The notes under the pieces: model-generated
What the model saw: the letters and a program-made list of their open reading frames with translations, nothing else
Told to the model about the DNA's origin: nothing
The model's database searches: none
Shown here: positions 1 to 64,000 of the stretch, piece after piece
How positions within the stretch are numbered: the first letter of the stretch is position 1
Layout of the letters: each line of letters opens with the position of its first letter
Assembly: GCA_030765065.1 (NCBI GenBank)
Contig: CM060984.1
Span: 99,429,488 to 99,493,487, forward strand
Reading direction: 5' to 3'
DNA from: Deroplatys truncata
Taxonomy: Eukaryota > Arthropoda > Insecta > Mantodea > Mantidae
Length of the DNA: 64,000 bases
Position numbers and translations under genes: made by a program

Positions 1-335
1 CATGTCAGGCAAAGATTTTCTTCAGTAATACCATGACTGATGATAGATTTTTGGTAATTTAATTAGATTAATGAATGCTTGTTATGATAATTATTTTGAA
101 ACTGAAGGTTGAGAAATGCTTATCTAATGACAAGCATAGTTTGATAGCTCAATTAAATTACCTAAAAATAATTATATGCGATAATTACAATGCGAGAATG
201 GTGCTTCCTTTCTTTCTTTCAGTATAATCACTGAAGTGGCTTACCTGTTTCATCTCGTATTACACAGCATTAGATCTTGTAGTTCCTCTTTTATATTTTT
301 AATTCCAGATCACCAAATCTCGCCATTTTTATTTT
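1..335. other. No gene recognised
   Basis: AT-rich sequence with many stops in all frames. No element could be recognised. Confidence 0.5.
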
Positions 336-605
336 GTCCTCCGTGGTGTAGTGGTTACCATGCTAGCTAGTTCTCAAGGTCACAGGTTCAAACCCGACAG
401 AGGGCAATGGATTTTTTCAGGCATAAAAATACTTAGCATGGCTTCCTTCGGAAGGGAAGTTGGTGGTTCCGTGTCATAGATTTACGGCACATAAAAGAAC
501 CTTAAGCCTGAATAAGAGGCCTCTGAGCAAAATTACTGGTCTTTTATGCCCAATATGGAATGGGACGCTAAGGACCACAGCAGTTAAAGAGTGCCTACCC
601 CCTAA
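336..605 (+). mobile_element. SINE family A, tRNA-headed copy
   Basis: The 5' head (GTGGTGTAGTGGTTACC at about 346) and GGTTCAAACCC (about 386) read as A and B boxes of a tRNA-derived Pol III promoter. The body carries the family's TTCCTTCGGAAGGGAAGT block and the tail with the AAAAGAACCTT and GGGACGCTAAGGACCA blocks. It matches the copies at 49522-49817 and 51266-51553 but has small indels and point changes, so it is older. No clear target-site duplication was found. Confidence 0.85.
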
Positions 606-1329
606 AAAAAATGCATAGTTTGTACTGAATGCCAATAGTGAACAGGAAAATGCATCAGAATAGGCTTCCTTAAATCAGATATTTTTAGGAATAAAAAGAT
701 AATTTAGGAAGAAAAAAAGCTATCAGTTATTACTTTTTGAGCACCATATTTTAAAACTATCAATTAAGATTGATTCTGATTAGTGAATAAAGCAACAATC
801 AGGCTATACATTGGCTAAAAGGCGCTTGTGTGTAATTGAGTGTTTTTTTATTTTCACCTAGAGGGAGACATTAGAAGAATTTAATATTTTTTCCAGCATT
901 AGATCTTATTATTTTAAATAAAACGTCCTAGTAAGATAAATTTAAACAAGTTTTACACTATTAGGATCATACAATGATTTATTCAGGTTTTTTCAAAAGT
1001 CCATAAATACATGTTTACATAAGAGAAAAAATTGTTCTAATTATGTGTTACAGTTTCCTTTTTATTCTTTATTTTTATGCAACTACTTATTTATTATTAC
1101 AATAATTCCTATGCATACATAAGTTTCAGTTTATTATTGGCTGCACTATCACTTATTACATACTAAACATAAATTTAACATTTGGTTTTTAATTTTATTT
1201 TGCACTTTATTGAGAAAAATATAACAATAACAAAAGCATAACACAACAATAATGTGTAAACCATGCAATGATTTACTCTCAATAGTGCACATAGAACAAT
1301 AATCTAAGCTACTAAAGTCATGTATCATT
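606..1329. other. No gene recognised
   Basis: Very AT-rich sequence with dense stops and no recognised repeat. It may be the flank of the transposon fossil that follows. Confidence 0.4.
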
Positions 1330-2960
1330 TACAGAATATTGAGCATTCTTTGCCTGATACTGAGACAAGTTCAGATTTGTAGTTATCTCCAAGAACATTG
1401 TTGCAGAATGCAATTGCATCATTTGGAATTTCAAAATACTTCAATGGTGCATAAATGTCCTTCTTTTCTTTGCTAACCATGTTTTGCTTTGGTAGAACAA
1501 TGGATGATAATAGTGCTGGATGGGATGGTTATGTCCTAAGCACTTGAACTTCAGCAGAATCTCTGAAGTATGTGCCTTTCACTGATACGTTAACATTGTT
1601 TTTTGCTTTCTTGTATGCGATACACACTGACTATTAATTTTTTTGCTAACCTGGGTTTTAGTACTTCTTTTGCACTATCCTTTAGGTTTATAATTTCCCA
1701 GTCTTTGTTGAGTACTTTCAGGGTACCGTGCTCTTTTAAGATGTGTAATATTTTTTAGGAGACAAGATGCTTGCATTTTTTGCAATGTGATTTCTCAATT
1801 TTACCAAAAACTCGGTCTGGAGCCATATAGCTATGTCCCCAGATTGGAAAGAAATGAATATTCTTGAATCTCCAACTCATGAAGATTCTGTTTCCATAGA
1901 AAGCAATATTTTCCTTCTTTGCTAATTAGCATGGATCATGATGCATAGATTGTATAACCATACTTGCCTAGCATAGAAATTTTGCTTGCTGACAGTTTTG
2001 GAAGTGACTGATTTTGCTGCATAGTGAAGGCAATCTTAATTACACTTGGATTTTCTTCTTTTATTATTCTATAAAACTGTTTTGCACGAAGTTTGTGCAA
2101 TCTGTGACTAGCTCTTGATTCATTTTTCTTCTCCAAACACTTCTCTGATTTTATTTTCATGACACCAACCTTACAAGCAGAGCATGTATCAGTGTGGGGT
2201 GTCCAAAATGATAGATTGAAATATTTATAAAATATGTTCTTGTATTTTGATAAAAGAACATTGTTTGAGTCTAAAATTTCTCCTTCGCAGAATCTTTTCC
2301 ACATCTTATTGACTGAGTTCTGAAGGTAAATAACCCCTCTTAGACTTACCCCTGCCATGAATGACTCTCCCTACATTTGTATTTCTTTGTTATTCTTAAT
2401 GGCAATAATTAAGTTATGACCCTTCTCTGGCAACTTCTCTTCTTCATGAAACTTGCTTGCTAATAGGATAACCTATCTTTTGATATACCAGAAATTCTTT
2501 GAAAGGTAGCAGCACAGACAGGCACTACCTCACTGCTTTTCTTCCTAATGCCTTATTTTACTGAAACTTTTCTTCCATTATGCTTTCTCATTGTTCACTA
2601 CTCTGCGCTTAGGAAGTAATAGTCATAAACTTAAATAGAAATTTATCTTTGTTTGTCTTGTTTAAAGATGTCACATGATGATGAAAGTGGGTGATATCGT
2701 CGTAGCATAGTTAGCAGCTATGCGTTGTTTCTTTCCTTTAGCTTTTGCATTTGAAGGTGAAACTGCAAGTTCATGATTGCATTTATTATTAGGGTTGTTT
2801 ATACGTTTGTTGTTTTGCTTTTCAAGAAGGATGATGCCCATTTTGTTTCTAGATGTTCTGCTACCTCAAGATTCTTTTAACTGTGCACCATATTCAGAGT
2901 CACTAGAATCACGATCCATTCTGATTGAACTTGAAATACTATTCTTTGCTCAAATATGAC
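1330..2960 (-). pseudogene. Decayed transposon gene of an insect transposase-like family
   Basis: The longest open piece is 1936-2358 (140 residues, minus strand). It has a Cys pair in a TDTCSACK motif followed by a charged helix with LHKLRAKQFYRIIKEE and then FTMQQNQSLPKLSASK. Further toward 1330, broken frames give FPIWGHSYMAPDRVFGKIEK (about 1800-1860) and KDIYAPLKYFEIPNDAI (about 1400-1460). Upstream, 2400-2960 gives weak acidic N-terminal-like fragments. This order (Cys-rich DTC motif, a QxNxxLP block, a GHSxxxxDRxFG block) is one I know from multi-copy, transposon-like proteins in insect genomes; I cannot name the superfamily with confidence. Frameshifts and stops show that it is dead. 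It lies antisense to Trf2, upstream of exon 1. Confidence 0.65.
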
Positions 2961-3354
2961 TGCACAGTTGATAACTTCTCTAAAAGTAACCTGGAAGTAT
3001 GCAGATGAAAATGAAGTCTGGTTGCAGGATTATAAGCAGCCAATAAAGAACAAATGTTGTTACAATAATGAGCAACACAGCCTGCAATAGCGCACTTCTA
3101 TTATTGCCAACTGCTCAGTTGAAATGAAAGTAAAGAAAAATTTATTGCATTTGTCGACTTTTGGTTTACTCTCAGGGTGCGTATATCAGGTTTTGCTAAA
3201 ACCCTATGAATTGGTCTGCTTGTATACATATATTTATTTACCTTTGCTAAAACCTGAATCATAGGATGATGTAGAAGGTCAAAATTACATTGTTAAGATG
3301 TATAACTCAATTTCGGGCTGGGGTGAATGCATTTATCGAATTTTGAAAAAACGC

Positions 3355-3445
3355 TCCTCAATTATCAAGAAAATCTCCTACCCTTAGCTACCCTTCATAT
3401 GGAAAAAAAATTATGTTAATTTTCTCAAAAATGGCTCCAGTAATG
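3355..3445 (+). repeat. R1 family fragment
   Basis: A short diverged piece of the R1 core. It has TCAAGAAAATCTCC, a pyrimidine-rich CTACCCTT block, ATATGGAAA and TTTTCTCAAAAATGGCT in the same order as complete copies such as 58678-59520. Confidence 0.5.
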
Positions 3446-4019
3446 TGTTATGTGCATGTGGAATATATATGAACTATCTGTAAATGTTGTTTAAATAAAT
3501 TTGAATAAATCCAGTTGCTCTCCTGCTCAAAGATGGAGAGAAGCTTAGTGCTATGCGGAATTGATGATGGCATGAATTTCCATCTGACATACAAATGTTG
3601 TACTATAATTTCTTTAGAAAATCTGCAGTATTAAATTACTGCAGACTGTGGCTGAGAAGAGGAAGACAATATTGCGTGTATCATAAGCCAGTTTAAATAA
3701 TTCAGAATTGTTGTTTCCTGATAAAACCCCTCAATTGCTGTGAAAGTCTGTTCATCTGTCATAGAAGTAAACATTCAGTTCTGTTCTCAAGTAAGAATCA
3801 ATATAAAGCAGTCTCTAAAATTTGAAGGTTTTCCCAGGTATTATGAAGTACAAAAATTTCCTTGCATCTGCTGAATTCTGCACCGTTCAAAAAGCGAACA
3901 CATGTGCATAAAGAATATAAAGCTTCATATAAAATCTAAACCTAGTAATTAACTACTAAAATCGGTTAACTCATTTGCCTTCAGGACCTATCTTCCTGTC
4001 ACAATTGGATTGTGGACTG

Positions 4020-4160
4020 CCTCTGTAGTTTGGTGGTTAGCATACTAACTTCCAAATCCAGAGGTCTTATGTTCAATTCCCGGCTGGAGAATGGGAGTTT
4101 TTCTTTAGCCAGGATTATTCCCTAGAGTCTTGAGTATGAGAAGTATGTATGAGAGAGCAA
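4020..4160 (+). mobile_element. tRNA-headed SINE-like repeat
   Basis: It contains TTTGGTGGTTAGCATACTAA (A-box-like) and TATGTTCAATTCCCGGC (B-box-like) about 40 bp apart, as in a tRNA-derived Pol III promoter. The sequence cannot be folded into a full cloverleaf by eye. The body after 4090 does not match families A or B, so this is a different or very old SINE. Confidence 0.55.
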
Positions 4161-5216
4161 ATGTGTGAAGAAAAAGAAAATCCAAAGAATAACATGGTAG
4201 TAAACGAGTGAACATTGTTGCTGATGAGCAGTTGTTCCAAACACAAAGCCGCCCATATGATCTTAGATGTTAAAGTTGGCTATAAATTGAAGAACAAAAA
4301 AGTTCATTCCTCGCTTCTTTATTTTTTTAATTTTTTTGCAACTTCTGCCCCCCTCCCAAAAAAAAAGAATACTTAATTCAATTACTTTTATGGCATATAA
4401 TAAGTAACTATAGATTCAGTAATAGTTCCAAAATAAGTCTGCATTAATAAACAGTTTGTTTTTATTTAACTGTAATAGCATTAAGATCAACCACCAATTG
4501 ATTTTAGGCTGTAAGAAACTTAAGTTTCTGTTACTCAGAATTAATTTACATTTCTTTAATATGCTGGATTTGATTGTCATAAAGTTCAAGTTTTCAGTAA
4601 AAATGCCATTTTTCAATTGACAGTAATTTGTTAATGCAATTTTCCAGTAGATAGTAATTTTGTATGGGTGTTTAAATTAGCTTTGCTGTGATCATACATA
4701 TAATTGGTACTTTTTAATAAAGATTACTTTTTTATATAATTATCAGACAAATCTGGCATAACAGCTCTAAAATTTTCTCGAGCTTTTAGCCAGGTATACA
4801 GCCAGTTTGAAACAGACTTTAGAAGGCATTCATCTTCAAAAAGTTGGTTTCAATGGCTAGAAGCCCGAGAAAACTTAAGGGTTATCATGTCACCAGGAAA
4901 TAAGACTCCAGCTCTTAATTTAAATCCGCCATATTTTGTTTTTCTTTATAGTAACAATGCCATTGTCTGAATCTGTTGAAATAAGTCGGCCCAAACTAAA
5001 AATGAATTATATAGGCATAAAAAATAAGGAAAGAAATGTGACATGTTAGCACTGACTTCTCCTTCCCTGTGGCATTTTTGTCTTTAAGGCCTTTCTGACC
5101 TACAAGCTGCCCTCCTCCCCATTTTGTTTCTCATAACTTGAGAACCATAGAGTTTTCTGATAAACCTGAAGTGCTTGTGTTTCAAACGTGTAATTAAATG
5201 TTGTGTTTTGTTCCAG

Positions 5217-5500
5217 ACACCGTGTATATCAATATGATGGCCACAGCCTTCCAAAAGAATGGAATTGAAACTCTTGTTAATGGAAATACAGTTCATGTTG
5301 GAGCAACAAATAGTGAGAATTATGTTGATACGTCATCAGTAAGCAACACGACAGTCAGTGAATCTCCGCCTGAAGCAGAGGCACCAGAGATAGACATAGT
5401 GATCAACAATGTAGTCTGCAGCTTTAGTGTCCGATGTCATCTGAATTTAAGACAAATAGCGCTCCATGGTGCTAATGTGGAATACAGAAGAGAGAATGGG
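5217..5500 (+). CDS. Trf2: Trf2 coding exon 1
   Basis: A splice acceptor (TTGTGTTTTGTTCCAG) ends at 5216. The first ATG in frame is at 5234 and a second follows at once at 5237. An in-frame TAA at 5195 sits in the preceding intron, so translation is unlikely to enter from upstream unless a spliced exon supplies coding sequence. The exon ends after codon GGG at 5500, with donor GTGTGTG (phase 0). It encodes residues 1-89: a low-complexity acidic and Ser/Thr leader, then the first strands of TBP repeat 1 (EIDIVINNVVCSF...). The donor is weaker than those of exons 2 and 3. A longer N-terminus from upstream exons, as in the long fly isoform, cannot be excluded. Confidence 0.9.
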
Positions 5501-8500
5501 GTGTGTGATAATTTGTTAATCATCTTAGTGGTTATAGGAATGAGGCATTTCATTCTTTTGTAGCATTGAGTTTATTGGCTTCTGATGCTTTGTATTGTGC
5601 TAAGGAAGTAGATGAAAGCTTCAGTTTGTGAACTTAAGAAAAGTAGAGCTGAAACATGTGTTTACTTTCTGCTTTAATGCAATACAGGCATTACAGATTC
5701 CTGTAAATTACGTTGTCAAAGTGGTTCATGGCTGAATTGCTTTCCTAAAACTGATGAGCTAATCATAAAAAGAAGTGTTCATTGCCTGCATTAGAACAGG
5801 CATGGTAAAAATGGCTCTTTTCAGCTATTAATATTCATTTTTCAAAGGGCTTTCATAAATGTAATGCATTATTGCTAAGTAATTTGATGCATGGATAAAG
5901 TAACGCAAATATTGTTGATCTTAATTTTTGTGAGTGATAATTTTGAACACTATATATAATTCATAAATAAATTAAAATGTTAATGCAAGTTTTCTCTCAT
6001 TAAGACTATTCAAGAAGAAATAAGACACATACTAGAGCATTAAGTACCCCTATCTAACCAAGACAGACAGGCAAACTTCACTAACCGATCAACACAACAT
6101 GTTTGAAACTCTTAAATTATTAAAATTATATCAAGGTTTTGGAAGAAATCATGTTATGTGGCTCACACTGAACCTCAAAATTCTGAAAAATATAATCCAA
6201 TTATTGAATCTTTTCGTACTTCTCAGTTACTATATAATGTCTTATACATAAAAACAAGTTTTTAAATGCTAAACACTAAGGTTCTTTGGATAGAGTGCAG
6301 ATACATACTTCATATGCAGCCATTGTGGCTTCAGGCAATTCAAATCATTGACCATAAATTTTCTCTTTTATTTTGAGAAACAGAAAAGTTGTACACGGCC
6401 AGATCTGGACTGTAGGTAAGCATTTTACTCCTGACTCATACAGATATTAAATGGTGCAGTGAGCATAGACATTTTGTGGTGCTGCAGGATACCATGCAGC
6501 CAGTCTTAGTTTAAATTAAATTGAATTTTATTTATGGACGCTCTTTAACTACTATGGTCCTTAGCGTCCCATTCTATATTGGGCGTGAAAGACCAGTAAT
6601 TTTGCTTAGAGGCCTCTTTATCAGGCTTGAGGTTCTTTTACGTGCCGTAAATCTACGGCACTGGACCACCGGATGCTTTATCAGTGTATTGACTTGAGGC
6701 AGACATTATGTGGTGTACCATCCAGCAGTTATTCTTTTATCCCTCTAGTGGAACCGTCTCTTGCCAACACTGATCGCTCGCCTTGCTTTTGTTGGGGAAT
6801 CTTGGAAGACCAAGAATAATGACTTACTTAGTTTCTGAATCACTCATTTACTTAGCTTTTATCAGCGATTATGAATTTTTTTTTTTTGTGGGGCGCCGGG
6901 TTACCAATCCACAATTTTGGGTGGGGCTCTCATCTGTGAGGTGATGGATCCACCAATTGCGGAGCTTCCCAAAAGAGTTTTTTTTTTTTATTATAGGAAT
7001 TGTTTTCATTGTTACCAATCTAATATGGCTTCAGGATGATTATCTTCCCATGGCATATAGCCTAATTTCATTGCATTTTCATCTGTTGTTGTGGGCCATC
7101 CTTTGCTGTTTTAAAAATGTGCAAACTATCAGCAAATGGTGGATTGCCAAGATCCCAAATTCATGATGGAATCTTTCAAGACATTCTCTCACCCCTAAAG
7201 TGACTTTAAAGTTGTAGAAAATCAAAGCTGAGAAATGTTCACCTCAAAATGCAAAGTCCGCACACTACGCATTGTTCTAGTGCACTCAAGTTTTTACATC
7301 TTGCTGTCTAAACTTCAGTCTAAAGCTAGGAAAACCTGCACTGGCATGTTGCAACTCTGTTGTCCAATCTTAAAACACTTAAGAATGACCCTGATGCTGT
7401 TACAAAACTGTTAAGAGAAAATTAAATTGTATCTTTTGGTCTTTTAACCTTAGATATGCAATGAATTGGTTTGCTGCGCATACTAGGTAAACTATTATTT
7501 TTATGGTTTTGAAACATACTCAAATTTCTAGCTTTGTTAATCTTTAAATATTAGTACATTGTTGTGTAGTAATACAAGCTGTTAACATTGATAACACACA
7601 AGGTGTGTGCTGATTTTATAAAATAGAAGCATGAATGCAATCTGCCTAGATCATTCTCTTCCTTTTAGAGAAGCATATTGAACAAACAGTTCACTTCCAT
7701 AACCACTGAGGAGCCATGTTGCAAAATACACAACTGAAATGTGTCTATGCAAATACTGTACAGATTCTGGGAGATTCATTGACTTTTCTCAAAAGACAAA
7801 GGTATGGGTCATTCTATACCAAATCACAAATTGTAACATTTTGTTGTTTTGTATTTTTACTATCGATAAAGAGTGCAGAGGAAATTATTTATATAATATC
7901 AGGATCAAAACCTCAATGGTTTTCTTAGTGTAGAATGTTAACTTTAAAATTTAGCAAATTTATTCGTTTTAAGCCTGTTTAAATGTTCATAACTATGGAA
8001 GCATTGCAGAATGTTGAATCAAAGTTCATTTGTAGAAGAAAGTGCTTATTTTATACCATTTATAAAATTAAATGTTTGACTCGGAATAATAATAATAATA
8101 ATAATAGTAATAGTAATATTATGGGCCAGTACTAGTAATTTTGCAATAAAATTGGATAAACAAAGTGGTTGAGTATGTTTAAGTGTTTTGTCTTTGGGAA
8201 AGACCACACCTGCCAGCTGTTATAGGGTAGCACTCACAATTAGAAATATTAACATGTTCTGCAATGAACTCTTGACTCATTTAACAATATAATGCAGTGC
8301 AAACTTACATTTCATGTTTATTTCCATTCGCCTCATAGTCATTCCATGTGAGCAGCAATAGTATAGTTAATAATAAAAAAAGTAGTACAGTTAGTACTGG
8401 TGGGTATTTATTTTGTTTTTGTTAGTGATACTTCCTTGTGAGTAAGAAAAAAATCTGATGTGTTGCATTTGCATTATTTTCTCTCACTCTTCTCTAAAGT

Positions 8501-11500
8501 ATTCTTACAAAAACTTGTCCTTTATCTTATTCTTGATAATCAAGACAGACTTTCATTACACATTTTGTTGTAGGCAGAAGAAGTAGGCTAAACAGAGTCA
8601 AATTTTTAAAAAGGAAGTATTTGAAAATTCAAACCAATAACAAATAATATCTTGAAAATAGGTAACATCACAAATTCTGTTTGACATAAATTGTATCTCA
8701 AATAAGATCTACATTTTTTCCACAGTAAGATTTTGTCCATTATGGTTTATCAGTTATACAAAAGTCAGTGAGATGAAGAGGACTTGCCAGGCTCTTCACA
8801 GAGAATTCAAGTTATGTTTTATTTTTTCAAATATCTTAAACATATGGCATTTTACTCAAAATTGTAGGAGCCACTTTTGAGAAACACAAAAATACAAGAA
8901 ATTTTTCCATATAAAGGGTAGTTTGGGTGGGGGATTTTCTTGAAAATCATGTTGCATTCTTGGAAGACACTGAACTTAAATGCCTAGTTTGTTGTTTAAC
9001 AACTTTTCATTTATGAGTTATTCTATTCTCTCTCACGACATTTTTTACTAAAACTGCTTTATTTGTTTTTCTAATTCGGAAACATGCATTTCTGGTGAAA
9101 TCTCATCAAATTTTTGGTGGAATGCAATACTGCCTATACTTGCTATAAATAGTAGAGAAAGTTATTAAACTCAAAAACATATTAATGCAAGGAAGAATGA
9201 GGCATTGTTGTCAATATGTTGTCAATTCCTATCTTCTAGACAAAAGTTGTAACATAAATCTGTTCTTTAGCTTGAGAGAACAGACAATTCCATTAGTTAC
9301 CACTGTAATAAAGTGTAGGTTTTTTTTCCATATAAGCTATAAAATCTTATGATGTAATAAAACATTTTCTGGGCAAAAATGTGTAAATTTGTGGAGGGGG
9401 GGGGGGAAGAAAACTAGATTTTTGCACTTGAATAAAAATAAAAACATTTTGCATATCAATGTGAAATTAGAGCTTTAAGAACCAAAATAAAGTTGGATCT
9501 AAATAATTTGGATACAACAATTTAAAGCAGTTAAGTATTAGAAGAATAATAATAAATTTTACAACCAAGAGCTTTAGAATTTTCAAACTCTGCATAAAAC
9601 AATGTATCAAGCTTGTCTACAAATACATGGTTTTGTTTGAATTTAAGAAATATGAAGTTATCATGCCTCTTTCATGGTTAACATGCACAGCATCAAAGGC
9701 CACAATAAGATAAAAATATCTCATTCCACATGGAGTTACAACTATGTGTCACTATGACTTCTTTGCCTTCATTGGCTGAAGAGGCATGCTCATTGGTGCA
9801 ATGTGAAATGTCAGCGACTTCCGAGAGTAATCAATACATACGGTGTATGTTATCTGAGAGGCTCCTTATAAACAAAGATAAAGCACATGTTAACATGAAA
9901 GGGGCACAATAATACATTAACATTGCTTTGTCTATCATTTATTTTTATATTTTCTGTAAACTATTCCTAAAAGCTTATTTTCCTATCTACTTCTTGTTAA
10001 TTGAGATAAACATTTTCAGAAATGGTTTCATAATACATGTTGCTGAAATGATAGTTAAATTTTTTTAAAAAAATTGATTGTATGTGATGGCTTTGAATCT
10101 TCATACTATTTCCAGGACATAGCAAGAAACAGCTGAATGGTGACAACACTTCAAAACATCTTATGTATTACATGCACATGACTTTCAGTACCCACTCTTG
10201 TACAATTTATTCTTTCAAAAGCTTACATTGTGTCTACTTTCTATTAATTAAGATAAATATTTACAGAAATGCTTTCATTACAAATGTGGTTGTAGATACA
10301 AGAAGATGCAAGAGGCTGAAGCAATAATCAAATCTTTTAAAAGTGGGTCGCTATATGATTGTTTTGAAATGCTACTCTTTGCATGACCAGGAGAAATCAG
10401 TGAATAGCAACTTGCATTTTGAAAAAAGTGTGTTTGAAAATTCAAACCTTTAACAAAGAATATCTTGAAGGTTAATGCCACAAAAATTTGACAAATTGTT
10501 TGTTTTGCTGAGATCTACATTTTTCGTACAGTTTGCGTGTTATACAAAATTCATATGGAGTGAACAGAACTTCCTATTGGCAATAAAATCAAGATAACTT
10601 TTTATTTTTCATGCAAATATCATAAATACATGCTATTTTTATCAAGGTTGTTAGAACAATTTTTGAGAAAATAAAAATATAAAATAAAAGAAATTGCAAG
10701 AAGAAAAGGCTATTTTGAGGTTGCAGATTTTCTTGGAAATCTTGTATAGTATCCTTGGAAGTTGCTAAACCTTATTGCCAAGTTTGGCATTTATCTGACA
10801 TTCCATTGTTGAGTTATGCTGTTCACACACACACGCCTTTTTATAAGGCTTTTTTTTATTTCAGCGACCTCAAAACATATGTTTCCCACTCCATATCAAA
10901 TTTTTTTGTGGAATGCAATATTTCTAGTTACTACAGATACATGTTAGGAAAAATTAGAATGGCAAAGTACTGAAAAACTCAAACCAATAGAGGAAATATT
11001 TTGGAAATATACCACAAAAATCTGATGTGTTACACTCACATGACTTTCTCTACTCTTGTACAAACTATTTTTACAAACGTTTATTCTCCATATGCTTCAT
11101 GTTACTCGAGATATCGAGATGTCAATCTTATTGCTAATTTTCTTGTAGATGCAAGGGGAACATGGTAGGTTATAAGCGATAGTCAAATCTTTTAAGTGTT
11201 GGTTGCTATGTGGCGCATTATATTCTGTTTGCATATCCAGGACATAAAAAATTGAATAACGAATTTGAGAAAAAGTTTAAGTATTGGAAAATTTAAGGAA
11301 ATAACAAGCAATATCTCGCAGATGGTTCACTCAACTAAAAAAATGTATATGACATAAATTGTGTATTTTAACGCGATCTACATTTTTTGTGTAGTAAAAT
11401 TTTGTCTATCTCTTATGGTTTACCAGTTATGCAAAAGTCGTTCACAATGAAGAATACTTTTGGAGACATTCCCAGAAAATTCAAGATATACATTTTATTT

Positions 11501-14500
11501 GTCATAAAAATATCTTAAACATATGATATTTTAATCAAAATCGTTAGAGCCATTTTTGAGAAAATCAAAAGTTTCAAAAAATCTTCCATGTAAAGGGTAA
11601 TTTGGGGTGGGGGGATTTTCTTGAAAACCTTCGTGTTGCATCCTTGGAGATACTGAACCTAAATACCAAGTTTGGTGTTTATCCGACTGTTCGTTTCTGA
11701 GTTATGCTGTTCACAGACACACACACACAGACACACACACGGACATGTTTCCAAAAATGCTTTTTTTGGATTCAGGGGATTTCAAAACATGTATTTCCGG
11801 TGAAATCTCGGTATCGAATTTTTGGGTGGAATACAATACTTCCCCTACTTACTATACGTAGTAAGTAAAAGTAAAAGGTTACTTCAAATAAATGGTGTGT
11901 TTTAAAGAGATTTACATTTTTTGTGCAGTAGGTCTGTAACTATCTCTTAAATTACCACTTATACAGAAGTATGCAAAATTCATTGTTCACAGGTTAATCA
12001 CAGAAAATTCAAGATACTCATTCTATTAGTCATGCAAATATCTTGGTATTTTAATCAAAATCGTTAGGGCCATTTTTGAGAAAAAGGAAACAAATAACGA
12101 AGATTTTTCCATGTGGTAGTTAGGGGTGAGGGGATTTTCTGTAAAATCTTTGTGTCACAATACTGGGAGATCTGGAACTTAAATACAAATTTTGTATTTA
12201 TCCAACATTTTATTTTTAAGTTTGCTGTTCACACACACACAAGCCTTTTTATAAAAATACTTGTTTTGGATTCAGAGGATCTCAAAACATGTAGTATCCC
12301 ATATGGGAAATTCCACAAAGTACACCTGGTGGAATAATCTGAACATTGGACAGAAGGAAAAACCTGTCACTTTTTCATTAGATTTACTAATAAAGCATTA
12401 ATATTTATGCAATATAAGTTATTTCAAAGGATAGTTATTGCTATTAGGAATATTTAAGACATAGATTACCTTGTGCTTCACGAAAGTGTTTAAATCCAAT
12501 ATTGTGCCACTGTATAATCTACAATAGTTTTACTATACAATTTTCAAAGCAGTTCATAAGTTTCTGTCAGCATACATCCTCACATAGTTGTAGTTTTAAT
12601 GTAAGATCTTTGATCTAAGAATATTAATCTGACTGACTGATTTTGGTTATTTTAATAGCTTGTAGATTGGGAGTTTTTGGGCAATTGTGTTAAACCTGCT
12701 CAAATTGTCCAGGATACTCATACTATAGGTAATGTTGTAACTTTATGGTGGCAGGATAACAAACACTGTGTATGAACTTGTGGGATTGATAACGTAACTA
12801 AACTGCGAGATGTAAGCATAGCATTATGCATTCAACTACAGTTATGTTGTGATTGGTCAGTGAAACATTGTGCTGCTTCCTTCCCTCTGACCACCCAAAC
12901 CTAAGTTGACATGCCATCTTTACTGCATGGAGAAAGGGATGGACAACAATGACAGCAGGAACATGGATTATTTTTGTATGAAGCACAACGTGAACGTTTA
13001 TTAAGGTTTATGATTTTCTGTATAAAGTTTGTGCTTTTGCAAAATGGGACACTTTCAAATCCATTCAGTGCTAACTAAGCTGTGTGAAAGTGAGATTCTT
13101 CCTCATTATTGTCATCCTATTTATTATAGTTTTAACATTACTAGTAAAGAGCTTTTATCCCTGTTTCATTTGTCTTATATGGAGTTTCTGTATCAATTTT
13201 GCCAAATGGGTGAAAATGGAAAGCATACAATATTGCTTATAACTTTATAATTTGAATTGACATTTGTCCACCAAGCGATGACGGCACCAGTGGGCGTTAT
13301 CTGTTACCTGTGATGACAGGATGAGAATGGAACAAGAAGCCCTGCAGCTTTTACTGCAGACTCGGAACCACATTGGGGCTTTGGGTTACTTTACATGAAC
13401 TACTCAGAGGTGAAGGCATAGATAGAATCAATTTAAAATCAACTCAGAGTCAGGAATAGAACCATGCACCCTCAGCACAAGAGCCGTGAACGAAACCACT
13501 AAGCTACCCTGGCACTCTTCTTTAAAATGCTTACTTTGATAAATGTATACAATTTTGCACAAGATTTAATGTGTTTGTTACCTTGGGTACAGATTCTGTA
13601 GTAGAGGGGGAGAACATTTTATAGTTTATTATTTTGTTTATTTTACTATAATTTTCTCTAGTTTATTCGGAGAGAAGGAGAAAGGAAGAATTAAACTTTC
13701 ATAAGTTTAATTTTGGGAGAGGAAGAAACCTTTTGTTCCTAAAATTGGTTACTACAGAAACTCGTATACATGCAGTGGATGTAACTGGAGCGCATGAAAT
13801 GATTGTCATATTCTAGAAGATTTGCTTTAAGATCACTAACATGCTACAAGCACCTCTGCCAGAAGTTAGTGGATATTGTAGAATTGAACTCACAACAGCA
13901 ATTCTACTAAAGCCTATTTTTAAGATTGGGTCAATTCCACATAAAATAATCTGTGACCTGTTGTAGTAGTACTGGACCCAGAAACAGCTTTGCAGCTTTT
14001 ACCCTTCCAGTCACCATGAGCATTGCAACAAATATTCAATTATAAATGAGTTTGCTGCAAAACAAAATATGGTTATAAAGGTTTTAACTTTGTGCAGTTC
14101 TGTTTTACTATTGCTACGTATTTTGGAAGCGTATTAAATTTATGGCTATTAGCATGACTTAACTAAATTGCAAAATATTTTTCATTTTTCTTAAGAACAT
14201 ACATACTTCACAGTAGTGCTGCTGAAGTCTCATCAGTATTTACGCAGTTACTGTGTACTTTATGTGGGCCACCCCATTCTTTACCTCAGATCTATTAGCA
14301 CCACAGTTGGTCCCTGACATAGAAATCCTGCCCAGTCAATCTACAAGCCTGAGAACAAATAATTATGTTATGTTCCTAATTTTGAAAAAGTAATGGTTGA
14401 AAATGGATTTAGACTGAAAGGATTAAGAAAGAGGAAAAAGAGAAAAAAGAAAGAGAGAAATTGTAAGTCCTAATTTTATTCTAACATAACCAGTTGGAAC

Positions 14501-17500
14501 ATACCAATTTACTTAATGTGTTCATTTGGTATTTCTTCAGTCCACTAAGGTATCATTTCCTCAGAGAAACAGTATTCGGTATCACTAGTCCTATAGGCAT
14601 AATTACCATCCTCTTGTACAGCAAATCCAGGATGCCCTTCATGTTTTATACGCTTCTGGTGTTTGGCTACCGGGTCACGTCGGCTTGGCTGGAAATGAAC
14701 TAGCGGATTTGGCGGCTAAGGCGGCGGCAATCCAACCCGGTGTTGTCATCTCCCGCGTAACGTCGGAGGACCTTCGGCATGTTTTGCGGAGAGCGGTCCT
14801 CTCGTGCTGGCGCAAGGAGTGGGTGGCTCTCTGCGGCAACAAGCTTAGGGTAGTGAAGGACCTTCCTGTTCCCTGGATTACTTCTAGTCATTTTTCTTGC
14901 CATGAGGAAGTTATTTTAGCCCGTTTACGTATTGGCCACTGCAATTTTACCCACGCCTATCTTTTTAGAGGTGACTGTTCCACTTTGTTCTGCGTGCGGC
15001 GGATGTCTATCGGTCCGCCACCTGTTGTTGGAGTGCGCCCCCTGGCGCATCTTCGGGATGCTCTGCAGCTGCCGGCAAGTCTTGCAGAGGTCTTGGCGGA
15101 CTCTCCTCACGCGGTTGATAAGCTTTTTAAGTTTTTATCCGAGGCTACCTTACACTTGCGTTTTTAATGTTTCTACCTGAGATGCTTCGCCGTTCGGTGT
15201 TTCATTTTTATTCTTCTCTTTATATCTATTTACCTTTGACTTTTACTTGCTTTTATTCTGATTCCTATCCTCAGCTTTTGCTGTGATTTTTAACTTTTGT
15301 GTGTACCTTTGGCTTTTACCTTCCTCTGTTTTAGAACGGCGCTTATAACCCCGGTAGTTGAGCGCCGTAAACCAACATTCCTTTCCTTTTCTATAGGCAT
15401 AACATAATTTGTGATGTACACCACATGAATTGCAAGCTTTGTTTCATTTATTTTTGAGAAAATATGACATGTTTTGGTCTTTTTTAAATTAAAGTAACAA
15501 ACTAATGATTGAAAGGCAACGGATTAAATTGCTTGCTTATTTACTTTATAGAAACATCATTAGCAAGCATAAAAACATTGAAATTCTGTTCTTGTCATTC
15601 ACAATGTGAACAAAATCGAGGAATAGCTATATTTGAAAATACTTTAAAGCTTAAAAGTGCTATTACATGCAAGAATACTGAACATACCTGTTATATCAAG
15701 ACCTCATATTTTTAGGTCTGTAAAAACCTGTTTTTAGGCAGTTAAAATTGATTTTAAAATTATCAAAATAGATACTAATGATTCAGTTTTACACCCCTAA
15801 AAATACGGTTTCCACAAGCTAAACATTCAACTTTATGCAACTAAAATGTATTCTACTTTCTAAAGTCCAGTAGATTTAAAGATGCAATCACAAGATTTCA
15901 CAGTATCATAGGCAGTAAAGTTACTGAATTATTATGGCTAGAAACATTTTTATCATATGGGAAGTCCCACTCAAAGGGGTCCCAAAAATTGTCATGCCAT
16001 TGTGTAAATATTTTGCCAAATGTGACTCAGTTTGGATGTAGGACAATTCATTACATGAGAAAGTTGACATGGTAACACTGTACTCTGTAAACACCGAGGA
16101 AGTATGTCAACAGAGTTACTGCAAGTTGTGTTTGATGCTCATGTTCCAGTTCAGCAGAAGCAGAAAAGTGACATGACATGCTAGCACTTGTGACAATATC
16201 TTGCTTTCTGTTGAATGCATTTCTTGTGAAATAATATTTGTTAGTGGTCCCTTTAAGACATGTCGGCAAAAGTTTCTGAAATGGTTTCGTGGACGACAAG
16301 ACCATCAAAACAATGCACACAAAATTCACGAGGAAGCTGGAGAACAGTGTTAGATTGACATGATGGAGAATGCTGGTATAATCGAGCCTTTTTTTGGGGG
16401 GGGGGGCTCTGCTATGACAGGTGAATTACGTGGAATTGTTTTGAAGATTTGTAAATCAGTTAAACAATCAGAAACTGACACACAGTTGGTGCAATATACC
16501 ACACGTCTCAAGTGAGCATGGCTGTGGTGAAATTGTTTCTCACTGACCATCATTTCATAAAGATTATGGCCCCCAAGGGTTTGACCCTACCTGACCTTTT
16601 CCTGTGAAGTAGGTTTCCAAGGTCTGCATGTACAAACCATGCACCCTCAATGAGTTACGGCAGAATATCTGCTATGAAACCAACCCAGGCAGTGACACCT
16701 GAGGTTCTAGCAGTCAATTCATCAACTTGCAAAGTCATGTTGAACTGCACTTAAAAGTTGATTTCAGCACATCTTGTACTATACTCGCACACATAGCTAT
16801 GCCATATTCAGATTTTCTTTCATTTCCTCTCCATTTACATTTTTTTACACAGCATTTTCTGGGACACTCAATATCTCAACATTGCTAGTACATAATATGA
16901 GCTTATAAAGCTGAAAGAAAACACTCAAAACTTACTGAATATAGCGCCATATTGCAACTTACATACTCTAGGGATGATATGGACCCATCCCCAAATAACA
17001 GTTTGAAATACAGTTGAGAAAGCAAAAGAGGAAACCTGAAGAAAAGTTTGAGAACATGTGCATAAAGTTCAACTGTTTTATTAAGAGATTGAATTAGTTT
17101 GAAAAACTCGGACAGTAACAAAGATGAACATTTGAAAATGAAGAGGCCGAGGGATGTGAGGAAACAAATCTGCCATTGACCCTCTTGCTTTTGGAAGGAA
17201 TTCTTTCATGCTGCAGCCACTGAGTGAAACCAAAGGATGACAAAGACAGGTAGAGAGGACAAGTATTTTCTTTCTCTTTCTACAAAACAAGTGATTGACA
17301 ATTGGACAACATAAAGTACCTGCTAAAGTGTTAAAATAAACCAATCCTTTTCCAGGAATTTCTCATTCCTATAACCAAACTATTACAAGGTCTTTGGACC
17401 ACACCAATCCAATTGTATTCAACATTGTATCTTTCACCGCATATGAAAAAATTAAAACAACACAAATAGTAAAATATGCACTTTAGGCTCTAAAACTTTA

Positions 17501-20500
17501 AAATGTGTCTCATTGGCAAAATAGGCTTTTTAGGCACTAGGAAGTCCCTGCCATGGATTTATATTTTATTTAAAACATGAAGATATCTAACTTGGTTTAT
17601 TTTATTCATGCCCATAAAAGAGAGGCAATCAGCATAAAATTTAAGATCTAGTTATAGCTCTGGAAAAGCAAAAAAATTATATCAATGTTTTGCATATATT
17701 TCAAATTAATGTAAAGACTTGACCATAAAAAGCAATCTAAATTAGCTAAATGAATTCCGAAATATTAAAATTAGTTTGTAAGAATTTTAAATCTATCAGT
17801 TAAACATGGCCTGAGTAATGGTAATTTTAATGTGCAACTCCATGCCTCTGAGATGTGATAACATGTGCATCGTAAATATGAAGAGCCCAGATTGGGTAAG
17901 TTTCCAAGCTGTTTTACAGATTTTCTTGTTTATCTGAAAAGACAAATGTCATCATGTAACTGTTTGCAACCTGGATCATTTGAGCATCCATTGTCATCAC
18001 TTCATCTGAACTGTTGTGATAAAACTCTCACCAAAAAAGAAAAACAAAAGTGCCAAACATGTAGCAGTGTTCCTAGAGTACATTGTCCCCTTAAAGACTT
18101 GAGAGTCCATGTTGATATAATCTGCTATGGCACCTTGCCAGGAACATGACTCACTGATTTGATATGTTGGCAGACTAGAATTTCAAGAAAGAGTTTACTT
18201 TAAGGCATCCTGTTTACTTTCTCTACTCGTATTGTAAGTAGGGGAAGTATTGTATTCCACCCAAAAATTCGATACCGAGATTTCACTGGAAATATATGTT
18301 AAAAGACCCCCTGAATCCAAAAAAAGCATTTTTGGAAACATGTCCATGTGCGTGTGTGTGTCTGTGAACAGCATAACTCAGAAACGAACAGTCAGATAAA
18401 CACCAAACTTGGTATTTAGATTCAGTATTTTCTAGAGATGCGACACGAAGGTTTTTAGGAAAATCCCACACCCCAGATTACCCTTTACATGGACCATTTT
18501 TCGAAAATTAATTTTCTCAAAAATGGCTCTTAACGATTTTGATTAAAATATCATATGTTTAAGATATTTTCATGACAAATAAAGTGTATATCTTGAATTT
18601 TCTGGGAATGTCTCCAAAAGTATTCTTCATTGTGAATGACTTTTGCATAACTGGCAAACCATAAGAGGTAGACAAAATTTTACTGCACAAAAAATGTAGA
18701 TCGCGTTAAAATACACAATTTATGTCATACACATTTTTGTTGTTGAGAGAACCATTTTCGAGATATTGCTTGTTATTCCCTTAAATTTGTCAGTACTTTC
18801 TCAAATGGGAATTCGTTATTCATTTTTTTTGTCTTGTATATGCAAAGAGTATTAATCTGTGGCAAAGGGAATGGTGCTGCACAAGCTATTAAGAGATATG
18901 TCTATGCTTAAAGGCTACTGTATTTCTATATTGCCCTTGCAAATACAAAACAAGGGAACATAGTACGCCTTAAGCGAGTCAAATATTTTTAGAACTGGTC
19001 GCTCTGTGTAAAATGTAATTCTCTTTGCGTGTCAAAAGATCGTTTCTGCAAATGTTTATCTTGATTAATATGAAATAGATGGAGAATAAGAGTTTATAAA
19101 AATAGTTTGTACAAGAGTAGAGAAAGTCATGTGAGTGTAACACATCAGATTTTTTAAATATAAATGAGTTATAAAAAGATCTTGAACTTCCATTTATTCT
19201 TCTTTTTTATCCGTACTATAAAACCAGTGATACTATCATTATTTTTAACAATCCTTGGGTTACAGTTAGTAATATAAACGTATAAGGAAATTATTACATG
19301 GAAAAATAACACTTCCAGTCAAGTTTCCCATCACAAGACCTGATTGTCTTTATCAGTACACACTTAAAAATATTGATTTACTCATTTAAGGTTAATGACT
19401 TAGATTCTTACCATATTGCTTGTTTAATGCCAGCTTGTTAATTACTTGTTTGTATGTTACTTTTGAAAAACAAGACGCATTAATTTCAAGCCATAAGTAA
19501 TATGTGAAATATGTCTCTTCATTGATAGGTTTATTTACTAAACACAGATAAATGTGTATCAGCTTGTAAATAGCCCAATTTTTAAAAAAAGTTAATTTAA
19601 AATGTTGAGGTGTACTGAAGCCTTCGGTATTTGTTATTTATAAGTGTTAAAAGTTTCAGAGAATAAGTAACCAGAATATAGAATCTTGTCATTTTCATTA
19701 TCTTTTTATAGAAAACATTAAGAGTTTATTTCTGTTTAGTATTAACAAAATGAAAGCTAAAAAAGTGTACAAAATTGTCTCAAGAAATTTTCTTTTTAGT
19801 ATTCGTTAATGTTTCCACCATAATAAAAATATGTAATGCAATACATTTATGACTTTCTCTACCCATTACAAATTCACATGTGTTTCTTATATTATGCTGT
19901 TGATACAAATAATGTTCTCTCCATGTTATGTTAATGACAAAAAAGAAATAGTTTTGGTCACTCAACATGGCCTGATTAAATACTTCATGCAGAAATAATT
20001 ACATTTTGCCATCCAACAGAATAAAGTGATTTGAAAAAAATGGTTTTCCTAGCTGATTCTAAAGACACCATGCCATACAATTCATAAATAACAGTGCCCA
20101 AAACCAAACAGCTACCATTCAATAAATAAAAAAGAAACTTAAAACCTTAAAAAGATATGCAAAAGCAAATACAGTTTAAGTGGATACCACCACACGTCAA
20201 GATTGTGGGGAATGCAACAAGCGATCTACTAGCCAAGAAAGGTACCAAACTATGACCACCTTTCAGAAACCATAACAAACACTCAACAATAAAACAAAAT
20301 CAGATAAAGGACTAGAGCAACAAAAGAAAAGTCTTGAAAACATTTGATCAGATGTGGGAAATCTACAAAAGTAAACACAGAAAAGAAGTCATTGCCACCT
20401 TAATATTAGCCACAGAACACACTTGTCTGGGTGCTCACCTGTACAAAATTATTATATATTCAAATGAAGATTGCACAGTATTCAGATAACTCAACAATAA

Positions 20501-23467
20501 AATGGATAATAATCACTTACTAAATTGCACTGGTCTGGACAAAAACCTACAGGTGCAGCCAACAAGAATGCACTCTATTGGACTGCTGGACAATGAATGG
20601 AACTTTCCAAACATGTCCTGGTCATTTCTAATGCTCCCCACATGACCAAGTGACCTTTGGGGTTACCTCACTCCACCAAGCGATGACAACCCATATCTGA
20701 GGTGGAGGCATCCAGCAGGCGGAATCTGTTGCCTTCAATGGTAAGGTGATGAGATGACCTACAGCTTTTACCCTGGATTCTGAACCACCTTGGGGATACT
20801 TCACATGAGCAAGTTAGAGATGAAGGCGTGGATAGGGCTGACTTAAAATTGCCACCCAGAGCCGGGAATTGAAACCCGGACCCCACAATAGCCAGAAATG
20901 AAACCACTACCCTGGCACCCCTACTTTCCAAACATGTTATAGTGCGTGAAACTTACATAACAGCGAGTGTTTAAAAATGCCTAATGCTATGAAAATAAAA
21001 GTTTGACACAATTTGCCTATTGCAATTAATGCCATATTTCTTCCATAGTGAGATTTTGTCTGTTTCTTGTATCCGGTTTTATAAAACTAAGTGAGAATGA
21101 AGAGAACTTCACAGCCTATTTACTGAAAATTTGGAATAGATATTTATTCACCATGCCAATATCTCAAAAGTATGAAGTTTTCATAAAATTATTTGAGCCA
21201 CTTTTCCATATTTGAAATGGAGAATTTTGTGAAAATCTTTACTTTGCATTTGTGAAAGATGGTGGACTTTATTCTGTTTTCATTTTTAATTGATCTCCCC
21301 CCCCCCCTCCCTCATCTCTCCACATTGAGTTAGCTGCTAGAATTTTTTGTATCACTATCCATTACAGAAACTAAATTTATGATTTTCTCTAAACATATTG
21401 AAAATATTTTGGTTTCTTTAACACCAAAGAAAAGAGACATAAGGAATCTAATGGATTTTGTTTACATTTTCAATAAGTATTAATGAAAGTGGAAACAATT
21501 ACTATCAGTGCAATGAACAGTTCTCTTCTTGCTGGAAATTGAATCTAATATTGCATTTTATGAAAATTATCTGCTGTTTTTGTTTTGAATTATTTTGGTA
21601 GAAAATCCTATATATGAAAGACTGTTGAAGGCAAACCTAATGGAATTATCTGGGACAGGAACTTCATACAGAATTCAGCATGATGCTTAAATGATGATAA
21701 TTTAATATTGTGGTCCAGCAGTGTTACAATATGTTTTGGTAATAATAATGAAAATTCTAATACTGTAATTAATGCACTACAGTTTACAAGTTTTAAATTT
21801 AAAAAATTTACAGATTACATTGCAAGGCATCAGAGTTCAGTGGTTGAAGCTTTGAAAGCTTAAATAACAGGAATGGTAAGACAAATATATATGTTGTGGC
21901 TTTTAAAATCTCAAGTGTTTTCACACCAAACTCAACATTTCTGTTAACAGAGAACGCTGGTAAATACGATGTCAGTAAGATAATTCCCAATCGTAAATGC
22001 TGCATAACAATGTTTAAATTCTAATAACCTGAAAATTGCTGTAGTAATAAATGGTTCATTAGCTAGCATTCAAGAGATCCATAAATCCAGAGAGTTTTCC
22101 TGTCAAAGTCGTATAAAATCTCATGAGTAAAACCAAATAACTTGAAATTCTTTTAAGATAAAAAGAGTTAGGTTGGAAGAATGTATTAACTCCAAAAACA
22201 TATCTTTAAGAAAAATGACAACTCCTGCATTACAACTATTCTGACTTGGTATACCCGTATTTCTTTAGGAACAGGTTAATCACTGTAGTAAATAGAGCAG
22301 TACCTAGTATTATCATAAGCCATATTTTCTGCACATTTAGAATGTTTCACGTTTCCATTTAAGCAGCTGTTCTGGAGGTGTACCTTTACGTTCATTATTT
22401 CAGGTACATTACTAGAACTGGCTTAGAAGTGAGAATTTTTAGTTATACATTTTATGTGAAAAACACCAATGTTAGATTGTTACAGTACTTAGAACTCTAA
22501 AAAGATATTAGCAAAGCAGTGCTTCAACTAAATAAATAGGTCTTCCTCAGCATCACTACCTTATTCATTGTTAAGAGTCGAGATAAGGCAACACCATGAA
22601 AATCAGCATTTAGATAAAAATTGTACCTAAGTCTCCTAACTCTTCAGTTACACTTAGGGATGTTATAGGTCAAAATGAATCTTAAAGGAATGCATAGGTG
22701 AAATTCTCAAATCCTACAACCTGATTTTTCACATTTTTATCCCAGATTGTGCTACCTTATAACAAGCATTACCAAAATATGATTTCAATGTTTTATAGTA
22801 TGTGAAAAAATATGCATTTTTAAACACATTTTTATGGCAGTTGATTAAATTGCTCTGTGTGATGCAGAAATGCAATGTTTGATAAAATAAAAATACTGAT
22901 AAACAGAATGAACGCTGAGAATTGTTCTGGTTGCTCAAAATAATGCCTGAACTTCCTAATATCAACTTTTTTTCCAAAATATTTTAAATAATAGAATTCC
23001 AGATATCCGAAGTAACATGAAAATGAGTTGTTTTTTCTTCATTATTTTTGAGTTTCTTTAGAAAGTCTGAAGTAAAAGAATAAAAAGTGTTTCTTGTGAA
23101 ATATTTACAACTACAAAATGTAAAAAAACCAAGAGAAGAAAGAAACATGAAGATGTAAGAAAAATGCTCTTGAAAATTTTGCTGATTATCTAAAAGGTTG
23201 CATTGCAGGTAAAAAATATGACTCTAGATAATGGCAAAGATTATTAAATGGAAATCTCAAAAATAGTTTTAAGCTTTAAAAACAAAGCTTGCATTTTTTA
23301 AAGGTTTTGTCTAGATTTCACCCATGCAATCCCTTAAACTTTTACTTTCCCTACCATGTACTTAACATGAGAGGAAGTATAATTCCACCCAAAAACCTGT
23401 TGTCCAAATTATACCAGAAGTGCATCTTCTGAGGCCCCTATCTTTAATGACAGAAAATAACACAAAG

Positions 23468-23523
<56 letters not shown>

Positions 23524-26500
23524 AACAGCATAACCCAAAAACAAGAAGTCGGATAAAGACAACCTGGTATTTCAGTGAATGTCTTTCAAAGTTGAGACAA
23601 AGATTTTCAAGGAAATCTGTCCCACATGGAAAATATTTTTATATTTTTTAAAAAATGGCTGTTAACAATTTTGATCAAATAGTTAAGATATTTACTTGTT
23701 TCCATCTCTTATTCTGAGGGTCCTGGGTTCGATTTCCGGCTCTGGGATGGAGGTTTTAAGTCAGCCTTATCCATGCCCTCACCTCTGACTTGCTCATATG
23801 GAGTATCCCCAAGCCCAAGGTTTTTCAGAGTCTGCAGTAATAGCTGTAGGTCCTCTCATTCCACTGTCACCCTCATCACCCTACGATTTGAAGTAACAGG
23901 CTGCACCCTCTGGGTGCCTCCACTTCAGAAATGGTACAGTCATCACTTGGTGGAATTAGGTAACCCCAAAAGTTCCCGGATGGAATTGTATGACAAGTGA
24001 AATACTTTTTCAAAATTCAAGGCTTCGAAATTAGGGAATTTGTGTTGTGGATTGTTAACTGTCACCAACAGATGTATAAACGAGGAAAGAAAGAATTTCA
24101 AACTGAAAAAAGCTGTATATAATTAGTATTATATAAAACTTAACTAACTTTTGAATGGATAAAATAAATTACATTTATGTTCTTTATGACTAATAACATA
24201 TTTACTAGAAAAAGTGAAGAAGAAAGTCTAGTTATTTCCAACATCTAAGGACAACAGATTTGCTTAATTGAAGAAACAACTGGCTAAGATTTGAAAGATG
24301 TTTAAAAGAAATTATTATTACTAATAATAATAAGAAGAAGAAATGACAAAAAAAATGGTTATGAGTTACAAGAATTTTGGTTTCATCTAATATGTGTTGC
24401 ATACACTATTTGCTGCAGTGCACAACTGCTTAGCTTTATTTCTGGGAAAAAGATACGATTCAAGGTTTGTTCTGTAATACAGTAGTGGTGATTATGCTTG
24501 ACAGTAATATTAAGATCAAAGAGATTACTGATTCCTATGTTATTCAACACATACCTTTCCTCAAATTGCAACTGCCTTGCTGATTTTTGCTGCTTCTGTT
24601 TCCTTTAGCTTCCTCTGGACTTTCCTCGCACAATTTCGCTTTCATACATTGTAAAACACAGCACAAATTAATCTTTCTTACACTTAGCACTAATCAAGAC
24701 ATCAGTTTAACCGAAACAACAGCTAATATTTTTCAGAGTAACCATCGTGAGAAAAATGCTTATGGACATAATAGAGTTTGCACCAATTGAAAACGTGGAC
24801 ATAATACATTTGCAACTACAGCTGGTTTTGACATGCCCATTACACAGAGACAAAATATGATTTCACGTGAACAGAGTTCACGGCATGAAAGAGCATGCTA
24901 GAAACTATGTGAAGTCAAATAAAACTCGATTTTGTCCAGGGGTGGACGTAATACAATTTGCAACAATACTCCTGATATATGGGGAATGTTAGAGACAATG
25001 ACTTGATAAATAAAATGTATATCTTGAATTTTCTGATAATAACCTGTGAAGTCCTCTTCATTCTAAAGGAGTTTCATGTAATGGGTAAATCATAAGAGAT
25101 GGACGAAAGAGAGACGGTTTACTTCAAATAATTACTTTTATTGTATTGGCCCTTTGCAAGATATCTGTTATGTTTGGTTTGAATTTTCAAACAGTTTTGT
25201 CATTTTTTCAAAGTTGTGTCGCAATTTATTTGTTTCTTGTGTTAGATTTGGAAAGAGTATGGAATTTCAAGGCTGGTATATAGCAACCAGTTTTCAAACA
25301 TTCGACTATCGCTATTCGTTTTGTATTTATAATGAAAAGTGTAATGTAACTATGCAAATGTTATTAAATGTTCTATCAGTAGATAGAAAATAAGCTTTTG
25401 CAAGAGTATTTACTAGAAAGCAAATAAACAATACTGGATAGAGAAAGCCATGTGAATATAACCCATCAGAAATTTTTGATAAAGTTCAGCTTTAAATGTA
25501 CAATTTAGAAGATAATGCCCTTATTTACCAGATTTGATATACAAAGCAAAGCTTCAAGCAATGATTAGAGAATATGAGTCCAAGATCCAAACTTTGGCAG
25601 AAGTAATCATTTAAATGGACAGGAACATAAGGAAGCAATCCATTGGAGGCAAAAATTAGGCATCATTTTTATTTTCTCTACATATTGTATTCTTATCCAA
25701 AATTTCAATACTGAGATTTTACCAGAAAACTACCTGAGTACCCAAGAAAATTTTTTAGAAAAATGTAAAAGGTGTATGCGTGTGAATAGCATAGCTCAAA
25801 AATGAAAAGTCGGTTAAATACTAAATTTGGTACTTTTTTAGGGATGCGACACAAAGATTTACAAGAAAATCCCCACCTCAAACTACCCTTAACATGGAAA
25901 AATGTTCGTAATTTTTTATTTTCTCAAAAATGGCTGTAATGATTTTGATTAAAATGCTGTATGTTTAAGATATTTATATTGGCAAATAAAATGTGCATCT
26001 TTAATTTCCTGGGAATAGCGTATGAAGTCCTGTTTATTTGAATTACTTTGTATAAACGGTAAACCGTAAGAGATAGACAAAATTTTATTACACAAAAAAT
26101 GTAGATCTCATCAAAGCGCACAATTTATATAAAACATTTTTTTGTTGTAAACTAAACCACTGAGCTACCATGGCAACATGCCGTCACGACACTAAATTCT
26201 CCAGCTGATTCGCATTTTTCCCGTAAACCACAAGGAGATTTCAAATTAGAGATCAAAATTAGAGTAACCGGGCAGAGACCGGGAGATCCGTGGTTCAAAT
26301 CCCGGCTATAGCATTGAATTTTTGAGTCGCCTCATTCTACCTTTCCAACCCTGTCCAACACATGGCTTGTGTGGAAGAACAGTTGATTCTATTTCCAGGA
26401 TATTTTTTGTAATTAGTTTGTATTTTCAGTTACATATACTTTTTCCTAGTGGCAAGTTGTCATTCGTTTTTCTTGTGGTCACAGAATAGAGCATGGAATT

Positions 26501-29500
26501 TCAAAGCCATCACATAGGGATCCATTTTTTAAAAATTTGACTATCACTTTAGCATATTGTATCCTCATACCTACAACAAAATATGTAATGAAAGTTTGTC
26601 TTGATTAACAAGAAGTAGATAAAAGAATAAGCTTTTTAAGAATAGTTTGTAGAACAGCTAATAGTTTGTCATGTGAATAAAACTCGTCAGATTTTTTATT
26701 ATACAATAAAATATTTTTACATTTGAGTATGATTGTTGTCATACTTCAGGCTGTCCTTTGTCTATTAAAACCATTCTGAAAGTTGAAAAATGCCTTAACA
26801 CTGGTACATGTTATAGGCTTGATCTAAAATTTTGTTATACTTTCATGCTCAGTTTTGTAATTTTTCTCCATTCACCCACACTTTAATTGGCCAATCCTTT
26901 CAGCTGTCAGAAAAAATTTAGATAGTTTTGGAAAGCTAAAAATTAAATTCATTTTAAAAAGTAGAAAGGCAATTTTGTTATGCTTTCTTTCACTACTACC
27001 ACCTTAATTCACCCAATCCCGGAATGTTACCCTAAATATTAAGTTAGCACTACAAGAAGAGTATATTCAATTCTTACATGTATGTTGCACCAATGACCAA
27101 ATATGATTTTCCCAATCTTAAAACAAGATATTTAATTCCATCAGTGAAAATAAATAAAGAGAAACTTTCAAAGCTTATCTTTCAGCATCATTTCTCTTTA
27201 TAGTACTATACAATTCACTTGAATATACTATGGAGTATAAACAGAAACCCCACACATTTTGACCAGAGGTGTCTTTAATTGTTGGGGGCCAATCATAATG
27301 GAATATATTTCATTGTTGACTCGAATCCATATTATAATCTCCTCATATCACAGCCTTTCTGTATATGATGCAATTTAAAAAAAAAAAGATTTGTTGTAAT
27401 TACACCACTTTAACCACTATCATTTTCATATTTATTCTACAAATCATTCATTCAAAAGTTTGTTTTTCTGTCTAGTGTACTTCCTGTTCATGTCGTAATA
27501 AATGTTGCCAGATACAGATGAACAGGATGCAGGTATGACAGTAAACTGTCTTGTTTGTATGCCTTGATATTATGTTATATCTTGCATGTGCTAATGAGAA
27601 ACAAAAGAATGGTGCTTGAAAGTGTGTGGCTTAAAATACCATAAATCTCAAAAGAACAACAGTGAACATTTTGTCTGTCACGAATATTTTCCCGGTATTA
27701 TAAAATTATATAAAATTTACTGAAGAATGGAGAGTTCACGGGCTCTTCACAGAAAATTTGAGATTTCATTTCTCATGTCAATATCTCAAACATTTTATTT
27801 TAGCTAAATTGTTAGGAGCCATATGTAAGGAAATAATAACCAAAATTGTTCTATGTAAAGGATATATAAGCACATTTTCTTGAAAATCTTTGCCAGACAT
27901 CTTTAAATAGTGTACGACTCAATTTATGAAATTTTGGCATTTATCCGATTTTTTTTTTTCATCGCGCACACGTCTTTCGTTAAAATGTTATTTGGAATTC
28001 AGTGGACCTCAAAACATGTTTTTCTGGTAAAATCTCCACATAAAATTTTTGGATGCAATGCAGTACTTCCTCTACCTATATAGAAAAAATATTGAATTAG
28101 TCATTTTCAAAAATTGCTTCTTGTACACAATTCTATGGCAAACAAACATTAAAATAGGCATCAATCACCCTATTAGGACATTTTAGGCAGGTTTGATTTT
28201 TCAAATACACAGTTACCTGAAAATCCAAGTTTAGTCTTAACATACTTCAGAAAAATACTGGCATAACCTGGGAGGTTTAATTGATTTCTGGTGTTACAGA
28301 ACCAGAGTAGTTGTGTTTCATATATTCTGCATATGGTTTGCTTGGATGTAATTTTCTCGTAATGAACAAAACGGTTTCAGAAACTAGATATGTGACTTTT
28401 TATCAGATTAAAGAAAGTTTTAGATTGCAGCAAGTTCAGAGCAGGAATTTACCGATAGTTGTGTAGCTGAAAGCACTCCTGTGTTGCAGCTATTTTTATA
28501 TTAAAAGAAATAGATGCTGATTAACTTGAAATTAATTAAACTATTCTAGTAAGGCCAGGGCCTAAATAACCCCCCCCCTCGATAAGTGATGGTGGTGGGC
28601 CCCCTGTTTACTCAGAATGTGCCACATAATGTATTCAATGATCGGAAAGTAGTGAGATTCCAGCCCACCTAAAGCCCTGGACCCCTTGACATATGTACAT
28701 TTGCCCCTCCCCTCTCTTCCCTTATGGGCAGCCCTTACTAAAGCAACCTTTTGTTGGACTAAACTTGTAGAAAAATATATTGCTTAAAGTGAATTTCATG
28801 TAGCCATTTATGATCTGAAATTTGGCAGCTTATTGCATATTCTTTGTTATTTTCCCTCTTAACCAAATGTATCACATAATCTGTATTAAGTAGTTTTAAG
28901 AGAGAATCATAAATTTTGCAACCAACAAGCTATTAGGAAAAAAAAAAAAAAAAATAGAAAGAAAAACTTGCTACCATTCTCTGGTAACTCAGTAACCATA
29001 CCAGTGTTTTAATGCTGTCTCCGTAATGATTCCTTTGGTACTCGCCTTTAATTCTAACAATATATACTTAACTTGTATTTTAAGTCTTTTCCAGATCTTG
29101 TTCATTCAGCTTCAAACATTTTTTCATCTGCCATAATGGAGTTTGATCAACTTAGTAATCCATTTCACTTTCTGTGTCTCCATTGAAGAATAATAATGAC
29201 ATTCTCATGATTTGGAGTATCTTTCCTCCCAAATTTAGATTCATTAGTTTTAGCTGAAACTAGCTTGCTGTAGCAACCAAGTACACAGTAAATTAGTTTC
29301 CGACTAGTCTAAATTTAGAAAAAGTTCAGTATTTGACTCTTTACATAGTGCTACTCACCCATATATTTGTACAACTGCACTCTCAGTATCAGGATTTAAT
29401 TGGAAATAAACATTTTTAGGTCCCCCTGATTAAACAATTTTTTTTTTTTTCGAAAATGGTTTGTTTTATTGACTGGGTGTTTAAAAAACTCTGAAAAACC

Positions 29501-31007
29501 AAATTCTATACTCAAGGATGCAGGTGAAGATTTTCAAGGAAGTGCACTATTCCAAACAGTGTGACATTTTTATAATTTTTATTTCCTTAGTTCTTAATGA
29601 TTTTGATATGCAATACTGGTATACAAAGTGTATATCTTCATTTTTTTATAAACAATGTGTGCAATTCTATTTAGCCTTGCTGAATTTTATGTGGTTAAGA
29701 AAGCATAAAAGAGTTGGACAAAAGTTGCTACAGAAAAAAGATTATCTAGATGTGATGCCATACATTTTTACTTTTATGCTTGGAGTTTACTATAATGCCC
29801 CAATAGTGCAACATGTTTGAACGTATACTATACATTCATATGAGCTCATTACAGGCAAAAATTTATGCAAACTAATGTCACGTCACACCTTACATGTAAC
29901 CAAATACTTATTGTGATTAATGTAATGTTGATGCTACTATCGGCTTTTTGCATAAATAACACAGTAGATGAGAAACCTTTGAATTGGTAACTGATGTAGA
30001 AAATCATGTGGTTTGTAAAATAATTACATGAATAAACTTTTTCCTTGTTTTATATGTACAGAAAACTGGAAATGTATTAATCAAATAATTCTGTATGTTA
30101 AACAGATGATCACCATGAAGCTAAGGAAGCCATACACGACTGCATCGATGTGGTCATCAGGAAAGGTTACCTGTACCGGTGCTACCAGTGAAGATCAAGC
30201 CAAAGTAGCAGCTCGAAGATTTGCTCGCTGCTTGCAGAAACTTGGTTTCAAAGTGAGATTTAACAACTTCAGGGTGGTCAATGTTTTGGGCACGTGTTCA
30301 ATGCCCTTTGCTATCAAAATCACTGCGTTCTCAGCAAGATACAAGGAAGCAGAGTAAGTGAAGATTGAAATGTGACGTTTGTGAGTGTATTTGTTCCTGG
30401 TTAGCACCTCTTTCTTATCTGTACACATGAAACAACTGAAGATTCACTGAATGTACAGATATTACTTTTATATGCCATGTGGTGTACCAGTTCCTTATGA
30501 TTCTTGAGATGTACAGCACTACAATATGCTTAAGTAGGTTAGATCATTATTCATTTTACTCACTATATGGTAGCTGTGTAAATCCAGTCTTCCCTTTAAA
30601 TGAAAACACACCTTAACAAATGTAGCTAGGTACAGCATTCAAAAAATATGAGATTGTTGTATGCTGTTGTAATGGATGTGATGTAATATTGTGGCATATG
30701 AGGGGAGGGGGAATAATTATGAATATTCTTAAGGGGGAGGGGTGTGCATTCAGGGAAGCAGCTAAAGCACTGCTTCACTAACAGTAACTGCAATAAGTGT
30801 GGGAATTGAACTCGGGAACTCTTCATATGAAGACCAGCACACTAATATGGCCAAACGCCACAGAGATAGATGATATTAAGATTTATTAATATATATGTCA
30901 TTATACTTGCAGGTTATGCAATAATCTTTATACCATTTACGACCTGAGTCAAAGCAATGTCCCTTCAGCATCAGTTGAGCACCTATAGACTTGCGCGCGC
31001 GCGCGTG

Positions 31008-31046
<39 letters not shown>

Positions 31047-34000
31047 CAGGACAGGACAGGGGACACGACACGACAGGACACGACACGACACGACAGGACA
31101 GGACACGACACGACACGACACACTCTCTCTATAGGTCACGGGCTGTGTGAGCGTCGTCCTACTGAAGCTAACTTATCACAGGCGTTAACAGAGACAGTGA
31201 GAGTAACGTAGTGTATTGGTAACAGTTTTGGGCATACAGAGCACCAAAGAAAATCTTCGGCAGATTTTGTATCGTTTTCTGGGCTCTCTTGAGGCGTGTC
31301 CTTCACCTTACCTATCGCAGAGCATGGTGGCTTGATAACCCAGCAATAAGAGGAAAAGAGGGGAGGTTGATGCCTTTTCTTTTTCTGGTGTTAGAAACCA
31401 AAACATGTTTATTGTCTCAGAACCAGTCATGCCATATACTAGCGAAATTACTCGTGGATGTGTGATCGCACTGTTACAGCAATTCAACGGCACTACATAA
31501 GTGTTTTTATAGTAAATTATTGAATAAAAATATTCCAGGAAAATGGGGAAGATGGTCTACATACTTGTCAGAAAGTGGGCACAACCCCGTAAAACATCCA
31601 CAGATTATAATATTCGTTTACTAAATGCAAATTACTCTTTTGTTATAATTGACTGATGTTTGGAAACTAGAGATAAATATGTATATGTATATGGTTTATC
31701 GAATATGACATACATATTATGGCAATAAATTTTGGTTATATTTTTGTCTATAATCCTGTTGTATTCCTATGATCAGCAGTATTTTAGTAAAGGTATATTA
31801 ACCAATTATAGTTTGAATTAGAGGGGAAAACATGCTCCTTTATTTATTTATTATTTAGTTATGTTTGCTTCTATGCAGCAACAAGCGTTGATACCACTGG
31901 AGAATACATTTCTGCTTACTTTTTGATATAAAGTACTGCCTTGCTATGTATTTAATGAATGCTATTCAAGCTTTAATTTGCACCCCCTGAAAATCTTCTC
32001 ACACTGCACATTCTACATTTCGCTAGCCTGGGCGCTCATCAAGTTTTCCCCTTAGCTTTTAACCCTTTCAAAGGCATGTCCTGTACTAGCCGATAAGGTA
32101 TGGGCTACCAATCATGATAAGTGGTCTGTATAACAAACTGAATGCTCACACTCTACCTCTTTCTCTTTTGGCCAATATGATCGACGGCGTAAACATATGT
32201 TTTGTTTTTATGCCATTTTGTAACCTTATTTGTTATTGGTGTAACTGTTTAGCAGAAAGAGTGGTGCAGCCTTGCACTGTGTCTTAAAGTAACCAATGAA
32301 ATGGCCATGGCTTCTCAAGGCCACGTACAATGATAAATAATGTGACATAGATGTGAGGTGCAGTGAGATTTTCTTTGGTGCTCTTTGTACATGCATTTGG
32401 GAAATTTAGAGGTCAATAGCCAAGCATGGACTGTCTGTTAACCATCTACAATTGTCTGTAGCTACAGCTTTTGAGGAAAATGGAATAGAAATTACGCCTG
32501 ATGACCAGCTTAAAAAAGAAATCTCTATACTATCAAAATGTAATGCGGAACGCAGTCATCCTTAAAAGGCTTATTAATGCAGTAAGTTTTCTTTGAAAAC
32601 AAGGGTTGGCCTTTTGAGGAAATGATGAAACAGGAAATTCTATTATATGGAATTATTGAAGTACATTGCAGAGTATGATCCTCTTTTAATAGAGCACTTA
32701 GAAACCTCTATTGTTTTTAAAGGAATTTGTAATTGAATTCAAAAGACCTAATACAAGCCATAGATTTGACCTTTTATCAACTATAAATCAGGAAATTATG
32801 GGTGTTTCTTTGCCATTAGGTTAATGAAAGTTCAAATGTGTCAAATAAAGCATAATTTTCTATTGTCCTGTGTTATGCATATGAAGGAGAGATAAAGGAA
32901 AATTCTTGGGATTATAAGCTATAAGTAGTGACAAACTGCAGAACTTATATAGCATTTCCTTTCAGAATTTGGCTGTAATGAAAAATTGGTAGCCAAATGT
33001 TTGAAGGCGCAGCAACTATGGCAAGAAATTTTAATAGAGTTCAAACATTAATCAATGTTACCCATTCTGAAGCCCTATTTTTTCACTCTTATGCCCATGT
33101 ACTAAACCTAGTTTTGTCTCATACCAATCAAATATGGGAGTTTAAATATTTTAGTTCACTTAATGGACCTGCTTTTTCTTCTCTGCCGCTCCTTTTTTCC
33201 CCCTCTCCAAAACATTAAATTTTGTGCAACATCATCTTCACATCTGTGCAACACAATGGAATTACTCATCAAGATTGGTAAACACTGTGTGCAGGAACAG
33301 AACTAAATTTTGTGATGTGTTTAGTGCTTACTAGAACACCCTCAAGAAATCAAGTCAGATATTTTTAGCATCGGTTAATGGCTTTTTTACATTTTTGGAA
33401 GATTTTTGTTTTTCTCTTAACACATTCAACAAAGTATTAACCTTCACCGACATGTTGTACAACATGCTTCAGAACCAATCAGATTATATTTTGTACTATC
33501 AACAGAAAATCCAAGAATTTTTGCCGCTCCATAGCTGCATTACATTGGCAACTGCAAATGGGTTTTCCAAGAGAGCCTTCGGAGAGGAAAACTGTCAAAT
33601 ATAAGTGTGTCTATTGCGAAGTGTTTGATAACATTGATAAATCATTTGGATGCAAGATTTTAAGATTGTTCTAAATTGAAATTTTTAAATTTGTTGTCAC
33701 ATGAAAGCTATGGACAATATACTAACCATTTCTCTGAAAACAGCTTTCAAAGTCTCAACACCATTCAATTGAAAAATAAGCTGACTGTAGTGTACAGTAC
33801 AGAAGAGTTTAGAAATAAAAACCAGCATTGAACTTGCAAAACTACTGAGTACTAATTCAATGCTAAACAAACGTTTTTAGCAGTTTAATATGTTCGTACC
33901 ATTATTGTATACTGTTCCTGTGAATGTGTGTTCAGTAGATAGGTCGTTTTCAGCACTGAAGAAAATCAAAAGTAGTTGTTGAAATTCTACTGGAAATGAG

Positions 34001-37000
34001 AGACTTTCTCATCTTGGAATTATTTCAGTTGAATTTTGCCTATTAGGTAAACTCAGAAAAAAAGGAACAGTTCTTTGAGGTGCTTACCAAATTTGCTTTC
34101 CAGGAGAGAAGAATAGAATTTCAATTTCATGGATGTTCCAGAGGTAACCTACCAAAGTGTCAGAGGTGAATTTAAGTTGAGAAAGTAATTATTTTCTATA
34201 GAATTCTAATTACAGTAAGTTTGTTAAATATAAATTGATATTAGGTCTAATTATTTCAATACCTATTCTTTCAATTTAAACCATTGCCAGTTGTGGTTTT
34301 TATCAAGGGAAGCTGCTCCTTGATTTACTATTGTAAAACTATAATATTCCTTCTGTCTGAATGGACAGCATACGTCTCTGTTAAGGGATAATGTTATGGT
34401 GCATAAGTGTTTGCGTGAGGTTACAGTTTAGAGTGGTTGAATATGCAAGTTATCATACAGGCCATTAGGAGGTAGAGTTGGTTCTACACCTAGAGTGCGT
34501 GTTGTGATGTGTTGAATTTCGGTGACATGGAGCAGTTGATTGAGAGTCTGAAGGGATAGGAAGTCACACCTTCCACCAGGATTCACTGGGCCATCTTGGA
34601 CTTTGGCATAAGAATAAGGTAATGTAATTCATAACATCAAAGGATGGAATAAATTTCAATTATTGTAATGTAAACTGGATTAATTTAATACCTAAACAAT
34701 GAGAATGAGGCAGAGAAAGGATCTTTCTGTGCAGAAGTGGAGAGAAGACACACAGTCCGTTCCTTGTAACGACAAACTCAATATGGTACTCACAGCTTAA
34801 TGATTATTTTCCAAAGGTCATAGTAAATGTGGAATTCAAGTTCTAGAATTTGCTTAGGACAAACCTACACACAGTGAAAGAACAATTATCAAATTATAAA
34901 TTAACCATAATAGAGGTTAACTATACAGCCTGGAAGTTAAAAGTATGCAAGTATTTGAGATTGCCTTGAAGGTTTACTGGGATACTTTAATCAGATGAGA
35001 ATGTTTAATACACATACAGACATCTCTCTATGGTAGCTCAAGAAGTAAGAACATTGGCACAGCAAAGCGTAAGACCTGTGTTCTTTCCGCAACTGCCACA
35101 TTGAATTTTTCAGGTTTGATTCAACTTTCCAACTTACCCTGCTAATTTGAAACAAAAATTATCAAATATAATATTTCAATGAAATATTGTGAGCCAAGGC
35201 TATATGTGCTATATCCAGCATAGTTACTGACATGTAAGGCAGTTATAGTCTCTAGATCACTTGTTTATAACATTCATATATTAACTAATTTTATTCACAT
35301 TTGTGATCATTTTAAGAGTACATTGGTTTCTACCATTGAATTCAAATGCATGTTGGCTACTATTTGTGTTTTCTAGTGTGTCAGTACAACCATATCATTC
35401 TGTCAAACTAGATGGGAATGGGAACTGATATTCATTGGTTGTCTGCATAAATCAAAATTATAAGGTACTGGTGGACCACCCACTATAAGAGTGTGAAGAG
35501 AATAAATATGTCCTTATATTTCAAACCATTTCATGCATGAAAGTGAAGTTTTATACCTATATATAATAATTCTGAGAAACTGTATTTATACATTTGAAAT
35601 TTGATTGCAATAGATATAACATAAAGGATAGTTTATATGGAGAGGTTACTAAAAATTTACAATTTTAGAGTTATTTCTTAGAATTTAATAACAAATTTTA
35701 TTACTGCCATCACATAAATTGCACCACAAAGTGAACCTAACTGGTGTAATATGTGTAACAAGTTTCTAATTTTGTTAGCACACATTTTTCCAATTAAAAA
35801 GATAGTAAAAGGAAAGTATAAAGCATGTAATACAGTTTTTTCATAATTTATACTGTTGGAACTGATATAAAAAACATAAATATTTTACAGTTATGAACCT
35901 GAATTACATCCTGGAGTCACCTACAAGCTCAAGGAGCCGAAAGCTACGCTTAAAATATTCTCCACTGGTAGCATTACAGTCACTGGTAAGTAAAATGATA
36001 ATCTCCACCATACTAACAGTATAAAAGCAATTAGGCCAATTTTGATATAAGCAACAAGAATAAATAAGTAAATAAAATGCATATTGTAATGGTGGTGCCT
36101 CTGGTTGCTCGCTTTGCCTTGTGTAGGGCATGGTTTCGGTACTGGCTTCCATGTGTTTGGAGAAAGACAAGGGTGCTATTCTCAACTTATCGAACCGTCT
36201 GGAACTTCTGTTGCAACATTGGCACAAATTTGGTGTACTGTTCTGTTTGATTCAGTTTTGTTTTGCTGTTTCTCAGCAAGTTCTTGAGTATAAGGGCAAG
36301 TAGCAATTTTCTACACTAGGAGATTCCTAGGCTTGACTCATTAGCAACTGGAAGAGAGAAGAGGCAAGTTGTTCTCCTGTGAATTGAAGTGCTATGTGCA
36401 GAAAAAATCAAATAGCGATTAGGCAAGGTCAGGCTAAGCCACACTGGTGTCATTAGCAGGATTTGAATGCCATAATGGAGAGAATGCACTATTAGCTGAA
36501 CTGAAAAACATAAAATCTGCAATGGTGTAGATTGAGAACTGAAATGAAAAATGAAGTGGAGAAAATTAAATCTTAACTTGTAAAATCTGAAATAAACACT
36601 ATTGAAAATTGACCTAAAAGATAGCATTACTAAATAGTTAGAGAAAACTTGATCTGACACATGGAGGAAAAACTAAGTGGTGGAAGAGCATCTGGATTAG
36701 CAGGAAAAATGGTTAGACCAGCTGACGAAGGAAAACAAAGAGAGAAGATGCCACAGTAGGAAAGATACACAGCAACCTAGAGGCCAAGGTCTGCATCAAA
36801 GTTGTAAAAGGTTCTGCAATTACAAAACCAGCTGATACTACAGGTTCCAAAGTTTGACAGCACTTTATTTTAGGTGGTATTTAAGTGGCATTGTGAGACC
36901 ATTGCTAGCCAAAAAGGATGGACACAGATTTTCACTGCCCTGCATGGGCAAGAACTATGGAGAACATCGCTGGCCTCCATTTACTGAATCTAACTGAATG

Positions 37001-40000
37001 CAAAAGTGCAACAGCCCATTGAGGCCTTGCAGAAGCACACAAGAGTTTGCCATGGAGGTGGAGCTGCTGGCACATCAGGCTCTGACAGATTTGCCACCAG
37101 ATTTTATTTCTGGAGAGGCAGCCACACTTTTATCAGATGCATAAGAGACTGGAAGTGAAGCAGCTGCTTCTCCTAATTAAACATGGTAACATTAAAAGCA
37201 CCCTGGCAGCTGTTCTTTATATTGTCGTATGCCTCACTTATATTAACTTAGAAATGCAGATGGGAGCAACTCGCTTGCAAGAGGGATCGTTAAATTAACA
37301 AAGAACTTTAAACTCGAGGCAACGACAAAGGAATGCAGCTAAGTTATCTCTCTAAATAATTAATACACCAACACAATTTCTGGCTGAAGGGAGAGGCAAG
37401 GAACTCTACACTATCATAATTAAAACTGCAAGAGAATGGATAGCTGGTAGATTTATTATAAAAGTTTTCTTACCCCATGTGTCTGCCGGGCGAGGACGCC
37501 ATGTCTTAGGCAGTTGTCCGTCTGACTCACTCGAAGCCTACTCTCAGAATGATAAGAAGCCACGCTAAGTTGGCGTCAGTAACGCCATATCCCTTCCAAT
37601 GACACACTGTTTCCCCTGAATCGCCCCTACTCAGAAAAACTGCCCTCTCTGACCTTGGTAACCAGAGAGCGTCTTAACAAGACTATCTGTGCACATGCCA
37701 CATCTCCCCCGGCCACCGAAGTCGACGCCCTCGTCGACATAAGGAAAATAAATATAATAAACATGAAAAGAACAAAACAAAATGACATACAAAAATGACA
37801 TACACATGTGTGATGAACCAAAATATAACAATAATATACATGTGTGGTAAGCACCCAGCCGACGACAATGTTGCGTTTTTTTTTTTTTTGTTTTTTTTTT
37901 CTTTTTTTTTTCTTTTGTTTTTAGATGGCTGGCTCGAGAATCTAAAGTGCTGTCGACCAATATTGTTAATGCACTTATCTTTAGCACCCCGCACACGCAC
38001 ACACCACGCTGCCTCAGTTCACAGGCACACTACACTGCGCAAAATATCGATGGTCTGCTGGAACTGTTTGTGGGTGATTTTATACAGTGCCCACAACGAC
38101 GATTTGTCCTGGTGTAGAATGATCACCGCAGGTCTCTGGTGATGACAACAGGGTGGGCAGTCGCTGGCTTGGACTGCCCCCCGACATGGTGGCTCCTTAT
38201 GCCACGGCAGTGTAGTGGCTGCCTGACAGCTTCCCTGTGGTGTTTCTTGACTTCTGGTGTGCCCCGGGGATGCTCTTGGATTTTCTCGAGCTCCGTCACA
38301 GCAAAAGACTAGAACAAAACCACCAAACAATAAACAGGGTGCTCCCACAAACAATCACACATAAAAGAATGGTATGTCATGTACAATTAAAGATTTTAAA
38401 GGTTGAAAAGTTTACACTAAAAATTCTTTTGACATGGGGCAAAGAAAGAGAAAAAAAAATAAGTACAAATTGGCATAAGAACGAAATTTTACAGAGTTGC
38501 CATCCAAAATTTAACTTACAATGCTTCACAATCCAAATAAAACAGTAAAACAGACTCAGAATACATGAACATGACAGAAATGAAACATAACCTTATTTTG
38601 GGATCCCAATATTAAATCTTAATAACCAGCTGGTATCACTAACAAAAGAAAGTAAGTGCACTTACAAGACAATCACACATGACAATGAAATGAACTCATT
38701 CACACTGACCATGGCCCAAATTACACACAACACTCACTTAACTATCTACTCAAACTAGTGTATGCATCACTACAAACTACATCCACAATACATCTCTAAA
38801 CTACGCCACGTGACATGCTTTCAACTACTATTGTCCTACTCTTGTCACCAATACAACTTCTCGTCCACATCACTATCTTTCTCATCTCATTATTATCAAC
38901 ATCTTTCATAATCATCATCAGTATCATCAGCAGTATTGCAATCAGCAACATTGTTATCTCAACTTTTAATTTTCTCTTCAAAACAAAACATCTTCACTTA
39001 CGTGTCTCATTTAACATGCTGTAAATTCAAGACATCTAACATAGGCATAACCTTCAAGAAATCACATTAACAATCCAGGAATGACACAAATAACATGACA
39101 GTATACTGTTGCATCCACATCCTCCAAATGAAAATTAAGCTGGAAAACAGGTGGTATTAAAATTTGCTATCTAAGATGGTAATAAACTTGTTGCATAAAC
39201 AAAAAAAAAAAAATTATTCACATTACAATCACTTCCATGCATTTAATCTCTCGTGTGAATTCATCACACACACTATACTGGGCACGTTACAGCAACACCA
39301 ATAAGCAAAATCTCTGAAAACATACAACAACTGTCGGGGTTACACTGTGGCACTTCCACCGAAGCTGACATCATCTCGTCTCTTCTCATCTCTCCTCATC
39401 TCATTAACACCGTCGGGGTTACTCTTTGGCACTTCCACCGAGGCAAATCTCAACTCTTATTCCTCACATAACCTCACACTACGCCATCGGGGTTACTCTT
39501 TGGCACTCCCACCGAGGCAAATCTCACATATATCACATAACCTCAAATACACACACTATTCATGCAACAATTTTCTGCAAATAAAAATCACAGCATCATT
39601 ATGAAACCCAAAGTCAAATCGAGTCAAATCAAATCAAACCATATCAAATCAAATCGAATGCAACAAAACAACATCACATCATTACTCAAAACAATATTGT
39701 CACAGAACATTCCTGAAAATGAAAGCTCAATTAAGCACATAGTACACATGAAACACATTCCTGCAGCATAACACAACAACAAAACAAATGATTTGCAGTT
39801 CCCAAAACATAATTCAAAATTTAAGTTACACCCACAATAATAATACACTTTTAATTTAGCAGAGACATTCATATCACATATTCCTGAAAAACAAAGCTTA
39901 ATTAAGCATCAGTCAGTGAAACAATAAATTTAGCCTACCTGTGTGAGTCGTAAAACTGTTTCATTCGTCCAAACTTTAGCACTCACAATGTTTACATACT

Positions 40001-43000
40001 TACAGGTGATTTTTCTTTCTTTTCTCTTACTCGTTTACCACAATATTCCCGTGCAATTTTCCAAAATCTGGTAACACACGTACAGCTGGTTCATCAACAT
40101 CCACATCGTACTGGTCCATATTAGAAGCACATCAAACCTAATTAGGTGCAGATACTGGCAAGGCTGGTAGGCTCCTGAAACTTTTACTTACATGAGTAAT
40201 TGTGAAGCATTTTTCCCCTAAAAATATGCATTGCGTAATTAAATAAACCAAACTTGGTAACGGTGAAGCAAAATTATCAGCATTATCATTTCCTTAATTT
40301 TTCCGCAATTGTACAACGCACAAAATTTTCAATATATATACGTGACCTCTTTCATTTTATTACTTTATTATTCTAAATAAATGCACCACACTTTTTATAC
40401 ACACGCAAATTTTAACCACGCAACACACAAATTTTGAACTAATTTGTTGTACTTTCGAGTCGTTAATACTTTCAATATGACGCAATCTAGAATGCAATGT
40501 TACGTAAATCAGCTCACACACGCAAACACATTATCAACGACACAAATATCACCCAATTTTCACAATTCACTTTTCGCAATTTACGAAAATAGATACGTCA
40601 AAAGGACCAGCACGAAGAACTTAACACAGTGATATAATTTAAAGGAAATGAAGCCAAAATAAGGGGAAAATGGAGTCAGAAGTTTTAGCGTCACGCCGGC
40701 AGACAATGGGAAAATGAAAAAATGAGCTCAGAATTAAAATTTCGTAACCAGACTTTCAGATATGATAGAAACAAAATTTAGAAGAAGAGAATCACAAATT
40801 AAAGTATAAAAATCCTTACCCTTAAGCCAGAAACAAATTTAGATTTTCTTCGCGACCACGTGGAGGGCTAGAAAACGTTACATTTTAGAGGGGAAAAAAA
40901 AAATTTTGCACTTAAAATCTCAAAACAATCAAACCAATTACTCGGCGCCACCGCCAATTGTCGTATGCCTCACTTATATTAACTTAGAAATGCAGATGGG
41001 AGCAACTCGCTTGCGAGAGGGATCGTTAAATTAACAAAGAACTTTAAACTTGAGGCAACGACAAAGGAATGCAGCTAAGTTATCTCTCTAAATAATTAAT
41101 ACACCAACACAATTTCTGGCTGAAGGGAGAGGCAAGGAACTCTACACTATCATAATTAAAACTGCAAGAGAATGGATAGCTGGTAGATTTATTATAAAAG
41201 TTTTCTTACCCCATGTGTCTGCCGGGCGAGGACGCCATGTCTTAGGCAGTTGTCCGTCTGACTCACTCGAAGCCTATTCTCAGAATGATAAGAAGCCACG
41301 CTAAGTTGGCGTCAGTAACGCCATATCCCTTCCAATGACACACTGTTTCCCCTGAATCGCCCCTACTCAGACAAACTGCCCTCTCTGACCTTGGTAACCA
41401 GAGAGCGTCTTAACAAGACTATCTGTGCACATGCCACAATATTGAAGTAGCGAAGATGACTGCTGGAAGAGCCATCCTGATGCCCAGCCAGAAATGTGAC
41501 AGCTATGAGTGATGGGGGCAGTGCCATTAATAAAAGTTTGTTGTAGTAGTGGAGGCATGGAAGATCTACTTGCTGGAGTTGGTGAGAGCCCTGATAGCCT
41601 AAGGGTCGAGCAAGTCATAATATGTAGAAATTTCATTTAAACCAGGGCCACGTTTGTAAGTTCTGAACACAGAATGAAGATTTTGAGTTGCCAAATATAT
41701 TTGGTGGAAAGTGTGTAGATGTCATGTTTTAAACTAGAGATAGATCTCAATTATATTGAAAAAAGTTTATGAACACTTTTGTTCTATCTTTCATTGATTT
41801 GTAGAGAAATTATTTGAAACATTAAAATACAAAGTGGATTCTTATACATTGGGGCAAAGGCCACAGGAGAGTAAATTTGGGGTGAAGGCTACCGGAAACT
41901 GGGCACCATACATGCGGTTGCAACTACTTCAAGTTGGGCTCCCCAACATTCAAAATATAATACAACCTACTTCAAATTAGCTAACCATACATGAAGCAAC
42001 AAACACGTTTATATATATTTTACATAGTAGTAATGTGATAAATAGTAGTATTGCACCCAAAAACTTGATACTGAGATTTCACCGGAAATACATGTTTTGA
42101 GACCCCCTGAATCCAAAAAAAAAGCTTTTTAGAAACATGTCCGTCTGTGTGTCTGTGAACAGCATAACTCAGAAACAACAGTCGGATAAACACCAAACTT
42201 GGTATTTAGGTTCAGTATCTTCCAGAGATGCGACACGAAGGTTTTCAAGAAAATCCCCCCCCCAGACTACCCTTTACATGGAACATTTTTCGAAAATTTT
42301 AATTTTCTCAAAAAATGGCTAACGATTTTGATTAAAATATCATATGTTTAAGATATTGTCATGAGAAATGAAAGGTATATCTCGAATTTCCTGGGGATGT
42401 CTCCAAAAGTATTCTTCATTATGAACGGCTTTTGCATAACTGGTAAACCATAAGAGATAGACAAAATGTTACTACACAAAAAATGTAGATCGCGTTAAAA
42501 TACACAATTCACAAAATATACATTTTTTTTGTTGAGTGAACCGTTTTCGAGATATTGCTTGTTATTCCCTTAAATTTTCCAAAACTTATACATTTTCTCA
42601 AATTTGTTATTCCTTTTTATTATGTCCTGGACATGCAAAGATAATGGAATGTGTCACATAGCAACCAGCGCTTAAAATATTTGACTATCGCTTAAAACCT
42701 ACCATATTCCCCTTGCATCTACAAGAAAATTAGAAATAAGATTAACATCTCGATTAATATGAAGCATATGGAGAATAAGCGTTTGTAAAAATAGTTTGTA
42801 CAAGAGTAGAGAAAGTCATGTGAGTGTAACACATCAGATTTTTTTAATTCTTATGCATCTTTACAATAACTTGTTAAAGTACTTTGAAGATACTTGCATA
42901 AAATATACAAAAAAAAAGTATTATACTTATTAACTACTTTGTCATGAAGAATTAAGGCCGGTTCACAATAACCCGAGAACAGAAATGAGAGCAGGAAGCA

Positions 43001-44257
43001 AAACAGCAATATCCCTACAACAAGAATGGGAATGCATATTGATGACCATATGGATAGCAAAGTGGAAAGTCAATTTGGTGCATTGGGTTGTCTTTTGTTT
43101 GTAACTGACTAATGATATCTTTTCACCTGCTTCCAATTCAGCCAAGTTAACCAATGTCAAAATTTGATAAAGTAAACATTTTCTAAATGCAGATCCATTA
43201 CTATTGCGGATTCCTTTGGTCGTACCAAGCTCATTTCTGTATTAATAGTTTATATTAAAGTTGTTCTTTGTTCATTTCTTCCAGTTTTTTTGCTGTTCTT
43301 TATAGTTTTTGCTATTGTTTTTAAGGCAGTACCAGTTTTGAGGTGCATATAAACAAACTACGGATGATGCTTTTGCTAGAAAAACCAACACTCAGTGGAT
43401 GTAATGGAGTCAGAATTAGTGGTCAGGATGTACATTGGCTAGAATTTCGTCAATTTCATTTGCCCAGCTGGCAACAATGGAGAGCTCTAGCGGCTATTTC
43501 ATGTCATGGCTGCCTTGAATAATTTCACTAGTGAAGAGCCTATATACACAATATTCATCTAGTATGCTGTGCCCGGTAACAGAATGAGAAAGTTAAAACT
43601 TGACCAAGTCTTGTTTCCTGTTTCCGAGACCCAGTAAAGCGCCCTGTAAATTGTTAATGTTCACATTATAATACATGTGCGTTATCAGTGTTGTTCTCAT
43701 TCACATTATAATACATGTACTTTATCAGTGCTGTTCTCATTCACATTAGAATACATGTACTTTATCGTTGTCGTTCTGGTTACCATTCTCACTGTTGAGA
43801 ACCAGCCTTTACTCCCTGGTAGGAGCATATTTTAACACTCTCCAATGTATATTTAACTGCTTTGCATTGAAACATAAAATATGAATTACCAGTGGTAGTT
43901 CACATAATTTTTATATCTCTGTGTTTTAAAATCTTACATTGTATTTAAATATCCAGCATATTAATATAATATGCAAGAATGTTACAACATGAAAATTATT
44001 TTATATTATTTGTTTCAGCTCCCAGTGTGGCAGATGTCCAAGCAGCCATTGAACACATATTTCCTCTAGTCTATGAGTTTAGGAAGGAACGTACAAAAGA
44101 GGATATGCAGGCACTAGAGATACGTCGCAAAGGCCTGAAGCGAAAACGCAGTTTTGCGCACATTGAAATTGAGGACAATGACTTTGAAGAAGAATTGTAC
44201 ATTGTTTCGGATGAAGATGACGAAGAGGCTTTTGACAGTGAAAAAAGCTGGGAGTGA
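5234..44257 (+). CDS. Trf2: TBP-related factor 2 (TRF2 / TBP-like protein 1), four coding exons
   Basis: The coding sequence joins 5234-5500, 30106-30353, 35891-35985 and 44019-44257, giving 849 nt or 282 residues plus TGA. Residues about 52-228 form the TBP-like core with its two pseudo-repeats. Recognisable stretches are NVVCSFSVRCHLNLRQIAL (59-77), TMKLRKPYTTASMWSSGK (about 92-109), CTGATSEDQAKVAARRFAR (about 112-130), YEPELHPGVTYKL (173-185) and KIFSTGSITVT (about 193-203). These match the TRF2/TBPL1 branch rather than TBP itself. Known for the family: a nuclear general-transcription factor that binds TFIIA and TFIIB, does not recognise the TATA box, and serves TATA-less promoters such as ribosomal protein and histone H1 genes in flies. 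Residues 239-247 are basic (NLS-like) and about 253-277 are strongly acidic. Residues 1-50 are rich in Ser, Thr, Asn and Glu and are not recognisable. The gene spans 39 kb because of repeat-filled introns. The 5' untranslated exon and promoter are not seen. Confidence 0.93.
6525..6666 (-). mobile_element. SINE family A, 5'-truncated copy
   Basis: Minus-strand copy of the SINE A 3' half. Read on the + strand it has TTATTTATGGACGCTCTTTAAC, GGTCCTTAGCGTCCC, then the arginine-like GGCTTGAGGTTCTTTTACG block, and stops near GGACCACCGG. The tRNA-like head and the B box are absent, as expected for an incomplete reverse transcript. Confidence 0.85.
8089..8121. repeat. (AAT)n microsatellite
   Basis: About ten AAT/AGT units in a row, with interruptions at the 3' side. 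Confidence 0.9.
8447..9164 (-). repeat. R1 family copy
   Basis: Minus-strand copy. It opens with AAAAAAATCTGATGTGTTGCA, has the core blocks (GATCTACATTTTTTCCACAGT; CATATGGCATTTTACTCAAAA; GGGGATTTTCTTGAAAATC) and ends with the AGTAGAGAAAGT terminus at 9151-9162. Diverged and with an internal deletion near 8570-8620. Confidence 0.8.
9950..10135 (-). repeat. R1 family fragment
   Basis: Carries only the outer region of the family (AAGCTTATTTTCC, TTAATTGAGATAAACATTTTC, CAGGACATAGCAAGAAA). It adjoins the next, fuller copy in the same orientation. Confidence 0.6.
10160..10955 (-). repeat. R1 family copy
   Basis: Begins CACATGACTTTCAGTACCCA, continues through the GAGATCTACATTTTTCGTACAG block and the TTATCTGACATTCCATTGTTGAG block, and ends near GTTACTACAGATACATG. 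Strongly diverged from the young copies. Confidence 0.75.
11016..11878 (-). repeat. R1 family copy, near full length
   Basis: Both ends are visible: AAAAATCTGATGTGTTACA with CATGACTTTCTCTACTCTTG at the left, and CCCCTACTTACTATACGTAG at the right. The interior closely follows the copy at 60220-61170, including a CA-rich run inside at about 11715-11740. Confidence 0.88.
11885..12325 (-). repeat. R1 family fragment
   Basis: Continues directly after the previous copy in the same orientation, starting in the middle of the family (GAGATTTACATTTTTTGTGCAG) and running to the CTCAAAACATG block near 12290. The terminal sequence is lost. Confidence 0.75.
13262..13515 (-). mobile_element. SINE family B, tRNA-headed copy
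   Basis: Minus-strand copy. On the + strand it starts CCACCAAGCGATGACGGCAC and ends with GAACGAAACCACTAAGCTACC, the complement of an A-box-like head (TAGCTTAGTGGTTTCG). It shares the TGAAGGCATAGATAG, AGCTTTTACTGCAGACTC and GGAACCACATTGGGG blocks with the copies at 20645 and 50436. Confidence 0.78.
14600..15400 (+). pseudogene. 3' end of a non-LTR retrotransposon: RNase H, zinc knuckle and 3' tail
   Basis: From about 14609 the frame gives HPLVQQIQDALHVLYASG, then VWLPGHVGLAGNELADLAAK (14660-14718), the end of a retrotransposon RNase H domain. After RIGHCNFTHAYLFRG (about 14930-14975) the frame shifts by about 14980 to give LCSACGGCLSVRHLLLEC, a Cys-His knuckle. It then returns near 15055 to the first frame, giving LPASLAEVLADSPHAVDKL and a stop at 15165. 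The 3' tail ends in GGCGCTTATAACCCCGGTAG and GAGCGCCGTAAACC (about 15340-15375). RNase H plus a terminal CCHC knuckle fits the I/R1/Jockey group of LINEs. The piece is far more GC-rich than the DNA around it and is 5' truncated. The two frameshifts make it inactive. Confidence 0.85.
16040..16765 (+). pseudogene. Decayed mariner/Tc1-type transposase (tentative)
   Basis: No single frame is open, but pieces follow the order of the C-terminal half of a mariner-like transposase. A GIIEPFF piece is at about 16377-16395, AMTGELRGIVL at about 16410-16445, a WPPR-like block at about 16566, and a segment like TLNELRQNI followed by VTPEVL at about 16648-16715. The G-run at 16395-16406 lies in the middle of the coding remnant. 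Evidence is by pattern only and the family is uncertain. Confidence 0.45.
18214..19156 (+). repeat. R1 family copy, near full length, subfamily 2 tail
   Basis: Starts TACTTTCTCTACTCGTATTG and ends GAAAGTCATGTGAGTGTAAC with ACATCAGATTTTTT. The interior is close to the copies at 42026 and 58678. The last third (AGAGTATTAATCTGTGGCAA, AGCTATTAAGAGATATG) matches 59521-59875 and 60220-61170 rather than 42026, which marks a second subfamily. Confidence 0.88.
20645..20925 (-). mobile_element. SINE family B, tRNA-headed copy
   Basis: Minus-strand copy with GGGAATTGAAACCCGGACCC (complement of a B box) near 20863-20882 and AAACCACTACCC (complement of the A box) near 20900. The body has GGTGGAGGCATCCAGCAGGC, AAGGTGATGAGATGACCTAC and CTTCACATGAGCAAGT. 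Nearly collinear with 50436-50757 in the reverse direction. Confidence 0.85.
20990..21370 (-). repeat. R1 family fragment, highly diverged
   Basis: Recognisable only by block order: ATAGTGAGATTTTGTCTGTT, TTATAAAACTAAGTGAGAATG, CTTTTCCATATTTGAAATGG and GAAAATCTTTACTTTGCATT. Confidence 0.5.
23345..23700 (+). repeat. R1 family fragment with an expanded GA microsatellite
   Basis: Starts TTTCCCTACCATGTACTTAA and GTATAATTCCACCCAAAAAC. The CA/TG-rich position of other copies is here a long (GA)n run at 23472-23522. It then continues AACAGCATAACCCAAAAACA and ends where a SINE B copy begins. Confidence 0.7.
23472..23522. repeat. (GA)25 microsatellite
   Basis: An uninterrupted GA tract of 51 bp within an R1 copy. 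It creates a long Ser-Leu open frame on the minus strand that is not a gene. Confidence 0.97.
23697..23985 (+). mobile_element. SINE family B copy, 5' end diverged
   Basis: GGGTTCGATTTCCGGCTCTG at about 23724-23743 is the B-box region. It is followed by CTCACCTCTGACTTGCTCAT, GTAGGTCCTCTCATTCCAC and GGGTGCCTCCACTTCAGAAA, as in the 50436 copy. The A-box part is not clear. Confidence 0.8.
24995..25475 (+). repeat. R1 family fragment
   Basis: Starts in the interior (AATAAAATGTATATCTTGAA, AAGTCCTCTTCATTCTAAAG, GGTAAATCATAAGAGATGGA) and runs to the far end (GGATAGAGAAAGCCATGTGA, CCCATCAGAAATTTTT). The first half of the family is missing. Confidence 0.65.
25665..26700 (+). repeat. R1 family copy split by another repeat
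   Basis: The left part, 25665-26150, runs from TTTCTCTACATATTGTATTC to GTAGATCTCATCAAAGCGCA. The right part, about 26455-26700, resumes with CAAGTTGTCATTCG and ends TTTGTCATGTGAATAAAACT with CGTCAGATTTTTT. The intervening 26150-26440 is tRNA-headed repeat. Confidence 0.65.
26150..26440 (+). mobile_element. tRNA-headed SINE-like repeat (family D), inserted in R1
   Basis: GAGATCCGTGGTTCAAATCC at about 26282-26301 is a B box, and GCATTGAATTTTTGAGTCGC and CTCATTCTACCTTTCC follow. The same order of body blocks is seen at 35025-35150. A reverse-oriented A-box-like string (AAACCACTGAGCTACC) at about 26153-26168 suggests two SINE pieces side by side. Confidence 0.55.
27690..28085 (-). repeat. R1 family fragment
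   Basis: Blocks in reverse order: GGGCTCTTCACAGAAAATTT, GAGCCATATGTAAGGAAAT, TTTTCTTGAAAATCTTTG, and GGATGCAATGCAGTACTTCC followed by TCTACC. Diverged. Confidence 0.6.
28939..28956. repeat. poly(A) run
   Basis: A run of A residues of about 18 bp within unrecognised intron sequence. It could be the tail of an old retroposed element, but no body is recognised before it. Confidence 0.8.
30106..30353 (+). CDS. Trf2: Trf2 coding exon 2
   Basis: The acceptor AAACAG ends at 30105 and donor GTAAGT starts at 30354, so the exon ends in phase 2 (GA|T gives Asp172). It encodes residues 90-171, which complete TBP repeat 1 (KLRKPYTTASMWSSGK, SEDQAKVAARRFARCLQKLGF) and start repeat 2 (FRVVNVLGTCSMPFAI). 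It is the best conserved part of the protein. The exon opens with ATG at 30106 and has another ATG at 30115, so an internal start would be possible in principle; nothing here shows that it is used. Confidence 0.94.
30755..30870 (-). mobile_element. tRNA-headed SINE-like repeat, reverse strand
   Basis: GGGAATTGAACTCGGGAACT at about 30801-30820 is the complement of a B box, and CACACTAATATGGCCAAACG (about 30838-30857) sits at the position of the reverse A box. The body to the left is short and not assignable to families A or B. Confidence 0.5.
30992..31045. repeat. (CG)n(CA)n alternating purine-pyrimidine tract
   Basis: About 54 bp of unbroken purine-pyrimidine alternation: GC repeats, one TG interruption that keeps the alternation, then (AC)n. 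Such tracts are the classic Z-DNA-prone sequence. Confidence 0.95.
31045..31122. repeat. GACAC/GACAG pentamer tandem repeat
   Basis: About 15 copies of a 5-bp unit alternating between GACAC and GACAG, directly abutting the CA tract. It makes open frames on both strands with no meaning as protein. Confidence 0.95.
32390..34170 (+). pseudogene. Decayed hAT-type transposase (ZMYM1-like)
   Basis: Pieces in broken frames follow the order of a hAT transposase. KYIAEYDPLLIEHLE lies at about 32650-32705, then a conserved FEGAATMARNFNRVQTLI block with SYAHVLNLVLSHT (32999-33120). A helical stretch with FLEDFCFSLNTFNK lies at about 33393-33430, and a C-terminal dimerisation-like block with RSFSALKKIKSSC and NERLSHLGIISVE at about 33938-34035. 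This is the catalytic-core to dimerisation-domain order. Many stops and frameshifts show that it is dead. It lies in sense orientation in intron 2. No terminal inverted repeats or target duplication were found. Confidence 0.75.
35025..35150 (+). mobile_element. tRNA-headed SINE-like repeat (family D)
   Basis: TATGGTAGCTCAAGAAGTAA is an A-box-like head, and GCCACATTGAATTTTTCAGG with CAACTTTCCAACTTACCCTG parallels the body at 26150-26440. Diverged, with the B box poorly kept. Confidence 0.5.
35891..35985 (+). CDS. Trf2: Trf2 coding exon 3 (95 bp)
   Basis: The acceptor TATTTTACAG ends at 35890 and donor GTAAGT starts at 35986. This short exon encodes the end of residue 172 and residues 173-203, including YEPELHPGVTYKL and KIFSTGSITVT, the middle of TBP repeat 2. 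It ends in phase 1, leaving one G that joins CT of exon 4 to make Ala204. The exon has no ATG and is too short to stand out as an open frame; it was recognised from its match to the family and from the frame-preserving splice sites. Confidence 0.93.
36650..37222 (+). pseudogene. Retrotransposon gag fossil, left part
   Basis: From about 36845 the broken frames read like the N-terminal part of a Gypsy-type gag, with a KFDS..L..VFKWH-like block and then TALHGQEL at about 36938-36962. From about 37050 one frame is clearly gag-like: EFAMEVELLAHQALTDLP followed by a DFISGEAATLLSDA block (37048-37142) and a KQLLLLIKHGNI block. The sequence is interrupted at 37222 by the LTR element and continues at 41443. 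Several stops and frameshifts show that the gag was already dead or has decayed since. No pol or LTR of this host element is recognised nearby. Confidence 0.7.
37223..37702 (-). repeat. LTR (3' LTR in element orientation)
   Basis: 480 bp, TG...CA ends, near-identical to 40959-41438. On the minus strand it is preceded by the polypurine tract. Confidence 0.93.
37876..37921. repeat. T-rich homopolymer run inside the LTR element
   Basis: Runs of 9 to 14 T separated by single G or C residues; an A-rich tract on the element's own strand. Confidence 0.95.
39333..39530. repeat. Three-copy internal repeat of the LTR element
   Basis: Units start near 39333, 39412 and 39485 (spacing 79 and 73 bp). Each has a TCGGGGTTAC block, TTTGGCACT or TGTGGCACT, and a TCCACCGA or CCCACCGA block; the second and third share GGCAAATCTCA. 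The spacer sequence between units is variable and CT-rich. Confidence 0.85.
40939..40956 (-). promoter_or_regulatory. Putative primer-binding site of the LTR element
   Basis: Minus-strand TGGCGGTGGCGCCGAGTA begins 2 nt inside the 5' LTR. It starts with TGG as expected for pairing with a tRNA CCA end. I cannot name the tRNA. It contains the palindrome GGCGCC. Confidence 0.6.
40959..41438 (-). repeat. LTR (5' LTR in element orientation)
   Basis: 480 bp, near-identical to 37223-37702. Followed on the + strand by the ATAT target duplicate and the continuation of the gag fossil. Confidence 0.93.
41443..41640 (+). pseudogene. Retrotransposon gag fossil, right part
   Basis: Starts directly after the ATAT duplicate. 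Its first codons, with one copy of ATAT removed, keep the frame that ends at 37222 and give a gag-like EVAKMTAGRA helix. The frame breaks soon after; beyond about 41540 nothing gag-like is visible. Confidence 0.6.
42026..42842 (+). repeat. R1 family copy, near full length, subfamily 1 tail
   Basis: Left end TAGTAGTATTGCACCCAAAA and right end AAGAGTAGAGAAAGTCATGT with AACACATCAGATTTTTTT. The 5' terminal ACTTTCTCTACT is lost. The tail has ATAGCAACCAGCGCTTAAAA and ATTCCCCTTGCATCTACAAG, as in 58678-59520. Confidence 0.88.
43660..43779. repeat. 40-bp tandem repeat, three units
   Basis: Units start at 43660, 43700 and 43740 and carry TTCACATTATAATACATG, CTTTATCAGTG and TTGTTCTCA. Units 1 and 2 differ at few positions; the third is more diverged at its end. 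Located 240 bp before the exon 4 acceptor. Confidence 0.9.
44019..44257 (+). CDS. Trf2: Trf2 coding exon 4, stop and acidic C-terminus
   Basis: The acceptor TTTGTTTCAG ends at 44018; TGA is at 44255-44257. It encodes residues 205-282. Residues 205-228 (SVADVQAAIEHIFPLVYEFRKE) are the last helix of TBP repeat 2. A basic patch follows (RRKGLKRKR, 239-247), then an acidic tail with runs such as DEDDEEAFD. The human paralogue ends soon after this helix, so the tail is an extension, as seen in other arthropod TRF2 proteins. The tail is of low complexity and may act as a protein-contact surface; that is inference. Confidence 0.93.
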
Positions 44258-45490
44258 TGCATGTGTCGAGCAAAATAAAATGTGTGTGTGGTGTGCATGC
44301 ATGTGTATGGGATACATTATATGTGGAGAGCGATTTGTGTGCTAGCAAAGTGTGCACTGAAAACTTTTCAGTTTCCATTCCTCACCCATCCCCATCCTTA
44401 TTATGCTGTTCGAAAGTCCATTTATGTGGTAAAACACAATACTCAAGATAAATGTTAATGTAAAACTTATTTATTTATATTAATATTATTATTTAAATAA
44501 TAGTAAGACAATGAAATTATTAGAAATCTCTTATTTGCTGTTTATGCACCAAATTAAAGTAGTAATAAATGTCAGTCAAATTTCTGCAGAGGTTTTGTTA
44601 ACAAAATTATATTACCGAATTGTATGACAGAAGTGCTACTTGACATGATGCTGATTGTCAATTTTTATAACAATGGTAAACTTTCTGTAAAGAATTGGGA
44701 TCAAAAATTTTTCACTTTTGCAGAAATAGTAATTAAGAGTATATATTGTGAACAATGATGTAAAAATTACCCCAATTGTTGTTGATATGGTTCCAGAAAG
44801 CAAGGCATTATATACACATACACCCACATACATGTATAGATATATATGTAGAAGTATATATATATATGGAGGAATGAGTATATACTTGCTCTAGGTAACA
44901 ATATTTATGTTGTAGTTGATTTGTGTTGTAGCCATGCCCACACAGAGAGAAACTGAAATTACAGTAAACTCTCCATTATGAATTGTAATCTATAAACAGC
45001 AAAGAAACGTAGCATGTGCAAGAAAAAAAAATATATATATATGATGTGACTTTTATTGAGTAGTACAGAATAAAAGATTATAAACTCAGAAATATGAGAC
45101 TTCCACTTGTGGAAAGCGTTTAAGAAAAGCTTAAAGCATTCCTTGAAATTGCATTAGAAAAATTTGCATAATTGTATGGACATAATCATAGACATTTAGA
45201 AATTTTTCAAAAACTAGAAACTAATTCAGAACCACTATCCTAAAGAATGTGAGAAATTAAAAGAGATACTGACACCATGCAAAATAGTATTTTGATAGTT
45301 TTGAAACTGAGGACCATTGCCTATAAAAGCTTGCAATAGTAGTAGCAAATGAACATAAACTTTAGGTGCCTGTCATGATTAGTATCCAATGCTTGGAATA
45401 GACTGATTTCAAAAGAAAGTGCTCAGTTTGTGTAATAAAAATTGGATGTTTAATACTTTGATGTTTTAAATTAGTTTGAATAAAGGATTA
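44258..45490 (+). other. Trf2: Probable start of the Trf2 3' UTR
   Basis: This is AT-rich, non-coding sequence directly after the stop, opening with a TG-rich run (about 44280-44310). AATAAA hexamers on the + strand occur at 44274, 44564, 45069, 45434 and about 45478. The first is only 17 nt after the stop codon and is unlikely to be the main signal. Which one is used cannot be decided from sequence, and the true UTR could end much further downstream. Confidence 0.45.
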
Positions 45491-48400
45491 TCTTGAAGCA
45501 TAAAATCATGTGTCAATCCATTCTTCTGTTGAAACTTATTGTTAAAAATAATTCTGTTAAGTATAGAGTGTGGGTGAAAGGAGGATGACTGCGTAATTTT
45601 GGATGTTACCTAAATTTTATACAAAACTTTCTTAATTTTGTATACCTACTTTTTAAGCTGTTCACAAAATTCTATAAACAAAACAAAGGAATGTGGATTT
45701 ATAAAAAATCAAATCTGCTTTGATAAATGTGCTTTATGAATATATCTTAACACAGATGGTTAATAGTAACACCAGAAATGTTGCTTTGCATATGTCTAGT
45801 CATAAATAACCTAATATAGAGCAAAAAGAAGAATGGATTGTCAAAGATTTCTAATTGGTTATGTTTGAACTAATGTATTCTTGTGCTGTTAAAGTTTGAA
45901 GTTCATTGCAGGGTGGTCCTAAGTAGTAGTATATGAGTATTGTAATTCACGTTTTTGAGGGTATCACAGGGAAGTTATCATAGCAAGAGGTTTTGAGATT
46001 ATTAAGTGTAATTAAGCTCAAAACTTCAAATTATATTCATGACTATTTCAGGAATTAAATTATGATAAATAATGTTAAAGTAATTTTAAGTTACATTTTG
46101 TTTAAAAACAAATAAGCATATCACAATGTATTATACCATTAGAATTAACTGCTGAATTATAACGATGCCTAACATCAAAAGCAAAGATGAAATTATGATG
46201 CTTGACCAAATCTTAAAGCTTATTTTGTTTTGAATCTTCCACAATCAGAAACAAGTGATGAATTACAATCTCTCTGAATGTAATAATTACCATTTAGTTA
46301 CACCATAATTGGTTGATATACAAGACATTCTTGAACACTATTTATTCATATCATGCTTACATTGTATGTGTGAAATAGTCATAACTACAATATCAGAGAT
46401 GCTCTTTCATATGACACTATTCCCTAATTTTGCTTAATAATGTGAATGGATTGCAAATTTAAACACATTCTAGCACTAGTTGGGACCACCAGTGTGTGAC
46501 TGAAAAGAACATTCATCAGCTGTATGATTTAAGTATTTTATAAAAATCATTTTATCATTGCTGTTTGCTTTAAGAGTAAATGTAAAATGTGGATGCCAAT
46601 CCTAAGTCAGCGATAAACTCCTACTTTTGTTTCAAATTATTTGCGTGTTTTGCATTATACACAGTTTGACTTAATGGCAATCTCTGCAAGGGAGGGAATC
46701 TGCATTGAATGGGACGGTACACAAAGTAAATTATGCATAGTAAAAGATTTTGTTTAGCATATTATTCTCATTAAACAATCTGTGTATCACATTATCGGAA
46801 CCCAACAGCCTCCTGTACAACTTGAGCATATTTGCATAATTTACATATCCATTATCTTATTAAAATGATGTGATTGACATAAAACTTGAAGTGACCATAA
46901 CGTGTGATTTAAAAAAAATAACAATTTCTTGTATTTCCATTTTAATGGAAAATTATTCAACGTCTGTAATGTTAAATGGAACACACAATATATTTTTATA
47001 TTGTTGGATAGTGCTCATTAAGAGGTTTTCAGAAAGTACACACATTGAATATTTTTGTATTAAATAGAGCTGCTACCCAAGAAAACAAACAGAAATCAGT
47101 ACAGCAACCACAGTAATTCTTTCTGACAAAATATTTAAAATGGTTGCCATTCCGTAAATGTTTTCTGTGATCAATTAATGCATCAGGTAGCTGAGATCTG
47201 CCAGTTTGAACATCAGAATTAAATCGATTCTATGAATTCTTGCATTTATTTAACTGAAAGCGGACATGAAAAGGAATGTAAATGCCAAAAAATTTAATTT
47301 TCACATCATGTAGGAAAGGCACATAAGTCCTCATACCTATGCACTAGAATTAGAAGTGCAAGAAGTTAATTATAACTTGATAAAAAATCTCAACAATGAT
47401 GCAAAATACAACTCCATCAGCTGAATCTATAAAGGAAAGTAGCAAACACCAAAATTACAAATAAGTATTTCATTGTGCATGAAAGTCAAATAGACAAGTT
47501 TTTTTTTTTTTATTTGGTTTTGTTTTTGTTTTTAATAAGCTGCCGTAACATCTTAGGTCATACTGGCAGTATTTAAGTTTGGAACAATTGCTTATGGCAA
47601 TGATGTTGACTTGTTTTACTTTAGGTTGTCTGTAAATACACTCTCTATTTCATATTTCCAGACTCTAGGGAGAATTGGAAATAAACAAATAATTTGTGAG
47701 AAAAAACAAAATAATTAAATTGTCATTAATAGGATTGGGATTTATATGGGAATCCCTGTTTATAAAATAAAACAAAAAGATTGAAACAAAGTAACATTGC
47801 ACTTGAGTTTTTACTTTAAGTGGTATTAATTTTTTCCAGTATGAAAAGGTAACTAATGAAATAAAATTTTGTTTACACAACCCTTTAAATGCTTTTTTCT
47901 CAAAATATTACTTTGGCACTTACACCCTTTTCTCCATCTGCTCTTCAGTTTTTAATGAGGCTTTATTGTTCCAAGATTGGCAAGAAATATCGGTACATTG
48001 CAATGTCCCTTAAAATTTTGCAACTAATCAATATGATGTTCGTGTAACATACTTTTTCACATAGCACCTTAACAAATGTTAAGGCAATAACATTTCATCA
48101 AATCAACATTCCTGTTGGATTTCACATGAGTCAAACTGTGTAACAGTTGTTTCAAACTGTTCTGATCTTTGCTGTCTGTAATCTGTTAAGCAAATCGGCT
48201 TTGCCAGAGATGATGTGAATTAAATGCTGTATAATGGTTGCTAGGAAATACTGGTTCTTTTGATAGCTTTATCCAAGATGATCAAATATGTATGAAACTT
48301 GCATTTAAAAATACAGAGTATGGTTTAGCGTTTACTTACAAGTAGAAATGGTGAATTATTATTTTAAAAGGAAACTGGAAATATGGCATTAAACAGAAAT

Positions 48401-49510
48401 AAGCAGAGCATTGGTTTGCATTTAATAGATAACATTAATGCAAGGTGATCAAATTTATTCTGATTTTATTGCAGTCAATTTGATTGATGTTGCTTTTGAG
48501 GAGCAAATTTCTTTCGGTTTAGTTGCTGTATATTTAAGGTTCATGGCAAGGATTGTTCAGAATTAGAGAGGGCTGCATAGCAGTCTCTCTGAAGTTTTTC
48601 ATTAAATTCTTGAATTCAGGGTTTATTTTTTATTTAAGTATATTAAAGTCACTTTAACCAACTGATCATAATTATGATTGCCAGAAAGGTATTACAGTGT
48701 TTTTTACATAAGTGAATTTTGGGATATGTGGCTCTCAAATAGATTTTTATTTTATAGTAAACTTTGGTTGTCTTCAGGAACCCCCAAACATTAGGAAAGA
48801 AAGGTTATTCATGGATAAGATGTTGGCTGGAACACTGCAGAGCTGTCTCTCTTCTGTATATTGTGGCAGCCTATAACTAAATGTCGAATGGTTAGTTAAT
48901 GGCAACAGAGTGGTGGGGAGTCATGTTGTAGAAGATAATATGTTTGGGAAGTATGTTGGATTCACAATGTGTGAAAACAACCTGCTCTTTTCATATAGGA
49001 ATAAGGTTTGGATATAGAACTGATATCGTCAAGTTTGTGTCTGATGTGCAACACATTTGGTATAAATGGTGAAACTTGGTTGGTGAGTTAAGTCCTTGGG
49101 GCACCTATTTTAGGTTTCAGCTGTTTCATCTGCTTTTTGCTACCCACTATACTGATGTGTGATGGGGTCCAAGTTAGAAGAATTTCATTACTTGAGTCCA
49201 GTAACTTGTGTTGGATCAAAAGGTCTTGAAAGGCTGAACTGTAGAAGGATGTTGTAGAACCGAAAGAGCTTTCATTGAATCCATGAATGAGCTGCGGTAG
49301 TGAGGTTAAAAAATATATATTTCCAGAGGAAATGTGATATCCAGTTCATGCAGTTTGGAGCCACTTTTGTAGATTAAAAGGTATGTCTCACAAATGTCAC
49401 TAAACATTCATTGGTAGAAAACTTGCTGTGGCTTGCCAAAGTCATATTAATATGAGTACATCCGCTCTTCCAAGGAACAATTTCAGCTTTGTGAAACGGA
49501 GAAAGTATAG
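45491..49510. other. No gene recognised
   Basis: AT-rich sequence with no open frame of note on either strand. Contains only a poly(T) run near 47510. It could include the far 3' UTR of Trf2. Confidence 0.5.
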
Positions 49511-49521
49511 AGGGAAGAGGT

Positions 49522-49817
49522 TTAAATTAAATTGAGTTTTATTTATGGATGCTCTTTAACTACTATGGTCCTTAGCGTCCCATTCTATATTGGGCGTGAA
49601 AGATCGGTAATTTTGCTCAGAGACCTCTTTATCAGGCTTGAGGTTCTTTTACGTGCCATAAATCTACGACACGGGACCACCGGCTGTACTTCCCTTCCGA
49701 AGGAAGCCATTCTAAGGATTTTTACGCCCGAAAAAATCCATTGCCCTCTCCCGGGTTTGAACCCGTGACCTTGGAAACTAGAGGCTAGCACGGTACCACT
49801 AATCCACAGAGGATGAC
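49522..49817 (-). mobile_element. SINE family A, full-length, with target duplication
   Basis: 296 bp on the minus strand, flanked by the 11-bp direct repeat AGGGAAGAGGT at 49511-49521 and 49818-49828. The head is at the right (CGGTACCACTAATCCACAGA, reverse A box; CGGGTTTGAACCCGTG, reverse B box near 49757) and the tail at the left ends in TTAAATTAAATTGAG. The duplication shows insertion by target-primed reverse transcription. Confidence 0.93.
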
Positions 49818-50435
49818 AGGGAAGAGGTATACTTGAATTAAATAAGGTAATGAGAAATGCATATTAAAAATGTGCAATATGCAGTTTCTAAAGCAGCATT
49901 GTTGGATATTCTGTTAGGGAAAGGCTATCAAATTAGGTAGTAGATATTTTTCTAGCATAGGATAACTTCTTAAACACTTCATAACGCTGAGGAAGTGACA
50001 TTCAAAGCATACATTCATTTCTGGTCAAAAAATGAGGCTATACCTGTTTTCTATGTAATCTGGTTATTGATAATATCTGCAACTATTTTCAAATTGCAAC
50101 AAATGTAAATAGTGCTGTCTGAAGGGATCCGTGCAATTCAAAAATAAGCAAGTTCATCAAGGTTTTAATATATTTTTCACCTTGGTGGTTATTTCATTTT
50201 ATTTATATTTTTAATGTTTTGCAAGAATTCTCCCATTGGACATTCTTGTTCAGTATGCAAGTCCTGGTTATTTCATAATATATTTATCCATAGGGATTTC
50301 CTTAAGTACTTTCTTGATGTTAGCTTCTGAACTGGTCTAACACATACAACTTTTTAATGAATCTCAAATATTTGATACAGATGTGGAATTTTAGTGCAGT
50401 AATTCAAATGTTGCTTCCATATATTGAACTGGCAG

Positions 50436-50757
50436 TGGTTTAGTTGGGTAGTGCAGTGGTTTAGTTTCCAGTTCTTGTACTGAGGGTCCTGTGTTCGATT
50501 CCCGGTTCTGTGGTGGCAATTTTTGGCCCTATCCACATCTTTACCTCTGACTTGCTCATGTGATGTATCCCCAAGGCCCAACATGATTTGGAGTTCACGG
50601 TAAAAGCTGTAGGTCCTCTCATTTCACCACCATTCTCATCATCTTACCATTGGAGGCAATGGATTCTGCCCGCTGGGTGCCTCCACCTCAGAAATGGGTT
50701 CAGTCCCATGAAGGTCATAGTCCATATGGTAAGTGCTAGAAACAACATAAAAAAAAT
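50436..50757 (+). mobile_element. SINE family B, near full-length
   Basis: A box-like GTGCAGTGGTTTAGTTTCC at about 50451 and B box TGTTCGATTCCCGG at about 50492. The body has CATCTTTACCTCTGACTTGC, GTAGGTCCTCTCATTTCACC, CATTGGAGGCAATGGATTCT and GGGTGCCTCCACCTCAGAAA. It ends AACAACATAAAAAAAATTC. A partial repeat of GCAGTGGTTTAG just before the head may be part of the target. Confidence 0.88.
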
Positions 50758-50798
50758 TCAAATACTGGATTTGTAATGAAAACCAGATTTGCCCATAT

Positions 50799-51081
50799 GT
50801 AGGGTTGCCAGATTTTTAAAATAAAGGGACATACAGATATGGTCCATTGCTTATGAAGAAATAATTCAGTACAGTTTAGAACAAGATAGAACTTTCCAGA
50901 ATTCAGTATGTCAGATAACATTTGTCTTTCTGCTGTGAGCGATGCTAAATTTATAACAGCACAATTTGCATTTTAACTAAATATGAGACAAATGGGATCC
51001 AGAGAACATTTCCTGGGACATTTGTACATTTCCTTGAAGAAAGAGACAATCCCACATAAATGGGATGTTAGGCAACCCTAC
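50799..51081. mobile_element. Small element with TIR GTAGGGTTGCC
   Basis: GTAGGGTTGCC at 50799-50809 and its exact complement GGCAACCCTAC at 51071-51081 bound 283 bp without coding capacity. A second internal pair is AAAGGGACAT near the left and the TCCCACATAAATGGGATG block near the right. The flanks CCATAT and CCATAC resemble a slightly mutated target duplication. Similar termini occur near 58336, 61310 and 63230. A hAT-type MITE is plausible but not shown. Confidence 0.7.
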
Positions 51082-51265
51082 CCATACATTAACCCTTCCC
51101 ATGTTAACAATGTTTAAAACATGCTCTGATATTGAAAATATTATGCTATTTACACCTTATTCATGCACATTATAACTAATATTAAATAGAAGTAATCATT
51201 CCTGACTTTATGTTGATTTTGAAAAAAATGATCTATGTGCTTAAAGCTATACTCGGGACACTAAG

Positions 51266-51553
51266 TCGTCCTCTGTGGACTAGTATTACCGTGCTAGCCT
51301 CTAGTTCCCAAGGTCGCGGGTTCAAACCCGGCGGAGAGCGATGGATTTTTTCGGGCGTAAAAATCATTAGCACAGCTTCCTTTGGAAGGGAAGTAAAGCC
51401 GGTGGTCCCGTGTCGTAGATTTAGGGCACGTAAAAGAACCTCAAGCCTGATAAAGAGGCCTCTGAGCAAAATTACCGGTGTTTCACGCCCAATATAGAAT
51501 GGGACGCTAAGAACCATAGTAGTTAAAGAGCATCCATAAATAAAACTCAGTTT
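51266..51553 (+). mobile_element. SINE family A, full-length, with 13-bp target duplication
   Basis: 288 bp, flanked by exact copies of TCGGGACACTAAG at 51253-51265 and 51554-51566. It has A box (GTGGACTAGTATTACCGTGC), B box GGGTTCAAACCC (about 51319), GCTTCCTTTGGAAGGGAAGT, TAAAAGAACCTCAAGCCTGA, and a tail with GGGACGCTAAGAACCATAGT and CATAAATAAAACTC. It is very close to 49522-49817 in reverse, so both are recent. Its open frames on both strands are not genes. Confidence 0.95.
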
Positions 51554-51566
51554 TCGGGACACTAAG

Positions 51567-52275
51567 CATTAGCACTGGATTGGTAAGGCTGTTATGTTTA
51601 CATGCAAGTAACACATCAGGGATAGTTGCTACGTTGCCGCAAGTAAACAATGCTAGATATATGTCCCAAGTAGTATATACGTTGGTATTACATACTCAAG
51701 TTCACCTAAGTAGGTTTCCTTTGTGTGATAAAGTTTGAAACAGTTAATCACCTTTTTCTAAGCCAGATAATTTGGTAAGAAGAATCATTACTTAATTCAC
51801 TGAATATTGACATTACTTTGCTACTACCTGTCAGGTTCATTTTAATGCATCATTGCACATCATGCAACAAACTCTTTAAAAAAAAAAAAAAATGGAACTA
51901 CTCACACAGGCATGTGTGTAACGTCATAAACTTGACTATGAATCCCCTTTAAATATATTTTTAGTGGCTACGAATGGCATCCTTGCATACTGCTAACATC
52001 TGATAATTGTGCAAAGCATTAGGATAGATCCAGCCACAAATACTCAGTAACTAAGTTTACCTCATCTCCAGATGCTTGCAGCTATGCCCGTATTACGACT
52101 ATAAGGGGTTAAAACTAAACAGTTTTTGTTAAATTGCTTAATACTTATAATTGAAGTTTTTCAGATTAGGATGTGTACAGTACTGATGTTTTAATATAAA
52201 ACAAAATAAAAGAGACAAAAATAGGAAAAAAAACAGTTTATTATAATGTGTATGAACATACTTTTAAAAAATGCA
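51567..52275. other. No gene recognised
   Basis: AT-rich, with an A run at 51879-51892; no recognised element. Confidence 0.5.
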
Positions 52276-52278
52276 TAA

Positions 52279-53500
52279 GGGCCGGTTTCACCAACAGATG
52301 CTAAATTTTAACACAACGTTAAACTGATTTAACACTGAAGTTAACAAATTCTGTTTCATCAAACAATGTTAACTTTTACAATGTGTTAAAGTCTGTGTTA
52401 AGTTAACATCGTGATACCCCTGTGCTAAGGTGTTTAGCAATTGTTAGAAGATGGAAAATGGCTGCCGCAAACTAAGCTGTTGATGCAAGTTTGCTACAAT
52501 TGACATTTTTTAATGCCATTCCTAATAGAAGAATAGTTGTACGTCATAATAAATTTGAAACCCTGCAAAAGGAGAAATTTTTAAAGCAATACAGACTGTT
52601 CAAGAGCTCATGAGCATGGTTTTATGGGAAATAAGAGAGGTTAGAATATTACCAACAGAAGCATGCCTCTTTCTCCTAAGCTACAAGTGTTAATTAGGTA
52701 CTTAGATTTTGCGCTGCTAACATTTTTCATTTACTTGGTGGGTGATAATGTTGGTATTTCCAAAGTTACCAATTGTGGTTTATCCGAAAGGTTTCCAAAG
52801 AAATTGTTTCAAGAATCAAACAATATTTTTTTTCGGGTCTGCTTGATTAATTAGCAATAACACACTTTCCTCCGTTTTAGTTTCAATGCAGTGCCCACCA
52901 CCAGTTTTAAACTATCTTACACGTTCTTTGCACCTAGTGTTTCTAGTGCTGCACTTTGTTGGCATGAAATTGCTGCAGTTGCTTACTGGTCTTAAGAGAA
53001 ACGCGTTCATTCCAATTTAATTACTCACAAATTTTGTCTCAGGCTGCAATTTATCCGTTAATGTAAGACCATCAGATTTTTCACAGTTGATAATACATCT
53101 ATACTCATTAACCAGATGTTAATTAAAGCGTTTCAAATAGTGAAACTTTTATTTCAGTGACATCGCGATTTTAACCTCAAACAATCAGGAATATCACATG
53201 GCAATTGCCATGAATGTAAAATAGTTGTCTGCTACTGACACAGAGAGCGATAGAAACCTAGACAAAAGTGCATCGGAGCACATTCAGAAGCAGTATAGTT
53301 CGGCCACCACCTTCTCAAAAGCTAGCGTTCACAGTTGTCTTTGACTCAATTTCATTTTTGACGTTAACAATATGTTAGCTAACAATTTGCTGAAAAAGCT
53401 GGATGAAATTTAAAAGTTTTAACCTTATGTTAAACTTTGAACACCATGTTAACAAACAAAATGTTGGAGCATTTTTAACATTGGTTGGTGAAACCGGCTC
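52279..53500 (+). mobile_element. PIF/Harbinger DNA transposon remnant with HARBI1-like fragment
   Basis: The ends are inverted repeats: GGGCCGGTTTCACCAAC at the left and, on the complement, GAGCCGGTTTCACCAAC at the right (53484-53500), one mismatch over 17 bp. Both are followed by GTTAAC-rich sub-terminal repeats. Inside, 52663-52854 gives PLSPKLQVLIRYLDFA and VGDNVGISKVTNCGL, followed by an RFPKKL-like piece. This is the order of the HARBI1 transposase helix-turn-helix region (LSPxLQLLxxLRFYATG...VGDxxGIS). TAA precedes the left end; the right flank is ATA, so a 3-bp target duplication is not intact. The rest of the transposase is missing. Confidence 0.8.
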
Positions 53501-53503
53501 ATA

Positions 53504-56500
53504 CCACTTAAATTTCCCATAAAGTTTTGTCTGAATTGTATAAAATGTATATATGAAAGATTAGACCACAATTGACAACATATTGGGGCATTAATTAAAG
53601 GACCCCAATTTACATGTTTTCTGAAATGAACTTGATGCATCCTTTCAGTCCATCATGGGTCATGTTTGTTCTTGAACCACCTGCTAGTTGCACTCTCAAA
53701 AATTTTCACTGTCTCCCATATCAAGGAAAGTAACGTAACTAACAATTGCATCATTCATTCAAATTGACTGGTGATAAAGGCTGAAGAAATGTTATTTCTG
53801 TGTTAGTAACTAGTCCTTCCATATATTTGTTTTTAATCAGTATACATGGCTAATTACTAATATCTGTAAAGAAACTCTGTTAACTTAAATTCACATCAGT
53901 GAGGATTCTTTTTGCATAATAAACCACACTATTTGACGATATAGTCTTTAAAATTACAAATTTGGGACATCCACAAGTAGAAAGATTTACTGGAATGCAT
54001 TCTGCTCAAGCTTGTTTATATCTACAATCTTGATAACTGAATGGACATGGTGTAATAGAAAGTTTACTGTAGCTTGTTTGCCCTGAAGTGCCTGTTTCGC
54101 TCATGCACTTATCAGAATAAATGTGTAACATTGTATCATATGTGCACATATCTTCATGCTTCGTGTGACTGACAAATGGATAAAATATTTAATAATTAGA
54201 AAAGAAGGCAATAATAAATTTGATGCTCTAAAATTACTCAAGTGTATACGTTTATATAACAGTATATTTGGTCCAGGTATGCTTCAAAGGCAATGACTCC
54301 ATAAACATTAACATTTTGTTTGTGTCTTCTTGTACATAAGTTTTCAACTAGATAATAAATGAGACTGTTTTAGACACTGCCATTCTTTCTAAAGACAAGA
54401 AAGCTAAGGATAGTTATATTACTAATTCTCCTATATTGCGTTTTCAATTCTATATGAACATTTAAATTGATTGTATTTTTCATTAATATTTATAAACAGA
54501 TTTATTTATCTAAATTTTGGTCAGCCAAAATTGGCATTAACCAAAAGAAGAGTTTAAGGTAGAAGTATTTACTTGAATCTATTTCATCTTTGCTGCAAAT
54601 ACGTTTTGTCTCCTGGGCTATAAGTTATTTATTAATTATTGAAAGCAAAAGATGTTATAATTGAAAGAAAGTTTTAAACGCCTTCTTTCCAGAGTACATT
54701 ACATAGTTTTTGTTATATTCCCCATTAGCATAGATGCACTTTTGCCAATAGTGTAAATCATTTCTGAATGCCATTGGATACTCCTGATATTCCTTGAACC
54801 AAAGTTTGTTGTTTATGATGTTAATCAATTTTCAAAGTGACAAGCCAAGAACATTCACAATTATCCCCTGCTTTCATCAGCATATACCACCTGTTCTGAT
54901 GTGGATGCAAACATTGGGCGTTTATCACAGCCTTTACCTTTCAGACTCTATGGACCAATTGCAGAAGCAGTATTTAACAATGGTTAAAATTAATGCATGT
55001 ATGTGATTGCTTAGTTGTGAAGAGAACATTTAACATAAAAAGTCAATGCATAAGAGTCAACATTTAAACCCCATTAAATTTGGCTCACTTCCTTTCCTGA
55101 ACAGCATTCTTAGAAGAGTATTTGAACAGTTTTGCAAACACTTAAAGTGACAAGAGTGCAAAGGAGCACAACAGCTCAGTTTATTCAAAATGATGAAAGG
55201 AAAGAAAGCATCTGATAAGCATGCAAGACTGCCCACTGCAAGAAAAATGCGTCATTTACAGTACTAAAACAAAAATAATTTTGTCTAAAGTTTTGTGTAA
55301 CCCATAACATTGAACTGTTAAACACACATGATGCAGATTACCCTTTAACTTGCCTTACTAAAATCCTCTTTCTGTGGCAAAATGTTGAAAGCTTCTGTTG
55401 TTTTCTGACACTGCTTTCTACATTAATGTATTGCAATTATGTTTACTCTCCACAACAGCATTATATATGATGGCCCTTTTGTAAGCTGAAATCTTTACTA
55501 ATGTTTAGTCATGATCTTAGCTGACAGACATTTGCCGAAGTTTGATGCTGTGTGCATCAGTACAAAATTGTAAGTGGTGGAAATGAACAAACTATTCAAT
55601 GAAAAATATTCTGTGCGCTTTTTCTTGACTGATGTTTTGATCTACACAACATTTAGCTAAACATCAGCAGAACACTGTTTAAGCATCAGAAATCCATACT
55701 TAATTAAAACAGTGCTTAGCCAGACAGTGTCTAAAGCCTAAAACATATTTCTGATTAAGGGTACTCATTCAGTGGTAGAGATTAATAAATATAACATTTT
55801 TCATTTTCAGAAATGTAAACATAGATTCTGTGAGAAAACCACACAAATTTAGGAAAAAGCTTTTGTCAAAATAAAGTAGGACAAAAAAATTTAATTTAAA
55901 TTGAATTTGCCCATTGGGCAAGGAAATAAGGATAAAAGTTATTTAATCATCCATAGAGCAGACTGGGGATTGTATTACATAGCCGTGCTCATAAGGTGCA
56001 TGCTGCACTCAGTGCAAGTATTACAATTGAGGGAGGGCAGGGAGCATCAAATGAGCACATGCCAGCTTGTCTTTGATGTCTCAACAAGTTGTTGCTGCAA
56101 TACAGGCACATTTCAATCCTTCACATGCACCTTAGCGCAGGACAACTCTCTTTACATATTGAGGTGGCCTTGACTGATTGCACGGCTATTTTGGATGCAT
56201 GTGTCTTAGTCTAATTGTCAAAATGAGCACACTAAATAATCTTGCTTCACTGCCAGGATATTGTGCTTTGTCTTCATTCCAAAGTAATGGGTAGCAATAA
56301 AAATTTTTATAAATTTGCTCCACACTACAAAAAGAATTTTCAATAGGCTTTTGCGTTTGAAACAAATTTAGGAGAATTTTGTCAGTTATGTTTTGCAATG
56401 GTACATGAACTTCTGACGTAATTTTACAATTAGCATAATTAGATTTTCATCTGAACCCAAGTTACTTAAATGCTAAATGGGAATTAAATATTTATATTCA

Positions 56501-57906
56501 TAACTAGTATACACCAAGTTCTTATTTCAACATAATGAAGTGACAAATTTGCTCAACATTTTTTGCTGAGAAAAACGACTAGTTTTATTTTGTGTGTATA
56601 TTGTATAATTTTTTCCAAGTTTATATTTCTTTTTCATGCTTACCGGTCTTTTTTTTGGGGGGGGGATAGTGGGAATGGAGTATGTATAACTTTTCTTTTA
56701 ATACAAAGCAAGCCCATTTTAGTCATTGCCTTTGGATTGCATTCTGTGCAGCACAAGCTGGATACAAAACTGTTCATAAAAAAAATGAGAAAAGAAAGAA
56801 AAGTTAAAAAAAGTAAGTGTTACAATATTCTTGAACTCCTGTCATGTAATATACCTTCATCCTTTAGATGTATATTTGTTGCACACTTTCTGTTCCCATT
56901 AAAGTTACAATTAATTGAAATTTCGGAACTAACTGGTTTTGAAGTGTTGCAAATGGGATAACTAAAACCTACAGACTATATGTTATATGTACTGGTAAAA
57001 GTGTATAATTTCTATCTGTTAGTTTGAAATATTTATGCTAGGTATTCAGTTAACCAGTGTATAAGCATCATTACCTTGCAAGTAAGTGTAATGGAGGAAC
57101 ATAGCTTTAAATGTGTTAATAATGGAAGCTTATACATATATTTATTATATAACATGTATACTATGAATGGCATGAACTAGAAAAGAGTAATGAGAAGTGC
57201 TATAATGGGTTTGAAGCCACAGAAGTTATCCATCATTTCTTGATTTAAAAGTATTTTTGTTTATACATGGATGTTGTGTAACACATTGCAGTGTTCTTGT
57301 TCACTAGGCCTGTTTTTATGTAAATTAGAAGCTTTATTGCAGTTGCTTAGATGTGTGTGAATTGGGGCATATTGCCAGTCAGTCCTGCTGGACAGATTGT
57401 GTTACTTGCAGGCATTAAAGATCATTCAAAGACTGAATAGTCAGCCTTTTAATGCCATTAAGTTAATAGGCATGTAGCTAAGTAGTTTTTATTGTGTAAT
57501 GTATCAATTTCAAATGCTCTTGACTTTACTGCATGACCTTTACTTCGTTGAACCATTGTCAAAGTGCACAAATGTAATTCTGTTTAAGACTTAGTTCATT
57601 GGACAAACTTTTGAAAAGAGTGTGTCAGTATTTGTCTCATAGAAAGGTTATATTTGTGAGGGTAGTTTTTGTAGGAATTGGAAGCAGATATTCTATCAAG
57701 GCCAAAAAGGCATGATCCTTCTGTTTCATACATCCTCAGTGGTGTGGCCAGTGTGTCATCATGTCTTGGAAGATATTTATAGCTGCATGCACCATTCTTT
57801 ATCAAAAATTTGTGGCAGTAAAATTTTTAGTATAGCTTGCTTTGACGTCAACTTACTAGTTGCTGGTTACCTCAAATGTGGTTGGAGAGGTGAAACATGA
57901 ATACCA

Positions 57907-57965
<59 letters not shown>

Positions 57966-58330
57966 TATTTCAAGAGAACAAAATCTGCCAGCAAAAGCTA
58001 TGTAAAGGAGAAATAAGTATGGAATTCAGGTGGGGTTTTGTTTCTGTCCACTCGTATTTCTTAAAATTAGGTATCTTATTTATTGTGTGCCTGAAAAAAT
58101 GATTTTTAACATTAAAGCTCGTTAACATTTTTACATACTAGCAGCATACACATTTAATGCTGTAAACACAAAAGTAGAATCTAGTTTAAATTCTACCAAT
58201 TTTCTTTTCATCAATATTTCAAGTATTTTGTGAATGTGAGTAATTGTGTTACACTTACAAAAGAGCCTACCAATACTAGAAGAATGTACTCTAGAAAAAC
58301 TAGAGGAGGCCCTTCTATTTCCTTTGGTGG
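53504..58330. other. No gene recognised
   Basis: AT-rich intergenic sequence. No open frame on either strand resembles a known protein. It contains a G run near 56658 and a TA microsatellite, listed separately. Confidence 0.5.
57911..57962. repeat. (TA)26 microsatellite
   Basis: An uninterrupted TA tract of 52 bp. Confidence 0.97.
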
Positions 58331-58677
58331 TACACATAGGGTTACCAACTTTCAGAAATGAAAATAAGGGATGGGTAGGCAAGTGCCCTTAATGCATTCT
58401 GTGAATAGGCATTTTTAGCAAACATTTGTATATTACATCACAGATTTATTACTGTAAATAAATTGCATTATATTCTGCCATCTTAACATCAACACATCAC
58501 TGTTTGTTCTTTCAACATGCCTTCTTTTGTATCTTTCGTCTGTTTTTACAAAAGTAAAAAGCTCTACATAAATAAAATTTGCAGTCATCTGAAACTCTGC
58601 ATTTGTGACATCTACAATGCTTCTGCTACATGTTACAGTCCACTTATTGTTCATTGCAGAAAAACATTCTTTCTTTT

Positions 58678-59520
58678 TTACTTTCTCTACTACGTATAGT
58701 AAGTAGGGGAAGTATTGTATTTCCACCCAAAAATTCGATACCGAGATTTCACTGGAAATGCATGTTTTGAGACCCCCTGAATCCAAAAAAAGCATTTTTG
58801 GAAACATGTCCGTGTGTGTGTGTCTGTGAACAGCATAACTCAGAAACGAATAGTCGGATAAATACCAAACTTGCTATTTAGGTTCAGTATCTTCCAGAGA
58901 TGTGACACAAAGGTTTTCAAGAAAATCCCCACACCCCAGACTACCCTTTACATGGAACATTTTTCGAAAATTTTAATTTTCTCAAGAATGGCTAAAAATT
59001 TTGATTAAAATATCATATGTTTAAGATATTGTGATGACAAATGAAATGTATATCTTGAATTTTCTGGGAATGTCTCCAAAAGTATTCTTCATTGTGAACG
59101 ACTTTTGCATAACTGGTAAACCATAAGAGATAGACAAAATGTTACTACACAAAAAATGTTGATCGCGTTAAAATACACAATTTATGTCATATACATTTTT
59201 TTTTTTTGTTGAGTGAACTGTTTTCGAGATATTGCTTGTTATTCCCTTAAATTTTTCAATACTTATAATTTTTCTCAAATTCGTTATTCATTTTTTTTAT
59301 GTCCTGGATGGAATGCGCCACATAGCAACCAGCGCTTAAAATATTTGACTATTGCTTAAAACCTACCATATTCCCCTTGCATCTACAAGAAAATTAGCAA
59401 TAAGATTGACATCTGGATATCTCGATTAACATGAAGCTAATGGAGAATAAGCGTTTGTAAAAATAGTTTGTACAAGAGTAAAGAAAGTCATGTGAGTGTA
59501 ACACATCAGATTTTTCAATA
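58678..59520 (+). repeat. R1 family copy, full length (reference copy), subfamily 1 tail
   Basis: 843 bp. Left end TACTTTCTCTACTACGTATA then GTAAGTAGGGGAAGTATTG. Core blocks: CATAACTCAGAAACGAATAG, AAGGTTTTCAAGAAAATCCC, AAAATATCATATGTTTAAGA and GATCGCGTTAAAATACACAA. Right end AGAGTAAAGAAAGTCATGTG followed by AACACATCAGATTTTT. The left ACTTTCTCTACT is mirrored by AGTAAAGAAAGT at the right, one base off the exact complement. No coding capacity: the 124-residue minus-strand frame covering 58433-58807 overlaps it by chance. Confidence 0.9.
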
Positions 59521-59875
59521 CTTATTTTCTCAAATGGGAATTCGTTATTCATTTTTTTGTCTTGGATATGCAAAGAGTATTAATCTGTGGCAAAGGGAAT
59601 GGTGCTGCACATAGCAACCAGCTATTAAGAGATATGTCTGTGCTTATATTGCCCTTGCAAATACAAAACAAGGGGAACATGGCCTTAAGCGATACTAAAA
59701 TATTTTTAGAACTGTTCGCTATGTGTAAAGTGTAATTCTCTTTGCATGTCAAAGGATCGTTTCTGCAAATGTTTATCTAGATTAATATGAAATAGATGGA
59801 GAATAAGAGTTTGTAAAAATAGTTTGTACAAGAGTAGAGAGAGTCATGTGAGTGTAACACACCAGAGTTTTACAT
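59521..59875 (+). repeat. R1 family fragment, subfamily 2 tail
   Basis: Directly follows the previous copy in the same direction. Starts at the AATGGGAATTCGTTATTCAT block and ends with TACAAGAGTAGAGAGAGTCA, AACACACCAGAG. Same tail type as 18214-19156. Confidence 0.85.
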
Positions 59876-59928
59876 TTGATCCTCACACATTAAATACAAA
59901 TCCAACTACCTTAAATTATTTACATCCT

Positions 59929-59930
<2 letters not shown>

Positions 59931-59966
<36 letters not shown>
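59931..59966. repeat. (T)36 homopolymer
   Basis: 36 consecutive T, between the forward and reverse R1 copies; could be a retroposon poly(A) tail on the minus strand. Confidence 0.95.
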
Positions 59967-59969
<3 letters not shown>

Positions 59970-60219
59970 TCCTGAAAACTTGAACCATTTTTCTGATGCA
60001 TTCCCTTCCTGGATATAACATCTTACTCTGAATAAGACCTTGAAGCTATTGAAACTGAAGCTCTGATCTTAAAGTGAAGGGCACCCAAGACTCTATTGGC
60101 AAGTTTATTTCAAATCTGAAGTACTGGTTTAAATATTCAATCAAGATCAAAAGTTTTAGATTTAAACTCATGTTCATGGAACATGTTAACGTACCTACTT
60201 AAAGCTCTTATTTTCCACT

Positions 60220-61170
60220 ATAAAAATAAAAATCTGATGTGTTGCACTCACATGACTTTCCCTACTCTTGTACAAACTATTTTTACAAAATCTTATTCCC
60301 CATCTATTTCGTATTAATCAAGATAAACATTTGCAGAAACAATCTTTTGACATGCAAAAAGAATTACATTTTACACACAGTGACCAGTTCTAAAAATATT
60401 TGACTATCGCTTAAGGCCTATTATGTTCCCCTTGTTTTGTATTTGCAATGGCAATATAAAAATACAGTAGCCTTTAAGCATACACATATCTCTTAATAGC
60501 TGGTTGCTATGTGCAGCACCATTCTCTTTGCCACAGATTAATACTCTTTGCATATCCAAAACAAAAAAAATGAATAACGAATTCCCATTTGAGAAAATAA
60601 GTACTGAAAAATTTAAGGGAAATAACAAGCAATATCTCGAAAATGGTTCACTCAACCAAAAAAATGTATATGACATAAATTGTGTATTTTAACCCGTTCT
60701 ACATTTTTTGTGTAGTACAATTTTGTCTATGGTTTACCAGTTAGGCAAAAGTCGTTCACAATGAAGAATACTTTTGGAGACATTCCCAGAAAATTCAAGA
60801 TATACATTTTATTTGTCATAAAAATATCTTAAACATATGATATTTTAATCAAAATCGTTAGAGCCATTTTTGAGAAAATTAAAAATTTCGAAAAATGTTC
60901 CATGTAAAGGGTAATCTGGGGTTTTCTTGAAAACCTTCGTATTGCATCTCTGGAAGATACTGAACCTAAATACCAAGTTTGGTGTTTATCCGACTGTTCG
61001 TTTCTGAGTTATGCTGTTCACAGACACACACACACACAGATGTTTCCAAAAATGCTTTTTTTGGATTCAGGGGGTCTCAAAACATGTATTTCCGGTGAAA
61101 TCTTGGAATCAAATTTTGGGTGGAATACAATATTTTCCCTACTTACTATACGTAGTAGAGAAAGTAAAAA
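60220..61170 (-). repeat. R1 family copy, full length, subfamily 2 tail
   Basis: Starts AAAATCTGATGTGTTGCACT and CATGACTTTCCCTACTCTTG and ends TTCCCTACTTACTATACGTA with AGTAGAGAAAGTAAAAA near 61168. With 58678-59875 it makes an inverted pair of about 0.9 kb arms separated by about 350 bp. Same subfamily as 18214-19156. Confidence 0.9.
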
Positions 61171-61321
61171 AGAAAGAAAGGGGGGGAAGAAAAAGTACTA
61201 ATAATTAAAATGAGAAATACGGGATAAATGCTACAAAATATATGACCTGGGATTTAAATCAAAGTAAATGTTGAAATACGGACTTACTGGGAAATACAGG
61301 ATATTTGACAACCGTAGGTAT

Positions 61322-62640
61322 ATAGAAGAAATTAAGCAGAACAGTCAGACAGATTGCTTAATAAGGTTGCTCATTTACTAGCAGTTGAATTACTGAATTT
61401 CTACTTTCTTCTTTGTTACTTTACAGGAAAGGAAAATGCCAAAAGTTCACTACAGTCAAATGTAGTCGGCTTATATTTTATGTCCAATTTTGCTAATTTC
61501 TAATGCATCACATCTGGGTAATACTTTTATTCTAGTTCCAGATATTTGTTACCATGTTATTGAGAATGATGACACACTGTCTTAAGAGTAGAGATGAATC
61601 ATGGCTTTTCAGTTCAAAGACTTTAAGCTTCCATTCTTTGTTGTAGGAACTGTGTCATGAAATACAACAGAAAAGAACTGATTATATATGTTGCAAGTAA
61701 AATTTCACTTTGTTGTGAAAATATTCCACTGTGCTGCCAAATAGCTATGAAGTTATTAAAGCAGCATTGCCAATAATTCCTTCGTCACTCTTCCACTAAA
61801 CGGCAAATGGTGTCCTGCATGTAGAACTTACTCTTTGCTGGTTTGTTTCTTGGTTTATAGTCTTTGTTTAGTTGCTGCCTTTTACACCATGATAAATGTA
61901 TCGTATGAAGGTATGCCAAAGGCTGTTACATGGGGTTGCCTATTTCTCTTCCAAACACTGCAACTGAAGTACTACACAAGGAGGAGTAGATGAATAATGG
62001 ACAGATCAGAAATTCTAACCAGAATATAAAACTACTTAGCACTAGCGAACTCATTTAAAGATAAAACTCTACCTAACACACATATGCTGCAGTATGTTGT
62101 GTTTACAAAAGCAATTTATGTAAAGATCAGAAAGTTAACGTACTTTTAACATTGTATTTCTAAACAAATACATTTTAAAACTTTCATTTATTCAAACTCT
62201 GCTTTTCAGAATCCTTTTGCCTGAATAAGTTATTTCTTTCCTTTCCTAAGCTGATTGAATGATGAAATTTCTATTTTTCCATTAATTTGTTTCTAATATT
62301 CCTGAAAATTTATGATTAAAAATTAAGTAAATAAAATGTTAAAAATTAAGTAAATTAAAATGCAACATGCTTTTAAAATCACATACGTATTTGTATTTTA
62401 ATTTATCATTTCAAAGAAAACAATTGTAATAGATGTTTAAAACTTGAAATGTAAAAACAGAGAATTAAATACATAATACATTGTCCGCTTTTCTCCATGA
62501 CCTTGAAATGGACAATCAAGTACCTTTAAATAGTTCATGGGATACATTGTCGATTTTTAGAAAGCTATCCGATTGAATTGCATGAGTAAAAAGCAAAAAG
62601 TGAACTTTTTTGGAGTAATTTTTCACTTTTTTTTTTAATT
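61322..62640. other. No gene recognised
   Basis: AT-rich sequence without a recognisable element or coding region. Confidence 0.5.
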
Positions 62641-62780
62641 AAAGGGAGTTGGAGGTTGTTACACTCCATCACTAAAAGGTTCTTACTTTGAACGCGTTTC
62701 AGGAGAATGGTTTGCTCCTATCGTCAGCATGTTTCCAACCTTTTAGTGATGTAGTGTAACAACCTCTAACTCTCTTTATT
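62641..62780 (-). mobile_element. 140-bp fold-back element with hammerhead-like core
   Basis: The arms 62641-62682 and 62737-62779 are inverted repeats of about 42 bp with few mismatches (GGTTGTTACACTCCATCACT against AGTGATGTAGTGTAACAACC). On the minus strand the loop reads CATG, CTGACGA (62727-62721), a T, AGGAG, a 9-nt loop, CTCCT, GAAAC (62700-62696) and GCGTT. CUGANGA, a stem and GAAA are the two core boxes of a hammerhead ribozyme with stem II between them. One unpaired U follows CTGACGA, and stems I and III with the cleavage-site UH are not evident. It could be a MITE, or an end piece of a Penelope-like or retrozyme-like element. Confidence 0.6.
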
Positions 62781-64000
62781 GTGAATTATGACACATCGCT
62801 GTTACTAGCTTCTTAATCTTCAAAATTAATTAGTCTTTCACTCGTTACTCACCACTTTCTTTCCTTAGTAATTTGTTAAATTTTGGTGATAAAAATATAT
62901 ATTAATACTGTGCAGCATTTAACTTCTCAAATTTACATTTTTCTAGAAAATGTGAATTATGTAATATAATTCTAACCAAAGAAAAGGTAGAGAAATGAAT
63001 CCAAGCTCCATTATTCAGAAGCTGTTGTAGTGCAATCAGTATTGCAATATAAATACCACTCAAAAGAGAACAGTAGAAACCGAGTTTGATGACTGATTTT
63101 CAAATAAATACTGCAGTACATACATAAGTAAGAAAAAAAAGAAAACATGGCATTGTTACTCAATCTCTAACATCAATTTTATTTATTGAAATGTAGGTCA
63201 ATGCCAGTTTTCCATTACAAATGGCAACCCTACTCATAGCCTACCTATTGATGCTTTGTTACCCTCGGTAATTCTTGCCATTGAAGAAAAAAGCATCATA
63301 CTCTTCCAGTAAAGGGCTTCCTTTCTTGCATCATTCATTAAGCTTAATTTCTGAAATTTTTGCTGCAGGTGTTTTGACAATTAAACTGCACGTGCAAGGA
63401 ATTGTTTCTCCTTAAGCATTTAAATATCTTAAGTATGTGCTTTCAGAGACATAAGCTGTTTATGCAAAGCTTGTTCATTGTAAACTTAAGCAAAAAAGTT
63501 AGCTGTTTTATATATAATAAAAGACAATTAAATTCTGTGGTTGCTACTGATAGCTTAATGTTAACTAAATTTGCAGCAAAGAAAACAGTATGCTTTTTGC
63601 TGAATTTGTTAGTTCAGTTGTTTTGGGATTTTCTCCCCAAAAGTGGATACACAATAGTCTTAATAGGATTTCCACTTGAAAATGATAGTGCAATTATTGA
63701 AATGTATTCCACCAAACTAAAATTTTAGTGATGTTTTGTCTTATGCGATACAGATTTCTGTCATTGCTGTGGATTCACTTCAACCTTGGGCTTATTGTGC
63801 TACCTGTATCATTTTAAAGTGAATGCATTATGGCTACACGCTTTACCAAGGAATACAGTCTCATAATGGATATGGTTTAAATTCTTCTGGTTCTAAAAAC
63901 ATTTTCCCAAAAGCAATATATCTCTTATGAGCCAAAGCCTTACAGGAGTTTATAATGTGCTGGGCTGTTTCAGTTTCATTCTTCCACTATCTGCAATCTT
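62781..64000. other. No gene recognised
   Basis: AT-rich. GGCAACCCTAC at about 63223-63233 matches the terminus of the TIR element at 50799-51081, but its partner end is not found. The 108-residue frame at 63402-63728 resembles nothing known to me. Confidence 0.45.

Follow-up and report, generated by a model that had tools for sequence, protein, structure and literature searches.

A gene-less LTR retrotransposon subfamily in the mantis Deroplatys truncata shares leader, tail and LTR sequences with a likely Ty3/gypsy partner

Gene-less LTR retrotransposon families are already known from Culex, and pairs of non-autonomous and autonomous elements are known from plants (PMC3286476, PMC5473765, PMC11302176; what is said here of published systems follows the portions of text available for each source). 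For Culex quinquefasciatus, the available text of PMC3286476 gives 38 gene-less LTR families (cqUNK) and cites one LARD-like element. Barley LARDs (large retrotransposon derivatives) have LTRs of ~4.4 kb and a ~3.5-kb central domain, TRIM elements are under about 1 kb, and by 2012 LARDs had been reported from plants only, as far as the accessible part of PMC3532108 goes. A literature search that combined LARDs with Orthoptera found no paper.

The element described here lies in a window of 64,000 nt (the whole stretch of DNA analyzed, from contig CM060984.1 of D. truncata) within a genome of 4.29 Gb. Several features of LARDs are present: an LTR pair with TG..CA ends and a target duplication, no recognizable coding capacity, and a noncoding interior that is conserved across many copies. 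Its length of 4,216 bp takes it beyond the limit of about 1 kb for TRIMs. The element is LARD-like, and it is not a barley-type LARD because its LTRs are too short (480 bp versus ~4.4 kb). An initial sequence-only reading had applied the LARD label, which holds for the gene-less, multi-copy LTR structure but not in the barley sense; its remark that such elements are seldom described in insects fits the word LARD in the available part of PMC3532108, whereas gene-less families of Culex are in print (PMC3286476).

Two LTRs of 480 bp (37223–37702 and 40959–41438; four mismatches, no gaps, K2P 0.0084) enclose an interior of 3,256 bp (37703–40958), the element ends are TG..CA, and an intact ATAT duplication stands at 37219–37222 and 41439–41442, so that the young LTR element first proposed, with its roughly four LTR differences, is borne out. 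It is oriented on the minus strand, because only that strand fits both the polypurine tract (PPT; sense GGGGGAGA, 37703–37710, abutting the 3′ LTR) and the PBS-like stretch (sense TGGCGGTGGCGCCGAG, 40939–40956, which begins at 40956, 2 nt beyond the 5′ LTR, and comprises two units in some copies); the sequence-only reading had recognized both tracts and missed the strand that they require. In sense orientation, the 5′ LTR is the copy at 40959–41438, the 3′ LTR that at 37223–37702, and an AATAAA polyadenylation-like signal occurs in each (41188–41193 and 37452–37457), as it does in the second LTR type discussed below. For the PBS-like site, we take a tRNA-Ser-like site and a self-primed one as candidate readings; Rfam (gathering threshold) and ARAGORN found nothing in the window. 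The interior divides, again on the minus strand, into a 5′ leader of 358 bp (40601–40958), a noncoding segment of 689 bp (39912–40600) and a 3′ noncoding tail of 2.2 kb (37703–39911) that contains three ~46-nt repeats spaced 74–79 nt apart (39328–39526), the repeat cross-matches being present in two gag-pol sister copies (L015, L016) too. The plus strand carries exons of the TBP family at about 5.2, 30.1, 35.9 and 44.0 kb (the first with a Pfam TBP match of E 2.7e-08, the other three located via peptide motifs), presumably belonging to the TBP-like factor TRF2/TBPL1, and the element is antisense to them within an apparent intron that spans about 36.0–44.0 kb.

The interior had been read as free of gag and pol motifs, and profile searches agree, giving only weak Pfam matches below cut-off. 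Its eight open frames produced nothing above cut-off (PGAP1_TMD at E 0.034 and AgrB at E 0.3 both derive from one low-complexity frame), and a six-frame translation of the element, its stops written as X, gave a single weak match, also below cut-off (PEX-1N, E 0.14). The Pfam control was itself poor, in that a degenerate RNase H elsewhere in the window stayed below cut-off both as an open frame (E 0.021) and with its stops replaced by X (0.12); the broken gag-pol frames of one sister copy (L017) were clearly detected. The longest open stretch (118 aa) was equaled in 121 of 300 dinucleotide shuffles and the longest ATG-started frame (115 aa) in 45 of 300. A MOB-like phocein match in PDB (E 0.015–0.026) was taken as chance, because it crosses stops and came from the only one of the six frames searched there. 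Three 19- to 25-base patterns of the element had 0 matches each in IMG/VR, and a search of phage records in distant mode found no match to the element.

Is this element one of many? The 689-bp segment retrieved 1,753 genome candidates (candidate totals, here and below, are not copy numbers), and all of the best 40, which were the ones scored, match it at 95–100%, the window included; 15 of these 40 places were read. The LTR query yielded 41 matches from the best 40 scored of 3,937 candidates, with seven pairs at the spacing of the gene-less class, which we call S (3.63–3.74 kb), three at 8.35–8.39 kb, and further spacings of 4,393 and 2,170 bp and a tandem array of ~855 bp. Twenty-six further stretches were then read (two of them, L022 and L029, being one copy). 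Copies of S among these LTR finds are that of the window, L009–L014, L030 and the further deleted L019; L015–L017 and L029 (its LTR and leader truncated) are long copies; L025, L026, L027 and L031 are partial or rearranged, and L020 is the tandem array. LTRs without interior account for L021, L023, L024, L028, L032, L033 and L034, L021 also having a remnant of the primer site and a piece of LTR. Taking the finds via segment and via LTR together, and counting the window copy (L002 and L035) once, 23 segment-bearing loci were read, some in part, and 22 have the order leader, segment, tail; the odd one (L018) is a hybrid in which 383 bp of the segment adjoin 1 kb from the gag side. Because the gene-less copies share a private 689-bp segment and identical junctions, S is, as judged from these copies, an amplified non-autonomous subfamily rather than one deleted copy.

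The long copies define a sister, A, of ~8.85 kb, which has the LTRs, PPT, ~350-bp leader and 2.2-kb tail of S and carries gag-pol where S has its 689-bp segment. In L015–L017, the LTRs are 94–96%, the leader 89–92% and the tail 93–96% identical to those of S, and ~5.4 kb between leader and tail encode gag, protease, RT, RNase H and integrase domains; these gag-pol stretches contain nothing that matches the segment at better than E 0.01. Gag followed by pol in the order PR-RT-RNaseH-INT is a mark of Ty3/gypsy elements, and A, which shows this order in L015 and L016, is by that token assigned to Ty3/gypsy. Both of these copies retain open frames for gag (369 and 374 aa) and pol (1,208 aa), the frames of L017 being broken; in L016 the shared tail begins about 12 bp past the pol stop. 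The PPT of the A copies is the same as in S (one base off in L016), and L015 and L017 have ATAT target duplications. An 800-bp RT piece of L016 gave 1,186 candidates, the best 40 of which all match at 99–100%, L016 itself included; on this evidence, A members are young and numerous, and A is likely to be the partner of S. The genome search with the LTR that the sequence-only reading had proposed did return many like gene-less copies together with a gag-pol family with which they share LTR ends, leader and PPT, and the active partner that it expected is matched by a young putative partner with open frames (L015, L016).

LTR sequence and interior do not run in parallel across S. Copies next nearest to the window in the segment (96–98%) bear very different LTRs, whose Blast identity to the window LTR is 75–81% (L036–L040, L042, L045–L048), 87–90% (L043, L044) or 94% (L041), the type-2 LTRs of L045–L048 being 84–86% identical by global alignment without gaps; where the LTRs of S copies are 94–97% identical, their segments are at 93–96%. 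Comparison of type 1 with type 2 (eight versus four S copies) reveals 56 fixed columns, indels included, in the 5′ LTR, none in leader and segment, and two in the tail; in tail bins 1901–2100, which adjoin the LTR, the difference between LTR types exceeds that within types. A type-2 LTR query (best 40 scored of 3,378 candidates) gave seven S-like pairs (3.49–3.73 kb), two at 8.24 and 8.33 kb that are known by spacing only, and spacings of 1,413, 2,550 and 2,260 bp. The 5′ LTRs of A were read in four copies, two of them in part: L049 comes closest to type 2 (84–86%, versus 78% to type 1), the RT piece of its copy being 100% identical (rounded) to that of L016, and L050–L052 are nearest type 1 (89–92%). 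The LTRs themselves look mosaic on these alignments.

Exchange of parts between S and A, which the sequence-only reading had missed, is visible in the shared blocks. In the tail, seven S copies and five A copies (L015, L016, L017, L029 and the partial L027) have no fixed difference and 74 shared polymorphic sites, and the mean difference is.0328 within S,.0331 within A and.0321 between them; the S set comprises seven of the nine copies then read, L013 and L019 being left out for coverage, and the three to five A copies used in S/A comparisons were picked via LTR similarity to the window. In the leader (nine S versus three A), the only fixed differences are five that fall no more than 35 columns from the junction. 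Permutation of class labels, on a sample that predates L029 and L030, found no S/A structure in the LTR (P 0.36) or in two tail blocks (P 0.67, 0.31), and the leader does show it (P 0.014). Recombination between S and A everywhere except near the part that defines each class would be expected to leave such a pattern. The two LTRs of a copy are alike in all 19 measured pairs (K2P 0–0.0146; the window, L009–L019, L030 and L043–L048, with L020, L025–L027, L029 and L031 outside this set), and exchange would therefore have preceded integration.

An exact 4-bp duplication flanks 17 of the 19 paired copies (15 ATAT and 2 GTAT in sense orientation, L018 being counted as exact despite one changed LTR end base); in L046 the duplication is one base off, and L016 is without one. 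ATAT makes up 0.93% of the 4-mers in the window, versus 15 of the 19 paired copies, and is on that comparison a target preference of the family, one that the sequence-only reading overlooked when it correctly read the ATAT duplication. Among the seven LTRs without interior, ATAT stands on both sides in L028 and L032 only and TTAT in L023; L021, L024, L033 and L034 have no exact duplication pair at their LTR ends. LTR pairs, whose alignment for dating was also proposed at the outset, were compared in all 19 copies, and in L010 the LTRs are identical. At assumed substitution rates between 2.8e-9 and 1.1e-8 per site and year, the divergence of the window copy would place its insertion roughly 0.4–1.5 million years ago.

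We consider it probable, with good confidence, that S is an amplified gene-less subfamily mobilized and recombined via the proteins of the young Ty3/gypsy element A. S keeps the cis-acting parts (LTRs, PPT and the leader start with its PBS-like site) and the 2.2-kb 3′ tail in addition. The LTR of S itself would drive transcription of its RNA, which particles of A's Gag would package and A's reverse transcriptase would copy, and the cDNA would be inserted at ATAT by A's integrase. Since S and A RNAs would share particles in this mechanism, reverse transcriptase could switch templates between them, by which leader, tail and LTR blocks would come to reassort in one pool. Rather more tentatively, and falling a little short of an even chance in our judgment, this pool may be one where three features are shuffled almost independently: the kind of interior (gag-pol or the 689-bp segment), the LTR core type, and how many primer-site units there are. 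An interior without genes would then be a parasite of its partner's proteins, unbound to one LTR lineage and moving between LTR types as promoters diversify.

One alternative is a dead deletion copy, that is, one gag-pol element that lost its coding part and never multiplied into a subfamily. Gag-pol is indeed present in sister copies that have this LTR, the finding that the sequence-only reading had set down as reducing the element to a mere deleted copy; leader and tail are common to S and A, and truncated or rearranged members occur (L019, L025, L027). However, the place of gag-pol is taken by a segment foreign to the L015–L017 gag-pol stretches at E 0.01, which recurs in all 40 scored places (of 1,753 candidates) and is flanked by leader and tail in 22 of the 23 loci read, in copies with target duplications of their own and young LTRs. 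A lone deletion copy was rejected on this sharing of segment and junctions by many separate insertions, and we give that explanation hardly any credence.

Mosaics could also arise by gene conversion or crossing-over among integrated copies, instead of template switching in particles, with trans-mobilization of S still possible; rearranged copies (L016 without its duplication, the tandem array L020, L025–L027, L031) would suit such a process. Against it, LTR pairs are alike in 19 of 19 copies irrespective of LTR type, and exact duplications flank 17 of these copies, from which the mosaics would have been there already at insertion; we regard exchange after integration as unlikely. That another, unseen family mobilizes S, with A merely a cousin, draws on a primer site without a tie to a tRNA, on a segment whose source is outside what was found, and on a reading that covered best-scoring copies only. 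Yet S and A have LTRs, PPT, ATAT, leader and tail in common, the hybrid copy L018 exists, and A is young and numerous, which makes an unseen mobilizer very unlikely.

We place S as a LARD-like subfamily of Ty3/gypsy elements that is non-autonomous, has a clear likely partner and exchanges parts with it. Likely partner, hybrid copy and exchange are visible here in one genome, so that whether a gene-less element depends on its partner becomes testable largely by sequence, and the parts that it keeps are revealed. The cqUNK families resemble S in being from an insect, in keeping LTRs, PPT and a PBS (in S, a PBS-like site) without coding sequence, and in their internal tandem repeats and similar LTRs within a copy; in the available text all 38 are without a known master copy, whereas S has a gag-pol partner that shares its leader and tail within a recombining pool (PMC3286476). 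Dasheng and RIRE2 of rice are likewise a non-autonomous family and its putative autonomous partner, with similar target sites and some chimeric elements, but from a plant and, in the portion available, in separate LTR clades, while LTR and tail of S and A are intermixed in our small sample (PMC5473765). For Quinta and Cereba of einkorn wheat, a pair was proposed from shared LTR, PBS and PPT motifs, and recombination via template switching was proposed as it is here; Quinta still encodes Gag, according to the accessible part of PMC11302176, whereas S encodes nothing recognizable. The barley LARD shares with S a gene-less LTR element structure, its central domain being ~3.5 kb, and differs in LTR length (~4.4 kb versus 0.48 kb; PMC3532108, available part). 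By target motif alone, the Drosophila Idefix clade (297, Quasimodo, Transpac) and the 412 clade are like S and A, with a 4-bp duplication and an ATAT motif in the text available from PMC3276498.

The gene-less element lies antisense to the exons of a TBP-like factor, presumably TRF2/TBPL1, which occupy the plus strand at window positions ~5.2, 30.1, 35.9 and 44.0 kb (span 5198-44100; the first assigned by its Pfam TBP match, E 2.7e-08, the others by peptide motifs), and is placed between the ~35.9- and 44.0-kb exons. Three further features were mapped in the window. A 192-aa open frame on the plus strand (14589-15167) weakly resembles RNase H, at an E value of 0.021 that falls short of the cut-off, and is perhaps a remnant of a different retroelement. 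Inverted arms of 289 nt (49529-49817 and 51265-51553; 92% complementary, 1,447 nt apart) could belong to a terminal-inverted-repeat element. A dispersed repeat family is found in both orientations at at least four places (11016-12300, 18228-19154, 42051-42843 and 58721-61170), its longer stretches being mostly 80-97% alike.

Just 3' of the 5' LTR, the primer-binding-site-like (PBS-like) site consists of one or two units of ~20 nt each (gene-less copies L009, L011, L013, L045 and L046; gag-pol sister copy L015), and we observe the two-unit form in gene-less and gag-pol copies alike. Elsewhere in the same genome, locus L020 (G000 C1:68899560-68902760) carries ~855-bp units in tandem, each comprising an LTR, a ~350-bp leader and a polypurine tract; this array resembles a miniature derivative in which LTRs are shared head to tail.
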